Below, piece after piece: positions 1-64,000 of a stretch of 64,000 nt of DNA. The position numbers were made by a program, and so were the translations under genes. The stretch is taken from assembly GCA_002105175.1 (NCBI GenBank), contig MCGE01000001.1, forward strand, positions 2,604,001-2,668,000, read 5' to 3'. How positions within the stretch are numbered: the stretch's first letter is position 1; each line of letters begins with the position of its first letter. The notes below the pieces were generated by a model. It was not told the origin of the DNA, searched no databases, and saw nothing but the letters and a program-made list of their open reading frames with translations. This DNA comes from Absidia repens (lineage: Eukaryota; Mucoromycota; Mucoromycetes; Mucorales; Cunninghamellaceae).

Positions 1-717
1 TGTTTGGTGATGATCTTGGGATGAGAATGAAACTTACTTATTACCCAGGAATGGAAAATAAAAAAGACGTTCCTTTGCAGCATGGTATTGGTGTAGGGGC
101 TCATAAGGTAGGTGACACTCTTCAAATTCCGAAATGAAAAATTTAAATAATTTAAACGCCGTTAATGACTTTTGCAGGATTATGGGTTCTTGGCCTTGCT
201 TTTACAAGATGAAGTGGGTGGTCTTCAAGTACAACTATTAGATGGGCGCTGGATCGTAATTTAAGAGAAAAAAAAAACGCTTTTGTTCTATCTCCAGAAA
301 TAGTAATTTACGTTCTTTTTTGGTTTTTTTTTTGTGGTGAAGGATGCTAAACCAATTAAAGGGACGTTTGTAGTGAACATCGGTGAAATATTCGAAAAAT
401 TGACCAAAAAGAGATTTATAGCGACAACTCACCGAGTTCTCAATAATAACGAACAGAACAGATATTCAATTCCATTATTCCTAGCACCTCACAATCAATG
501 TAAAATTCCTCAATTGACTCAATTTTCCCCTGATGAAAACCATCGATTGGACTACAAATCAGACGTTGCTGAAGACCAATTGTTACAAGGTGATGTTTAT
601 GGTGAAAATGAATTTAAAGGGTACCGCCGCAGTCATGTTGAAGTGACTAGGAAATGGTATTACTTTGATCAAGATCAACAGCAGTGGCGCCGAAGGCCAA
701 CCCCATTATCCATCTGA
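1..717 (+). CDS. 2OG-Fe(II) dioxygenase, isopenicillin N synthase-like (5' partial)
   Basis: C-terminal half of an iron/2-oxoglutarate-dependent oxygenase. Coding exons are 1-107 (open at the window edge), 178-255 and 343-717, joined by two phase-0 GT..AG introns. The joined protein shows the HxD iron-binding pair in GAHKDYGF, which is split by the first intron, the distal iron-binding His in TTHRV, and the RxS motif (RYSIP) that binds 2-oxoglutarate. This spacing is typical of the non-haem DIOX/IPNS family, whose members oxidise small molecules in the cytosol. The substrate cannot be told from the sequence. The protein ends normally at TGA 715-717, about 140 bp before the next gene on the same strand. 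The N-terminal DIOX_N part lies outside the window. Confidence 0.85.
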
Positions 718-854
718 TGTCTTTTTCTAGCCTATAATGTATTTTGAAACTCAGTCGGGAAACTTTGATGCAGCCCGCAAAAGTATCCCTTTTTTTTTTA
801 TTCTTTCTTTTTTATTTTTATTTTTCCTTTTAAAATAAACTAAAACTCTTTTGA

Positions 855-2233
855 ATGTTGTTGAGGAAGCGCTTCAAAATATCATATGTGTGTATTCTCG
901 TATTGATATGCTGGTCTATCTATTATCTCTTCTTATCAATTCCGACCGTCAAGTAAGTTTGCCAAGAAAAAAAAGGAAGCTAAATAATAGTGCTAAAGCT
1001 CCCAGTCAACGTGGCTGCCCTTTTTATATAGACACATTTCATCCTTATTGAATAAACCGCCACCCAGATTATTCATTGCAGCAAATCTATACAACAATGA
1101 GGCAATCGTTGAGCATTGGGCATCGCAAGTATTCAAAGTGGCAAGCTGGGCTGGTCCTGATCGTGTCTACATCTCCATCTATGAAAATGGTAATTAAATG
1201 GACAACAAATACGTATTACTCTATTTTTTTTTTTTGAAATCGCTCAGCAGTATTGATTTTTTTTATTTACAATAGGCAGCACAGATAATACCAAAGCACT
1301 ACTACAGGAATTTGATGACCAGCTTGCAGCAGCCAATATCTCCCACACCATTGTATTAGATCCTAGTCCCAAAAATTTCGGCGAACGACGCATACCACTT
1401 TTAGCCAAGCGAAGAAATCAGGCACTTCTGCCGCTCTACGAACAGCTACAGCATCACACGACTTACGACAAGATCTTATTTTTGAATGATATTTGGTTTG
1501 ATTGGAGCGATGCGGTTGAATTGATTGAATCTGGTAAGGACAGTATCGACGACCAGGATAGTGACAACTACGATGCAGTATGCAGTATGGATTTTTTTGG
1601 ACAGTATTACGATGAATTTGCAACCCGTGAATCAGGTGGTGGGTGGCTTGGCTCTGGCAATTATCCTTACTTTCAAGATAAAACAAGTCGTGATTTGCTT
1701 CGTCGCCAGATGCTGGTACCGGTGTACAGCTGTTGGGGCGGAATGATTGTGTTCAACGCTGCTCCATTTTTGATGACCGATCCAACTACCCACGATCCTC
1801 TTGTCGCCTTTCGATCCCTTTGGCCAGACAACCCCCGGCCTCGGCTTGAAGCTTCGGAATGCTGTCTTATTCACTCGGATATTCGTGATATGAATTTTAC
1901 CCGAATCTTTATCAATCCCAAAATCAAGGTAAAAAAAAAAAAAAAAATAAGGGAACAGCAAGCTTGTGTATGTGAAACAAACAAACAAAATTTTTAATGG
2001 GATATCAACCTGATTTTTATTCTTTTCTTTTTCAAAAGGTTGGCTACGATCACTTTCACTATTGGTATGCGAATTATATTCTCCCATTATGGCAACTTGT
2101 TCTCACTTGGACAAACACTCCCATTGCTATGTCTGAAGAAGAGAAAGTGTTATGGAACCAACGATTGGCTACGGTTGGAACTTTAAACCCTGGTGATTCA
2201 ATTTGTCTCTGGCGGCCTGGCAATTATGATTAG
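855..2233 (+). CDS. Glycosyltransferase family 69, CMT1/CAP59-type alpha-1,3-mannosyltransferase
   Basis: Predicted type II Golgi membrane glycosyltransferase. Exons: 855-952, about 999-1189, 1276-1928 and 2039-2233. Exon 1 opens with a basic cytoplasmic tail (MLLRKRFK) and a hydrophobic signal anchor (ISYVCILVLICWSIYYLF). The lumenal part has the family hallmarks: IAANLYNNE, the ENGSTDNT nucleotide-sugar loop (interrupted by intron 2), FLNDI, CSMDF and SCWGGM. In Cryptococcus, CMT1/CAP59 proteins build mannose-containing surface glycans; a role in cell-wall or capsule-like mannans here is inferred. The 3' splice site of intron 1 was chosen because AG at 997-998 keeps the frame; the more obvious CCCAG at 1005 does not. 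The last intron starts with a long A run. Confidence 0.85.
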
Positions 2234-2244
2234 GCTGTCCACCG

Positions 2245-2264
2245 GATTAGATTAGATTAGATTA
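2245..2264 (+). repeat. GATTA pentanucleotide microsatellite, four units
   Basis: Four perfect GATTA units in the 3' flank of the GT69 gene, 12 bp after its stop codon. It is probably transcribed as 3' UTR. Confidence 0.8.
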
Positions 2265-2265
2265 G

Positions 2266-2951
2266 GCGACTAATTGTTAGGGGGTGGGACTTTGAAGTTG
2301 GTTTACTTGTTTCTTATGCAAAAATAAATAGCATTAAACTCTCTTTATTTATTATTATAAATGATTTACTGTAATTATCTGTCCTGTCTATGATTTGATT
2401 GTATCGGATGAATAATGAGTGTGTAGTTCTGTTTTATAACGATGGTTTTATAATAAGAGACAAGTGTAGTGGGTTAGGATTTTGTTTCTTCTTTTTTGTT
2501 TGGGTTATAGTACAAATGGGTCTGGAGATGATACATCTGCAAAAAAAAAAAAAGAAAAAAACATAGCAAATCGTAGGATTAGGGAATCATACAGATCGGA
2601 GATTAAGCTGAGGAAGCGGGGGTGAAACATTCAGTTGATGTACGTAGGATGCATGATTTTTTTTTTTTTTTTGGCTACAAGGAAGATGGACGTAGCACAC
2701 AATGGTAGAATCGATATTATGTTACGTGCAATGCCATTAATTATATTTTGTTTTAATTCTTTTGTGCGAAAAAAAAGAGAATACATTTATACACGGTAAA
2801 GGGAAAAACGCCGCAAACTGATACACGCAAACAAAATCGAAACAATCGGTAGTTCAAAAAGAAGCTACTTTTCAGTTTTTAATGACAGCATCGTCATCAT
2901 TCCAAAACCCATGCATGATTCACTGGTGAAAATAGTTTCTTTCTTCGAGGG
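2266..2951. other. Intergenic, no gene seen
   Basis: AT-rich DNA with A and T homopolymers (for example 2540-2551 and 2659-2672). It holds the 3' end of the GT69 gene and the promoter of the CsbD-like gene. No credible ORF or RNA gene was found. Confidence 0.6.
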
Positions 2952-2958
2952 TATAAAA
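2952..2958 (+). promoter_or_regulatory. TATA box of the CsbD-like gene
   Basis: TATAAAA lies 51 bp upstream of the ATG at 3003 and is followed by a GGGGCC run. A strong TATA box suits an inducible stress gene. The assignment rests on position and consensus only. Confidence 0.6.
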
Positions 2959-3002
2959 TGGGGCCTCGTTTCCTCTGAAAAGTAGTTGTATTTAAATTAT
3001 AT

Positions 3003-3275
3003 ATGCAAAATATGGAAAACAAAATTAAAGAAGGTATGGGCTCTGCCAAGGAAGCTTTAGGTGGATTGTTTGGAAATGAACGAATGAAGTCAGAAGGTGC
3101 TGCTGACAAGGCTGCTGCTCAAACCCAAGCTACCAAAGACCAAGCTCAAAACAATGCTCAAGATTTAAAGCAACAAGCTGGCGACAAGGCCGAAACATGG
3201 AAAAACAATGCCCAAGAAACCGCTGAAAATGTCAAGACCAAGGCTTACGATAGCGTTCCCGGTGGCAACCGTTAA
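3003..3275 (+). CDS. CsbD-like / LEA-like small stress protein
   Basis: Single-exon gene for a 90-residue hydrophilic, Ala/Lys/Gln-rich protein. The first 40 residues match the CsbD-like pattern (KIKEGMGSAKEALGGLFGNE followed by MKSEGAADK). The rest consists of short LEA-type amphipathic helical repeats (QATKDQAQNNAQDLKQQAGD and similar). There is no Cys or Trp cluster, signal peptide or membrane segment. CsbD-type proteins are induced by general stress in bacteria and fungi; their molecular role is poorly known, and the LEA-like part suggests a desiccation or membrane protectant. Translation may start at 3003 or at the second ATG at 3012 (MENKIKEG), which matches family starts better. A TATA box lies 51 bp upstream and AATAAA signals follow the stop. 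Confidence 0.8.
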   Translation: MQNMENKIKEGMGSAKEALGGLFGNERMKSEGAADKAAAQTQATKDQAQNNAQDLKQQAGDKAETWKNNAQETAENVKTKAYDSVPGGNR

Positions 3276-3689
3276 TTATTTGTGTAAAAATCTATACATT
3301 CGTGTAATTGTAGATAGCTTTGTCTGTAAATAAAATATAAGTGAACGTTTTATGGTTCAATGTTGTATTGAAGTGTTGAAATCCTTGTCATCCTCTATAT
3401 TTGAAAACCCAGTACATTACTATAACAGTAAATGGAGCGCAGAACATGACAGTTGATCTAAGTGATAGGACTAACATAACTAAACTAAGCTGGATAATTC
3501 CATGATAGGACCAGACACCTCTCTTAAAGGTGGGGCACTTGGGTATGTGTGTGGATGAGTGTGGTATATTCTTTGCTGTAGAACAGACATGGATTCAGAT
3601 AAACTAGCCAAATCAATGAGGTAAGCTATTCCATGGTGAGTGACGAACTATTTTAGACCGTTGACTGCAACCAGTGGAAAAAAAATTTC
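3276..3689. other. Intergenic, 3' flank of the CsbD-like gene
   Basis: Contains an AATAAA polyadenylation signal near 3329. I see no gene here. Confidence 0.5.
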
Positions 3690-4750
3690 AAGTTGAAAAA
3701 AATTCAAAACCCGTCCACATGATTTTTCCCCGTTTTTTAGCCTCCACCAATTTTTTTTTCTTTCCCTCTTTCTTTTCATTTTCTTTTTTTTATCCCTTCA
3801 TCTATTAACTTCTTTGAGGTTATGAAGGTCTTAGATTAGTGTTAGGACTAGTTTAGAAGGGGTTTCGCTTAGGGATTACAAGATGCTTGGGGAAACGCTT
3901 TCATTTTGGATCTAGGATTTGGGTACCATTAGTTGGCTTTTTGGAGCTTTCATTAGCTTGATTTAGTTTTAGTTTGTCCGTAGTTTGAATCTATATTGAA
4001 TGAATCTATATTGAATAAAAAACGTCTATATTTACTTTCTTTGATGAAAAATGGCCTGTTAATCTCTCTCATGTCTTGTGCAATAGATCCCTTTTTTGCT
4101 ACCATAAGTCATTTTTAATTAGTGCTGGAGATGTGATTTAATGGTATATGTCCATTTAGTCTTTCTCATTCCATGTATATTGTGCCCTATTTTCAACCGC
4201 CTCCTTTAGATTAGCTTTGGATATTCTTCAAATTTTGCGTTAGTTTCATGATTCCTCAAATAGATCCTTCCATGAAGTCCATTGCTATTATGAACCTGTC
4301 ACCTTTAGTTTTAGTATCTAACAAAGTGCTTCAATAAAAATATACTCTTTTATTAACAATACTGTGGCTCATTGAATTGTAGTCAAAGTAATTGCCATAG
4401 CTATATGTGAGTGTACCACCAGACACTTGCTCTCTAATTTACCCACTATGACTACTTTCTGTTTTCGTATCCCAGGAGCTAGTATGTCGGCCTTAGAGCA
4501 CTTACTACTTGACGATAATCAAACAATGCGATGAATGAATCTAGATTTTGACATCACTACAGAGTATTTCGCACTACTTTCTAACTTATCTTTGACCACT
4601 TTTGCTGCCCTCTCCCGTTCCCAATAAGCCATAGCGACTGATTGACCGCTCTAGGTCAACTAATGTGAAAGAAGACCCCCTTTCGGAGCTATTATCATTC
4701 ATATCAATTATCCCAGACCGTGCCGTTAGCGTAACCTCCACTAAACTGAA
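3690..4750 (+). repeat. Dispersed repeat family, copy A (near full length)
   Basis: About 1.06 kb, non-coding in all frames. It starts near a TTCAAAACCCG motif followed by CCACATG and a pyrimidine tract. It contains the block GGACTAGTTTAGAAGGGG-TTACAAGATGC-TTTCATTTTGGAT found in all five copies, two AATAAA-bearing internal units, and ends in GTTAGCGTAACCTCC, which copy D shares. Boundaries are approximate, set by where similarity between copies fades. Neither terminal inverted repeats nor a target-site duplication was evident by eye. Confidence 0.75.
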
Positions 4751-5242
4751 TATATTATATATATATATCTACCTCATTGGTTAATTTATTTATTTTTACA
4801 TGTGGTATGATAATAAAAATAAAATCCAAGTGATATCACATGGTGCAAAATGGCGGGGATTCTAATATCACCAAAACTACTCTTCAATAACCTTCCCGGT
4901 AACATCCAATCGATCAATTTTTATTCAGTGTGGGCATGCTTTAACGTTCAAGCTGAATTGCTTCATACACATGCGTTGCATGATTGTCCGTTGTCATAAT
5001 CGTCACATATAAACATATTTACATAAAGCCGATTTTATTTTTAAAATTATTGTTCACTCACAATACTTCGCAAACTATCCAACTTTTCTATATAACATAG
5101 ATAAGACAACACATACACCATTGACAGAAAAAAAAAAATCAACAAAGAGAGCGTTTATTTATACAGATAATAAAATAAGAAAGAGTACAAATAAACTGCT
5201 TCTATGCTAATTATGCTACACTAAAATAAGCTATCCACGACA
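4751..5242. other. Intergenic, no gene seen
   Basis: AT-rich DNA with a short TA run at 4753-4768. It is the 3' flank of the minus-strand TRIC-like gene. Confidence 0.5.
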
Positions 5243-6298
5243 CTATTCGTCTTTCTTTTCGTCCATAGATTCACGAGTCGTTGTTGTAGGGACATTCCTG
5301 TTGAAGCGATTGCTGTTATTGATTCTGTCGATGTATGATTTATAGACAAGACCAGAGGATAAAATGATGGCCCCCCAAGCTTGAGCTTCCGCTTCAGTCA
5401 AACTGGGGATGCCCACAAGGTCACAGAACTCGACATTGGTGGAGATCAAGTAAAAAATTGTCGAGGCAAAGCTTGCTTTCATATCAATTGACGGACTATG
5501 AAGGAATCGAGGGGTAGAAAAAGACCAGTGTTCTTGAGTCAATTTGAAGGTATCTGTAAATCATCATTATAAAAATAATAACAAACAAACATAAATTGAC
5601 AATTGGATAGATGTTAGCTTTTCGACCTGTATTCACAATTCTTTATTTATACTGACCGATCCAAAAGCCACTGCCACATCCTGCCAGCGTTCCACAAATC
5701 AACTTGGCAACCCATTTATCACCACCTAATAGTGGATTCAAAGCAACCCCTTCAATGCCAATCTTTGTCACAGCAAAATTTCGCAAGATCCCATCCGATA
5801 ATGTAAGCACTTGTTCCACCGCAGGAATACTGAATAAATAATCAACCAGAGGATACGCATAAGGATTGGAAAACATGAGCCAGTACGTTGTTCTAGCAAA
5901 AAAAAAGTAGTTGAGATAATACATACAGAAACCACGTGAATCCCGTGTACGCCGGTTTTGTTTTATTTGTTTTTGCACACACACACACATACACACGCCT
6001 CGTGAACTTACCCATAGATACCCCAAAACCTATTGCTTTTCAAAATCCCAAGAGGTTCACCACGCAAAAGAGCGACGGTAGATCCGCCGCCAGCACACAT
6101 AACCACCGTAGCCAGAAAGCCCTGACCCCAACCAATGTTAGTGTGTGCACCACGCAAGGCAGTTCGGTAAGCATAATTGATTAGTACAGCATGAACTAAT
6201 TCCAGCACCGGCAAAGAGATGTTCAATTGGGGAATAGATATGGTGAGGTCTGCAAGGCCAAACACAATGGTTACTATTTGATCAGTAATTGATGCCAT
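5243..6298 (-). CDS. TRIC-type (TMEM38-like) intracellular cation channel
   Basis: Three coding exons, read on the minus strand: 6298-6012, 5892-5657 and 5553-5243, giving about 277 residues. It is a hydrophobic multi-pass protein with an early helix pair, the segment LRGEPLGILKSNRFWGIYG, then STNVEF-type helices and a charged C-terminal tail (MDEKKDE). The order of helices and the Gly-rich segment (LICGTLAGCGSGFWIG followed by FKLTQEHW) resemble the trimeric intracellular cation channels of the ER/SR, which carry K+ counter-current during calcium release. In fungi the localisation is inferred to be the ER or a related endomembrane. Intron 2 has a slightly unusual GTCAGT donor. The family assignment is from remembered pattern, not a database search. 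Confidence 0.6.
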
Positions 6299-6881
6299 TA
6301 TTTGGGAGTAGTGAGCAAAAATAATTTCAATAATAATAATAAAAGAGTCAGTTGGCACAGTGAGAAAAAAAGTAAAAAAAAAAAAAAAAAAAAAAAACCT
6401 GTGTTTCAAATAGTGCCAATGTCCGCAAAAACATTTGAATGACCGTCAAGCATTGCATCCAGTCCAGGCACACACACAATAATGGGCATTTTATGATAGT
6501 TGCATGAGACAATTTTTATTTGGTCAAATGTGAATGGTAAATGAAAGGGTGATAATGATAGTAATAAAAGAAGACACAAAAGATGGCTGTAAAAATGATA
6601 GTACCAATAATAGAGGAGATAACCACATCAAAAAAAAAGAGAATATATAGCCCATGACAACGACAGAAAAAAAAAAAAAAAAAAAAAAAAGAAAACGAGC
6701 ACTATAAAAAAAAAATAGGTGTAAACCCGAAAAAAAACTATGTACATGGCAAACGGGATGGGGAGAAAGATAGGGGGATAGGAAAATGAAGGAAATGAAG
6801 GATAAAAAGAAAAAGTAAAAATGAGAGTTTGGGGTAAGCACCTAACAGTAAAAAAAACCATCCAAGGTAATTTCACACAGT
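6299..6881. other. Intergenic, low-complexity purine tracts
   Basis: Holds A runs at about 6375-6398 and 6667-6690 and purine-rich stretches. The Leu/Phe/Ser-rich ORFs on the opposite strand are products of these tracts. No gene is supported. Confidence 0.6.
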
Positions 6882-6896
6882 TTAGTTCATTGGCAT

Positions 6897-6928
<32 letters not shown>

Positions 6929-8632
6929 GGTGTTGATAGGATTGTCTTGGTCGTCCACGTCCATTGTATCCACCGCGACCATTGTACCCGCCACGTCCAC
7001 GTCCATTTTGATAGAATTGTTGTTGTCGTTGTTGTTGGTAGTGTTGCTGTGGTTGCTGGTGGAATTGTTGTTGTTGTTGAAGGTAAGGGCCTTGTTGGTT
7101 TTGATAATGATGAGATTGTTGACCTTGAGGTTGTTGTGATTCACGTTGTTGTTGTTGCTGGCGAGTGGCAATAGCAGCTTCACGATTGGGTTGTTGGACT
7201 TGAGCTTCGTCCAAGGCATTGGGTGCCACGTACAGTTGCTTGTCAATAGTAGGTGGAATAGGTTGAATTTCAGTACCCAACTCACGTTCGATTTTGTAAA
7301 GATTGAATCGATCTTCATAAGTAATCAAGTTGATCGCAAGACCCAAGTGTCCAAAACGTCCAGAGCGACCGATACGATGAAGATATGTTTCAGCATTCTT
7401 AGGGAAGTCAAAGTTGATCACTACATTGACAGCTTGAATATCAATACCACGGGTCAACAGATCTATTGGTTATCATTATTTTGAAAAAAAAAAGCTACGG
7501 TAAATATTTTTGAAACTCCAAGAATCCTTCTTCTTCTTTTTACCTGAGCACACCAAGTTTCGACATACACCATTTCTGAAATCATGGAACACCCGATTAC
7601 GATGACTTTGTAACATCTTGGCATGAGAATAGAAGCAAGAGTAGCCCAATTCAGTGATCTTTTTGGCTAATAATTCCACACGGTTGGTTGAGTTACAGAA
7701 AATAATAGATTGGTTGATTTGGAGCTATTGTTAAACATGATAAAAGTGGGATCAGCACTATAATAAATAACAAAATAAATCCTTTTTTTTTTTTTGCTTA
7801 CCTTGGAGAACAAAGTGTTGAGACAATGGACCTTTTGCTTTTCTTCGACAAAGGCGTAATATTGGGTCACACCACGCAAAGTCAGTTCATCCATAAGATT
7901 GATTTCATAAGGCTTGACCAGATACTTGTCCTTGAAATGCTTGACGATCATAGGGAAAGTAGCACTAAACAACATGATTTGACGACTCTTCGGGAAGAAT
8001 GAGATCAATTGGTCAATGATGGGGGTGAATTCAGGAGACAAGAGTTTATCGGCTTCATCCATGACAAAAGTAGAGGCTTCACTAAAATCGGCAACACCTT
8101 TGGAGGCCAAGTCCAAAATACGACCTGGAGTTCCGACCACCACATGCACTGTATCAGACAAACGAAGGATATCATCCTTGAGAGTAGTACCACCAGTAGT
8201 AACCATGATTTGAATACCAAGATGTTTACCAAGAGTTTTACAGACTTGAGAAGTTTGAAGAGCCAATTCACGTGTAGGTACCAAAAGCAACGCTTGAATC
8301 TTGGATTTCTTGTTGTTGATTTTTTCCAAGGTGGGGATGACAAAAGCAGCTGTTTTACCCGTTCCGTTCTTTGCACGCGCAAGGATGTCTCTTCCAGTCA
8401 ACGCAATCGGAATCGCTTCTTCTTGAATAGGTGAAGGTCGTTCAAAACCTGCTTCAAATATACCCATGAGTAGTTCCCGCTTCAAAAAGTAATCCTCAAA
8501 TTCGTTGCCTTTGGTTGCGGTCACATCCTAAATAATAAAATACATGAGTTGACAGTTTCGTGGGAGGGTTGTTATGAAGTGAAAAGCACTTACTTCAGTT
8601 TGAGGCCGAGTATCCTTTGGAGGAAGAGTCAT
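6882..8632 (-). CDS. DHH1: DEAD-box RNA helicase Dhh1/DDX6
   Basis: Cytoplasmic ATP-dependent RNA helicase that promotes mRNA decapping and translational repression in P-bodies. Exons: 8632-8594, 8527-7802, 7724-7544 and 7462-6882. Motifs in order are the Q motif ([13 protein letters not shown]), Walker A (AKNGTGKT), [12 protein letters not shown], the DEAD box (VMDEADKLL), SAT (LFSATFP), and the C-terminal RecA motifs including [20 protein letters not shown] and [10 protein letters not shown]. The [14 protein letters not shown] stretch is characteristic of Dhh1/Ste13/DDX6. The short N-terminus is encoded by a 39-nt first exon. The C-terminal 110 residues are Q-rich with [10 protein letters not shown] repeats and end in an uninterrupted CAA-encoded polyglutamine run before MPMN. 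The Q/RGG tail probably drives phase separation. Confidence 0.95.
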
Positions 8633-9458
8633 GGTTTTTTTCCAATTATCATTTTCATGACTAGTCGAGTATAAAGAAGGATGGTGTTTAGTATTCAAAT
8701 AAAACTACTATGATATATCATCCAATACATATATACCTACCTTAATTGCTGGTTATTGTAAGGTACTGACATTGATGTTCAAGGTGAGGTTGTTGTTTTT
8801 GTTTTTGTAATTTTTTTGGTTTAAGAAATAAGGGGTGAGCTGATGAACTGTAGCTGTGTAAAATATATAGATAGATGGGAGTCTAAAATCAAATGAAACG
8901 AGTTCGTCAGATGAGATGAGAAAGCGTACGATAAAAAAAAAAAAAAAGAGGAAGAGCGAATGAGAGAAAGAGGAAGAAAAAGGAGAAGAAAGAAAAGAGA
9001 GGGAGTGAAGAATGAATATAAAATATAATAAGAAAAGAGAATTAGAAAAAAAAAAAAAGTTGAGAGGGAAGAAAAAAAAGAGTGGACACCGATGAAAAAC
9101 AACAGGACTTTATTCCAAATTAAATGTCCGTCCGAATCGCTGACGTTTGTTTTTGTACTGTGTATGTCTGAACTAACCCGCATGACTTTGTCCAACGGAG
9201 TTTATCTTGTAACCACATACCATATTCATATATTCTTTGGTACTTTTATGAACTTGATGTCCATTTATATTTAACATGTCCAATGCTCTCTTTTGCCCAC
9301 CAAAATTCTTTGCACGGATGGATGGTCGCCTGTGGCAGCGAAAATGATGCTCCAGTTCAACTCCCGCTGTGGCTTTTTTACTAATGAAGATCCTTCACCT
9401 CCATTGAATAAAACTTTTTTTTTCTTCTCTTTTTCTTGTACTTTACTATTCGTATATC
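8633..9458. other. Divergent intergenic region of DHH1 and the Grn1-domain gene
   Basis: Purine-rich tracts at 8930-9080 resemble a long 5' leader of DHH1 on the minus strand. The low-complexity ORF in that tract is not credible as a gene. A pyrimidine tract precedes the ATG at 9459. Confidence 0.5.
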
Positions 9459-9976
9459 ATGGTGCCTAAAAGTAAGTCATAAGCAACTGATATTTTGTTA
9501 CTATTTTACTGATACGTATATTTTTGATCACAATAGAATACAAAAGCAAGCGAGGAACTGCACGAGAATACTACAAAATTGAAAAGCGTGTTCGAGAACA
9601 CCACCGAAAACTACGAAAGGAACAGAAGAAAAACCCCCAATTGCGAAGTAAGCAGATAGTGGGCAAAGCGATATATTACTTTATTATTCTTATATACCAA
9701 CCCGTGTATTGGCACTGTTCTCTTTTTTAGGAAAACCCAAGGATCCTGGAATTCCTAACAACTGGCCTTTCAAGGAAGAATTATTAAACGAAGTAGAAAG
9801 ACACAAGTTGGACGTAAGTGATTGAAATATACAAATTATTGGGATATCTTTATACTTATCATTTGGATTTCATATAGTTGGAAGAAGAAAAGAAGAAACA
9901 ACGGGCTGCTCGTTTGGCGCAATCAGAAAAGGACAAGAAGAATAAACCTCATCAAAAGAAGGCCAAGTCTGGATGA
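9459..9976 (+). CDS. Stand-alone Grn1/GNL3-type basic coiled-coil protein
   Basis: Four exons (9459-9471, 9537-9647, 9731-9813, 9878-9976) give a 101-residue, very basic protein: [51 protein letters not shown], then a Lys/Gln-rich tail. This is the N-terminal Grn1 domain of nucleostemin-type proteins (GNL3, GNL3L, Nug1), a nucleolar region involved in 60S ribosome assembly and nucleolar targeting. In those proteins a circularly permuted GTPase domain follows. Here the ORF stops directly after the domain and no GTPase motif follows in the next 4 kb. The frames join without shifts, so this appears to be a genuine short protein. All exon junctions have canonical GT..AG. Confidence 0.75.
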
Positions 9977-11280
9977 TCCAATTCTTCAGTAATCGACTAT
10001 GTTCTTCCTTTGTATATTACCTATCACATGAAAATATATCTCCTCCATTTTTATTGACATTAGCATTCATTATTCTGGACCCATCGACACATACACATGC
10101 ATTTACTTAGTTATTCATCATATTCATCCCTCACCGCATCATTGTCCCCTGTAGCATATAGTTTCTCATTTTTAACATTCTTGTTATTGTTTTTTTCTAT
10201 GTGGTCTATCCACCATTTACATTATCTATCACTTTGCCATTATTCCCTTTCACAATCTCACAGTATTCATACTACAAACCAAATAAAAAAAATTTATGAA
10301 ACACACTTGATAGGAACTGGAAAATATGTATTGTTGCATTTTTGTTATAAAAAGTATAGAATATAATAGATGATAGAAGTGAAGCCAAATCTACAATAAG
10401 GTGGTTTTTTAAAAGAAGGGTCTATTGCAGTCATTCACGTTATTCGATTCTGAATTATGCATCAGTAATCTTGCCACTGTAGTAAGCCAAAGTTGTTGCA
10501 ATGTCAGCTGCATACTGTTGAACATATTGTAAAGAAATACGAGAGGAAGTCAAATAATTCATTGGAATTACGATTCAATAAGAGAACGGGCAATTGTTGG
10601 AATTATGATATCCAATAAAGACGATTTTCTGTTTGTCGTTATTAAAAGATGTATATATTCATGCATAAATTGATCATCGTCTATAATGAACTTTCCTCGT
10701 GGTATGATATCGTGTACGCTTTATTTTCTTTGTGGTATCATAAATTACTGTAGAATAGTACAGGGAGTGTTTTCTGATTTAAAAGGAATTGAAGATGGGA
10801 TTAGGTTCCTGCGCCAGAGAAGTGAAGATGGTATGCTAATACACAAAACCCTTGGCGGAGAGAAATCTCTTTATGTTACCTGAAACATGTACTGTAGGAT
10901 CTCACAATAACGACATCAACAGGAAAACGAAATTACACCGTTATTGTGTGCAATATCGTTCTTCTGACTTGTGTATTCACGATGTATCTAGTAAGGCAAC
11001 AGCAGTCTTCTGGAATCTTATATTGTGTTTTTTCAGCAAAATGGAAGGGCGGTTACAGTTTACTAACTTTAATTTGAATCGAGAGTAAAATAAATTAAGA
11101 CGGTGATATAATAAAATTGGGATGGGAAAAAAAATAAGTTGGGACGGGTAAAAAATAAATTGGGATGAACAAGAAATAAATCATAACAGGCATTTCAAAA
11201 ATATGTATATGTCGTCTTAATTTTGAGTTTTCATCGTCCATAAAATATTGCACCTCGTCTCAATTGGAAACTTAAAACTG
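9977..11280. other. Intergenic, no firm gene
   Basis: AT-rich. Starts with AATAAA-containing 3' flank. The forward ORFs at 10097-10366 and 10686-11088 show no domain, no codon bias and no splice context. One short minus-strand reading frame (10455-10562) is listed separately. Confidence 0.5.
10455..10562 (-). pseudogene. Possible short coding relic
   Basis: A 35-residue frame (MNYLTSSRISLQYVQQYAAD, then IATTLAYYSGKITDA) with protein-like composition ends at TAA 10455-10457. Just upstream, in another frame, lies IIPTIARSLIES followed by a stop. The two could be pieces of one broken exon. I do not recognise the family, and support is weak. Confidence 0.2.
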
Positions 11281-11940
11281 TAGAGAAAGGCCACAAAAAT
11301 TATTTCAAATCCAGCACACGTGGAGTTTTATTTACGCCCAATTTTCATTTTCCTTTTTTTCTTTCTTTTTTAAATCTTCACTATTGTGGCTCCTATGGGG
11401 TTGTCTTGGCCTTGGAATAGTATCAGGACTAGTTTAGAAGGGGTTTCAGCTCAGGGATTACAAGATGCATGGGGAAATCCTTTCATTTTGGATTCAGGAT
11501 TAGAACCATCATTAGTTGGTGTTTTGAAGCCTTCATTAGCTTAGTTTAGACTTAGTTTGTCCATAGTATGTATCTACATCTGAATAAAATATGTTTCTTT
11601 TTGTATGTTTCAATGAAAAATGTCCCATTAGTCTCTCTCATGTCTATTACTTTTTCAATACCATCAATTCTTTTTGATTGCTGTTGACGGTTGTTGTGCT
11701 TTAACGACGGAAGTTCCTATAGTCTTTCTCAGGTCTTGTCTGCTTCAGACAGTATATTAGATCCCGTTTTGCAAACGTCTCTTTAGATTAGTGTTGACCA
11801 TTCTTCAATCATTCCCGTTATTCTCACTCATGCTACCTTCATGAGATCTCTTGTCACAATGAACCTCTTCCCCACTCTTAGTGTAGTGTTCATTATGCTT
11901 CAATAAAATGCGCCTTTTTTTTTTATCATCCTTTAACCTA
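11281..11940 (+). repeat. Dispersed repeat family, copy B (3'-truncated)
   Basis: Starts at TAGAGAAAGGCCACA and carries TTCAAATCC plus CACACGTGG, a pyrimidine tract, the shared core (GGACTAGTTTAGAAGGGG, GATTACAAGATGCATGGGGA) and two internal units ending in CTTCAATAAAA. Similarity to copies A and D fades after about 11940. Confidence 0.75.
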
Positions 11941-14106
11941 TTAAACACTTACTTTCTAGCATAGTAGTACCACTTTCCCTCATAATGCAATCTACCCCCA
12001 AGCGAAAGCAAGGGACTTTTATCAAAGTGTCAATTAGCAGCGTCGTCAGTACTTATATTGACTTTATTCCACATACACACAAATGTGGATCAATGAAAAT
12101 TTGAGTATGGCGGATACGTCCATTACAATGCAAAATGGTAAGCGCAGCTAATCCATTTCATCAAAGTACCCATTTCTACTCCTTATTCCCTTGACACCAT
12201 GTAGGCTGTTTGATTCGCCCAATAAAAAATAAATCTTGCAACAATGCTCAGTATACTCGTGGGACATGGTTTTAATTTGCTTTGTAAGAAACAGGAACCG
12301 GGAAGTGTTGTAAAAAGGGTTGATTTCAAATAGAAAAATAATTCCCTTTTGGATGTGATGAAGTACGGGGGCAGTGAATTGATCCATATTCACTGAAGAG
12401 TTACTGGTCGAAAAATACCCTGCGCTTGCGCTGGGTTGAAAAAAAAACATGATACAGATACAGTTACGTTTTCCTTTTTGAACATTTATACTGAGCATAA
12501 CAGATAGTTAAATTAGGGCAACACACAAGAGGTCCCCTCTCCCTGGCCCATGTTCCAAATAAACTGGTTTGCTAAATGACCCTCACTTAATATACGATGG
12601 CTCTTTTCTCTTTTTCTTTTGAAAAAAACATTCGCCAATATAGTGCACAATTTAACCTATATGGTATTGCATCAAAGATTAAGATGTATATTTCATTCCA
12701 GTCTACAAGGGAAAAAAAAAATCCAAACGAAAAGCTGTCATTATGGGGAAATCTTACAGGGTCCGGAAAGTCTAACACATGATATGGAAGTCTTGTTGTG
12801 CAACTCAAATCATGCTTTTATCATATCATTTGGATGTCGGCATGTAAAAAAAAAATGCAGCCTTTCCATCATTCCTTTTGAGTGACCAGGAATATCCATT
12901 TTTTTGGACTCCTGGAAAACTGATGGTAAGTCTAAAAAAAAAAGCAGGTACAAGTTATTGATTTGAAACCTTCCCAATCAATGTTTTCATTAAAAAACAC
13001 AAGACGGGGGTTCATTATAATACAGAAAAAGAAAAAGTAAAAACATTATAGACTTACAGTAGTGACGATAACAATGACGATGATGATGATGACATTTCAA
13101 TGGTTAAAAATGTAAATGATACGGTAACAATAAAGATCACGTTACCATAAAATGTATCTAGTCCTCACTCCACTTTCTCGAATTTATTAGAAGCATTTTT
13201 ATTCATCTCCCGATGCATTTATAATCTGAGCCTGATCCAGTGTATGGCCAAACTGATAAGGTAAGGCGGGAAAAAAAAGCCTCCCATGTGAATGGGATCC
13301 AATCAATTTCTTAATCAACCGATATTTTCAAACGGATTTCTAAAGAAGAGGAAAGATATCGGAACGGAGTATGATGTGTTTAACCAATAAAAAGAGGGTA
13401 CCTGTTCGCAGAACAAGATATGCTGAAAATAGAAATTATCGCTCAAACTCGAACAATAGCCAATGTAATCTATACACTCAAAAGAAATTAACATTTTTAT
13501 ATAACCACAAAGATAGCAAACAAAGGTTACTATTTTTTTTGTAGCGTATATCTCGTGATGAATGGGCAAAATCAAATAAAAAGGGACCTCTTCTATTTAC
13601 TTTGAATGTCCGACTAGCCAAGCCGTGAGAAAAACGATCAAGTCTACCGTAAGATCGGAAACCTTATCTTCCCCTCAATTTTTCTGCCCTGAGTTTATAA
13701 CACGTAACTGTGGTTGGTTCCTTGTCATTTATTCTAATAATTGTAAAGAAGAAATAAAATAAAAAAGGTACATATATTATGTATGTCGAAGTGCTTTTGA
13801 ATATATAGTTGCTTTGCTTATTTGTTTATTTGTTTTATTGGTGACACGCAGTATATTTTTTTTGTTTATCCAAGCAGTTGTCCAATGAGTGATTTAGAGT
13901 TTTTTCTAGCATGCACACTAATTGTTTTATGGACAAAATAGTTATTTCCAACTTTGTCAACTGGATCTGAAAAGAAAATTTTTTTCGTATATTTTGATTT
14001 TCCCGCCTTTGAACTTGATTCCTTCTTTCTTTTTCTTTTTCCTTTTTTTTACTCCCCCACTCTTTTTACTTTTTCCTTTTCTTATAATCAGCAAACCATA
14101 AATTGA
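11941..14106. other. Intergenic, no gene seen
   Basis: More than 2 kb of AT-rich DNA. Overlapping ORFs at 12148-12498, 12587-12885 and 13315-13575 read Phe/Ile/Lys-rich sequence without domains or introns. GAT/ACA simple sequence is found near 13074-13092. A pyrimidine-rich leader precedes the transporter ATG at 14107. Confidence 0.5.
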
Positions 14107-15722
14107 ATGGATACCGAAAAAGCACCTAGTGTTCAAAGCAAAGTAGAACATGTTGTGGACTATAACGAAGATGCACGATCAGAAACTTCAGTCAATGAAT
14201 TTGGACGCGGCAATGGCTCTTTCATGACAGCCTACTTCAACGTTACTTGTGTAAGTAAATCGCACTTACTCACTAACATGTCGAGATTCATGGAATTTCG
14301 TTCCTCGGAAAGTTACTGATGAACCTTTTTTTTCTTTTTTAGGTTGTTGCTGGTACTGGTACTCTCGGTCTTCCTCAAGCTTTTGCTAAAGGTGGATGGT
14401 TGGGTATCTTGATTTTACTTTTATCTTATGGTATGGCTATCTACTCTGGTATTGTTTTGATCCGATGTCTTTACCATAAGCCCGGTCACCGAATTCATGA
14501 TTATAAGGGGATGGGCACTGCAGCTTTCGGTGTTGTCGGTTACATTGTTGCTTCCGCTTTACATTTCCTCAATCTTTTTGGTTGTCCTGCTCTATACATT
14601 GTTTTGGCATCTGATAACTTTGTGCAACTCTTGAGAGGCACGGTAAGTAAATATATAATATATATTTTCAATATCATAGCTGATGATGTATTCTTTGATT
14701 TGCAGCCTGGTGAATTGAATCAAACACTCTGGTCCATCATTGTTGGTGTCATTTTGTTGATCCCTTCTTTAGTTTTGAAAACTCTTCGTGAAATCACTGT
14801 CATCTCGTCTATCGGCGCTGTCTGCACCATGATGGCCGTATTCATTGTCTTGGTCGAATCACCCATGTACCATAAAGAGCATCCTGAAGTCCACCGCGAC
14901 GGTGTCATCTGGACTGGTTTCCCTAGTGCCCTTGCCACAATTGCCTTTTCTTATGGTGGAAATAACACATATCCTCGTAAGAAAAATATTTTTGCTTTGA
15001 TGACTCATCATTACATTATATACTAAATCATCTTTTTATTTTTTTTAGACGTTGAACATGCGTTGAAAAAGCCTCACCACTGGACTTATGCATTGATTGC
15101 TGGTTTGTCTACATGTACTGTGCTTTACTTTTTAACTAGTATTCCTGCTTACTATGCATTCGGTAGCAGCGCAGAAAGTCCCATTTACAAGTCCCTGCCT
15201 ACAGGTACTGGTCAAATGATTGCCATTATCGTCATGACAATTCATGTTATTTTGGCCATTCCGATTTACACCACTTCCTTCTCCTTGGAATTTGAAAAAT
15301 GGACTCGCGCTGATGAACAACGTCTTGGCAAGTTTGGCGCTTGGGTCGCTCGTGCTGTTATTCGTGCTTGTACTATGGCTATATTGGTTATCTTGGCCGT
15401 ATTCATCCCATTCTTCGATGACTTTATGGGTTTAATCGGCGCTTTGGCGAACTGCGGTTTGGTCTTTTTATTACCTATCCTTTGTTACTTAAAATTAACC
15501 GGTGTCAGAAACAAGCCTTGGTATGAGCTGGCCTTCTGTGCGTTGACTTTGGTGCTTGGTGTCGTCGGTAAGTCCTTTTTTTTTTTTTTTTTTTTTTTTT
15601 TTGTATAGCAATATTTTTGAATCAGTTATGCTCATTCCTACTACTTTCTATCCTTAGGCGTGGTATTTGGCTCAAAAGACGCCATCGAAGCATTGATCGA
15701 TGACTTCCAAAACAAAACATGA
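14107..15722 (+). CDS. Amino-acid transporter, AAAP (Avt-like) family
   Basis: Five exons: 14107-14250, 14343-14642, 14706-14976, 15049-15567 and 15658-15722, about 432 residues. A roughly 40-residue hydrophilic N-terminus is followed by about 11 membrane helices. The first helix carries TGTLGLPQAFAKGGWLG, the classic GxLxLPxAFxxGG pattern of the amino acid/auxin permease (PF01490) family. FSYGGNNTYP before the next helix and AIPIYTTSF later also match. Fungal members move neutral amino acids across the vacuolar or plasma membrane; which of the two cannot be decided. The last intron holds a T run of 26 or more. The C-terminus is short and hydrophilic (DDFQNKT). Confidence 0.85.
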
Positions 15723-16439
15723 TCCTGACTGGTACTGTTACACCCTGTCATCCCCATCCACAATCTACTTTTATTACAGTCATCATTTATTCATAGTATA
15801 TACCTCCTTTATGTCTCCTCCATATTTTTATTGTAGAAATGATTTTTTAATATACTTACTCTCTCCCCTTCCCACCCGTCTCGCTACATTAGTATTTTTA
15901 ATTTGTCAAGATGTGTAAATATATTGTCTTTGTCCTTATAGAAATTTTTTTCCAATATATACTTCAATAAAAGCCCTTACTTTGAAATGAAAATTTCTAC
16001 ACTACGATATTTAGTTGTTCGTAGTATTGCCTTTTTTTTTTTTTTTTTTGGTCACGATATGCGCGCTTTCGTTTGGATTAGGAATCTATTTTTAAGAGCT
16101 TGCCAATTTATACTGTCTCAATTTCCATCTAATTGCACCAAAAAGCCCACAATTATATCAAATTTTAAAGAATCGACAAATGCATATCTTTATATATTGT
16201 TGTTGCTAAACTGAATACTCATACGTGAAGTTGTACTTTCGTACACTATAGTGCAGCTTAGCAGGAACGTAAAGTAAACACAAATTTTCATATTCAATCT
16301 CACGGTTCCAGAGAAAAAAAAGAAAAAAGAAAAAAGATCAACTGGATGTCAGGGGGTGGTTGTCGACGTGTCGAGTTTGATGGAGTTAGATGCTCCTGCA
16401 ATTTTGCACAACTGCCTTCAATTTGGGCTTTAATATACG
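15723..16439. other. Intergenic, 3' flank of the transporter
   Basis: AATAAA near 15967. Contains a T18 run at 16031. No gene seen. Confidence 0.5.
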
Positions 16440-16910
16440 GCATAGCGCAAGACATAAGAAAGAAGTTCGGATTTTTTTTTATTAAAACATAATAATGGTT
16501 AGCAGTAATCTAAATGACGATGGTAAGAAGAAGAAAAAGATTTCCTGGACAAGACATGAATGAGATTATTGGGAAGTTCTTCATTCAAGCATGTAAAAGC
16601 GACATATTTTATTCAGATATAGATATAATTTATGGACAAATTAACACTAAACAAAGCTAACGAAGCCGTCAAAAACGCAACTTGTTGTGGTTCCAGATCC
16701 CAGATCCAAAACGAAAGGGTTTCCCCCATGCATCTTGTCATCCCTGATCTTAAACCCCTTCTAAACTAATCCTGGAACTAATCTAAGATCACTATAACCT
16801 AAAAGTAGTTGAATGATGAAGAAAAAAAAAAAAAAAAAGAAAAGAAAGTGACTGAAAATTGGAAGTAAATAAATATTCACGTGGGCGGGATTTGAATTGG
16901 TCTCTCGTGA
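16440..16910 (-). repeat. Dispersed repeat family, copy C (partial)
   Basis: Reverse-strand copy. It keeps the head (CGAGAGACCAATTCAAATCC, then CCCACGTGAATATTTATTT), the core block (seen on + as CATGCATCTTGTCATCCCTG and CCCCTTCTAAACTA) and the first internal unit. It lacks the last third that is present in copies A and D. Confidence 0.75.
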
Positions 16911-17490
16911 GCGATTTTTTTCGTCCATTATGAAAGGGAGCTCATCAGCATAGTGATTCTTATCTCATGGCAATAATTGCCACCACGGTTGTTCTCTTCT
17001 CTCGATGCTTTTGTAGCGAAGATGGAACGATTCCGCCTGGTTTAGTTTACTTCCGTCACTGTAGAATAACTTACCTCTTTGATCGCACTAGTTTATCAGT
17101 CATTATATATATTCTACAACTATTACCCTGCCCCATGCACTCGACACTTACCCCACACACCAACATATACCCCCTAACCGCCTCACATATAGATATGTGT
17201 CATAGTAATATCATTAGACCAGTTTAGTTTAGTTGACATGATTTATCTTTTACGTCTCAATAAAATATGTTTTGTCATTTTACTTTGATATCGTCGTTCA
17301 TATATTTAACGTGTCTCGTTGAATTAGCATACTCACGTTGTCCTGTACGGTGCATGCACGTATAGAAAAAAAACAAAAAGATGACGCCCTGCGCACAAAG
17401 ATAAAGTTATGTGTGAGGCAGCTTCGATCAAGCTTCGTGTCAAGTACTGCTTCTAACGAGTATGCTGTACATTACGTTGTATGTTCGTAT

Positions 17491-17532
<42 letters not shown>

Positions 17533-17776
17533 AGCAGCCCCAACTCTATGTCTAACAGGTTCCCCCAATCCACACATACACGCAAAGATATATCAACTCC
17601 CTTGGTTGATTGGTCAAAATCAAACCAATAACAACCAATTGACTGATAATTGTATACCTTATATTTGACTACTCTTATTTTTATTTTTTGATGTACTGGC
17701 ATCTTCTGTTTGGAAGCAGGCAGAGACGTTCGTACAAACTTATATACTCCAATGTCACCCCGATATATGATGAAGG

Positions 17777-17812
<36 letters not shown>

Positions 17813-18232
17813 AAGAAAGATAATGGCAAAGGTAAAAACGAAACCAAAAATTCAAATATATATCTACGCAAATGGATTGTTGGATAATAATAAATCAATG
17901 GAATGATATATTCCATTATAGATACATGTAATAGATAACAAACTTCCAATGGAAGGAAGACAAACCCAATGTCAGTATCGCACACAAAGCGAATACCCTC
18001 AACTGACGAACTACCCTTCTTTCCAGTCTCAAAGACACATTATATATAAACAATCAAATGATTTATTTTATTGACATTAGAGATAGTAATAACAAAATAT
18101 AAAGTGTGATGAGTAAACTATATGTGTAAGGTATAAATGAATATAATAAATGGATGGAAAAGCTAATTACAATGAATAAAAATATGAAGCTATTAAAAAG
18201 TAATAATAAAGTACGTAGGGGTAATAACTAGA
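16911..18232. other. Intergenic with long A38 and T32 homopolymers
   Basis: An A38 run at 17493-17530 and a T32 run at 17779-17810 flank about 250 bp in opposite orientation. No convincing gene. ORFs across these runs encode polyLys/polyPhe and are artefacts. The right part is the 3' flank of urease. Confidence 0.5.
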
Positions 18233-21200
18233 CTAGAATAAAAATACCGTTTGAGTCAGAGGAAGAGTATCCACCGGGTCACACGTACATTCTTCGCCAT
18301 CCGCGGTCACTTTATAAGTTTCAGGATCGACTTGAATTTTTGGCAAGGCATCGTTGAGGTGCATGTTCTTTTTTCCAATGTTTCGACAATTCTTGACCGC
18401 CTCCACCTTTTTGCGTAGTCCATATTTGTCGATTGTTTTGGTATCGATCGATAGTTGAGACACAAAGGCTAAACAAGTATTTCCAAGTGCTGATGGAAAG
18501 GCGCCATACATGGGTCGAGATATCACAGGTTGCGTTGTAGGTATAGAACCATTGGCATCACCCATTTGACCCCAAACAATCACCCCGCCTTTCAAAATCA
18601 GTTCTGGTTTTGTCCCAAAGAAAGCTGGGTCGAAGCACACCAAATCCGCAACCTTGCCCACTTCAATAGATCCTACCAAATGACTAATCCCATGCGCCAC
18701 AGCACTGATGGTAATATCAAAAAATAAAAATAAAAAACGTCAATACATGTAGTGTCTACAAATAATTTGCTCCCCGGTCCCCCTCAATTGATGACTTACA
18801 CATTGATCGTATACTTTGCAATATATCGCCGAATCCTAAAATTATCACCGCCTTGATCATCATGTTTATCTTCTGGTAAGGGACCACGCTGAGACTTCAT
18901 CTTGCTGGCTGTTTTCCATGTCCGCAGAATGACTTCCCCAATTCGACCCATCGCTTGCGCATCCGAGCTAATAATACTGATGGCGCCCAGATCATGTAAC
19001 ACATCCTCAGCAGCAATCGTTTCCGCTCGAATTCGACTTTCGGCAAATGCAACGTCTTCAGGAATTTGTTTCGAAAGGTGATGGCACACCATGAGCATAT
19101 CGACATGTTCGTCCAGGGTATTTGAAGTAAATGGCCGGGTTGGATTAGTGGATGATGGTATAACGTTGGGTTCACTACAAACACGGATAACTACATACAT
19201 ATACAAAAAAGGTGGTACATGATCAAATTAGTGATAATTTCTTTTTTGGAAGGACGGGAGAGGGAGAGAGAGTGCAAACTACTTACTATCGGGCGCATGG
19301 CCACCACCGGCACCTTCGCTATGGTAGGTATGGATTGTTCGTCCTTTGAATGCATTGATGGTAGATTCTACAAAGCCGGCTTCGTTCAGAGTATCAGTGT
19401 GGATAGTACATTGGACATCCAAATCATCACAAACATCCAAACATGCGTCGATCGATGCGGGTGTTGTTCCCCAGTCTTCGTGCAGCTTCATTCCAAGACA
19501 TCCAGCCTTGACATGGTCAACGATTTCTTGCTTACTTGAACAGTTGCCCTTGCCGGTAAATCCAAAATTCAAAGGAATGTCGTCCGTGGCCTTCAGCATC
19601 GTTTCTATGTGATGGGCTCCAGGCGTACATGTTGTTGCATTTGTTCCAGTATTGGGTCCAGTTCCACCGCCAATCAAAGTCGTGACCCCACTTGCAAGGG
19701 CTTCATAGCAAATTTGAGGACAAATAAAATGCACATGAGAATCAATAGCACCTGCCGTAAATATCTTGCCTTCACCAGCCAGAGCCTCTGTTGCAGCACT
19801 CACTGTCATGCCAGGAGTTACGTCATCCATCACATCAGGGTTACCAGCCTTGCCAATGCCAACTATGATCCCTTTCTTGATACCGATATCAGCTTTGTAT
19901 ATTCCAGTATAGTCCACAATCAATGCATTAGTGATCACCAGGTCCAGCGCATGATCTTCAAGTATATTTGTCGCCTGTCCCATTCCTTCACGGAGCACCT
20001 TGCCGCCGCCAAATTTGCATTCGTCACCATAGTGTGTATAGTCTTTTTCCACTCGTGCCCATAAGTCTGTGTTCCCAAGGCGAATGAGGTCATTTGTAGT
20101 TGGCCCATAATGATCAATATATGATTCCCGATCGATTTTACACACGGTAGCATAAGGAAGAAGGGGTGCGTTGGCATCATTCAAAAATCCACGACTGGCC
20201 AGCTGTTCCATAATCATTGGTAGTTTAGCAAAATCAAGCGGTCCAGTAGCTATGCCGTTTCCACCCGTGATGACCTTATTCCCACCGATTTCCACCAAGG
20301 TTACCGTCTTGAAATCACCAGGCTCGAATCGAGTAGCTGACCCAGCAGGGATATCCAATCGCATACCATAGGCCAATGCACGATTAAAAAATAAAGCAGC
20401 GTTGACTTCAATAAAATGATAGTGAGATCCAACCTATGACATGATGCATAAATAAAAAAATAAAAATGAAACACGAAAAAACGCCAAGTAAGCAATCGTC
20501 AGATAAGGAAATCCCTCACCGTCCCCCCTCCCGTCTGTTGATATAATATTTGTTGATAAATTTACCTGAATTGGACGATCTCCATGATTAGTGACGGACA
20601 GGGATAGGCGTTTTCTTCCAGGACAAAGTTCAATCATACCGAAACTACCACCCGCTTGTCGATGTTGCTGGTGACCAAAAGGCAAGATTGCACCAGGCGC
20701 ATGTCGTTTCATTCGTACAGTTGCCGTTGTATAGGACGGTGTTGGTGTAGTATTTGATGGATTGTCATCATCGTTGGTTTCTTCTTCAAACAATAAAGGA
20801 AATCTGTCCAAAGAAGGGATAGGTAAGAAACTACCATAAAGAGCCATTTCCAGGTTGCCATTATCAGAGCAGATAGGATCATGTACCGTCACCAAGTAAG
20901 TACCATCAGGGAAAGTGCCTTCCACCTGGACCTCATGCAATGTATCCTGTGCGTCCAGATGTAAATGCCGTCTGCCAAGCATTTGTTTACCCATATCCAT
21001 CAACTGGGCAACAGAGTATATTCCATCACGCATGAATTCAAGGAGTTGAGACGCAATCAAGGCTGTGGCTTCTACGTGATTTAATTTCACCCCTCTTGCC
21101 AACCGCTTCTGTGCAAGGACCCCCACTAATATCAAATAACATATGGAAACCAAAGCCATGTAAGTCTGTTTTGTGTGGTTGTTTAAATATAATACGCAAT

Positions 21201-21256
21201 TTAATATTACCTTGATGTAGTAGCAGTTTGTCGATTTCCCTTGGTATAAGGCGCAT
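18233..21256 (-). CDS. URE1: Urease
   Basis: Nickel-dependent urease, hydrolysing urea to ammonia and carbamate in the cytosol. Exons: 21256-21211, 21125-20566, 20433-19287, 19190-18800 and 18704-18233, total 871 residues. This is the single-chain gamma-beta-alpha fusion found in fungi and plants: gamma part [15 protein letters not shown]...[13 protein letters not shown], beta part from about residue 130, then alpha. Active-site features are SHVHF (Ni-binding His pair), [12 protein letters not shown] (the carbamylated bridging Lys), [10 protein letters not shown], the mobile-flap Cys in MVCHHL and the catalytic SSDAQAMGR. The C-terminus ends in [10 protein letters not shown], close to the canonical end. 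All key residues are present, so the enzyme should be active given the Ni-insertion accessory proteins, whose genes are not in this window. Confidence 0.97.
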
Positions 21257-21461
21257 TTGATAAAACCGGTAGGTTGAAAGTGCAAAATAGAGGAATGGGA
21301 GCAGAAAGAAGAACAACAGAGCTGTTTGCTGCTGAATAAAGAAAAAAGAAGAAGATGAGAAAATCATATCCACACCTTTTATTTGCCTATCAAAAATAAA
21401 TAGATAAGCACTATCTAATTACCTTTTTTAATTCCACTGTGTCACCTTGTATATTGATAAA

Positions 21462-21834
21462 ATGGATCCACCTCTATACGTATACCGTGCCAAAAAAAAA
21501 AGACCGCTTCTATATTTGATAGAAAGAATCACGCCATGGGAATCTGCACTTAAACAAAGACAAGAGTTAGTAGAAGTAAAGCAGTATATTTAATGCTTAT
21601 ATTACCTGAACAAACACTGAAGAGAAGCCAAATCATCCTGGTATAGTATATATCTTATTGATGGATGGGAAAACTTGCCACAAGAGAATTATACCAGCGA
21701 CCAAATGCTGTACATGGCCCACACTCTAAAAAAACAAAAACTTAATAACAGGGTATGGCCATGGGTTTATTTTTCATTTGATATACCTTCGCTTTTCAAG
21801 TACGGTCGACGCTAAGATTGAATCGTTTGCTTGA
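21462..21834 (+). CDS. Small spliced protein of unknown function, divergent to urease
   Basis: I do not recognise the family. Exon 1 starts at ATG 21462 and encodes MDPPLYVYRAKKKRPLLYLI followed by ERITPWESALKQRQELVEVK. A 39-nt intron (donor GTATAT at about 21584, acceptor CTGAAG) leads into EAKSSWYSIYLIDGWENLPQ and ENYTSDQMLYMAHTLKKQKL. The frame then either runs on to TAA 21813-21815 or splices a GTATGG..CAAG intron to STVDAKIESFA and TGA 21832-21834. Composition, codon choice and frame continuity across splices argue for a real gene of about 100 residues. The basic N-terminus and lack of membrane helices leave a mitochondrial or nuclear location open. It starts 206 bp from the urease ATG, head-to-head. 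Confidence 0.55.
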
Positions 21835-22645
21835 CCATAAAGCAAGAATAAGCCAGATTGTATACAGTAATTCAAGTCGTTACTTCACGGAGTGCATGAG
21901 GAAGGATGGTTTGTATAGGGGGAGGGAATAGATCAGTGGGTAAAGTGGAATTGTGGAGAGGAAGAAGGTGTGTATTAGGGTTATGGGATTTTAGGTTCAT
22001 TTGAATCACCGACCCGAGTTTTGATCAATAATAGATAAAAATAGATAAAAAGATAATAATTTCTAGTTTAATAAGTGAAGTCATAAACTAAAGTATGTGA
22101 AGGGTAAAACGAAAAAGGTATGGGAAGGAAAATGAATACAATAACTAGAGAATAACCCCCCGATCGCCAGTAAAAGAATGGCCAACTAAATCCTTCAAAA
22201 GGGTATATGGCAGAGATAAGATCGTTTCAAGTGTTGATGTTGTGTCGGAAATGATGATTTCAGTTCCAATGTTGAATAGCAGTGTAAAAGTTGATCACTA
22301 CCGGCCAAAGCACATCAGTGTCGTGATAAGAGTCCCAACCAAGCAGGCACCATGATGATAATTCCCAAAGTGAATATATGTTAACCACCAGGTAAATCCA
22401 GTTTGTTGCATTCGCTGAACCTGTTCCACAGTGATGCTGCATAACAAGTATTTGGTATCATTATCGCCCCGAGTCGTATATGTGTCATGTGTGCGTGTTG
22501 TGTGCGATTGTGTGCGGTTGTGTGTTTTTGTGTTTTGTGTTTTGTGTTTCAGTCATAACTGTGAAGCCCATACAAGTCCAACAGTCCTCTTTGCCAAAGA
22601 GTTTCAAGGGCCGAGTACAATACAAATCGCCAATATAGAATGTAG
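21835..22645. other. Unresolved region, possible minus-strand coding
   Basis: All three minus-strand frames are open over long parts of 22240-22645. Examples are TWWLTYIHFGNYHHGACLVG ending at a TAG near 22290 and an alternative frame ending at 22260. Either could be a 3' exon of the next feature or chance. A GT-rich stretch lies at 22490-22550. Confidence 0.3.
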
Positions 22646-23190
22646 CTAATAGTTGGTTGCGATGAAAGACGCCTGCTGTTGATCCTGTTCTGTGCCAGAT
22701 TCCAAAGATCGAAGGGAAATGCTTTGATGGAAAAAGACAGCAGATAATGGATACAAAGGTGCCAAAGGTGCCAAACGAGCTACCCCCAACGTACCATTGG
22801 AATAATAAGCGGAAGCACCATATTCATCAAGTTGCTGCCATCCCTTTTGAAATACGCCCGTCACATCAGTTCATTCTTCTAGTTGAGGTCGTCAAAATAA
22901 AATGAAAGCATCAATAAAAGTACATTGTAGTTGGAATCATAAATATTTCATATTACCTCGGAAGAAGATGAATGGAGGCTTGAGAATAAAGAGAAGGATC
23001 AGAAAAACCGGTAAGTCGACAAGTAATAAATAGAAGAGAAAGAAGGACTGGATTGGAAGGATGAGAAAAATGAAAAATGGGGAAGGGAAGGATGAATGAG
23101 AAAAGAAAACATGGGGAAAAGGGGATGGATGGGGAAGGTGATCGATTCATTCATTGACAATTACCTTGATCTACATACTTCACGTTTCAT
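22646..23190 (-). CDS. Possible small gene, unknown product
   Basis: Tentative. The last exon (22843-22646) has good codon use and reads GWQQLDEYGASAYYSNGTLG, VARLAPLAPLYPLSAVFFHQ and so on, ending FIATNY. A phase-compatible model adds exons 22978-22957 and 23190-23165 (MKREVCRSS...). The in-frame TGA just upstream of residue stretch TDVTGVFQKG means the acceptor must be CAAAAG at 22844, or the gene is damaged. No family was recognised. Confidence 0.3.
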
Positions 23191-23564
23191 TTTCGACAGA
23201 CGTATTGAGATATACATGTCAATATCATTATGAAGAGTAGTTGAAAACGAGAAAGAAGAGCACAAAAAAAAAAAAAAAAAAAAAAAGGTAAAAGAGAAGA
23301 AAGAGAGTGTCAGTTAATCCGGGGTAACAAATTTGGAGGTAGAGCGATCAAATGAAGTTTGAAATTTCATTTATTTATGGTAAATAAGAGGTAAAGACTA
23401 TATTAATACAGTTACAAATAAAAATAATAAACTATGGAATAATGCAAAAAATATAATAGAACATGCATAACAGTAATAAAAGCGAATGATGATAAATAGT
23501 AATGTAAAAAAAAAAAAAAAGGTAGAAGGATGTCTATATAACAAATAAAGTGGCAGATTAATAT
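23191..23564. other. Intergenic, A-rich
   Basis: Poly(A) runs at about 23264-23286 and 23506-23520. Contains the 3' flank of the sugar porter. No gene seen. Confidence 0.5.
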
Positions 23565-25214
23565 CTAAGCCTTGAGGTCACCACCAGCAGCCACCAACTC
23601 TTGCTTTTGAGCTTCATTCATGACATGAGTGGGATCCACATTATACCAGCCAACTTCACGACCAATATCTTCAATGGACTTTTGCTTGGTTTCAGGAATA
23701 AAGAAGATCAAGAAGAATACGGTGAGGAAAGCAATACCAGCAAAGATCAAGAAGACATATGGGCCACAGGCATTTTGAAGAGTAGGGAAAATCAAACCAA
23801 TGATAAAGTTACATAACCAGTTCACAGTAAGAGCAGCAGATGAGGCACCAGAAACAGCATAGGTAGGGTAGACTTCAGCAGTGTAAATGAAGGGAATGAT
23901 ACCGAGACCGATGGCGAAAGAAGCAACAAAGAGCAAGACACAAACCACTTGAAGGGCGCCAACATTGAATAAAAGACCAATCATTTCAACCACACCAAAG
24001 ATACACATACCAGCAGCAGAAAGAGTCAACAACATCTTACGACCAAGACGATCAACCAAAGCCAATGCAACAAAAGTCATCAACATGTTCAAAGCACCAA
24101 CACCAACAGTGGCATAACGAGCATCGTCACCAAAGGAGTTTTCAAAAATGTTGGTAGAGTAGTACATAATGGCGTTGATACCAGTCAATTGGGAAACAGC
24201 ATGGATAAGCATGACCTTGCAGGACAACTTTGCCAAGATAGGGATGCGCATGATTTGGAAAAAGTTGAGGGAGACTTCCATTTCAGGTTCGGCAGCAGCA
24301 GCAGCAGGAGCAGCTTGGAATCCAGCAGCAGAATCAGCATCACCAGTAGAAGCAGTCTTGGTATCTTTGTTTCCACCCTTGGTAAGAGCCACAACCATAT
24401 CAGCGAATTCTTCTTCGATATCACCATTACGCAATTTGAGAAGGGATTCACGAGCTTCATCAATACGACCCTTGGAAATCAACCAACGAGGAGAGCGAGG
24501 ACACAAGGGCAAGGTGAAGATTTGACAAATAGCAGGAACGATGGTAAGCATCACAACAATACGCCAACCAATAGCAGAAGAGGTACCAAGACCAATCAGT
24601 TCGATCACAAAAATACCAATAGTCATAAACAGTTGCAACATAGAACCCATGGTACCACGATATTTTGGTGGAGTTGTTTCGGCAATGTACATACTGATCA
24701 CCACGGTGTTAAAACCAGCACCAATACCAACAAAAATACGACCAATAGCAAATTGAGCACTGCTGGTAGCCAAAGACAAAAGAATGGCACCAATAAAGAA
24801 AGAGGCGTTGATAGCCACCATGGAGTCACGGCGACCTAACTTTTCGGCTAAAGGTCCCGCAAGAAGGGCACCAAGAAGACCGCCAACTGCAAACATACCA
24901 GTAGTGACACCCCTAATTAATACAATAAAAAAAATTGGATAGTGTTAGTGACACCAACTAAAAAAAAATAAAGAAATCTCCACCTCCTTTTTTTTATTTC
25001 CTTACCAAATCCAATCAGACATAGGGATGCATTGTGGGAAAGGCGAATTAGGAAAATATGTTTGCACGCCTTTAGGAACATCAGGGCAATAACGAACACT
25101 GTTACCGGGAATGTTCAAAGAGGAAGTGTTGAAACCAGCGTTGAGAGCACCAAGAGAAGCCATCATTGCTGCAAAGACAACAATAGGCTTGAGGTTGCTA
25201 TTTCTTGAATCCAT
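23565..25214 (-). CDS. MFS sugar porter (hexose transporter-like)
   Basis: Two exons (25214-25006 and 24912-23565) encode 518 residues with about 12 membrane helices. It carries sugar-porter signatures: EKLGRRDS after helix 2, the GRIFVGIGAG helix, PRSPRWLISKGR at the end of helix 6 (the usual PESPRWL with Glu replaced by Arg), the QLTGINAIMYYS motif of helix 7, DRLGRKMLL, and PETKQKSIEDI after helix 12. The QLTGIN element and the PETKGKS-like end identify the glucose/hexose branch. The central loop carries an Ala-rich insert (FQAAPAAAAAEPEMEV). It should act as a plasma-membrane facilitator or proton symporter of hexoses. The start ATG fits a cytosolic MDSRNSNLKP lead. Confidence 0.9.
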
Positions 25215-26859
25215 AAGTGTGATCAAAAAATATAAAAAAAAAGAAGAAAGTAAGGTAGAAAGAGATATAATTAAAAAAGTGTTGAGATGAAGAAAGAAAT
25301 GGAAAACAATTGAATCGGGATGTAGACTTTTTAAATGTTTTTTTCTCAATGCTACGAAAAAAAAAAAAAAAATCATTCAGGCGGAATTTGAAAAATGGGG
25401 AGATGAGGAAAAAAAATCATTAGAAGCGGGGGCGGGAGTGGGGCGAGTGGAGGGGAAAAGGAAAAAAAGAAAAAAGTAAAACAAAAGAGGTACCGGAACA
25501 GATAGTGTGATACCACTTTCTGATTTTTAATTTCCGCGATCGTCTTTTGTTATGTTTCTTGGTATCCTTTAATACACGTATAGTCAAAGCACAATGACCT
25601 GAAAAAAAGGAGTGGAAAAAAAGCAAACTTTATTCACTGGAGATCTATGATAAACAATAGGTGTTGTTATAATAAAACCTCTTGATCAGCAAGTACCATC
25701 TTACTTTGAAAAACAAACACCAATCCCATCGTTTTTTTCTGATTATGTCAAAAAGAAGAGAATAATAATCCAGGTCTGATTTAGCCGGCCACGGTAAAGT
25801 TTTTTGCATGTCACTCCACTAAAATGAAATTGAAGGCCTGCTGGGAAAAATTGGGAAAAAAGTTTTTCTGATGGAAAGAATTTTTTTGACATGCGCGGTG
25901 ATTCAATGTTTCAAATGTCAACCGGATCGCTCTTTAAAAATCATACCGCAAGGAACCTCGTTTCCCATAGTTCCAAAAGAGAAAAAAAAATCTTTCTGTG
26001 AAGGGAAAAGCAACGTGATAATTAAATAGTATTAGTCTAAGGAAAGTAAGACTAAGGAATGGATTATTACATAATAGAGTCGATCGTCAATGAAAAAAAG
26101 CTATTGTCAGATGATCAAACCAACACATATGTAAGAATGGACCCACGTTTTTCAATCCTTTGTTTGGTGAGAGTCATCTAAATTATTTTTATTATTCAAC
26201 AACTCAATCTAAAAATCCAACCCAACATAATCACAAATATAGAATAAGGTGGACCCTGACCATCCACTGGAAAGTAAAAATAAATAAAAAATATTTTTTC
26301 AACAAGATTTCCCCGTAATCCAATGCGATCATTCTCTAAATTTCCTTCGTTTTCCCTTTTTTCCATGATTTTCCTTTCCGACTTAACCGCTGGGAGACAC
26401 TGTTTTCCTCTCTCTTCCGCCTTCCGAGTGGCATGTTCACGGATGACCCTTGGCATGATTTATAAACAATGATTATTATGAAACATATGCTTGTCCAAAA
26501 ACAACTAACTGTCCTTTTTGTTGAGTTCCTTTTCAAATAAACAATTTCGACAAATCATAATAATTCCAGACAAAAAAAAGTTTTTTTTTTTCTTTATTCA
26601 TAAAAAATAAGAGGAATATGGATGAGGTGAAAGATAATAAACAATATGACAAGGGAATGACTACAAAAAAAAAATGGTACAAAAGATATAAAACTATAAA
26701 CAATAAAATGATAAACTAAGAGTATATGCGTATAAATGTGTGTATGTGAAAAAGGTGTATGTAAAAGAGTAGAGTTGTTGGTGTATGTATGTATGTATGT
26801 ATGTATGTATAAAAAAAAAGTGGAAGGGAAAGGGAAATCAAGTGTCATGATTTTTTTTT
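25215..26859. other. Intergenic, no gene seen
   Basis: Promoter side of the sugar porter and 3' side of the PKA gene. A (GTAT)n microsatellite lies at 26782-26810. ORFs at 26196-26536 and 26594-26863 are low-complexity and unsupported. Confidence 0.5.
26782..26810 (+). repeat. GTAT tetranucleotide microsatellite
   Basis: Seven consecutive GTAT units, just downstream of the PKA stop codon. Confidence 0.85.
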
Positions 26860-28644
26860 TCAAAAAGCGGGGAATTTCGACCGATATGGATCCACGTAAG
26901 AAGCAGCACGACTCATTCCATAAGGATGTCCAGGTTCCTTGTATTTTGCAAAACAGGCGCTGTCACCATCATCCTTGATTGAGGGTATATGAGGAGGTAC
27001 ATATTGACGTCGAAATACCAAATCAAAGTCCACAGAAGCAAACCAGGGATGCTGTTTGATATCCCGATCACTATCCGCACCATAACGTTTTGCCACATCC
27101 GGTGTCAGTAATCCGAGCAACAAATCCTTGATGACGGGGTTGATATCGTCCGGCCAATCAATGCGACAATCCAAAATCTTTTCGTAGAGATTCACCGGGT
27201 TCTTGTCTTCAAATGGTGGTTTTCCCACTAACATTTCATAGATAAGTACGCCAAGGGACCACCAATCCACCGCCCGAGTATAACCTTTGGATCGAATCAT
27301 TTCTGGTGCCAGATAATCAGGAGTGCCACACACTGTGTATGTGTAAGTAGGAACCCGTTTTGCAAATCCAAAATCTGTCAGCTTCACATGTCCTTTACCG
27401 TCCAAAAGAATGTTTTCTGGCTTCAAATCACGATAGATAATTTCATTGGCATGCAAGTATTCCAAAGCAAGAATCACTTCCGCAGCATAAAACCGTACTG
27501 CTTCTTCAGAGAATTTCTATATAAACAAAAACCAAAATCATTGATCAGCTTTCCAATTCAACCTTATTAATTGTCTTTTTTTCATTTCCTACCTTTTGTC
27601 GTCGGAGCACACGGAATAATTCACCGCCAGGTACATAATCCATCACCATAAATAAGTGGCTGTCATCTTGAAAAGCATCCCAAAGTTTGACCAAGAATGG
27701 GTGATCAATGTCCCGTAAGATCGTGAATTCATTATTGGTATGGTCCACTTGCTTCTTGCGAACGACATCATACTTGTTCAAGGTTTTGATGGCATAGTGT
27801 TTGTTGTTGAACTTGCTTTGAGCCAAATGAACACGACCGCAGGCACCAGTACCAAGAGTTTGTTTTAAGGTAAAATCATCCAGTCGAAGCTTGCGATGCT
27901 TGTTGCGTTTCACAGGATATCGTCTTCTTGCTGCACTACCAGTAAATACTGCATGAGTACCATATTTTTTGCTGCTATTCGATCCAACGGTATGAATGGG
28001 GCGATTTGGAGACTTGGGTGCAGGTGCCACTGGCATTGGCGTTGATGTTGTTGATGCTGGTGTAGTTGACGCTAGTACTGTTGATGCTACTGTGCTTGAT
28101 GCTAAGGAAGATGTGGAGGTAGAAGGAACTGGTTCGTTGATGATAGGCTGAGAGAAGTAGTCTTTTTCGTCATCATTGCAGTTTTCATTGTTGACAGTGC
28201 TGGCTGCCGCTGTGGCGAATAATTCTTGTCTAGGGTATGGTGATAGAGGTGAAGGGTGAGTTGGTGATATCGAAAGATACTGTGGATGTTTGAATGGCGC
28301 CTGTGCTGGCAAAGATATTGCTGGTGGAGGAACATGGTTCATCAACTTGCTGTCAAAGCCTTTCGAGATATCCATTGATGAGATCGTGATGCCTTCAGAA
28401 ACCAGTTCGGATGCATTGCTGGGAGTACGAATGGGCGTTACGCTGACACAGGTATTCGTTCCTATAGATAAAAAGAAAAAAATTAGTGTCCATGTACACG
28501 AGTAGGCGAACAGGTGAATTTTTACTTACCGTCATCGCTTATCAAACTATGTGTGGGACTAGCTGAGCGAGAAGGTGACGGTGATCGATCATGTTCCTTT
28601 CTTGAGAGTCGTAACATGTCAACACCTTTGGTGATAAGATTCAT
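26860..28644 (-). CDS. cAMP-dependent protein kinase catalytic subunit
   Basis: AGC-family Ser/Thr kinase. Exons: 28644-28530, 28461-27593 and 27516-26860, about 546 residues. A roughly 220-residue Ser/Pro/Thr-rich N-terminal extension precedes the kinase domain. Kinase motifs are LGTGACGRVHLA (Gly loop), YAIKTLNKYDVV (catalytic Lys), YRDLKPENILLD (HRD region, with Tyr in place of His), TDFGFAKR (DFG), the activation loop VCGTPDYLAPEM and DWWSLGVLIYEML. The tail HPWFASVDFDLVFRRQYVPP ... KFPAF is the AGC extension with an F-x-x-F-like end, typical of PKA-C. In fungi PKA controls germination, dimorphism and carbon response downstream of cAMP. Long unstructured N-termini are usual in fungal PKA-C. 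Confidence 0.92.
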
Positions 28645-30384
28645 CTTCTTCGATATAAACGGTTATTGTCGTAGGTGTAGTGCTGTTCGTAGGGGGTGAT
28701 GGTGAATGCTGTTTGTTGGTATGATAAGTTTTATCGAAAATAAAGAAGAAGAATGGACTAACAAGAAAGAATTCAGTGGAAGAAAAAGAAAGAAAGAAAG
28801 AAAGAAGTAGGAGTAGGAATAGTATATAAAGAAAATCAAATTTCAATCGCCGCTTTCATAAGAAAATTGAAGCTCTGCCTTTTGGTTGGCCAGATTTCTG
28901 CCTAAGATAGGGTACATTACGTCGTTGACATCAGGTCCCTTAATCTATTCGATGGCTGTGATCATGCCCCTTCCCATTCCCCTATCTCTTTTATCAATTA
29001 AATCCAATCGATCACATCAATACATTATTCCACAAAAATATATATATACTGTATATAATGTATTCCTGACTAATGAGAGTGTCAACAGCATGAACTGATA
29101 TATCATCATTCATTATGATAATAAAGGAGCTCCTTATTTTATCATCATGAGGTCCTTTGTTATCGTCTTCATCAACTATCATCATCATATCTACATAAAT
29201 TGGATAGAGACAAAAAAAAAATTAAGGTTTTTTTAAAATTTGTCATAGTTTCTTCGATACATAAAAAAACAACCATAATTGTCAAAAAAGTAAAACCTGT
29301 CAAAAATTAAAATTTATTACAGTGATAATAAAAACGATACCAAAATGTATGTTATTGTTCACTGCCACAAACACATTGACATGAATCGTTGTTGGGAGGA
29401 ACCCTTGACCCCTTTTTTTTTTTATTATCGCTGGCTCGCGGGGTAGTCGTATCAGTTCAAGATCAATTGAAAAGGAGACTTAAAAAAAAAAAAAAAAAAC
29501 TTCACTGATAGGCACGGCATTGGCAGCAATTATCCAATTGATAAAAACCTGATTAAATTAGCGCATTGCTACGTTTCCAATCAATCACAGTCAGCGGAGT
29601 GCTCTAATTGCCCCAAAAAACAAGCCTGATTTTGTACCATTTTATGGTAACACAGCAGATTGCGGCCACTTGGTTCGAAGCGCTCATCATAAAAGCATAA
29701 GATATCACCACCATTACAGTTCCTGAATGTGTTTTATATCGTCATCATCATAAAAGAAAAACTTAAAAAACGAAGTACTAGTTTAGTCGTTGTTTGACCA
29801 AAAAAAAAAAAAAAAATCAGTGACTGACCGACTGGAATATTGACCATCTTTTCAGCCTCCTCCGAATTCAAATACGTAAGCTGACCATCTGTTCGATGAA
29901 ATACAAAAATCTATGTTGTTTGCTATACACTCGATACATCCATTAGTGAAGTAGAGATTCACATGTAAATATGTGAACTAAAGAATATAGTTTCATCAGT
30001 TGATGGTAACCGGACTACCAATCTGACTTGCAGTGGTTTTAGTGTCAGGGGGTGCAGCTTTGGAAAAATAAAATTACCCAGAAAGCACTAAAAAAAAAAA
30101 AAAAAAAGGAACGTGTTGAACACAGATGATAAGAAAAAACAACCCTATTACTTAATCATAGGCATCTTCATTCACCAAAGCAAAAGATGAATGCAGGATG
30201 ATGGTGTTGAAATTGAATCATTTGTCATAAGATTGCTCAAACGTCATCTTTGTCGAGTATTGGACTGCACCGATCGTAAATGTAGCAAATATCTCTCAGA
30301 TTCTTTTTATATTATTTTCACGCAAAGAAAATAAATGGGAAACAAATAAGAATGATAATAACGAGCTGGATATATACCGTGTGT
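28645..30384. other. Intergenic, no gene seen
   Basis: Leader and promoter of the PKA gene on the left (AAAG repeats near 28788-28806). The rest is AT-rich with A runs. No supported ORF or RNA gene. Confidence 0.5.
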
Positions 30385-31265
30385 ATAGGGCTAGAGGAGG
30401 TTACGCTAACGACACGGTCCAGGTTGATCGATACGAATGGTAGAGTGGAAATACGGTCATGCTTCATATTAAGTGACCTAAAACTAGGAACGAGTCGCTA
30501 GGACAGGTATGATTGGGGCAAATACTCAAAGATAGGCTAGAACGCGATGCAAAAGGCTCTATAGCGGTAGCGTCATTACATGATTAGTCAAGTAAAAATT
30601 TCAATATCAAGTGATCTAAGACTGCCAGCCAATTCCTGGGACAGAGGGAGGGATGTAGTCATAGTGGGTGAATTAGAGAAAGTGTTCGATAGGACACTCA
30701 CAAAATAGCTACAAAAGCGACATTGCGCATTATCCGATGGGTCAGCGTATGGTTAATAAAATTTTAAAAAGTGAGTTGATATAAAGTACTGTATAGTACA
30801 AGGCATGAGAAAGATTATAAACAGCCATTTTTTATTGAAGCATAACAATTGTCAACACTAATCTAAAAAGCGATGGTAGAAAGGATCTCCTGGACAATAC
30901 AAGAGAGACTACTGGGGCATTTTTCGTTGAAACATGTAAAAGAAACATATTTTATTCAAATATAGATTCAAACAATGGACAAACTAATACTAAACTAAAC
31001 TAATTGCGGCTCCAAAAAGGTCAACTAGTGGCGATTCTAAATCCTGAATCTAAAATGAAAGGGTTTCCCCATGCATGTTGTAATCTCTGAGCTGAAACCC
31101 CTTCTAAACTAGTCCTGGCTCTAATCTAAGTCCTTCATAACCTATCCGAAGTACAATGATGAAGAAAAAAATGAAAATGAAAAGAAAGAGAGAGAAAAAA
31201 TAAAAATTGGGAGTAAATAAATATTCACGTGGTCGGGATTTGAATGGTGTTTTTTTTGGTCTCTC
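30385..31265 (-). repeat. Dispersed repeat family, copy D (near full length)
   Basis: Reverse-strand copy spanning the whole element. The right end is the head (CGAGAGACCAA, ATTCAAATCCCG, CCACGTGAATATTTATTT). The middle is the GGACTAGTTTAGAAGGGG core. The left end matches copy A (GACCGTGTCGTTAGCGTAAC followed by CTCC). Sequence left of the head diverges from copy C, which marks the boundary. Confidence 0.75.
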
Positions 31266-32421
31266 GTTTACCCAGGTTTTTATCGCGGATGGATAAAGCA
31301 TATATAAAAAATATGATATAATAATTGAAGCGCATAATATTTGAAGAGGACGTCTGTCATTTCTGTTATAAAATATATGGATGCATTTTCTTAATGTATT
31401 TAGTTTCTACAAAGCAAAACAACCGATTGTGCCAATGTGTTCCTTTTCACCTTTAGCATCATATTATGTATGCAGTTAAATTGTTCTATTGCCTAGTAAA
31501 AAAAAAAATCTTTAACATTTTCCGTGAGACACACTTTTTTACGCTCTTGCTGAACTGCATCATATAAATGCTATAGATACGTTATAAACCATTTTTTACC
31601 TAAAATAGACTGTGTGCATTAGTTCAGCATATCTAGCTTTTCCCGAAAAAGTGTCCGACTATATTCTGTTTTCCGCCTCTTGTCTGGTAATTGTGCACCT
31701 ATAGTCGATAAATGCCTGACAACAATCGTTAGTCAAGGACGGAAGCACACTTCCAACGCAGAAACTTACCTTAAGATAAATTGAATATGAAACCGATTTA
31801 TCGATATACCATCTTTTCTGCAGTGTTCGTACAACTGGCCCGCGCAGAATCAAGCCGTCTATAAAAGATGATAAACGTGATGGTTTTAATACCACTGGCA
31901 TAATATTTACATTGTCCCTGTTTTTCTCCAACGTATTGTAATATCTCTATGTAATGTAGTATCTCCACGTTTGCTCCAATATAAATAGTCAAACCTGTCA
32001 CCATAACGAATACATATATAGTTTCATCAGAGTCAACACGTGTATACTCCAAAATATTCAGCATGTATATATATATATATATATATATATGCCTATCATG
32101 ATCAATACCTTTGTCTCTTTCCTAATTATTGTCTATATAAATCATGACCAAGACCTTAACCGAATCCACCACCTCTTTTACATTATAACCCATACCGAGT
32201 CCCCATTCAAAGCTAACGTTTTCCCAAGAAGTAAAGTATGAGTACACAATGATCGATTTTTTACAATGGCCTCAAATGAAGCATCAAAAATTTATTAGAA
32301 TAATTAGTCAAAGTCAAAAAGTCAAAAAAATAAAAATAAAAAAACTAATATAAATAGATAAGATGAGCTATATTAAACCCTATACTAAACACAAAAGAGC
32401 CATTTTGGAACATAAAGATAA
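31266..32421. other. Intergenic with AT microsatellite
   Basis: Minus-strand ORFs at 31659-32064 show no coding character. An (AT)13 tract lies at 32065-32090. Confidence 0.5.
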
Positions 32422-34727
32422 TCATTCAGTTTCAATGTTGTCATCGTCAGTTACAGCATCTAAAGCATTCTTGAAGAGAGTCAGGAGTTGATCGCGATCT
32501 TCCAACCCAACACTAACACGGATCAAATGACGTTCGACACCAAATTGACTAGCCCAGTCCAGTTCAGTGTAATGAGCAAGGATGGTGTAAGGACTGGCGA
32601 GAGTAAAATTGGTTCCAAGTGAAGGTCCCTTGGCACATTTCAAATGATCGTAGAATTGAGCTGCTTGCTTTTCCCCACGAAGCATCATCGAGAATAGCCC
32701 ACCATAGCCACCATCTGCATTCTTGACAGCAAGGTAATTTTCTTTGGTAGTATACTTGGGATAATACACATGAACCACTATTGTTCACAAAAAAAAAAAA
32801 AAAAAGAGTTCAGACTCTGGTCAGAGCGCAATTCTTGCACCACTCCTTACCTTTTGGATGAGTGGATAAAAGATCGCATAAAGCTTCGGTATTTGCATTA
32901 ATGATCTTCGACCGCGTGCGGAAATTCCTTGAGTTTCGTTCCATAAACACAGCATCTTCACCCCATACAAGATCTTCATAATCAGATGCCAGAGCACTAA
33001 CCAGAGCTTGGTAATGGCGACGATTGGGATTCAAGACCATACTACAAATCATATCAAAAGTTAATCTGTTGGTATCTTCGTCAACTTGACTCTTCAACTC
33101 CCTTATATTACCTTCCACCCATAACATTGCTATCACCTGAAAATACTTTCGTTAAGCTACTGACCACCATATCAGCCCATTCTAAAACACCAACATTGCT
33201 AAAGTTGCCAATGGTTTCATCCACCACAATAAAGAATCCATAAGCGTCGGCTAACTGACGTAATCGCTTGATGTTGGGTGATTTCAATAAAGGATTGGAT
33301 GGTAATTCACAAAAGAGACTGAGGATCCGTTCACCAGACTGAAGTAACGCTTCCAATTCATCGATGTTTTCATCTTCCCCCATACCATAAAAGTGACATC
33401 CAGCTCCAAACTTTTGTAAAATTTTCAAAGTATCCGTGTAAGGAAATCTATCAACAATAAAAATATAAATAACGAGTGAGCTTGTTTGGTCGCTATCCAT
33501 ATATCATCCCCCCCAAAAAACCCCAACCCATAATCTCTTTCCTTTCAAACATGTCATCAGGTTTACTTTACCCAAAGCATACACTTCGTCGAGTGGCATC
33601 GCCAATAAGAGCAGTCATTCGATAGGCATGGAAGATCGCACTCATTCCAGAGGGAAACAAATACACATCGTCTTCAGACAATCCCTTGATCCCACGATCC
33701 CCTTTTCGTTGTCGCTGGTGTTCTAAGTCCTTTTCAGTCACAGTGCCAGATGCGAGTGCGTGGTTGGTTTGTTCAGCTTCAGTCAGTACACCAGCAATGC
33801 GTCGTTTCAAAGCCCGTTTCGCTCGTCCAGAGTACTCCACAGGAAGATTGCGACCGTATCGTTCTTCGACGTAAAAATGCTGATCAGCATCCTCTTCATC
33901 TTCAGGTGCAACAGATGCCGCATCCTTTTGCTGTTGTTTGGATTTTGTTGGGAAAGAAGCTGAAGGTGGCGGTGGGGAGGTAGCTGCTGTTTTGCGTCCA
34001 TAACGTCCTGCACCATGTTTCGGTTTGATAGAGCTTTCAATGTCGGCAACGGCGGCGGCGGTTGTGGAAGCTACAGTACTGGTAGATTCATTCTGATCCA
34101 TGATACGTAAACAATATTCAGCCAATCGAGAAGAGATAATGTCGCCAGTATGTTGCCAGAATTGTTTTGCTACGGGGAAAGCATCAGAAGGAAACAAGAC
34201 AATAAACATAGGCACTGGTTGTAATTCACATGAGGATTCCAAAGGCGCAATTTCACACTGGGCAATTCGAATGAGTCCTACACGATCGTGAGCAGGGGTA
34301 TAGTATTGTTTCATAAACGTGCGACACCGTTCGGCTACTTTGCGTGAAGGAAGTAGCATACCGCTTTCCGTTGGTTTGCCAAACTTCTGCACCAACCGAG
34401 TACAAAGCTACAGAAACGTAATAAAACGATATCGAATAATAAGGTGTTTGTTATCGTATATAACAAAAATAATAAAAAGAAATTTAGTTTTGAATGACTC
34501 AGTATATTGATGCGTTGATATATATTTTGTTGGTCGCTTACCTTCTGGATAAAGGGATGTATAAAGAATCGAGGATAGCCGCATTCCATTTTTGACGTAA
34601 CACGAGAATCGCCCTCTTCATAATAGACATTGTCTTGCCAAGTTGGGAACATGACAGAGACAGCATGAGGTGTGTGTGCAGGAATGGCAGCACCTACTTG
34701 AGTTGGTGGTGCTGGAACTGTTACCAT
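32422..34727 (-). CDS. STR2: Cystathionine gamma-synthase (fungal type)
   Basis: PLP enzyme of transsulfuration that makes cystathionine from an activated homoserine and cysteine. Exons: 34727-34542, 34407-33572, 33447-33112, 33041-32851 and 32777-32422, total 634 residues. It has the fungal layout, with a long N-terminal region before the Cys/Met-metabolism PLP fold. Visible elements are [16 protein letters not shown] (cofactor phosphate-binding), [31 protein letters not shown] (Asp contacting the pyridine nitrogen), [16 protein letters not shown] (the Schiff-base Lys) and a C-terminal [13 protein letters not shown] (substrate carboxylate Arg). Residues about 150-210 form a disordered Ala/Ser/Pro/Gln linker. 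Subcellular location is expected to be cytosolic. Confidence 0.9.
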
Positions 34728-35130
34728 TTTCAATAAAAGAATATAAAAAAGTAAAGAAAAAAGAAGAAAAAAAAAAGCGCTTGCTGCTTGGATATGGATA
34801 ACAAAGTTTAAACTCAGTGATATCTAACGTTTTCTTACACCACAATCATTGATGGGTATTGGCTAATATTCATCATCGGAGATGATGATCACTTTTCCCT
34901 TTCATCTTCAAATCATAAATATATCGCCCTAAAACACGCTTTCACCAAGTCATAAATGCGCACAATATAAAAGACAAATGTTTTTGATATATCACTTTTT
35001 TGTTTGATTTTATTAAAAAAGACTATGTATAAAATGATTCAAATCTGAGGGTTTTATGAAGGGGAAAGAGAGAGGAAGGGGAGGGGAATTTTCTACAACT
35101 AAAAAAAACAATAACTAATCACTAATATGT
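34728..35130. other. Intergenic between the cystathionine gamma-synthase gene and CCT2
   Basis: Holds the promoter of the upstream-reading synthase gene and the 3' end of CCT2. No gene seen. Confidence 0.5.
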
Positions 35131-37342
35131 TCATCCTTGTCGTTGTCTACAGATAAGAAAAATAAATAAAAAAAAGTCAGTACCAAGCGTTATTATTTTT
35201 ATATCATACTTACCGAGGAGCACATCGAATAATATCATCCACACGAAGAATCATTTCAGCAGCTTCCGAGGCGGACAACAAGACTTGTTTCTTAAGCTTG
35301 AATGATTCAGTGATACCCAATTCACGCACATTAGCCACTTCACCATTAACCATATCCAAGCCAGCAGTAGCATCACCCTTGTATTGAGCAGCACGAAGTT
35401 GAGCCACCAGATCCGATGAGTCAAACCCAGCATTGTCAGCAAGAATAGTAGGCATCTGGCGTAAAGCTTTGGCAAAGGATTCGGCAGCAATGGCTTGCTT
35501 GCCTGCAATTTTGGTAGCAATTTCATCAACAGCCTTGGACATCAGCATTTCAGAGCACCCACCACCTAATACAGTGCGAGGTTCCTTCACGGTTTGTGAC
35601 AAAACAGATAAAGCATCGTGTAAAGAGCGTTCAGCTTCGTCCAAGATTTGTTGTGTAGCACCACGGAGCACAATAGTACACGCTTCACCAGCAGCCACAC
35701 CTGAGAATTTGATCAACTATATATGGGAAATCGAATAAAAATGGTCAATGTGAGTAATGATGACCTCTTTTACCCCGCCCCAAATATATATGTATATTTG
35801 TATGATTTACCTTATCTTCACCAATGATGATTTCTTCAATAAGATCACAGTGGCCCAATTTCACCAATTCTGGGTGTTCGAATGTAGATGCAATTTCACC
35901 ACCTGTAACAAGAGCCAAACGTTCCACACCTTCAAAGTCGGCATGTTCAATGCTAGCAATACCAGAGTCAGCCATCAGTTGTTCGGGCCAATTATAGATA
36001 AGTTGTCGGTTGACGAAACAGTTGATACCATGTCCCTTGATCTTGTCCACCTTTGCCTTCATTTTATTACGTTCAGCCCGTTCCAATTCGGCTAGTTTAC
36101 CAGTACTGTCCACACGAACTCTAGCACCAAAAATCTTGATTTTGTCGGTATCCATGGCTAATAATAATAGTAATAATAATAATAATAAAATAGTGAGTAC
36201 CATGGTAGTATACAGCGGCAATGTCTTTTCCTTTATTTAACAAAATATCTTGGGAAACTTACGTGTATTAGCAATCAAAATGTTGGCGTTTTCAATTCTT
36301 TTGGGGCAGTTGACACCAATTTTCTTATCCAAGATAAAACCTAAGTACAACAATGACAATCAGAACTATTCATCCGGATAGCAATACCATATCACAGATA
36401 ATTGCCCCACGCTTCCTCCACCCCTTTGCTACTGTAGCTTACCTTCATCCAAATAAGAGTCCATCAATTTACCACCGGGCTTCTTGATAATTTGAATATT
36501 TTCCAAGTTGGTGGATCCTTTTAATCGAAGCACGGCATCGACGGCCAATTCAGAAAAGTATTCCTTGTCTTGAGATAATACTTTGGAGCTGAGTGTTGTT
36601 TTGGCGATGTTGATCAAATCTTTTCGGAATAAGGCTTCGTCTTTGCTATGGTCAATGGCGCTGGATTCCAAGGTGTCATAGGCAGCTTGAGAGGCGATAC
36701 GGTAACCTTCAATGATGGTTTGAGGGTGAATACGTTGGTTGACAAGTCGCTCAGCTTCACGGAGCAATTCAGCAGCAAGTACACAAACAGAGGTGGTACC
36801 ATCACCAACTTCATCATCTTGCACTTTCGAGATGTTCACCAACACCTTGGCAGCGGCGTTATCCAAAGCGATCGACTTCAAAATGGTGGCACCATCATTG
36901 GTCACAAGGATTTCGCCTGTTGTTGCGGATTGAAGGATCTTATCCTAATAATATAAAGAAAGTTAGTGACTGTATCCAGATGATCTCCCTTCTACATATA
37001 GCTTTTACCATGCCCTTAGGACCCAAGGTACTTTTGACAAGATCACCGACGGCGATGGCTCCAATGAAGGAAGACTATAAAAACAAAAAAACAAAAACAA
37101 AGAGTTTGTAAATTATTTTTTGAGATGTGGTAAGAACCAGGTATTCTGAAGTAAATGAGCAGTTGATGATCATCCTTGATGACTTACCAAGCGAGCATTT
37201 TCAGCTCTTTCTTCAGTTGCCTGATCCTGGAAAATCTGTACTGGTGCTAATGACTATAGAATATATAAATGAATAAAAAAGCCATCAGTTAGTGCTAAAA
37301 TAATGAAATAATTTAATAGTGAATAAATCAATAACTTACCAT
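35131..37342 (-). CDS. CCT2: T-complex chaperonin subunit beta (CCT2)
   Basis: Beta subunit of the eight-member cytosolic CCT/TRiC ring that folds actin and tubulin. Eight coding exons: 37342-37340 (only the ATG), 37253-37188, 37074-37009, 36944-36443, 36340-36263, 36157-35811, 35716-35214 and 35146-35131, total 526 residues. Sequence follows the family throughout: [32 protein letters not shown], the ATPase motifs NDGATIL and [67 protein letters not shown] and [16 protein letters not shown], ending [14 protein letters not shown]. The C-terminal five residues sit in a 16-nt last exon. It shares a 415-bp head-to-head promoter region with the gene at 37758. Confidence 0.96.
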
Positions 37343-37757
37343 GCTGATGTATTATTTGACAAAGATGGTAGTGGAAGAAAACGAAGTAAAAGAATGTGTC
37401 AAATAAATTGGGTCTTGAGCCTTATACGCGCGGCAAAGTCACGAATCGGAGTGGGAATTATTTCGCCATGCCTTTACAGGAACCACCTTATTTTAATATA
37501 GCGCACACTGCACGTACTATTGTATGATAATACAGACTTGTAGTTCTTAGTTATATATTATTTTTGGTTTATAATATACGATTTGATATTTTCAAATTAA
37601 AGTGTACGTACAGAACCAACGACAGTATGTGTTGTATGTGTGGAACACTAAAGTGGTACACAATGGCAGGAATGCTCAATCATTTTTAGTACATTCGTTG
37701 TTATTGTTTTTACCAAAACAGTAAGTGATATAATATACATATGTACTTTCATGTACA
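37343..37757. promoter_or_regulatory. Divergent promoter region, CCT2 and 37758 gene
   Basis: The 415 bp between the two start codons must contain both promoters. TATATATT-like elements occur near 37552-37580. No specific factor site can be named. Confidence 0.4.
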
Positions 37758-39520
37758 ATGTTGGTATTTGAAACGAATGGGTTCGTGTCAGTCATCAGAG
37801 AGACAACTGCTGCAAATGGAGGTGTAGGTAAAAACATATCCAAAAATGGCAATGCCGTATCGGTATCGGTTCCATTTTTTTTTTTTTTAAAGCAGGAGTA
37901 TTTTTCCCTCTCTCTCTCTCTTTTTCTTTTTTATTACCTCAAAATATAACCTACAATATATCACTTCACACTGGCGGCCAAAGTGTTTAACAGCAGCGAC
38001 TACGGTAGAGACGTGCCTATTCTTTTCCATATTGTGTGTACCCCAGATGACACTACGACAATTCAAATCAAAAGAGAAACAACGTCAAATGGTCAAGCAC
38101 CTATGGTCTTAGGTAAGAATCAAGGGGGGGGGTTATTGTGAAAGTATAGGTTTGACATGAAGTACTACTAGTGAGATTAATGAATTCATTTGAATACTAT
38201 ACTTTTTGTTCAATAGTGACAGGACCATATACTACCAAAAATGAACCTATTATTGAAGATAAAAGATTAGACCGTGCTAGACCGGTAATGCATCTTGATC
38301 GGCGGACTCATCGCGGCGATCCTCCAGCATGGCTCCCTGCTTTCTGGTCAAAACCCGGCGTCTACCCATTATCACCTGAATCTGTATCAATTATCAAGAT
38401 GGTATCAAGTCTTCCTTTTGATCGTCATACTACAACAACAAATGCTCTTCCTTCTACTGGTGCTACGGGAACGTTTGGTGCGGGATCTCCTTTGGTTTTG
38501 CCGCCAATGGTCACCATGATGCCCCATATACTTCGGCAACAACAATATCAACGTATGCTTCAGTTTCAGTTTCAGCGGCAGCAACAGCAACTTCAGCTAA
38601 ATTCTATCTCACCAGTTACTTCAACGGCTTCTTCATCATACACCCAACGAAAACCTATTACTCCTCATATACCTATCGGCAACACCATTCCGCATTTGCA
38701 ATCAGCTTCTTATTTTTCATCACCATCACCAGTACAGGCTGACTCGCAAAAAAAGAAGAAGAAAAAGCAGCAAACATCACCACCTACACCTTTACCATTA
38801 GTATCAACACCAAGCATTCAAAGAAAAGAAGTGGCACCATTGACTGGGGAACGTCGGGTACGATTTACAGAAGATGAGCCGCAGGTCACCATTTTTGAAC
38901 CGGATGCACCATTTGTGGACGAAGTGGAGGACGTGGAATTCGCTGACGACAACTCAATATACGCAACAGACTATACCGGTAGTGACGATGAATACTATGA
39001 CGGTGATGGTGTTATGATGGGGCATGGTGCATCCCACTATTACGATGAAAATGAATGCCACCTGTACAACGACAGATATGGATATGCAGACGACCTAGTG
39101 GATTATGATATAGATTGCAAGGATGACTATATCCACCAGTACGACAATGTTTATGCCAATGATGGATCAGACGATGGACGCCAACACCGTTATTATTGGA
39201 ACGAAACAAGTAACGAAGATGAATATCAACGGCCATACTCATCCACAAGTTGTGGAAAAGCCCAGGATCCCAATTTTTATTTAGCACCATTACCGCGCCA
39301 TCGCAATAAGCAGCATTACTCGTCATTGTCATCGTCCGCACAAGGTCCTGAACCTCAGCAGCAGCAGCATCATTCTCTTACAGCACGTCGTCCCCCTAGC
39401 TCATCTACAAATCCTCGAATGTGGCAGCCATCACGAGGGCAACGACATGATTCCTCGGTTGCAAGACCATCTTCAACAGGCATGACAAACTCTCAGCAGT
39501 ATAGATCCATGAATGCTTGA
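37758..39520 (+). CDS. Acidic, largely disordered protein with RVxF motif, unknown function
   Basis: Exons 37758-37827, 37984-38112 and 38217-39520 give 500 residues. The N-terminal 100 residues look folded (DYGRDVPILFHIVCTPDDTT, then TIQIKRETTSNGQAPMVLVT) and precede a conserved-looking block (RARPVMHLDRRTHRGDPPAW). After that the protein is low-complexity: Gln-rich (QQQYQRMLQFQFQRQQQQLQ), a KKKKKKQQ run, a highly acidic Asp/Tyr stretch from about residue 290, and a Ser/Gln tail. RRVRFTEDEPQVTIFE contains an RVxF site of the kind that docks protein phosphatase 1, so a PP1 regulator is one hypothesis. I know no family match. Exon 1 was joined through a GTAAAA donor and a CCAAAG acceptor because both phases agree. 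Confidence 0.65.
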
Positions 39521-40102
39521 CGGACAAAATGTATAGCTTAGAATTAGGACTAGTTTATTTACTTCACCGTCATTGATTGCTTTTACTGTTTCGTCTTTTT
39601 TTTTTTTTTTTATCTACCACCCCATCAATATACCTTCATTACATATCAAAAATAAAAAGTCATCATGGCATTTTTTTTGTCACCATTGTCTTGTTTGAAT
39701 TATATATCCTGTACCGCATTCCCTTCCCCCCCCCTATTTTTTTTGTACAGTAGTAAAATTTCACCTGCGTATAAAAAATTCAGTCCCTCCAATAAAAAAA
39801 TATACTTTCACTACTATTATTCTGCTTTCTATATACACCAATTTGTGTTTTCTATATTGATTTTATTAAAATAATGAATGAATAAAATATGATAGGTTTT
39901 TTGATCTAATCTAATTGTCTAATCTAAATCTTATAGCTAAGCTTGATTCCATTCCACAAGCCAGATTTTTTGTGGTATGACACAATCGACACCTTCGATG
40001 CAATATACTAGCACACTCACACACAAAAAAAAAAAAAAAAAAAAAGACAAAACAATACAGTTGAGAATGACAAATATTGAATGATTTATTAAAGAGATAA
40101 TG

Positions 40103-40151
<49 letters not shown>

Positions 40152-40221
40152 TTGTAAATTGTAATAGAATAAGTGATTGAGTAATTAAGGGGTGTAAGTC
40201 AGAGAATAAGCTATGGTAAAA
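39521..40221. other. Convergent 3' flanks, with TA/TG microsatellite
   Basis: Lies between two convergent genes. A (TA)n(TG)n tract is at 40107-40152. No ORF with coding character. Confidence 0.55.
40107..40152 (+). repeat. Compound (TA)n(TG)n microsatellite
   Basis: About 14 TA units followed by about 9 TG units in the 3' flank of the 40222 gene. Confidence 0.85.
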
Positions 40222-41373
40222 TTAAGGCCGCTTCGTAACAATGGTTCTGGGTGGTGGGCGATAAAATGAGGTTCTTGAATACCTGATATTTGTCGGGTGA
40301 TGAATCAACGGGTCTTTGGTGGTGGGCGATGGAGGAAGACCTGGTGTGGGTATCAAGCCTGAAGTAGAAGAAGCAGCCCGCGTAACAGGTGACCTAGGTG
40401 GGGAGTAGGACGATGGCGGTGGAGAAGGAGGGGTATTGTCAAATGAAATCAGGTCCATTTGATTCTTGCCACTGTTGCTAGTTGAGTTTTTTGAGCGTAG
40501 TGTGTTTCTTGCATGGGGAGTTGGGTTGGATTGAGTGCCAGAGGTCAGAGTGGTAGCGAGTAAGTCGAGTAAGCGTGGATCAAAGCTTGGAGCCAAAGCG
40601 TTCACGAGATTTGGCGACGTAGGTATTGTCGAGGATGAGGCGGAGGATGAAGATGAGGAAGAGGATGGTGTTGTATTTTCACAGTGGAGCATTTTCTCGT
40701 CGCGCTTAGTGAGTGTTCCGATAGGTGTCGTATTGCTGGCGAGAGGGGATAGTGGAAGGCAGGGAGCTGTATCCCAGGTTCTGTGCCCCACCAAATCATC
40801 GTTAATAGTATCATCAACGAGTACAGACTTAAAGCGATAGACAATTGCATCAGAGCGAGTTTCTTCGGTGATAAGCTTGCATGGTCCATTGTTGACAAGA
40901 TCGGGCAGTTTACATTTGATGGTGTGAGATGGAGTGACTTTTGTTGATAGCGGTCCCATGATCAAATCGTTCATGTGTGCAGATGCGACTGGAAATAAGG
41001 AATAAAATAAGAGCAGTTGAGCACCTAACCGGACACCGTAAAATAGTAAAAGCAAGTACGTATATTCTTACCGGGCGATGTCTTAACTCTATGGTCACGC
41101 TTTTCTTCCACCAGTTGTTGGACCATTTCCAGCATTTTTGTTCGTTTTTCACTCGCTATATCTTCAGCTAAGTTGTATCAAAGCAGCAAAATGGGAAGTT
41201 AAGTTCAAGTACGTTCTATATAACGATGTAAAAATAAAATTACCAGAGAGATCACCATCCGGGTCATTGTTTTCACCTAATAAGAAAGAAAATGAGTTCG
41301 CATAAAGTCAATCTGGATCAACAACTACAGTGTTTTTAATACCTGTGTCTTTGGGAATAGTAGATTCGTCCAT
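40222..41373 (-). CDS. Unknown protein with short N-terminal helix and Ser/Pro-rich tail
   Basis: Four exons (41373-41343, 41276-41244, 41167-41072, 40988-40222) join in phase to 308 residues. The N-terminus is acidic (MDESTIPKDTGENNDPDGDL) and is followed by a charged helix (KRTKMLEMVQQLVEEKRDH), likely a coiled coil. A middle segment with two Cys (HTIKCKLPDLVNNGPCKLIT) and RSDAIVYRFKSVLVDDTIND looks folded. The last 150 residues are Ser/Thr/Pro-rich with a serine run encoded by TCC/TCT/TCA codons, and end in basic RPPPRTIVTKRP. No signal peptide or membrane helix. I do not recognise the family. Continuity of four small exons supports the model. Confidence 0.6.
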
Positions 41374-42566
41374 GAAAGCCAAAGTTCTTAAAATAATAGT
41401 CGAGATTAAATGAGATGATGATTGTAAGAAATGGGTTGAAGTAAGTAAAAGAACAAAGAAAAAAAAAAAAAAAAAGAGAAAAGAGAGAGAGAGAGACAGA
41501 GAGAAGAGAGAGAGAAAAAAAAAAGAAGGGAAAAAAATGTAGAATAAAGGGGAAAGCGGAAACCTGGTTCATAAAAATATCGAACTCCGCGTAGCTCTCC
41601 TCGCCAGTTTCAGGCTATCAATCTGGAGTTCAATTCAAAGTGCCCTGAAAGATCAAACTAAACATGACATATTTTCTCCTTCCCCTTCCCAATCCTTTAT
41701 TTCATATACAATATTCAATGGGCAAAAAATATGCTCCAGTATTTTACATTTATTTGAAGTGTCACACTACGGTACCTTTTTTCTGATATATATGTCATAA
41801 AATCAGCAAAAGTGCAGTGTCCTGTACGAAGGAAAAAATCATCCACTGACGTGGGTGAAGTAAGATCTCTGTTCGTATGTAACCATTATTTATCTTGTAG
41901 CACTCAATTTCATCATGTTGCTTTATTATAATATTATATTGCTTTTTAATACGAAGCCAATTACATACCAAGAGTTGAAAGTATTTTGGGGAAGATTGAC
42001 AGGCAGATGTGTAAAAAACGATGAATTTGCTCTTTAACTTACCATGTTTGAGTGAAAAGAAGTAGACAATTCCATATATGTGAGACTCCACTTCCCCTCC
42101 TATTTTTATATAGTGTATAGTACTATGTCCGAAGTAACTGATAGCGTGCTTTTGGTAAACCATGGTTGTGATTTGGTGGTGTAATAAAATATGATAATTA
42201 TCTATGTTTTCCTGTGTTTTATAAAACCTTGGTGTATGATACTCACCTAATGGTTATATTGAGATGCAATGCAAAATGCTTATTTTGACAGTTGATGTGC
42301 TCGGGGTGACTGCGTGTGCATGTATGTGTGTTATGAAATATTTTGCCTAATATAGATGTCAAAGTAAATTAAGCAATGACAATTACTTGCATACACTACT
42401 TGATAATGATATTGAAGGAACATTACCGGTATTTGTATATCCTGCCCTGGTTGATCAACCGAGCACAATCTATTTCATTTGGCGTGACTATTTGATGATT
42501 GCGGGGAAATGACAATCAATTTTTTCCCACGGATTGTGTGTGATTTTTTTTTTTTTTTTTTTTTGG
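41374..42566. other. Intergenic, no gene seen
   Basis: Purine-rich leader of the 40222 gene (GA tracts at 41459-41535). The minus ORF at 41795-42163 is AT-driven and lacks domain or splice support. The right end is the promoter of the MCC alpha gene. Confidence 0.5.
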
Positions 42567-42574
42567 TATAAAAT
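42567..42574 (+). promoter_or_regulatory. TATA box of the MCC alpha gene
   Basis: TATAAAAT directly follows a T tract and sits 78 bp before the ATG at 42645. Confidence 0.55.
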
Positions 42575-42644
42575 ACTTCCGCCCATTTTTTCGCTTCTTC
42601 CTTCTTACACTGCAATCCCTCTTTTTAATTCTCCCTTTTCTTGT

Positions 42645-45452
42645 ATGTTTCGTCTATTCAAAAACGTAGCGACTCCTGCTACGCGTGTCCGTACATCTTA
42701 CCAAGTACAATTCACCTGTACCAAGCTATATTATTCTTCTCAACCAGGTTAGCAAAAAGAAAAAAGAAACTCCAACAGAGAAGCTGGCCTTTGATGCTTA
42801 CTCCATTTGTCTTTTATTAGAACGAAATGCCCTCTTTGAAAAAGTATTGATTGCGAACAGGTAATTTAGCTCAGCAAAGTAGTATCCAGCGACTAACTTA
42901 ATTTCCATAATTGTAGAGGTGAAATTGCTTGCCGGGTGATGCGAACTGCCAAAACACTTGGTATCAAGACTGTGGCGGTTTACAGTGAAGCTGATGTGCA
43001 TTCTCAACATGTCAAGATGGTAAGTTTGCCAAATGATAATGGATTAGAGTACACGGAAGCTAACTACCATGGTTGCTCTTTCTTTCTTTATATAGGCCGA
43101 TGAAGCTTACTTGATTGGCCCCGCTCCATCGGCTCAAAGTTATCTGGATATGAATAAGATTCTTGATGTTGCAAGATTGACTGGTTCTCAAGTATGACAT
43201 GAAAAAAATAGAATTGAATGGGTGTATGGGTGGGTTGGTATATGAAGTAATATCTTATTCTTTTTTTCTTTTTTTTTTTTTTTTATGATATCACTGGATA
43301 GGCAATTCATCCTGGTTATGGTTTCTTATCTGAAAATGCTGACTTTGCTGACCGTGTCAAAAGCCAACAAATCGCTTTCATTGGCCCTTCTGGTGACGCT
43401 ATGCGATCCATGGGATCGAAGAGGTAAGATGAAAAGAACAACATCGTGTTATAATTTTGAGACTAACGGGTTCTAATGCATTGTTTATTGTGCTTTCTCT
43501 CTTTTTAGTGAATCCAAGTTTATTATGGAAAAGGCTGGTGTCCCTGTTGTTCCTGGCTACCATGGTGAAAATCAAGATGTTGGATTTTTGAAGGACCAAG
43601 CTCAAAAGATTGGGTACCCGGTATTGATTAAAGCGGTCAAGGGTGGCGGCGGCAAGGGTATGCGTATTGTGCGACATGCTGGTGAATTTGAAGAAATGTT
43701 GGAATCCTCTCGTCGTGAATCTATTAAATCGTTTGGGGATGATAAGGTGTTGGTAGAAAAATATCTGGAAAGACCTCGCCATGTGGAAGTCCAAGTGTTC
43801 GCCGACAAGCACGACAACGTGGTCCATCTTTTCGAACGTGATTGCTCAGTCCAACGTCGACATCAAAAGGTGATTGAAGAAGCCCCTGCGCCTGGTCTCT
43901 CTGAAGAAGTACGTGCTTTATTGGGTGCCAAAGCTGTCGCTGCTGCTCGTGCCGTGGGATATGAAAATGCTGGTACTGTGGAATTCATCATGGACAACAT
44001 TGACAAGCAATTCTACTTTATGGAAATGAACACACGACTCCAAGTGGAACATCCTGTGACGGAAATGGTGACCAATACCGACCTTGTCCACTGGCAATTT
44101 GAAGTCGCTTCTGGAAACCGTTTGTTGCTGAATCAAGATCAACTGAAACTTACGGGCCATGCCTTTGAAGCTCGTGTTTATGCTGAAAATCCATTAAAGT
44201 AAGTCAAGGAGTGTCACTGTGAGCAGGGAATTTGGATATCTCCAATATACTAGATACTGACTACTTCATTCTCGTTATTGAACATTCATAGCAATTTCCT
44301 TCCTGATACCGGCCCATTATACAGTGTGCGTACTCCTGAGACTTCTGAAGATCTGCGTCTGGAAACTGGATTCATTCAAGGCGATGACATCAGCGTACAT
44401 TATGACCCTATGATCTCAAAGCTAATTGTCCGTGGTGAAGACCGCAATGATGCTTTACGTCGATTCCGTAGGGCGTTGGAACAATACCAAGTGGTGGGTT
44501 TGACTACAAATATCGATTTTATCAAGAAGGTGGCTGAACATCCCGAATTCATCAAAGGAGAAGTGGAAACTGGATTTATTCAGGTAATTTATGAAATAAT
44601 ATCGCCCTTGCACATATTATACCAACGATCTAACTTTTTTTTTTTTTTTTTTTTTGATCTAGCAATTTGAAAACGACTTATTAAAGGCACCAGAAGCACC
44701 TAATGCTGAAACTTTGGCACTTGCAGCGACTGCTCTTCGATTACAGGAACAACAACAATTGGCATTCAACAAACACGATCCTTCCAGTCCTTGGCAAAAC
44801 GTGGGTAGCAGTTTACGACTGAACTCCTTAGAAACAACACAGACAACTGTGGAAAGTAACGGGGAATCGTATGATATTTATATGACAACTTCACCCAAAG
44901 CTGATGTCAAACACCCCAATCTGGTGGATGTGGAAATTAAGGAAAGTGGGTCCGACAAGACTATCAAGATATTTGAAGGAGTAGACAGCTATTTGGATCA
45001 AGAAGGGTTACTGGTGTCCTCATTAGATAGCAAACAAGTCAAATCCAACGTTGTATTGCACAATGAAGATGTGGTGGTCTTTGACGAGGTAAAAAAATAT
45101 ATTGTATGATATGAAAAAGAAAATGAACTGACCTGATCATTGAATTTATTTGTTTGTTTAGCATGGTCGCACAGACTTGAAGTTGCCCACACCTTTATAT
45201 GTGACTGGCGGTGCCGAAAGTGCGGGTGGTGCGGGATCTCTCAAGACACCTATGCCTTGTAAAATCTCTCAAGTGATGATCAAGCCGGGACAAAAGGTGG
45301 AAAAGGGAGCCGCTATTATTGTATTGGAAGCCATGAAGATGGAGCATGTGATTCGCTCACCTGTGGATGGTGTGATTGATCAAGTCCTTTATGCTGTTGG
45401 TGACCTGGTGGAAGAAAACAAGTCTTTGGTGATGTTTGCTGATGGCGAATAG
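42645..45452 (+). CDS. MCCC1: Methylcrotonyl-CoA carboxylase, biotin-carrying alpha subunit
   Basis: Mitochondrial enzyme of leucine breakdown. The alpha subunit carboxylates its own biotin and hands CO2 to 3-methylcrotonyl-CoA on the beta subunit. Nine exons: 42645-42747, 42821-42860, 42917-43019, 43096-43191, 43302-43423, 43509-44198, 44292-44583, 44663-45088 and 45162-45452. The first exon encodes a basic, Ser/Thr-rich targeting peptide ([20 protein letters not shown]). Biotin carboxylase domain: [33 protein letters not shown], the ATP-grasp Gly loop [30 protein letters not shown] and [13 protein letters not shown]. The biotin carboxyl carrier domain at the C-terminus has EAMKMEH with the biotinylated Lys. 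The middle region is the MCC-type BT linker, which separates it from pyruvate and acetyl-CoA carboxylases. Confidence 0.95.
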
Positions 45453-45621
45453 AATAGATTATTTTTACATTAGTTTGACTAACGTCAGTTTAGATTTTAT
45501 TATTTTTGATGAAATAAAGAAGCCTGTATAGAATTTACTTTTATTACTGATTATGAAAAAAAAAAATGGGCGAGGAAGTGTAATTTATGCATATTGTATG
45601 TATTGGCAATCATTAAGTATA
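45453..45621. other. 3' flank of the MCC alpha gene
   Basis: AATAAA at about 45514 serves as the probable polyadenylation signal. Confidence 0.5.
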
Positions 45622-45837
45622 TTAGAATGGAAGGTTATTGTCTTTGAATAAATAGGTGCCGAGGAACCGGACGGAAAACTGGAGGGAAAGGAAATGCATT
45701 GTCGAAAATATTTGGGTGTAAAAATTTACATGATACACAGGATTTGAAAAAGGGGGTCTATGATCAGGGGAAATGATGATACTGATCGTAGAGGTGATAC
45801 ACTTTTGGTTAGCATCGTTCGGGTAGTCTTCGATCAT
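45622..45837 (-). pseudogene. Short ORF with paralogous end to the 51107 gene
   Basis: A 71-residue frame (MIEDYPNDANQKCITSTISI ...) ends in FLGTYLFKDNNLPF. That end matches MLGRFMFKDNNLPL inside the membrane protein at 51107-51946, and five of the seven FKDNNLP codons differ synonymously. A TATAAAAG lies about 23 bp upstream of the ATG. It could be a remnant of a second copy of that gene; the remaining part does not align by eye. Confidence 0.3.
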
Positions 45838-46516
45838 GATTTTTTTTTGTGCTCTTTTATACATAAAAGAATGATGGGTAATTGCATGTTTGACAGAAAG
45901 AAAATTCTGTACAGTACTGTACTGTACAGTACTCTGATGTCCTATCACCGCCGTTTAACAGGTTACGTATTTCCTTAAAAGCTTATACATAGTCAAGTCC
46001 TGTCATCTTTTTTTTTTTTTTTTTTTATACATTGTGGCTAACTTGAACGTGTTAGTATTCTTTTGATGCTGATAATAGTATATAGCCAATAAAAAATCCT
46101 CATCGATGATGATCATGCAAATATGTAAAAATAATAATCAAAAAAACCACATATCCAATATGAAACATCTCAGCATGTTGTCTTTTTTAGGTCAAATGAA
46201 TTATTGCTGAGAATGTTTGTTAGAGGATATGTCGCCTAGCCTAAAAGGAAATACAAAGACTGAAAATATTGGGGTTGATGATGAGAACTTTATAATTATA
46301 AACATAATGTACTTTAAAGTTTTGTATCGGCCCGTCAAGTAAAGTATAGACGGATTATTTTAACGTTAAAGAAGCTTGATTTCGTTTCCAGAGTAAAGTG
46401 CCAAATGGACGATGGGGCCGGCAAATCCATTTTTGGAAATACACTCAGGCGGGTCCTCTTTTTATTTTGTTTACATGAAACTGTGTGATCCCCAAAACAA
46501 ATTCAGTTAATTTTGA
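45838..46516. other. Intergenic with GTAC palindromes
   Basis: Overlapping palindromes built from GTAC/TGTACA lie at 45906-45933. A T22 run is at 46008. No gene seen. Confidence 0.5.
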
Positions 46517-46538
46517 TATAAATACAGCATTATAAAAT
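46517..46538 (+). promoter_or_regulatory. Paired TATA elements of the CCHC ORF
   Basis: TATAAATA at 46517-46524 and TATAAAAT at 46531-46538 are 82 and 68 bp upstream of the ATG at 46599. Confidence 0.45.
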
Positions 46539-46598
46539 TGGTGACCTATCAGTGGTGGATTTTATCGATTTTTTTTTTCAAATAAGATAAGATTAAAA

Positions 46599-46730
46599 AT
46601 GCAATTATCATCGAATCATACTTGTTCTGGCTCCGCTCATGGATCTTCACTCTCCTCTGCTTGTTCTTATTGTGGTGCCTACAATCATATCGCCTGGAAC
46701 TGTCCCCAACGTTATCGTCCTCGTCGATAG
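46599..46730 (+). CDS. 43-residue single CCHC zinc-knuckle protein
   Basis: Intronless ORF starting MQLSSNHTCSGSAHG. It contains CSYCGAYNHIAWNC, which is an exact C-x2-C-x4-H-x4-C zinc knuckle, followed by a basic tail PQRYRPRR. Zinc knuckles bind single-stranded RNA or DNA and occur in splicing factors, Gis2/CNBP-type proteins and retrotransposon Gag. Here it stands alone, with no Gag, protease or polymerase frames nearby. Codon choice (TCT/TCC, CGT, TGT, GGT) is like that of the confirmed genes, two TATA elements precede it and AATAAA follows near 46826. It could be a domesticated Gag fragment or an orphan microprotein. The perfect motif makes a chance ORF unlikely, but expression is unproven. 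Confidence 0.5.
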   Translation: MQLSSNHTCSGSAHGSSLSSACSYCGAYNHIAWNCPQRYRPRR

Positions 46731-47975
46731 TATTTTAATTTTATTATTATTTTGATTTGTATCCAAACTATATGACTATGAACTTACTATACATGCTAAT
46801 TTTTTCTTGCACAAGCCCAATGCGATAATAAAAGGGGGGAATATGTCGGGATTTAAAAAAGTTACCAAGTGCAGTAATCCCCATTGTTCGAAAGTTTTGA
46901 ACAATTTACGATTTTTGCTCACCGAATTAGATTTTTAAAACACAAACCTACCACTTCACGCTTAATTTTTTAACCTTCGCAATATAGTGGGGCAGTATTT
47001 GAGTTTTAAATAAAATGAAAAACCATTTTTTCAGCAACCGATCCTTTGCCATGTGCTTGAGAATAGACTTTGTAGTTTCTCGTCTTCGGTACTATGATGT
47101 AATCGGGATTTGAATTGATTTTCGGTGCCTTGAGAAAGTCAGGGTTCGTAAGTTATATATCCTTTCAACCTTTCGATGCGTCCCTTACTTTTAATACTAA
47201 AGACACATTTGACGGATGATGGGGTTCATGATTATCAAATGAACCGAGGGCTCGGTCATGATCAACATTACCACCGCTTTTTCCGACACAGACACAGACA
47301 CATAAACTTTCAATATTGTTTCAAAAAAATACCTTCCCCATCAAATGAAATTGAACTAAAAAAAAAAAAATAGGTATGAAAATAACCGCTCCCCCTCATT
47401 TTTAAATTTGCGCTTCATTGCCCCTTTTGTTGTTGTATTTTTCATAATCCAAGTTTTAATATTGTAAATTCATATTTTCAATAAAGACATTTATTGACAT
47501 GCTTATATAGGCTTTGTATAAGGAAAATCTTTTCGATTTAAGTCTTGGCAAGTTTAAGGAGTGAAAGAAAACGGGCCCGCTTCCCTTTTTCTTCCTTGAC
47601 CCTGAATCATAAAATAGCCAGCTATCCAATCAAATGTCATCAAAATTAATGAACTTGCATTGATACGGTGTGTTTCGAAAAAAAGGGAGACTGAAAAAAA
47701 AAGAGCCAACAGAATTACCAGACTTTTTTCGCCTATCAATTTTCTTCCCCTTGATATTTTTTTTTATCTCTCTATTTTTACACCCCTTTATTCTTTTTTT
47801 TTTTTTTTTTTTTGTCTCTCACTTTTTTTTTTTGAATTCTTTACAGTATACTTTTCCTTTTTTTTATTTCTATTTTACATTCTTATCACATCCCCTGCCT
47901 ACTCTAAGGTGGCTTCTCTCTGAAAAAGTCGATTCTATTCAATCAGTTTATCTAAAAGTCTCACTTTTTTATTTG
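46731..47975. other. Intergenic and pyrimidine-rich leader of the Sel1 gene
   Basis: 46880-46910 holds a small inverted repeat (TTGTTC/GAACAA). The region 47755-47875 is almost all pyrimidine and reads as polyPhe. It is likely 5' UTR or promoter of the next gene. The in-frame extension upstream of ATG 47976 is not believed to be translated. Confidence 0.5.
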
Positions 47976-50104
47976 ATGACACATTCTCCTTTACCTTTCT
48001 CTCATCTTATACAAAGATCTCGTCATGTTCTTTCCAGATGGCAACCCAAACGACACTCTTCTCCCAATCTCGACATGTCACCACCTACAACTACAACTTG
48101 TTTATCAGCCACATCTAGTGTAGCATTGCCTTCATCTTACCGGTCGTCTTCCGAGTCGTCGTCTTTGTCGTCATCATCTTGTATCAATTCATCAACGGTA
48201 CTGTCCCCTGAACTTTATGAATTTGCAGCAACATCCTCTGATATCAACAAACTGGATGAAGCACGACAATTACTCACCATCGGCGATCAACATTTATTCG
48301 GTCGATATCCACAAACAACTAGACAACCTGCCCAGGCGGTCTCTTGTTATCACCAAGCGGCTTCTATGGGCTTAGCTGAAGCCATGGGCATTCTTGGCTT
48401 CTGCTACGAATTTGGCTTGGGATTGGAAAAGGATTTTGCTTTGGCTGAATACTACTATCTGGAATCTGCAAAGGATCACGATGGCCTTGGTATGGCTCGA
48501 CTGGCCTTTTTACGAAAATACGGACGTCCAAACATCAAAATCGACCGTGCTGAATCTGAAGAGTGGGCGGAACGGGTACGCCGCTATTATCCCCTTACGA
48601 CATCACCTCTTGACGCTTCTTCTTCGACCTCATCAGCAGCTATTCAGTGGATACTGGATGGTGCTTTGGCCGGTAACGATGCATCCTGTCAGTATGCTCT
48701 TGGCGTATGTTACCACGATGGCATCGGTATGTAGAACGTTTATTAGAATAGGACTTCGAGCACTATGGTATCATTTATGTACTAAGCATTTCTCACTTCT
48801 TTAATATATATATAGGTATTGAAAAGAATGAAGAGTTGGCTTTCCGGTGGTACAAGGCTAGTGCAGAACAAGGCAACGAACGTGGTCAAGGGATTCTCGG
48901 CTACTGCTATGGTGAAGGGTTTGGGGTAGCAAAAGATGAAGTGGAAGCAATGCGTTGGTACCGACTGGCTGCTCAACAAGGCGAAACGGTGGCGATCTAC
49001 AATGTGGGGTACTGTTATGAAGAAGGTATCGGCGTGGAAAAGAACGTGATGGAGGCGGTGGTTTGGTACCGCCGTTCTGCTGAACAAGGCAACGCTTTTG
49101 CTCAAAACTCTCTTGGTTATTGTTATGAAGACGGTATTGGTGTCGGGCAGGACTTTAGCCTGGCAGCCCTGTGGTACAAACGATCGGCGGAACAAGGTTA
49201 CCCATGGGCGGAATGCAATCTCGGCTACTGTTATCAAAATGGTATTGGCGTTGATAAGGATGATCGGTTGGGTGCTTACTGGTATCGCAAGGCTGCTTTG
49301 CAAGGACATGCACGGGCTCAACACAATCTGGGATTTTGCTACCAAAATGCGATTGGTGTCAATCAGGATGAAGTGGAAGCAATGCGGTGGTATCGACGAT
49401 CGGTGGAACGTGGAAATATCTTTGCTTACCACTCTTTGGGATACTGCTATCAAAATGGAATCGGTTTGCAACGAGATGAGCGGGAAGCCGTGTTTTGGTA
49501 TTATTTGTCAGCGGAACAGCATCATGCGCCAGCTCAGCTATCTCTTGGTTACTGCTACCGCAATGGAATTGGAGTTGAAAAGGATGAAAGGGAAGCGTGC
49601 AAATGGTTTAAACGGTCAGCGGAACAAGGAAATGCTTTGGCTCAAAACTCGCTCGGTTTTTGCTATGAAGAAGGACTTGGTGTGAAAAAGGACAATGCAA
49701 AGGCGGTGTACTGGTATCACAAATCTGCACGACAAGCCAATCCTTGGGCTCAATGCAACTTGGGCTTTTGTTATGCAAATGGTATTGGCACCAATCAAGA
49801 TCATTCACAGGCGGTTTTCTGGTACGAACAAGCTGCGAAACAAAACCACTCAAGGGCACTGGACAAACTAGGTGTACATCTACAACAAGGCTTGGGAATA
49901 GACAAGGATGAAATAGCGGCATTCATACTTTTCAAACGTGCTGCCGGTCAAGACCATACTGCGGCTCAATTCCATTTGGCTAACTGTTATGAAAAAGGTC
50001 TCGGATGTTCTGTTGATTTACATCAAGCTACCATCTGGTTTGAACGGGCTTCTTTAGGTATGTGTCAGAAATAGTGAAAATACGGTTATTTAGATTTCTC
50101 CTTA

Positions 50105-50152
<48 letters not shown>

Positions 50153-50258
50153 GCTGGCTGCAGAAGCTCCCACGAACGACTACGAAGTTTACTTGTACGG
50201 GTATGCCTATTATCACCAGGGTCATCACCCTCCTCGACCATGGATGAACAAGATTTGA
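47976..50258 (+). CDS. Sel1-like repeat (SLR) solenoid protein
   Basis: Exons 47976-48726, 48816-50057 and 50164-50258 encode 695 residues. A Ser-rich N-terminus (about 80 residues) is followed by at least 12 Sel1-like repeats of 36 residues: Ala-rich helix pairs with LGYCYEEGIGVEKD-type turns and WYRRSAEQGN-type second helices. Such TPR-like solenoids scaffold protein complexes; fungal examples include chitin synthase regulators (Chs4/Skt5), ER-associated Hrd3/Sel1 and Shc1. There is no CaaX end and no signal peptide, so which branch it belongs to is open. The last intron contains T42 next to the acceptor. The acceptor CTGCAG at 50163 gives EAPTNDYEVYLYGYAYYHQG and a stop at 50256-50258. The nearer AATAG acceptor would give an unrelated Ser-rich tail. 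Confidence 0.85.
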
Positions 50259-51106
50259 TATGTAGTGGATTTATTATTGGACAAAGTGCACCTGCAGCTT
50301 AAACTATGATCATCCACCTTATATAATCCCTTTTTGTTTTTTACATTACTGTTTTATTTTATATTATTACTATCTATACTTTTTAGTTTAGTTGTTACAC
50401 TCCCTCCCTTTTATATTTTTTATCGATTTGATTACCAGAGTCGACAAAAGAAAATTGTTATACCTGATATTTGTTATATTACACACTTTTTATATTTTAT
50501 ATTTTACTACCTATTTTGAAAACAATAGTTTTTCAATGATATTTATCAATAAAACTGTCAAAGCAAAAACGCTATTAGGGCATCGAATGGGTGCAAGATT
50601 AAAATTTGATAGTAGGATAGTGGAAACCTTTATATCTTATACATTCAATAAATCACTCCTGTATTCATCATAGACCACTTTTGCCTCTCTCTTTTTTTAT
50701 TTTTTTTATTTTTTGAAGTTACGTCTTTGATTTTACATTTGGACATTTGGACATTTTAAAATTTTACGACGTCTTCTTGACGACAATCACCTCAACGGCA
50801 ATTTAAAATCAAAAATGCAAGACAATTAGAAAAATCCGACACCTCACTTTTGAATTTCCGGCCTCCGACTTCTTCAGGTCCCGACATCGATTTTCAAAAT
50901 GTGCGACAAGTAACTGTGGAAATAGTACTACTGTTTGTGTGCGCTTGTATGGCTGGGTCTGGGACAGGGGCAATGTCATCTTTTTTTTCTCAAATAGGTT
51001 TGTGCGGGAAAATTTCACGTGTGGCGGTCATTTATTTCCACCAAGGTTTTTTAAAATATTATATCATTCCTTTTTATCATTTTTTACTTTATTTTTACGC
51101 TATATC
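50259..51106. other. Intergenic, no gene seen
   Basis: AT-rich with polyadenylation signals (AATAAA near 50548 and 50647). Short ORFs read Phe/Tyr/Ile-rich sequence. The right end is the promoter of the 51107 gene. Confidence 0.5.
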
Positions 51107-51946
51107 ATGACTGACTCTTCCTTGGATATGTCTAGCGCCTCCCTGATCTCATCGTCACAGCAATTGGATGACAGTCAGTACACAGAAGACAGCGGCAGTA
51201 GCATACTCTCGTCCTTGCCTTCCATTCCTTCCCTTCCACCCATCGATGTCGATACACGAGTACTGCAGCAAGACATACAATCAACCTCAACGTCATCACC
51301 TCGTTCATCGCTTTCTTCATACAATAGAGACAACAATACCCGACAAGGTTCATCATCAGTAGCTTCATTACCATCCCCACGACAAGTTTCTGCTAACGAC
51401 GACACGTCTTCGCCGTCCGATAAGACCGGTGATACCAACAAACAAAGACCACCATTACGGCAACTCATATGGGGCCATGCTCGGTCCTTCAGCTTTATGT
51501 TGGGCAGATTCATGTTCAAGGATAACAACTTGCCTCTTATTCTCAATATAATGGGACATCTTTTGGCAGCAAGGCAACTCTGGGGAAAATCAAAAAGCTC
51601 TGTGGCACGTTATACCAATATTCAACAGCAACAAGGCTCACTGTCTGGGACAGCAGCTTTGGTAGCAGATCAATTTAAAAGTATTGGCGTTCTTCACTTG
51701 TCTTTGGGATTACTAGCAGGTTTGGCATTGAAGGAACGACGACTATCAACTGAACGCACGGCTTTGTGGGTCTTATCTGTGGCAGCTTGGTCTCAATCAT
51801 TTGTACAAGGAAAGGCGTATCTACAATCTCCAACAATGTACACCTTGAAGGCGTTACAAGAATGGGGTGCCCTGAATGGAATCTTAACCGTGATTACTAC
51901 GATCGCATTACGGAACACCATGCGAAGGACTGGCCGGATTATTTAG
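51107..51946 (+). CDS. Unknown membrane protein, Ser-rich N-terminus
   Basis: Intronless gene for 279 residues. The ATG at 51107 was chosen as the first one after a non-coding leader; the frame stays open upstream but reads Phe-rich sequence. Residues 1-115 are Ser/Asp/Pro-rich and disordered (SSSQQLDDSQYTEDSGSS and similar). From residue 120 the chain is hydrophobic and well ordered: RQLIWGHARSFSFMLGRFMF, KDNNLPLILNIMGHLLAARQ, then helices around IGVLHLSLGLLAGLALKERR, TALWVLSVAAWSQSFVQGKA and WGALNGILTVITTIALRNTM. Three to four membrane helices are likely. The C-terminus is basic (RRTGRII). I do not recognise the family. A short related fragment may lie at 45622-45837. Confidence 0.65.
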   Translation: MTDSSLDMSSASLISSSQQLDDSQYTEDSGSSILSSLPSIPSLPPIDVDTRVLQQDIQSTSTSSPRSSLSSYNRDNNTRQGSSSVASLPSPRQVSANDDTSSPSDKTGDTNKQRPPLRQLIWGHARSFSFMLGRFMFKDNNLPLILNIMGHLLAARQLWGKSKSSVARYTNIQQQQGSLSGTAALVADQFKSIGVLHLSLGLLAGLALKERRLSTERTALWVLSVAAWSQSFVQGKAYLQSPTMYTLKALQEWGALNGILTVITTIALRNTMRRTGRII

Positions 51947-52429
51947 TATTGCTAGTTTTTTTTTCTTAGTGATGGTATATATTTATTTAGTTTACGTTTG
52001 CTTTAGTGAATTAGTTGGACCAGTATGTAGTTTTATTTTTCTTTTCCTTTTTTTCCCAACTGTGTTGTGAAATTGTTTTTTTAATACTTATTTTTATATT
52101 GTTACAATGCTAATAAATATTAAGTGAAGCATATCATACCGTGTGTTTATCAAATGTCTTGGGAATAGAATTGGGGTATGAAGTAGAGCTGGATGATTAT
52201 GGGACGGTTAGGATGTAAGAGTGTCTTGAGAAACAAATTGTTGTGTACTGTACAGAAGAATTATTGAATTGTGGATGTATTTGCATGCGCGCTAGGACGA
52301 CACTGGTGAAGAAATTGTTAAATTGGAAGTAAATTTAGTTGATTATAAGGTAGTATTGTGTGTCGTCCACAGCAATTTTATCGAATATACTGCTCTGATG
52401 CATTTGCTCCACCAATTTGCACTGAGCCA
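51947..52429. other. Intergenic, 3' flank
   Basis: AATAAATATT near 52112 is the probable polyadenylation signal of the 51107 gene. No gene seen. Confidence 0.5.
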
Positions 52430-52715
52430 GAGAAACGATAGATAAGTTTCAAATCCCGCACATGTGATTATTATTTTCTCCCGCTTTTTGTTTTATTTTT
52501 TTTCTTCATCATTGTGATTATATTAATCATATATTAATGCTAGGACTAGTTTAGAAGGGGTTTCAGCTCAGGGATTACAAGATGCGTGGGGAAACCCTTT
52601 CATTTTGGATTCAAGATTTTGGAACCACCAGTAGCAGGCTTTTTGAAGTCTCTTTTAGCTTAGCTTAGTGTTAGTTTATCCATAGTTTGTATCCATATCT
52701 GAATAAAATATGAAA
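52430..52715 (+). repeat. Dispersed repeat family, copy E (5' third only)
   Basis: Keeps the head (CCAGAGAAACG, TTTCAAATCCCG, ACATGTGATT), the pyrimidine tract and the core block (GGACTAGTTTAGAAGGGGTT, CAGCTCAGGGATTACAAGAT), and stops just after the first GAATAAAATATG. An (AT)n tract at 52720-52747 follows directly. Confidence 0.75.
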
Positions 52716-52716
52716 A

Positions 52717-52748
<32 letters not shown>

Positions 52749-53014
52749 CCTTTCCTATATCATCTGCGTTTCAAGTCTCAAGTCATCATATCAACGGGTA
52801 CTTTTTCCCCTTTCATACATCACACATTTGATAAATAATACGATAACTGTAGACTTTGTATTTTATTGACGTTGATTTTGAGATAATATAACGATACTAA
52901 TAAACTAATTGATCTGTATGGGAAGTTCCCAACAAGGTGTGAAAAAAAAAAATTGTAAAAAAAAAGTGTGATATATATATATTATATATATAATGACTAT
53001 ATAGAAGACCTAAA
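52716..53014. other. Intergenic, AT microsatellites
   Basis: (AT)n at 52720-52747 and TA runs at 52972-52992. Holds the 3' flank of RPB1. Confidence 0.5.
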
Positions 53015-54781
53015 CTACTTTTGTTTGTTGTTGCTGTTTGAGCCTTGAGCTTGATAAGAACTACACATCAGGGTTAGTAAAGTTCCATGGAAGGATACAA
53101 CTGACCCTTTCCTTGTTAAGATACTTACGGAGAGCTAGGGCTATAAGAGCTATGAATAATAAAGAATGTTAGTATATTGTCATCCAAAAACATAAGATGC
53201 TCATTTTACACTTACGGAGATGTTGGACTATACGAGCTATTGGTTTTCAATTATATGGTGGAAAAAGAATAAAATATTAGTCGTATGTATTTCATGCAGC
53301 ATTGTTTCTTATTTTGTAAATACGTACGGCGAGCTTGGACTATAAGACCTATACATATATAAAAAAAATACAATGAAAATAATAATCATGAGTTAGTAAC
53401 GATGTCGTATAAATATTATCTATCAAAAAAAATCATACGGAGACGAAGGGCTATAGGATCTATCCAAGGATAAGAGAAAACGTTAGTCAGGTGTATCCGC
53501 ACAACATAACCACTGACTGCCTTTGATCGAGCACTTACGGAGAGCTTGGGCTATACGATCTAGAATAAATCAAGACAATATGACGGTTTAGTCATGATAG
53601 ACAATACACATGTATGTTATATACGTTTCCGATACTTACGGAGAGCTTGGACTATAGGAACTATAAATAGTGAAATAAATGGTAAGTTAAATTTGAGTTC
53701 GCAGACAGGTTTCAATGGCGATTGTATTTTTTAAGGGCAAAACTTACGGTGATGAAGGGCTGTATGATCTGAAAAGTGTAGAAGTGTTAAAAAACAGTTA
53801 GTCAGTTCGCAGTCTTTTCGACGTTGCTGCTCTTCAAATGGTTAATTCTTACGGCGACGATGGGCTATATGATCTATAAATATAAGGAAAAGAAGTAATG
53901 AGTACCGGGACTGCACACATATTTGCATATTCTAATCGCTATAATTTATACTTACGGCGAGCTTGGGCTATAAGAACTATCAAAACGAATAATATTATTG
54001 TTTGCGAATGAGTCAACTGGTTTCAATAAACATTCATCACTAATTATACTTACGGTGAGCTTGGGCTATAAGACCTGTAAAAATAAAAATAAAACGGTGA
54101 GTCAGTCCATTGATTACAATTTGACAACTTTTTATGGATACTAACGGAGAGCTTGGACTATACGATCTGTAACATGGAAATTAAACAATGAGTTCATTGA
54201 TTACATTTGCCGCTTTTTTTATGGATACTTACGGTGAGCTTGGACTATAAGATCTATTTATGTAAATAAAAATGCCAAAAGAGTAATTCAGCAAGCTATG
54301 TAAGCTTTGGTTCTTCTTTTTTCTTTAAATGCTTACGGAGATGATGGGCTATATGAACTACATAAATAAAACGAAGATCAGTTTATCAAATCATACCATA
54401 ACAGCTTGCAGTATTGATCCAATTTTTTTTCATAATACTTACGGCGAGCTAGGACTGTACGAACTACAAATGTAAAATAAAAATGCAGTCAGTTAGTAAA
54501 TCATTCATTTTGAATCACCAGAAGTGTTTTTTTTTGTGTATGTACGGTGATGATGGGCTATAAGATCTATAGCAATTGCAAATAAAACGTTTTCCAAGTT
54601 AATAATTACATTGCATTGCTGTTCTTTTGTTTTCTGTTTGGACTTACGGAGAGCTAGGACTGTAAGATCTGTATATTTTAATAACGAAAACAAAGAAAAG
54701 TTAATATTGGCCTTCGTAACATAAAACACTAAATATTTGTTATGCAAAACACTTACGGTGATGACGGGCTATACGATCTAA

Positions 54782-54817
<36 letters not shown>

Positions 54818-57215
54818 GTCAATTGATGCCCAGCACTCTTTTGCTCATATAAAAAAAACCCTCAACTTACGGACTACTAGGGCTATAACCCGGCGACGCT
54901 GCAAATGGAGAGGAAGGTGAATAGCCAGGGCTTGATGCATATGGGCTGAGATCCGATCGCCAAGGACTGGCTCCAATAGTTGCACCTACAGCACCAGAAT
55001 TACCCATTGGCGAGAACATAGGCTCTGAAGGGGTCGAAGGTGCGGAGAAGTCAACCCAGTCAGGTGAGCGAGTGTCATAAGGGGTCGCCATGCTGGGCGT
55101 CATGAATCCAGGTCCAGGAGTGGCAAAACCAGCAACATCACCGGGAACACCATTTGGCATAAGATGATGGCGTTGGTTTTCAGGCACTGATTTGAGCATT
55201 TCTTCATCAAGAATCACATCGAATTCACCTGTACCCAAAGGAGCCATTTGACCAAGCATGATATTTTCTGCAACACCTCGACAATCATCCAATTCACCAA
55301 CAGCAGCAGCCTCCATGAGAATTTCAACAGTTTCTTCAAAGGAACACCGCATCAGGGCACCCGTTTCCGCACGATTGATACCATGTCGAGTAATAGCCAT
55401 AAGGTGACCACGATTCGTCATCACATCACACAGAAGAGCCAAGTGGCGGTAATTGACGTAAGACCCATCGAATTCAATCACATTTCGAAGTTCCTTGAGT
55501 AACGCCTTGCGAGTAGCTTCAATACCCAAAACTTCCATGATTTCCGTAGTGTTGTTGGAATATGTTCGACGTTCATCCACACCATGTTGACACATAACTT
55601 GTTGTAAATTAATACCATCTGTGTCGAGACCCCATTCAGTTGTTTGTTCAAATTTGCCCTGAGAGTTGAGAATGGTATCCTTGCGTTCCACAATATAGAC
55701 CTTTTGAATTCTTGGTATACCACGGAGATTAATAGAGCTAAGCATGCTTGATTCCAGTTTTCGTAAAAAGGTGTCTTCTTCGGTTCTTGTATCTTCATCG
55801 TCCATATCTTTTTCTTCGCTTTCATCCGACATAACTCTGCATCGAATAATGAGCTTTTCCGAATTTTCATCACTGCCGATAACGTGAAGATCGTTTTTGA
55901 ATTCGTCCGAGATTTTTTGTACCACTTCAGTAATGTTGAGGCGTTTGTCGATCATCATACCACGATTGAGTTCAATACGAAGAAGCCAAGGTGAGACACG
56001 AGTAACCACAGGTGAGTTGTCATCTTCCAATTGATAGTACGTATCCACAAAGTCGGCGTCTTCTTCAATGATCGTAGAGCGAGGATCAGGATCATAGTAA
56101 ATTTCAGAAGCAGAGGTCACCTTTTGAAGGGTGGTGTGTTCCAAATGGACTTGTACTTCCTTGGCGAGTTCAATGTTACGAGAACGTTCGGCATCCAACC
56201 ATACTTCCAAACGCGGTGTTTTGATATTTTTGGCGACGTTGATAATTTCTTTCAAACGAGGGACACCAAGGGTAACATTTTTACTAGACACACCAGCATA
56301 ATGGAAAGTATTCAAAGTCATTTGAGTAGCAGGTTCACCAATAGATTGAGCAGCAATTGTTCCCACCATTTCACCAGGAGCTACGACTGATGTCAAAAAG
56401 CGAGATTCGACTTCTCCAAGAACCCTAAAAGGAAAAAAAAATATGTATGTAAGTATCATGATTAATATTTAGCAATGGCAGTATGTTGTCCCTTACCATT
56501 CGAAAGCTTGAGAGCTGAGATGGAATTCTTCAACAACACGTTTAACAGCAAAGGTAGACCGCAAGAGCATTTGGAAGAGAAGAGTTGCATTTCGTTGTGT
56601 TTCCGCAGATATTTTATCAGAACCACGCACTACCACCAAGCGTTCCGCAAGAGAAGAGATACCATCAACAATTTGGAGAGGGTGTACATCTGAGGCTTTT
56701 CGGGGATCGATATGGAAGATTTGTTGAGCGTTGGTAATGAGCCGTTGAAGATTGACAGGTAAAGGCCATTTGTCATCACCTTGCTTGAATATAAATCGTC
56801 GCATAATATCACGGTCTTCCTGAAGCTGCAAAAACTCTTGATCCAAATATTGTTGAGCCGTTTCATTACCGTCGATATCCTTAAGTACATCATATCCTAA
56901 AGCACCTTTGCGGAAGCCGCCGTCAGCCAAATCAACACGGTAACGTTCTTCAAATTGCTTGTCAGATGATCGAAGGGGTACCAATTTTTGTTTTTCGACA
57001 GAGCAACCATCCATGCCATCTTCACCATAACAGAATTCAATAATATCACCCAGGGAGTTTCGCACAGTGCCATCGTACTTGACCATGACATCTTCCAAAG
57101 CTTTAACGAGACGACGTTGAATATAACCTGTTTCGGCAGTCTTGACAGCAGTATCAATCAGACCTATTTTTTGGGAAAGAAGACATTTTTAATCCCGCTA
57201 CCATGTACATATATA

Positions 57216-57250
<35 letters not shown>

Positions 57251-60223
57251 TAGTTTGCTTACCTTCACGACCACCCATAGCGTGGAAGAAAAATTCCGTT
57301 GGTGTTAACCCACGAAGATAGGAGTTTTCAACAAAGCCACGACTTTCAGGACTGTGATCATCCTTGGAGAAATGAGGCAGGGTACGCAATTTGAAGCCAT
57401 ATGGAATCCGTTTACCTTCGACGTTTTGTTGACCCACACATGCAGACATTTGAGAGATATTGATAAAGGACCCCTTGGAACCAGCCATCACCATTTGTTT
57501 CACATTGTTATCAATCTTCAAATTGGTTTGGGCAAGCTTACCAGCGTCGTCACGAGCCTTGTTGAGTGTTTGATTCACCTTGGCTTCAAAAGATTCACGG
57601 AGGGTCATACCAGGTTGGATTTCTAGTTTGTCTTGCTGAGCAGTGTTGATAATTTCTTGCACCCTCTGTTTCGCCTGAGCAATAATGTTGGTGATTGTGG
57701 CCATGGTAGGCTTGTCGGCTATAGTGTCACCGATACCAATACTAAAGCCATTTTGCAATAACCAATAATTGACCACCTGTTGTGTTCCCGTCAAGAAGTT
57801 CTTCGCAGCCTCCGATCCGAGTTCATTGACAATCGTGTGAATCAGGCCGCCACCAGCAGTACCCACTGTTTTCTTGCAAACAATACCACATACAAGTTCA
57901 CCGTTTTCGATAATCACCCGACTGTCGCCAGGAGAGATATAAGTGGTTTCATCATCCGGATGACTGAAGTAAAATGTTTGACAGTTGATACCTTTTGGAA
58001 TGACCATAGATAAAATTTGTTTCCCAGTCCACATTGGTTTTGGCTTGAGAATAGCAGGAGGAGGAATAAAACCATCCCAGTCAGGCACCCACATCACAAT
58101 GTTCATCACCAAATCCTTTTCCAAGAAGAGGTCCCGCATAGTAAACTTTCGGATCCCAGCCAATGTATCTTGTACAATCCCCATGACCGGTTTGTTTGAT
58201 TGAGGCGAAACAATTTGTTTAGGCACCATACAAATTTCTGTGATTTCAGCACGGGTTTCCAAAGATTGAGGAACATGAAGATTCATTTCATCACCATCGA
58301 AGTCAGCATTATAAGGAGAAGTCACTGACAAGTTCAGACGGAAGGTGGAGTAAGGCATGACACGAATACGATGACCCATCATAGACATTTTGTGAAGAGA
58401 AGGTTGCCGGTTGAAGATCACCACATCACCATCCACGATATGACGTTCCACACGATAACCCAACTGAAGAGGAATTTCACCAGCACGTTTGCGATACCTC
58501 AAATCGATACGTTCACCATTATCACGAATAACATACTTCGCACCAGGGTGTTCCAAGGGTCCATTTCGCACCAACGCTTGAAGTTTGTCAATGTTGTATG
58601 AAGTGACGATTTCAGGATAGGTAAGATTCCGAGCAATGCTACGAGGGACACCCACTTCATCCAAACTAAGATTTGGGTCACCAGTAATAACGGTACGAGC
58701 AGAGAAATCCACACGTTTGCCCATCAGATTGCCACGAAGACGACCTTCTTTTCCCTTTAATCTTGCCCGAATAGATTTCAACTAAAATATAATAAAGACA
58801 AAAATGAGTCAGGTGTAAATTCACCTTAATAAAGCAAAAAATAAAATAAAAGACTACTTACAGGTCTTCCAGATTTCTGCAAAGCTTGAGGCTGTCCCGC
58901 AATATCATTATCCATATATGTTGCAATATGGAACTAATAAATAAATATAGTTGATATTTAATATTATTAGTATTTCCGTGAAGTCCCTTTCATATCATAA
59001 TGTAAAAAGTGCTCTTTACCTGTAACAATTGTTCAAATTCCTGGACCACATGGACAGGCGCACCTTCAGATTCACAGCGTCGCACATTAGCGTTGGCTTT
59101 TAAGACATCAGAGAGTTTATGAGTCAAATCATCTTCACCACGACTGGTACCATCCATTTGAATACTTGGGCGGACTTGTGGAGGGGGCACAGGCAAAATT
59201 GTGGTAATCATCCATTCAGGGCGAGCGTATTCTTCAGAAAGACCCATGTCGCGGATATCTTGATCAGTGATGTTTTTGAGGATTTGGAGCACCTTACCAG
59301 CAGTAAGAAGAGTTTTCCCATCATTGCCGGAGTCCTATAGAGAATGCGCGGTGAGCTACATTGCGTACATGTCCCAATGATTAAATCCTAGTTACTTACA
59401 TCATTTGCACTAGCCTTGAAAAGAGCATATAGTTTCAAACCATCTTTCCGAATAAGGGGCTGTTTGTTCCCACATCCACCATGAGGATTTTTACGAGTTT
59501 CATCCAAGTCGTCCTCCAAGCCATTGTCGTCATTATCACCACCTTCACACACCATTTTCCCTTTTGCTAGTTCCCAGACGGCTTTCATTCTTGTTTTTTG
59601 GTCTCGAATTTTCCGTGCACGTACAAATCGAGGATTTGTCTATTGACATTTAAAATCAAGTTAATAAATTATACATGATTGATATATACCGCATTATTCT
59701 TTGTCTACTTACATCGTCAATCTTGAGTTTCGAGCAGTGGAAGCAAACACATTCGAGAATTTTCTTTACCTTGGTCAAAAAGCCTAAAATAAAATTTAGA
59801 GGATTGCCGTAAGGATCAAATCAAAAATCTAATAAAAATTGAATCATGCTATTCTGCTATACCTATATGATAAACTGGCTTGGCAAGATCAATATGACCA
59901 AAGTGACCCGGACATTCTGCCATTCCTTCACCACATGTTTGACATTTGTAATTTCGATCGATGGTACCCATGCGAGGATCCAGTAAGCCACACGCTCTTG
60001 GTTTTTGGGAGCCTTCGTCATATAATTCAGGAAACTCGATCTTCGCCACAGACATTGCTTTCTATAAAACAGCATATATATAATGAGTCATTAAGATGTT
60101 CATATCTTTTCATTTTATTGGGCTAATAAGACGTACGATTTCATCGGGTGAGAGAATGCCGAATTGGACAGCATCAACACGGCGCAAAGGTGCAGATGAA
60201 AAGGCGAAAGGATGTCCGTTCAT
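53015..60223 (-). CDS. RPB1: RNA polymerase II largest subunit
   Basis: Catalytic subunit of nuclear RNA polymerase II. There are 27 coding exons: 60223-60137, 60061-59863, 59783-59713, 59639-59400, 59334-59020, 58933-58862, 58781-57263, 57163-56497, 56424-54871, then 17 exons of 21 nt (54777 down to 53129) and 53060-53015. The product is about 1708 residues. Landmarks: the N-terminal zinc clamp [17 protein letters not shown] and [18 protein letters not shown], the catalytic Mg-binding [10 protein letters not shown], the bridge helix region [20 protein letters not shown], the trigger-loop region [20 protein letters not shown], and a C-terminal domain of SYSPSSP heptads ending [14 protein letters not shown]. 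All joins keep frame and use GT..AG. The core is conventional; the exon structure of the C-terminal domain is not. A (GT)n tract sits in the intron at 57218-57249. Confidence 0.97.
53129..54777 (-). repeat. RPB1: RPB1 CTD array: 17 microexons of 21 nt, one heptad each
   Basis: Exons, read in gene order: 54777-54757, 54668-54648, 54566-54546, 54463-54443, 54357-54337, 54253-54233, 54166-54146, 54074-54054, 53976-53956, 53873-53853, 53768-53748, 53660-53640, 53559-53539, 53459-53439, 53348-53328, 53236-53216 and 53149-53129. Each is exactly 21 nt and reads N-TCN-TAY-AGY-CCN-WSN-TCN-CC, that is S-Y-S-P-S-S-P with the final Pro codon split 2+1 across the next intron. Introns are 66-93 nt, all phase 2. 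Most donors are GTAAG; exceptions are GTACA, GTTAG, GTATGA and GTACGTA. Acceptors are TAG or CAG. Exon 53236-53216 encodes SYSPTSP, the only one with Thr at position 4. Confidence 0.95.
57218..57249 (+). repeat. GT dinucleotide microsatellite in RPB1 intron 7
   Basis: About 16 GT units inside the intron 57164-57262. On the sense strand this is a CA tract near the donor, a type of tract that can affect splicing in other eukaryotes. Confidence 0.85.
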
Positions 60224-61027
60224 CTTGGTGAATAAGTTGTTGTTCGATAATAAATAGTTGTATTAAAGATTGTATGATTGTTGTTGTGATGGCGATAGTT
60301 TTTTTTGTTATTATTGTTTTTTGTTGCTTTTTTTTGTGTGTGTGTTTTCAGGTGTATAATCGATACGATATAAACGATAAGGTCGAGACTAGTACAAGAT
60401 GTTGGATACTTTGATCAAAAGGACACTAAAGAAGCTTTGAAAAAAGTAGACAAACAATCTGAACAAACTAACGAAAAAAGAAAGAAAAAAATTGAAGCCG
60501 CAGCGTGCCTTTCAAATAAAAAACACAAAAACACATGACGTGGTATTTTCAAACTCCGTCATGATCGTTACCGTTAACATATACAATACTGCATCGCATG
60601 AGCGAATAGATATACAATACAAGTTATACTAGATTTTGTATTATATTGAACATTATATTAATATATCAATTGATCTGAGGGAGATATATCATACTCCACC
60701 TAAATTCATGGCATTATCCTAAGCATACGGTGAGGAGGCTACATAGCATCTCGTTCACTATACTGTATTGCTCAATTGAACTCTGTCACTTTAGGCATTT
60801 ATTTAATAGAATTGCATGTCATACTATAATAAACTTTATATATGTTATGGCCATAAGCTATAAAACTCGGTCAGTAATGAAAGTTTGTTAATGCAGGTTT
60901 ACTGCCTTCCTTTTTTGACATCCGCAAGTCACTTTTTTTTTTTTTTTTTGGACAGCTCAGCTGGATACAAAAAAATTTGGCTCTTCTTTTTTTTTTTTTT
61001 TTTTTTTTCAGAAATAAATCAACAAAC
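60224..61027. promoter_or_regulatory. Divergent promoter region, RPB1 and ELP1
   Basis: 804 bp between the RPB1 and ELP1 start codons. It contains T-rich leaders on both sides and no ORF of note. Short T/C tracts lie right before the ELP1 ATG (60930-61008). No specific factor sites were recognised. Confidence 0.45.
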
Positions 61028-64000
61028 ATGCGTAGTCTTCAACTTGTTGGTCATACGTCTGCTGGAATTAGTGGATCCGCTTCACAATCGCGTTCTTTTA
61101 TCACCAACGATCCCGAATCGAAAACGACATATGTTGCTTTAGAAGACGAACAAACTGGGATTCGTATCATGGCGTCAAGCCCTGATCTAGATTCTGGATT
61201 CGTCCAGTTGGCCGTGACTACAAGCCCTAGTGGAATTGTTAGCTTCACCTATTTGTCCGATTTGCAAGCCATTTGTCTTGGTACGCGCAGTGGCGATATT
61301 ATTTTATTTCACAAAGAACGCTTTGATGCTGGTGACGATCCTGTAAGTGCATCTTCACACACATAATTTAGATTCAGTATTATTAACCTTTTTTTTTTCA
61401 AATCATAGTTGGAAGTGGTTGGCTCTGTAGACTCTGGATTGGAGGCCATGACCTGGAGTCCCGATCAAGACCTGGTTATCATTATCACTGGTAAAACGCC
61501 ACTTCTTCGCCGACCCAAAGAGTTAGTTAACTAATTATGTACACTAACATATTTTTATTTGAATTTATTAGGCGAAAAGAACGTACTGGAAATGACTCAA
61601 GACTTTGATACAATTACTGAATTCCCTCTCCATGTTGAGGATCAAGGCCAAGGTAGATATATGAAGCATAGTATTTTATGGTTTATGCAATTTCGTTAAT
61701 CACAATTTAATAGGTGTCCAACATAGTGTCGGCTGGGGTAAAAAGGAAACACAATTCCATGGCTCTGAAGGCAAACAAGCAGCTTTACGCAAAGTGGATA
61801 CCAGCAGATTTGGCGCTTCACCAGATGATGATAAACATGCCCGGGTTGCATGGCGTGGCGACGGAAGCTTCTTTGTATGCTCTGATATTGACCCCAGCAA
61901 AGGTAACTAACTATTTGAAAGCGATTCATCGAACTATGTTGAATAGGACCTGATTTTTTTTTATTTTTTTTTTGGCTATGTTTGTGACATAGATGCTCGT
62001 GTATTGCGTATGTACAATCGGGAAGGCGTATTGCAAAATACAAGTGAACCAGTGGATCAATTGGAACATGTACTCGATTGGAAACCATCGGGAAATTTGA
62101 TTGTCTCAAGTCAACGTTTGCCTCATCGTCACGACATTGTATTTTTGGAAAGAAATGGGTTACGACATGGTGAATTTACACTAAGGGAATCAGGAGAACA
62201 TCGCGTGCTCGAAGTATCCTGGAATGCGGATTCTACGGTTCTTGCGGTTTGGTTGGAAACGAATGGTCAAAAATCTGGTAAGAAGTGACTTGTATATAGA
62301 ATTAGATAATATGTCCCAACTTACTCTTTTACCTCTATTTAGTGCAACTATGGACTATGAACAACTATCATTGGTACATGAAGCAACACATCGTACTTCC
62401 TCAAAATCAAAATATCATAGGATTTTCTTGGGATGTGGAATTACCTCTTCATGCTCATATTGTTGGCGATGGTAAGTTCTGATTTTAGTTGCCTCACGTT
62501 TTAATTAACACTTTCGTATTATATCATAGACGGGCGCTACCATACTTATAACTTTATTTGGAATGTCTTAACAAGCACTTCGATCGATCATGAAAACTCC
62601 AGCTATGTTGCTGTCATTGATGGTGGTAAGTCCATAATATAATAAAAGCCGATGAATATAGAAAGATATGTATGAAAACCTAATTCTTTCTTTTTATTGC
62701 ATATTCAATTCAATTTTTATAGATGAAGCTTTGATGACACCTTTCAATTATCAAAATGTGCCTCCACCCATGTGCTCCCTCAAAGTCAAGGCCCAGAAAT
62801 GTATTCAACAAGTGGCATTCCAGCCTGATGCATCGGGATCTCGTATTGCCGCTCTTACCACCGAGAAATTGGAATTTTTCGATCTACCTCATAATGGTCA
62901 TGGTGAAGCAAAATCAACTGGATCTTTGATATTACCGTAAGTTAATATATGAAAATGTTAAAATTACGTTAATTTTTAAATATGATTTTTTTTATTTCAA
63001 ACAAGTGATGCTACTCCTATTGCCAATCCTCTTCGCTATGTCACATTGCTGAATGAAAATCAACTATTCTATGTCACCTATGATGAAATGGAACAAATGG
63101 ATCTTTTGTGTTTGGTTGACTTCTCTCAAGGCGATGAACAAAGTGCATCAATCTCTACGACAGTGTTTGAAGGTACTGTTGGACAAGTGTACTACAATGC
63201 CACCGTAAAGGATTTGGTGTTGGAAGGCAAGGATGGCTCCGTATGGAAAGGTAAACTGAAAATGTGAAAAAAAGGAAAACCATAAAGTTCATGAGCATAT
63301 GACAGGATATATTAACACATTTCCATTTTATTATTATATAGTCAACTACAGTGATTCTTTATCAGTTAACCTATGGCTTCAGCTTCCTTCCTACTGTCCT
63401 TGGATTGCTACCGCATTGGTTGGCAGCTCAGAAGAAACTGCAGAACGAGTTGTTATCGGACTGACAGACCGCAACAAGTTATATGCCAATGACAACCTAT
63501 TATCATCTGAAGCGACATCCTTCTTCCTGCGTCATGATTGGTTAGTGTTTACGACGACAAGTCATACTGCACGTTTCCTTCCTTTGGATATTGATCAAAA
63601 TGGTAAGCATTGAGGTCGATGTGAATAACTTTTGAATTACTGCATACTCAAACACCATTGCTTTGTCATTATAGATTTCAAGCTCTCTGACGATATTCCT
63701 GATGCTAATGACGAATCTCATCGACGTATTGAACGTGGTTCTAGAATCATTCTCGCTACACAATCTAAATCTAGTCTTGTTCTGCAGGTAAGATATTGAT
63801 CTAAAAATCAGCAACAGAACACTCCGACTTGGATTGGGTTTCTCATTCATTTTAATTATTTTAGATGCCTCGTGGCAATTTGGAGACTATCAGCCCGCGT
63901 GCTTTCGTATTGGCCTCGATTCGTGAAGATTTGAAAAAGTACGTAGTATAAAATATACAATGACGAATGGTCAACACTAACAATAGCTTTATAACTCTAG
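61028..64000 (+). CDS. ELP1: Elongator complex subunit 1 (3' partial)
   Basis: Scaffold subunit of Elongator, which places the cm5 group on wobble uridines of tRNA and was first found associated with elongating Pol II. The gene runs off the right edge. At least eleven exons are visible, the first being 61028-61342, 61409-61490, 61572-61652 and 61714-61901. The translated part is the first of the two WD40 beta-propellers: VALEDEQTGIRIMASSPDLD, LQAICLGTRSGDIILFH, LEAMTWSPDQDLVIIIT, ARVAWRGDGSFFVCSDID, RVLRMYNREGVLQNTSEPVD and LDWKPSGNLIVSSQ. The family hallmark MPRGNLETISPRAFVLASIR appears at the end, at the linker into the helical repeats. No defects were seen in the visible part. Confidence 0.95.

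Follow-up and report, generated by a model that had tools for sequence, protein, structure and literature searches.

The C-terminal domain of RPB1 in Absidia repens appears to be encoded largely one heptad per exon by an array of 21-nt exons

We found that the C-terminal domain (CTD) of RPB1 in Absidia repens appears to be encoded largely by 17 consecutive exons of exactly 21 nt, each carrying a single heptad, and that a second, diverged RPB1 gene in the same genome (copy B) has the same layout. The CTD links transcription with splicing, and much study has gone into its length and the identity of its repeats; in model fungi, animals, and plants, it generally lies within a single large exon or a few of them. 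Very probably, the CTD described here comes from an array of phase 2-2 microexons that grew by duplication of its units and is spliced by intron definition. The first gene (copy A) lies in the 64-kb stretch of DNA that was analyzed (hereafter, the window), and its relevant parts, in order of transcription, are as follows.

53015-60223, minus strand: coding span of RPB1 copy A, from the ATG at 60223, with 27 exons encoding 1708 aa
54871-56424, minus strand: exon 9, the last large exon, with a phase-2 end (CC/GTAAGT)
54778-54870, minus strand: intron 9, the first array intron, GTAAGT, in-frame TAA if retained
53129-54777, minus strand: microexon array of the CTD, made up of 17 21-nt exons and the 16 introns between them, one heptad per exon
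53216-53236, minus strand: array exon 16, the sole unit with Thr4 (SYSPTSP)
53061-53128, minus strand: intron 26, the last array intron, GTAAGT, in-frame TAA if retained
53015-53060, minus strand: terminal exon, with a unit-like start (N TCN TAY), then a 12-residue tail and the stop

Copy A is a genuine, constrained RPB1 gene with both Pol II core domains and tandem CTD heptads. In the gene model, the spliced frame is open from the ATG at 60223 through the stop; if unspliced, the frame hits a stop right after exon 9. Pfam RNA_pol_Rpb1 domains 2, 3, and 4 were found on exon 7 and domains 5 and 7 on exon 9, all above cut-off, and the CTD matched the Pfam C-terminal repeat PF05001 (36.0 bits; cut-off, 20.3). 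Among the best 120 of 7977 scored proteins, the closest were from Chlamydoabsidia padenii (97% identity over 96%) and Halteromyces radiatus (95%), both of genera near Absidia (the query had one heptad in excess, which is not expected to alter the ranking); many of the top matches carry the source names RPB1 or rpo21. A CA microsatellite is present in intron 7 of this gene (57262-57164) and missing from intron 7 of copy B.

An earlier note on this DNA had reported 17 consecutive 21-nt exons, and we found them at the boundaries it gave (54777-53129, minus strand); the single frame it had traced from the exon ending at 54871 to the terminal exon at 53060-53015 is likewise borne out, since the spliced frame is open and encodes 1708 aa. 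Its statement that every exon encodes S-Y-S-P-S-S-P needs correcting in one place: SYSPSSP is encoded by 16/17 units, and the exon at 53236-53216 (1/17) encodes SYSPTSP. Its central observation, that protein repeat and exon repeat coincide, stands, with one heptad per exon and the same layout kept in the diverged paralogue. Exon 9 of copy A ends in two heptads with FAASP between them, which together with the 17 microexons gives a CTD of 19 heptads. The units follow the codon pattern N TCN TAY AGY CCN (TCN, AGY or ACA) TCN CC, and each array intron splits the codon of Pro6 as CC/N. Every unit is symmetrical (21 nt, phase 2-2), so that any subset of units keeps the frame and one skipped unit would remove one heptad.

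Thr at position 4 has nearly disappeared from this CTD, occurring in 1/19 heptads of copy A and in 0/17 array heptads of copy B; among the matches listed, the Mucor, Circinella, Phycomyces, Lichtheimia, and Rhizopus proteins have it in most heptads. The Halteromyces radiatus protein likewise has Thr in its last-but-one full heptad.

A strict 21-nt heptad pattern, which excludes the SYSPTSP exon (a relaxed pattern includes it), matched 16 times in the window, always inside the array. When the heptad was combined with a 5' splice site, 15 matches were obtained in the 47.4-Mb genome (8 in copy A, 7 in copy B), compared with 0 for the reversed control. Because the heptad-pattern matches are confined to the RPB1 arrays and the reversed control gave none, the array is not a chance pattern. 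As expected, the combined pattern had 0 matches in prokaryote and virus contig collections. Exons of 21 nt showed no genome-wide excess over the reversed control when searched as TAG + 21 bases + GTAAGT (30 places; 355 matches vs 812 in the control), and among the first 100 of the 355 places, the RPB1 array (8 matches) was the only cluster of more than two.

All 18 introns that touch the copy A array are GT-AG introns in phase 2, and their lengths agree with the 66-93 nt given in the earlier note; they fall within the range of the other eight introns of the gene (65-99 nt). Two non-consensus 5' sites are the same in both copies, namely those after unit 3 (GTACAT) and unit 14 (GTATGA). Retention of an array intron would bring a TAA immediately after Pro6 in 14/18 cases in copy A and 15/18 in copy B, but such a stop is automatic at a phase-2 GTAA site and is by itself no evidence of design or regulation. 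Branch-like motifs (CTRAY 8-55 nt from the intron 3' end, with 500 shuffles as control) occurred in 9/18 array introns of copy A (shuffled mean, 3.4) and 11/18 of copy B (shuffled mean, 3.5); the largest shuffled count was 9 for each copy, which copy A equals but does not exceed. The core introns had no clear excess of CTRAY (2/8 in A and 3/8 in B; shuffled means, 1.6 and 1.2).

Intron 8 (56496-56425), which lies outside the array, is the best-conserved RPB1 intron between the paralogues (62/70 aligned bases, z 10.0) even though silent sites stand at a dS of ~0.6; it may hold an element with a regulatory or RNA role, or it may have undergone conversion. An Rfam scan of 52000-61000 returned three matches (E up to 1), all under their gathering scores and none at intron 8.

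Copy B lies on contig C67 of the same genome assembly (47.4 Mb, 79 contigs) and also has 17 heptad exons of 21 nt, so that in either copy, as read from the sequence, exons of 30 nt or less form a consecutive run of 17, each of 21 nt. Its array introns measure 66-116 nt. The two genes belong to a collinear block in opposite orientation (window 42500-60300 vs C67:1234800-1254600). A search of the genome with the exon 9 protein recovered the two RPB1 copies at 100 and 99% identity and six weaker matches at 30-52%, which we interpret as subunits of Pol I and Pol III. An Rpb2 family search gave two loci of near-equal score (459.5 and 458.8 bits), presumably duplicate RPB2 genes, and two more of lower score. 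The RPB1 block and the paired RPB2-type loci together suggest an old segmental or whole-genome duplication.

The copies have the same residue at 1690 of 1709 codon positions in the copy A frame (the stop is counted, and three gapped codons are scored as unlike), with a dN of 0.006 and a dS of 0.604 (dN/dS ~0.01). The array itself differs at the protein level in unit 16 only, where copy A has Thr and copy B has Ser. The dS was 1.36 in the CTD, on 91 sites only, vs 0.56 in the core, a difference to be expected if some of the paired units are not strictly orthologous; the CTD dN of 0.022 is partly owing to switches between TCN and AGY in units 6 and 7. Both copies have an intron at each of the 18 array places and each of the eight core places, and most of these introns have no detectable similarity between A and B, the exceptions by z being introns 8 (10.0), 12 (4.4), and 6 (3.4). 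As most introns have lost their similarity while the exons correspond by position, we regard the array as old and constrained. In exon 5 of copy B, one base is missing beside a C run relative to copy A (L011 2753-3067, 0-based start), which reflects either an error in the consensus or a recent frameshift that would disable an otherwise strongly constrained gene.

The units of the two copies correspond in register: paired by position, they differ at 63 bases, whereas 100,000 random pairings gave a mean of 90.4 (p = 1e-5); of the seven offsets tried, register 0 fitted best. The codon class of Ser4 (TCN or AGY, which are two changes apart, with ACA grouped with TCN) agrees at 15/17 A/B positions (p = 0.0018). 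The mismatches are units 6 and 7, which belong to the following feature of copy A.

54075-54253, minus strand: array units 6 and 7 with the introns that follow them (15 and 16), a recent exon-plus-intron duplication

Introns A15 and A16 are alike at z 8.8, the top value among 153 copy A pairs (55/64 aligned bases over 73 columns). The neighboring pairs A14/A15 and A16/A17 reach 49/64 and 47/67 aligned bases, and we preferred the z-score to such percentages because gaps inflate them. In copy B, units 5 and 6 are identical neighboring exons, and, judging by their sequence, they appear to account for the longest exact array repeat of that copy (33 bp). The similarity of A15 and A16 and the identity of the B5 and B6 exons indicate that exon-plus-intron units do duplicate; unit duplication notwithstanding, both copies hold 17 units. 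The other array introns are barely alike (mean pairwise z 1.02 in A and 0.45 in B), as are array introns at different positions between copies (mean z 0.44), and this low mutual similarity makes the early duplication steps unreadable from the introns.

All 34 units have AGY at Ser2 and TCN both at Ser5 and at the Ser before Tyr; by contrast, of the 98 Ser codons in copy A exons 1-9, only 23 are AGY. Taken with the identical intron positions and the visible duplication, these uniform Ser codons favor unit duplication over 18 insertions. The codon uniformity may instead reflect heptad duplication before intron gain or a splicing constraint on the exons.

We screened 240 proteins related to RPB1 (the best 120 of 7977 scored and the best 120 of 1528 with E <= 0.001), and 6 of the 240, all from close relatives, end exactly at Pro6 of a heptad. 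The first search contributed 3/120 (two Chlamydoabsidia padenii and one Hesseltinella vesiculosa), and the second added one from Cunninghamella echinulata and two from short JGI contigs, which are presumably metagenomic. The two JGI-contig proteins (97% and 96% identity) stop exactly at the end point of exon 9. In the first list these proteins hold ranks 1, 9, and 19, and in the second, ranks 1-3. Among the six, P0019 and P0123 are marked as partial in their source records; this pair comprises the Cunninghamella protein and one of those from Chlamydoabsidia. Protein records do not indicate whether a stop codon comes next. Protein ends at Pro6 are what is expected when an intron at a phase-2 GTAA site is read as coding. 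Judged indirectly, from several predicted proteins that end where an array intron would begin, the one-heptad-per-exon layout is probably common to nearby genera. The architecture also suggests that CTDs in this group may be cut short by automatic annotation. Two other close relatives lack such an end, namely Gongronella butleri and Halteromyces radiatus, the latter protein being complete and tailed. A non-heptad tail closes the proteins from Mucor, Circinella, Phycomyces, and Umbelopsis, and the one from Rhizopus stops one residue past a Pro6, ends from which their exon structure does not follow with certainty.

The protein is a known one and the exon array is of a known type, whereas we found their combination and its regularity nowhere described. 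A search of full-text literature on the CTD, RPB1, microexons, and repeat instability, in which most subscription papers fall outside, gave no description of one heptad per exon; this result rests on the titles and abstract openings of the best matches and is weak as evidence of novelty. In fibrillar collagen genes, 54-bp exons hold six Gly-X-Y triplets each and are thought to be the product of unit duplication. There, as here, the exon unit corresponds to the protein repeat, but collagen exons are longer than microexons and are not single-heptad units. The nearest kind of gene structure is that of the Schistosoma micro-exon genes (MEGs), which also have many very short exons in series and whose symmetrical exons allow in-frame skipping. 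Their exons are 3-81 bp, their introns are up to 5 kb, and their products are secreted, according to an excerpt of PMC10526429, whereas every unit here is 21 nt, the copy A introns are 66-93 nt, and the gene encodes a core enzyme. In Trichoderma virens, Xlr2 has a single regulated microexon, and the excerpted text of that 2024 paper (PMC11121469) describes functional microexons as undescribed in filamentous fungi and experimentally tested only in Schizosaccharomyces pombe. Absidia repens likewise has microexons in a filamentous fungus, but as an array instead of a single regulated one. The intron/exon passages of PMC9451162 concern introns in another gene, and PMC4362643 is free of such words.

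Compared with the CTDs of other fungi, the protein itself is familiar: Mucor, Circinella, Phycomyces, and Rhizopus RPB1 have the same tandem heptads (27-28 counted in P0003, P0004, P0005, and P0008), and the A. repens CTD differs in its single-heptad exons and in having Ser for Thr at position 4 in nearly all heptads. In Saccharomyces cerevisiae, according to an excerpt of PMC4882425, 24-26 CTD repeats are found across 36 isolates although the CTD DNA rearranges, and the CTD coding DNA contains a G-quadruplex-like structure. As in yeast, units of the A. repens array duplicate, yet the count is held at 17 in both copies.

In the explanation that we favor, the array would have expanded through tandem duplication of an exon-plus-intron unit of ~90-110 bp and not through separate intron insertions. 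A length of 21 nt is below that for ordinary exon definition; the spliceosome would take out the short introns by intron definition and would thereby build the 19-heptad CTD. The benefit of the introns, if any, may be that they interrupt what would otherwise be a coding minisatellite of 21 bp, making slippage and recombination slower. Once spliced, the CTD forms a tandem repeat with a 21-bp period (16.4 copies in A, 15.7 in B), and at the threshold that detects it, no 21-bp repeat was found in the genomic array DNA. Starts of two-tetrad G4 motifs, loosely defined, numbered 43 in spliced vs 1 in genomic DNA for copy A and 48 vs 7 for copy B, part of the drop being expected from spacing alone. 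Conversely, the longest exact repeats are 19 bp (A) and 33 bp (B) in genomic DNA and 17 and 21 bp in spliced DNA, and the persistence of the 19- and 33-bp repeats in the genomic array weakens the case for stabilization. That the introns stabilize the coding repeat against slippage and recombination is therefore a tentative proposal, in which we place rather less than even trust; we rate it, with similar reserve, as the likeliest among the possible intron benefits, the absence of any benefit being about as likely.

The same architecture and origin could also have arisen with neutral introns, one intron-flanked heptad having been amplified by CTD turnover and having replaced the ancestral CTD, and we give this a substantial chance, somewhat short of even. 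Given the unit duplication in copy A and the difference in type of units 6 and 7 between the copies, turnover needs no selection on introns, and CTD DNA of yeast rearranges readily in the excerpt of PMC4882425. Introns are kept at 18/18 places in both copies at a dS of ~0.6, although losing one costs no protein, which argues against neutrality; however, the eight core introns are likewise kept in both copies, so that retention is not special to the array. Another idea is that exon skipping or intron retention varies the length of the tail, or that RPB1 output drops steeply when splicing is impaired, as a feedback loop between Pol II and the spliceosome. The symmetrical units, any subset of which is in frame, the immediate TAA upon retention of most array introns, and the shared non-consensus 5' sites after units 3 and 14 are consistent with such a role, and human cells lacking the splicing factor XAB2 show intron retention in POLR2A, as given in an excerpt of PMC6735682. 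Nevertheless, the stop after a phase-2 GTAA is automatic and no sign of design, and strong 5' sites at most introns point to constitutive inclusion. We consider such a length control unlikely, and it is similarly improbable that the tail is gated by splicing, with CTD length or the amount of full-length RPB1 reporting splicing capacity.

Introner-like insertions, one per heptad, into an intron-free CTD at a shared proto-splice site would be in line with the lack of any detectable relationship among most of the array introns. In a test for a common element, the array introns were near background save A15/A16, although old introner copies could be diverged beyond recognition. The identical codon position of 18/18 introns and the unit duplication revealed by the A15/A16 introns and the identical B5/B6 exons argue against insertion, which we regard as quite improbable. 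The 1-base deletion in exon 5 of copy B might hint at a pseudogene or an assembly artefact, but the copy A frame is fully open, A/B dN/dS is ~0.01, the array occurs at two loci, each on its own contig, and the predicted splice point is where related proteins stop; we give this reading hardly any credence.

In the RPB1 array, the protein repeat, the exon, and the evolutionary unit are the same object. A run of 18 consecutive splicing successes would be needed to build a CTD that itself helps direct splicing. If the tail were indeed gated by splicing, a feedback loop would be closed inside the polymerase gene, since the CTD promotes splicing. The array offers a natural setting in which to study what keeps the length of the CTD constant, how splicing handles microexons when exon definition is absent, and whether Pol II is able to monitor splicing via its own gene.

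Elsewhere in the window, frames at 43477-45446 (plus strand) have carbamoyl-phosphate-synthase-type ATP-binding and biotinyl domains and probably represent a biotin-dependent carboxylase. Nearer to RPB1, at 47664-50068 (plus strand), are Sel1-repeat frames, one with 12 stretches, which are matched in the duplicate block.
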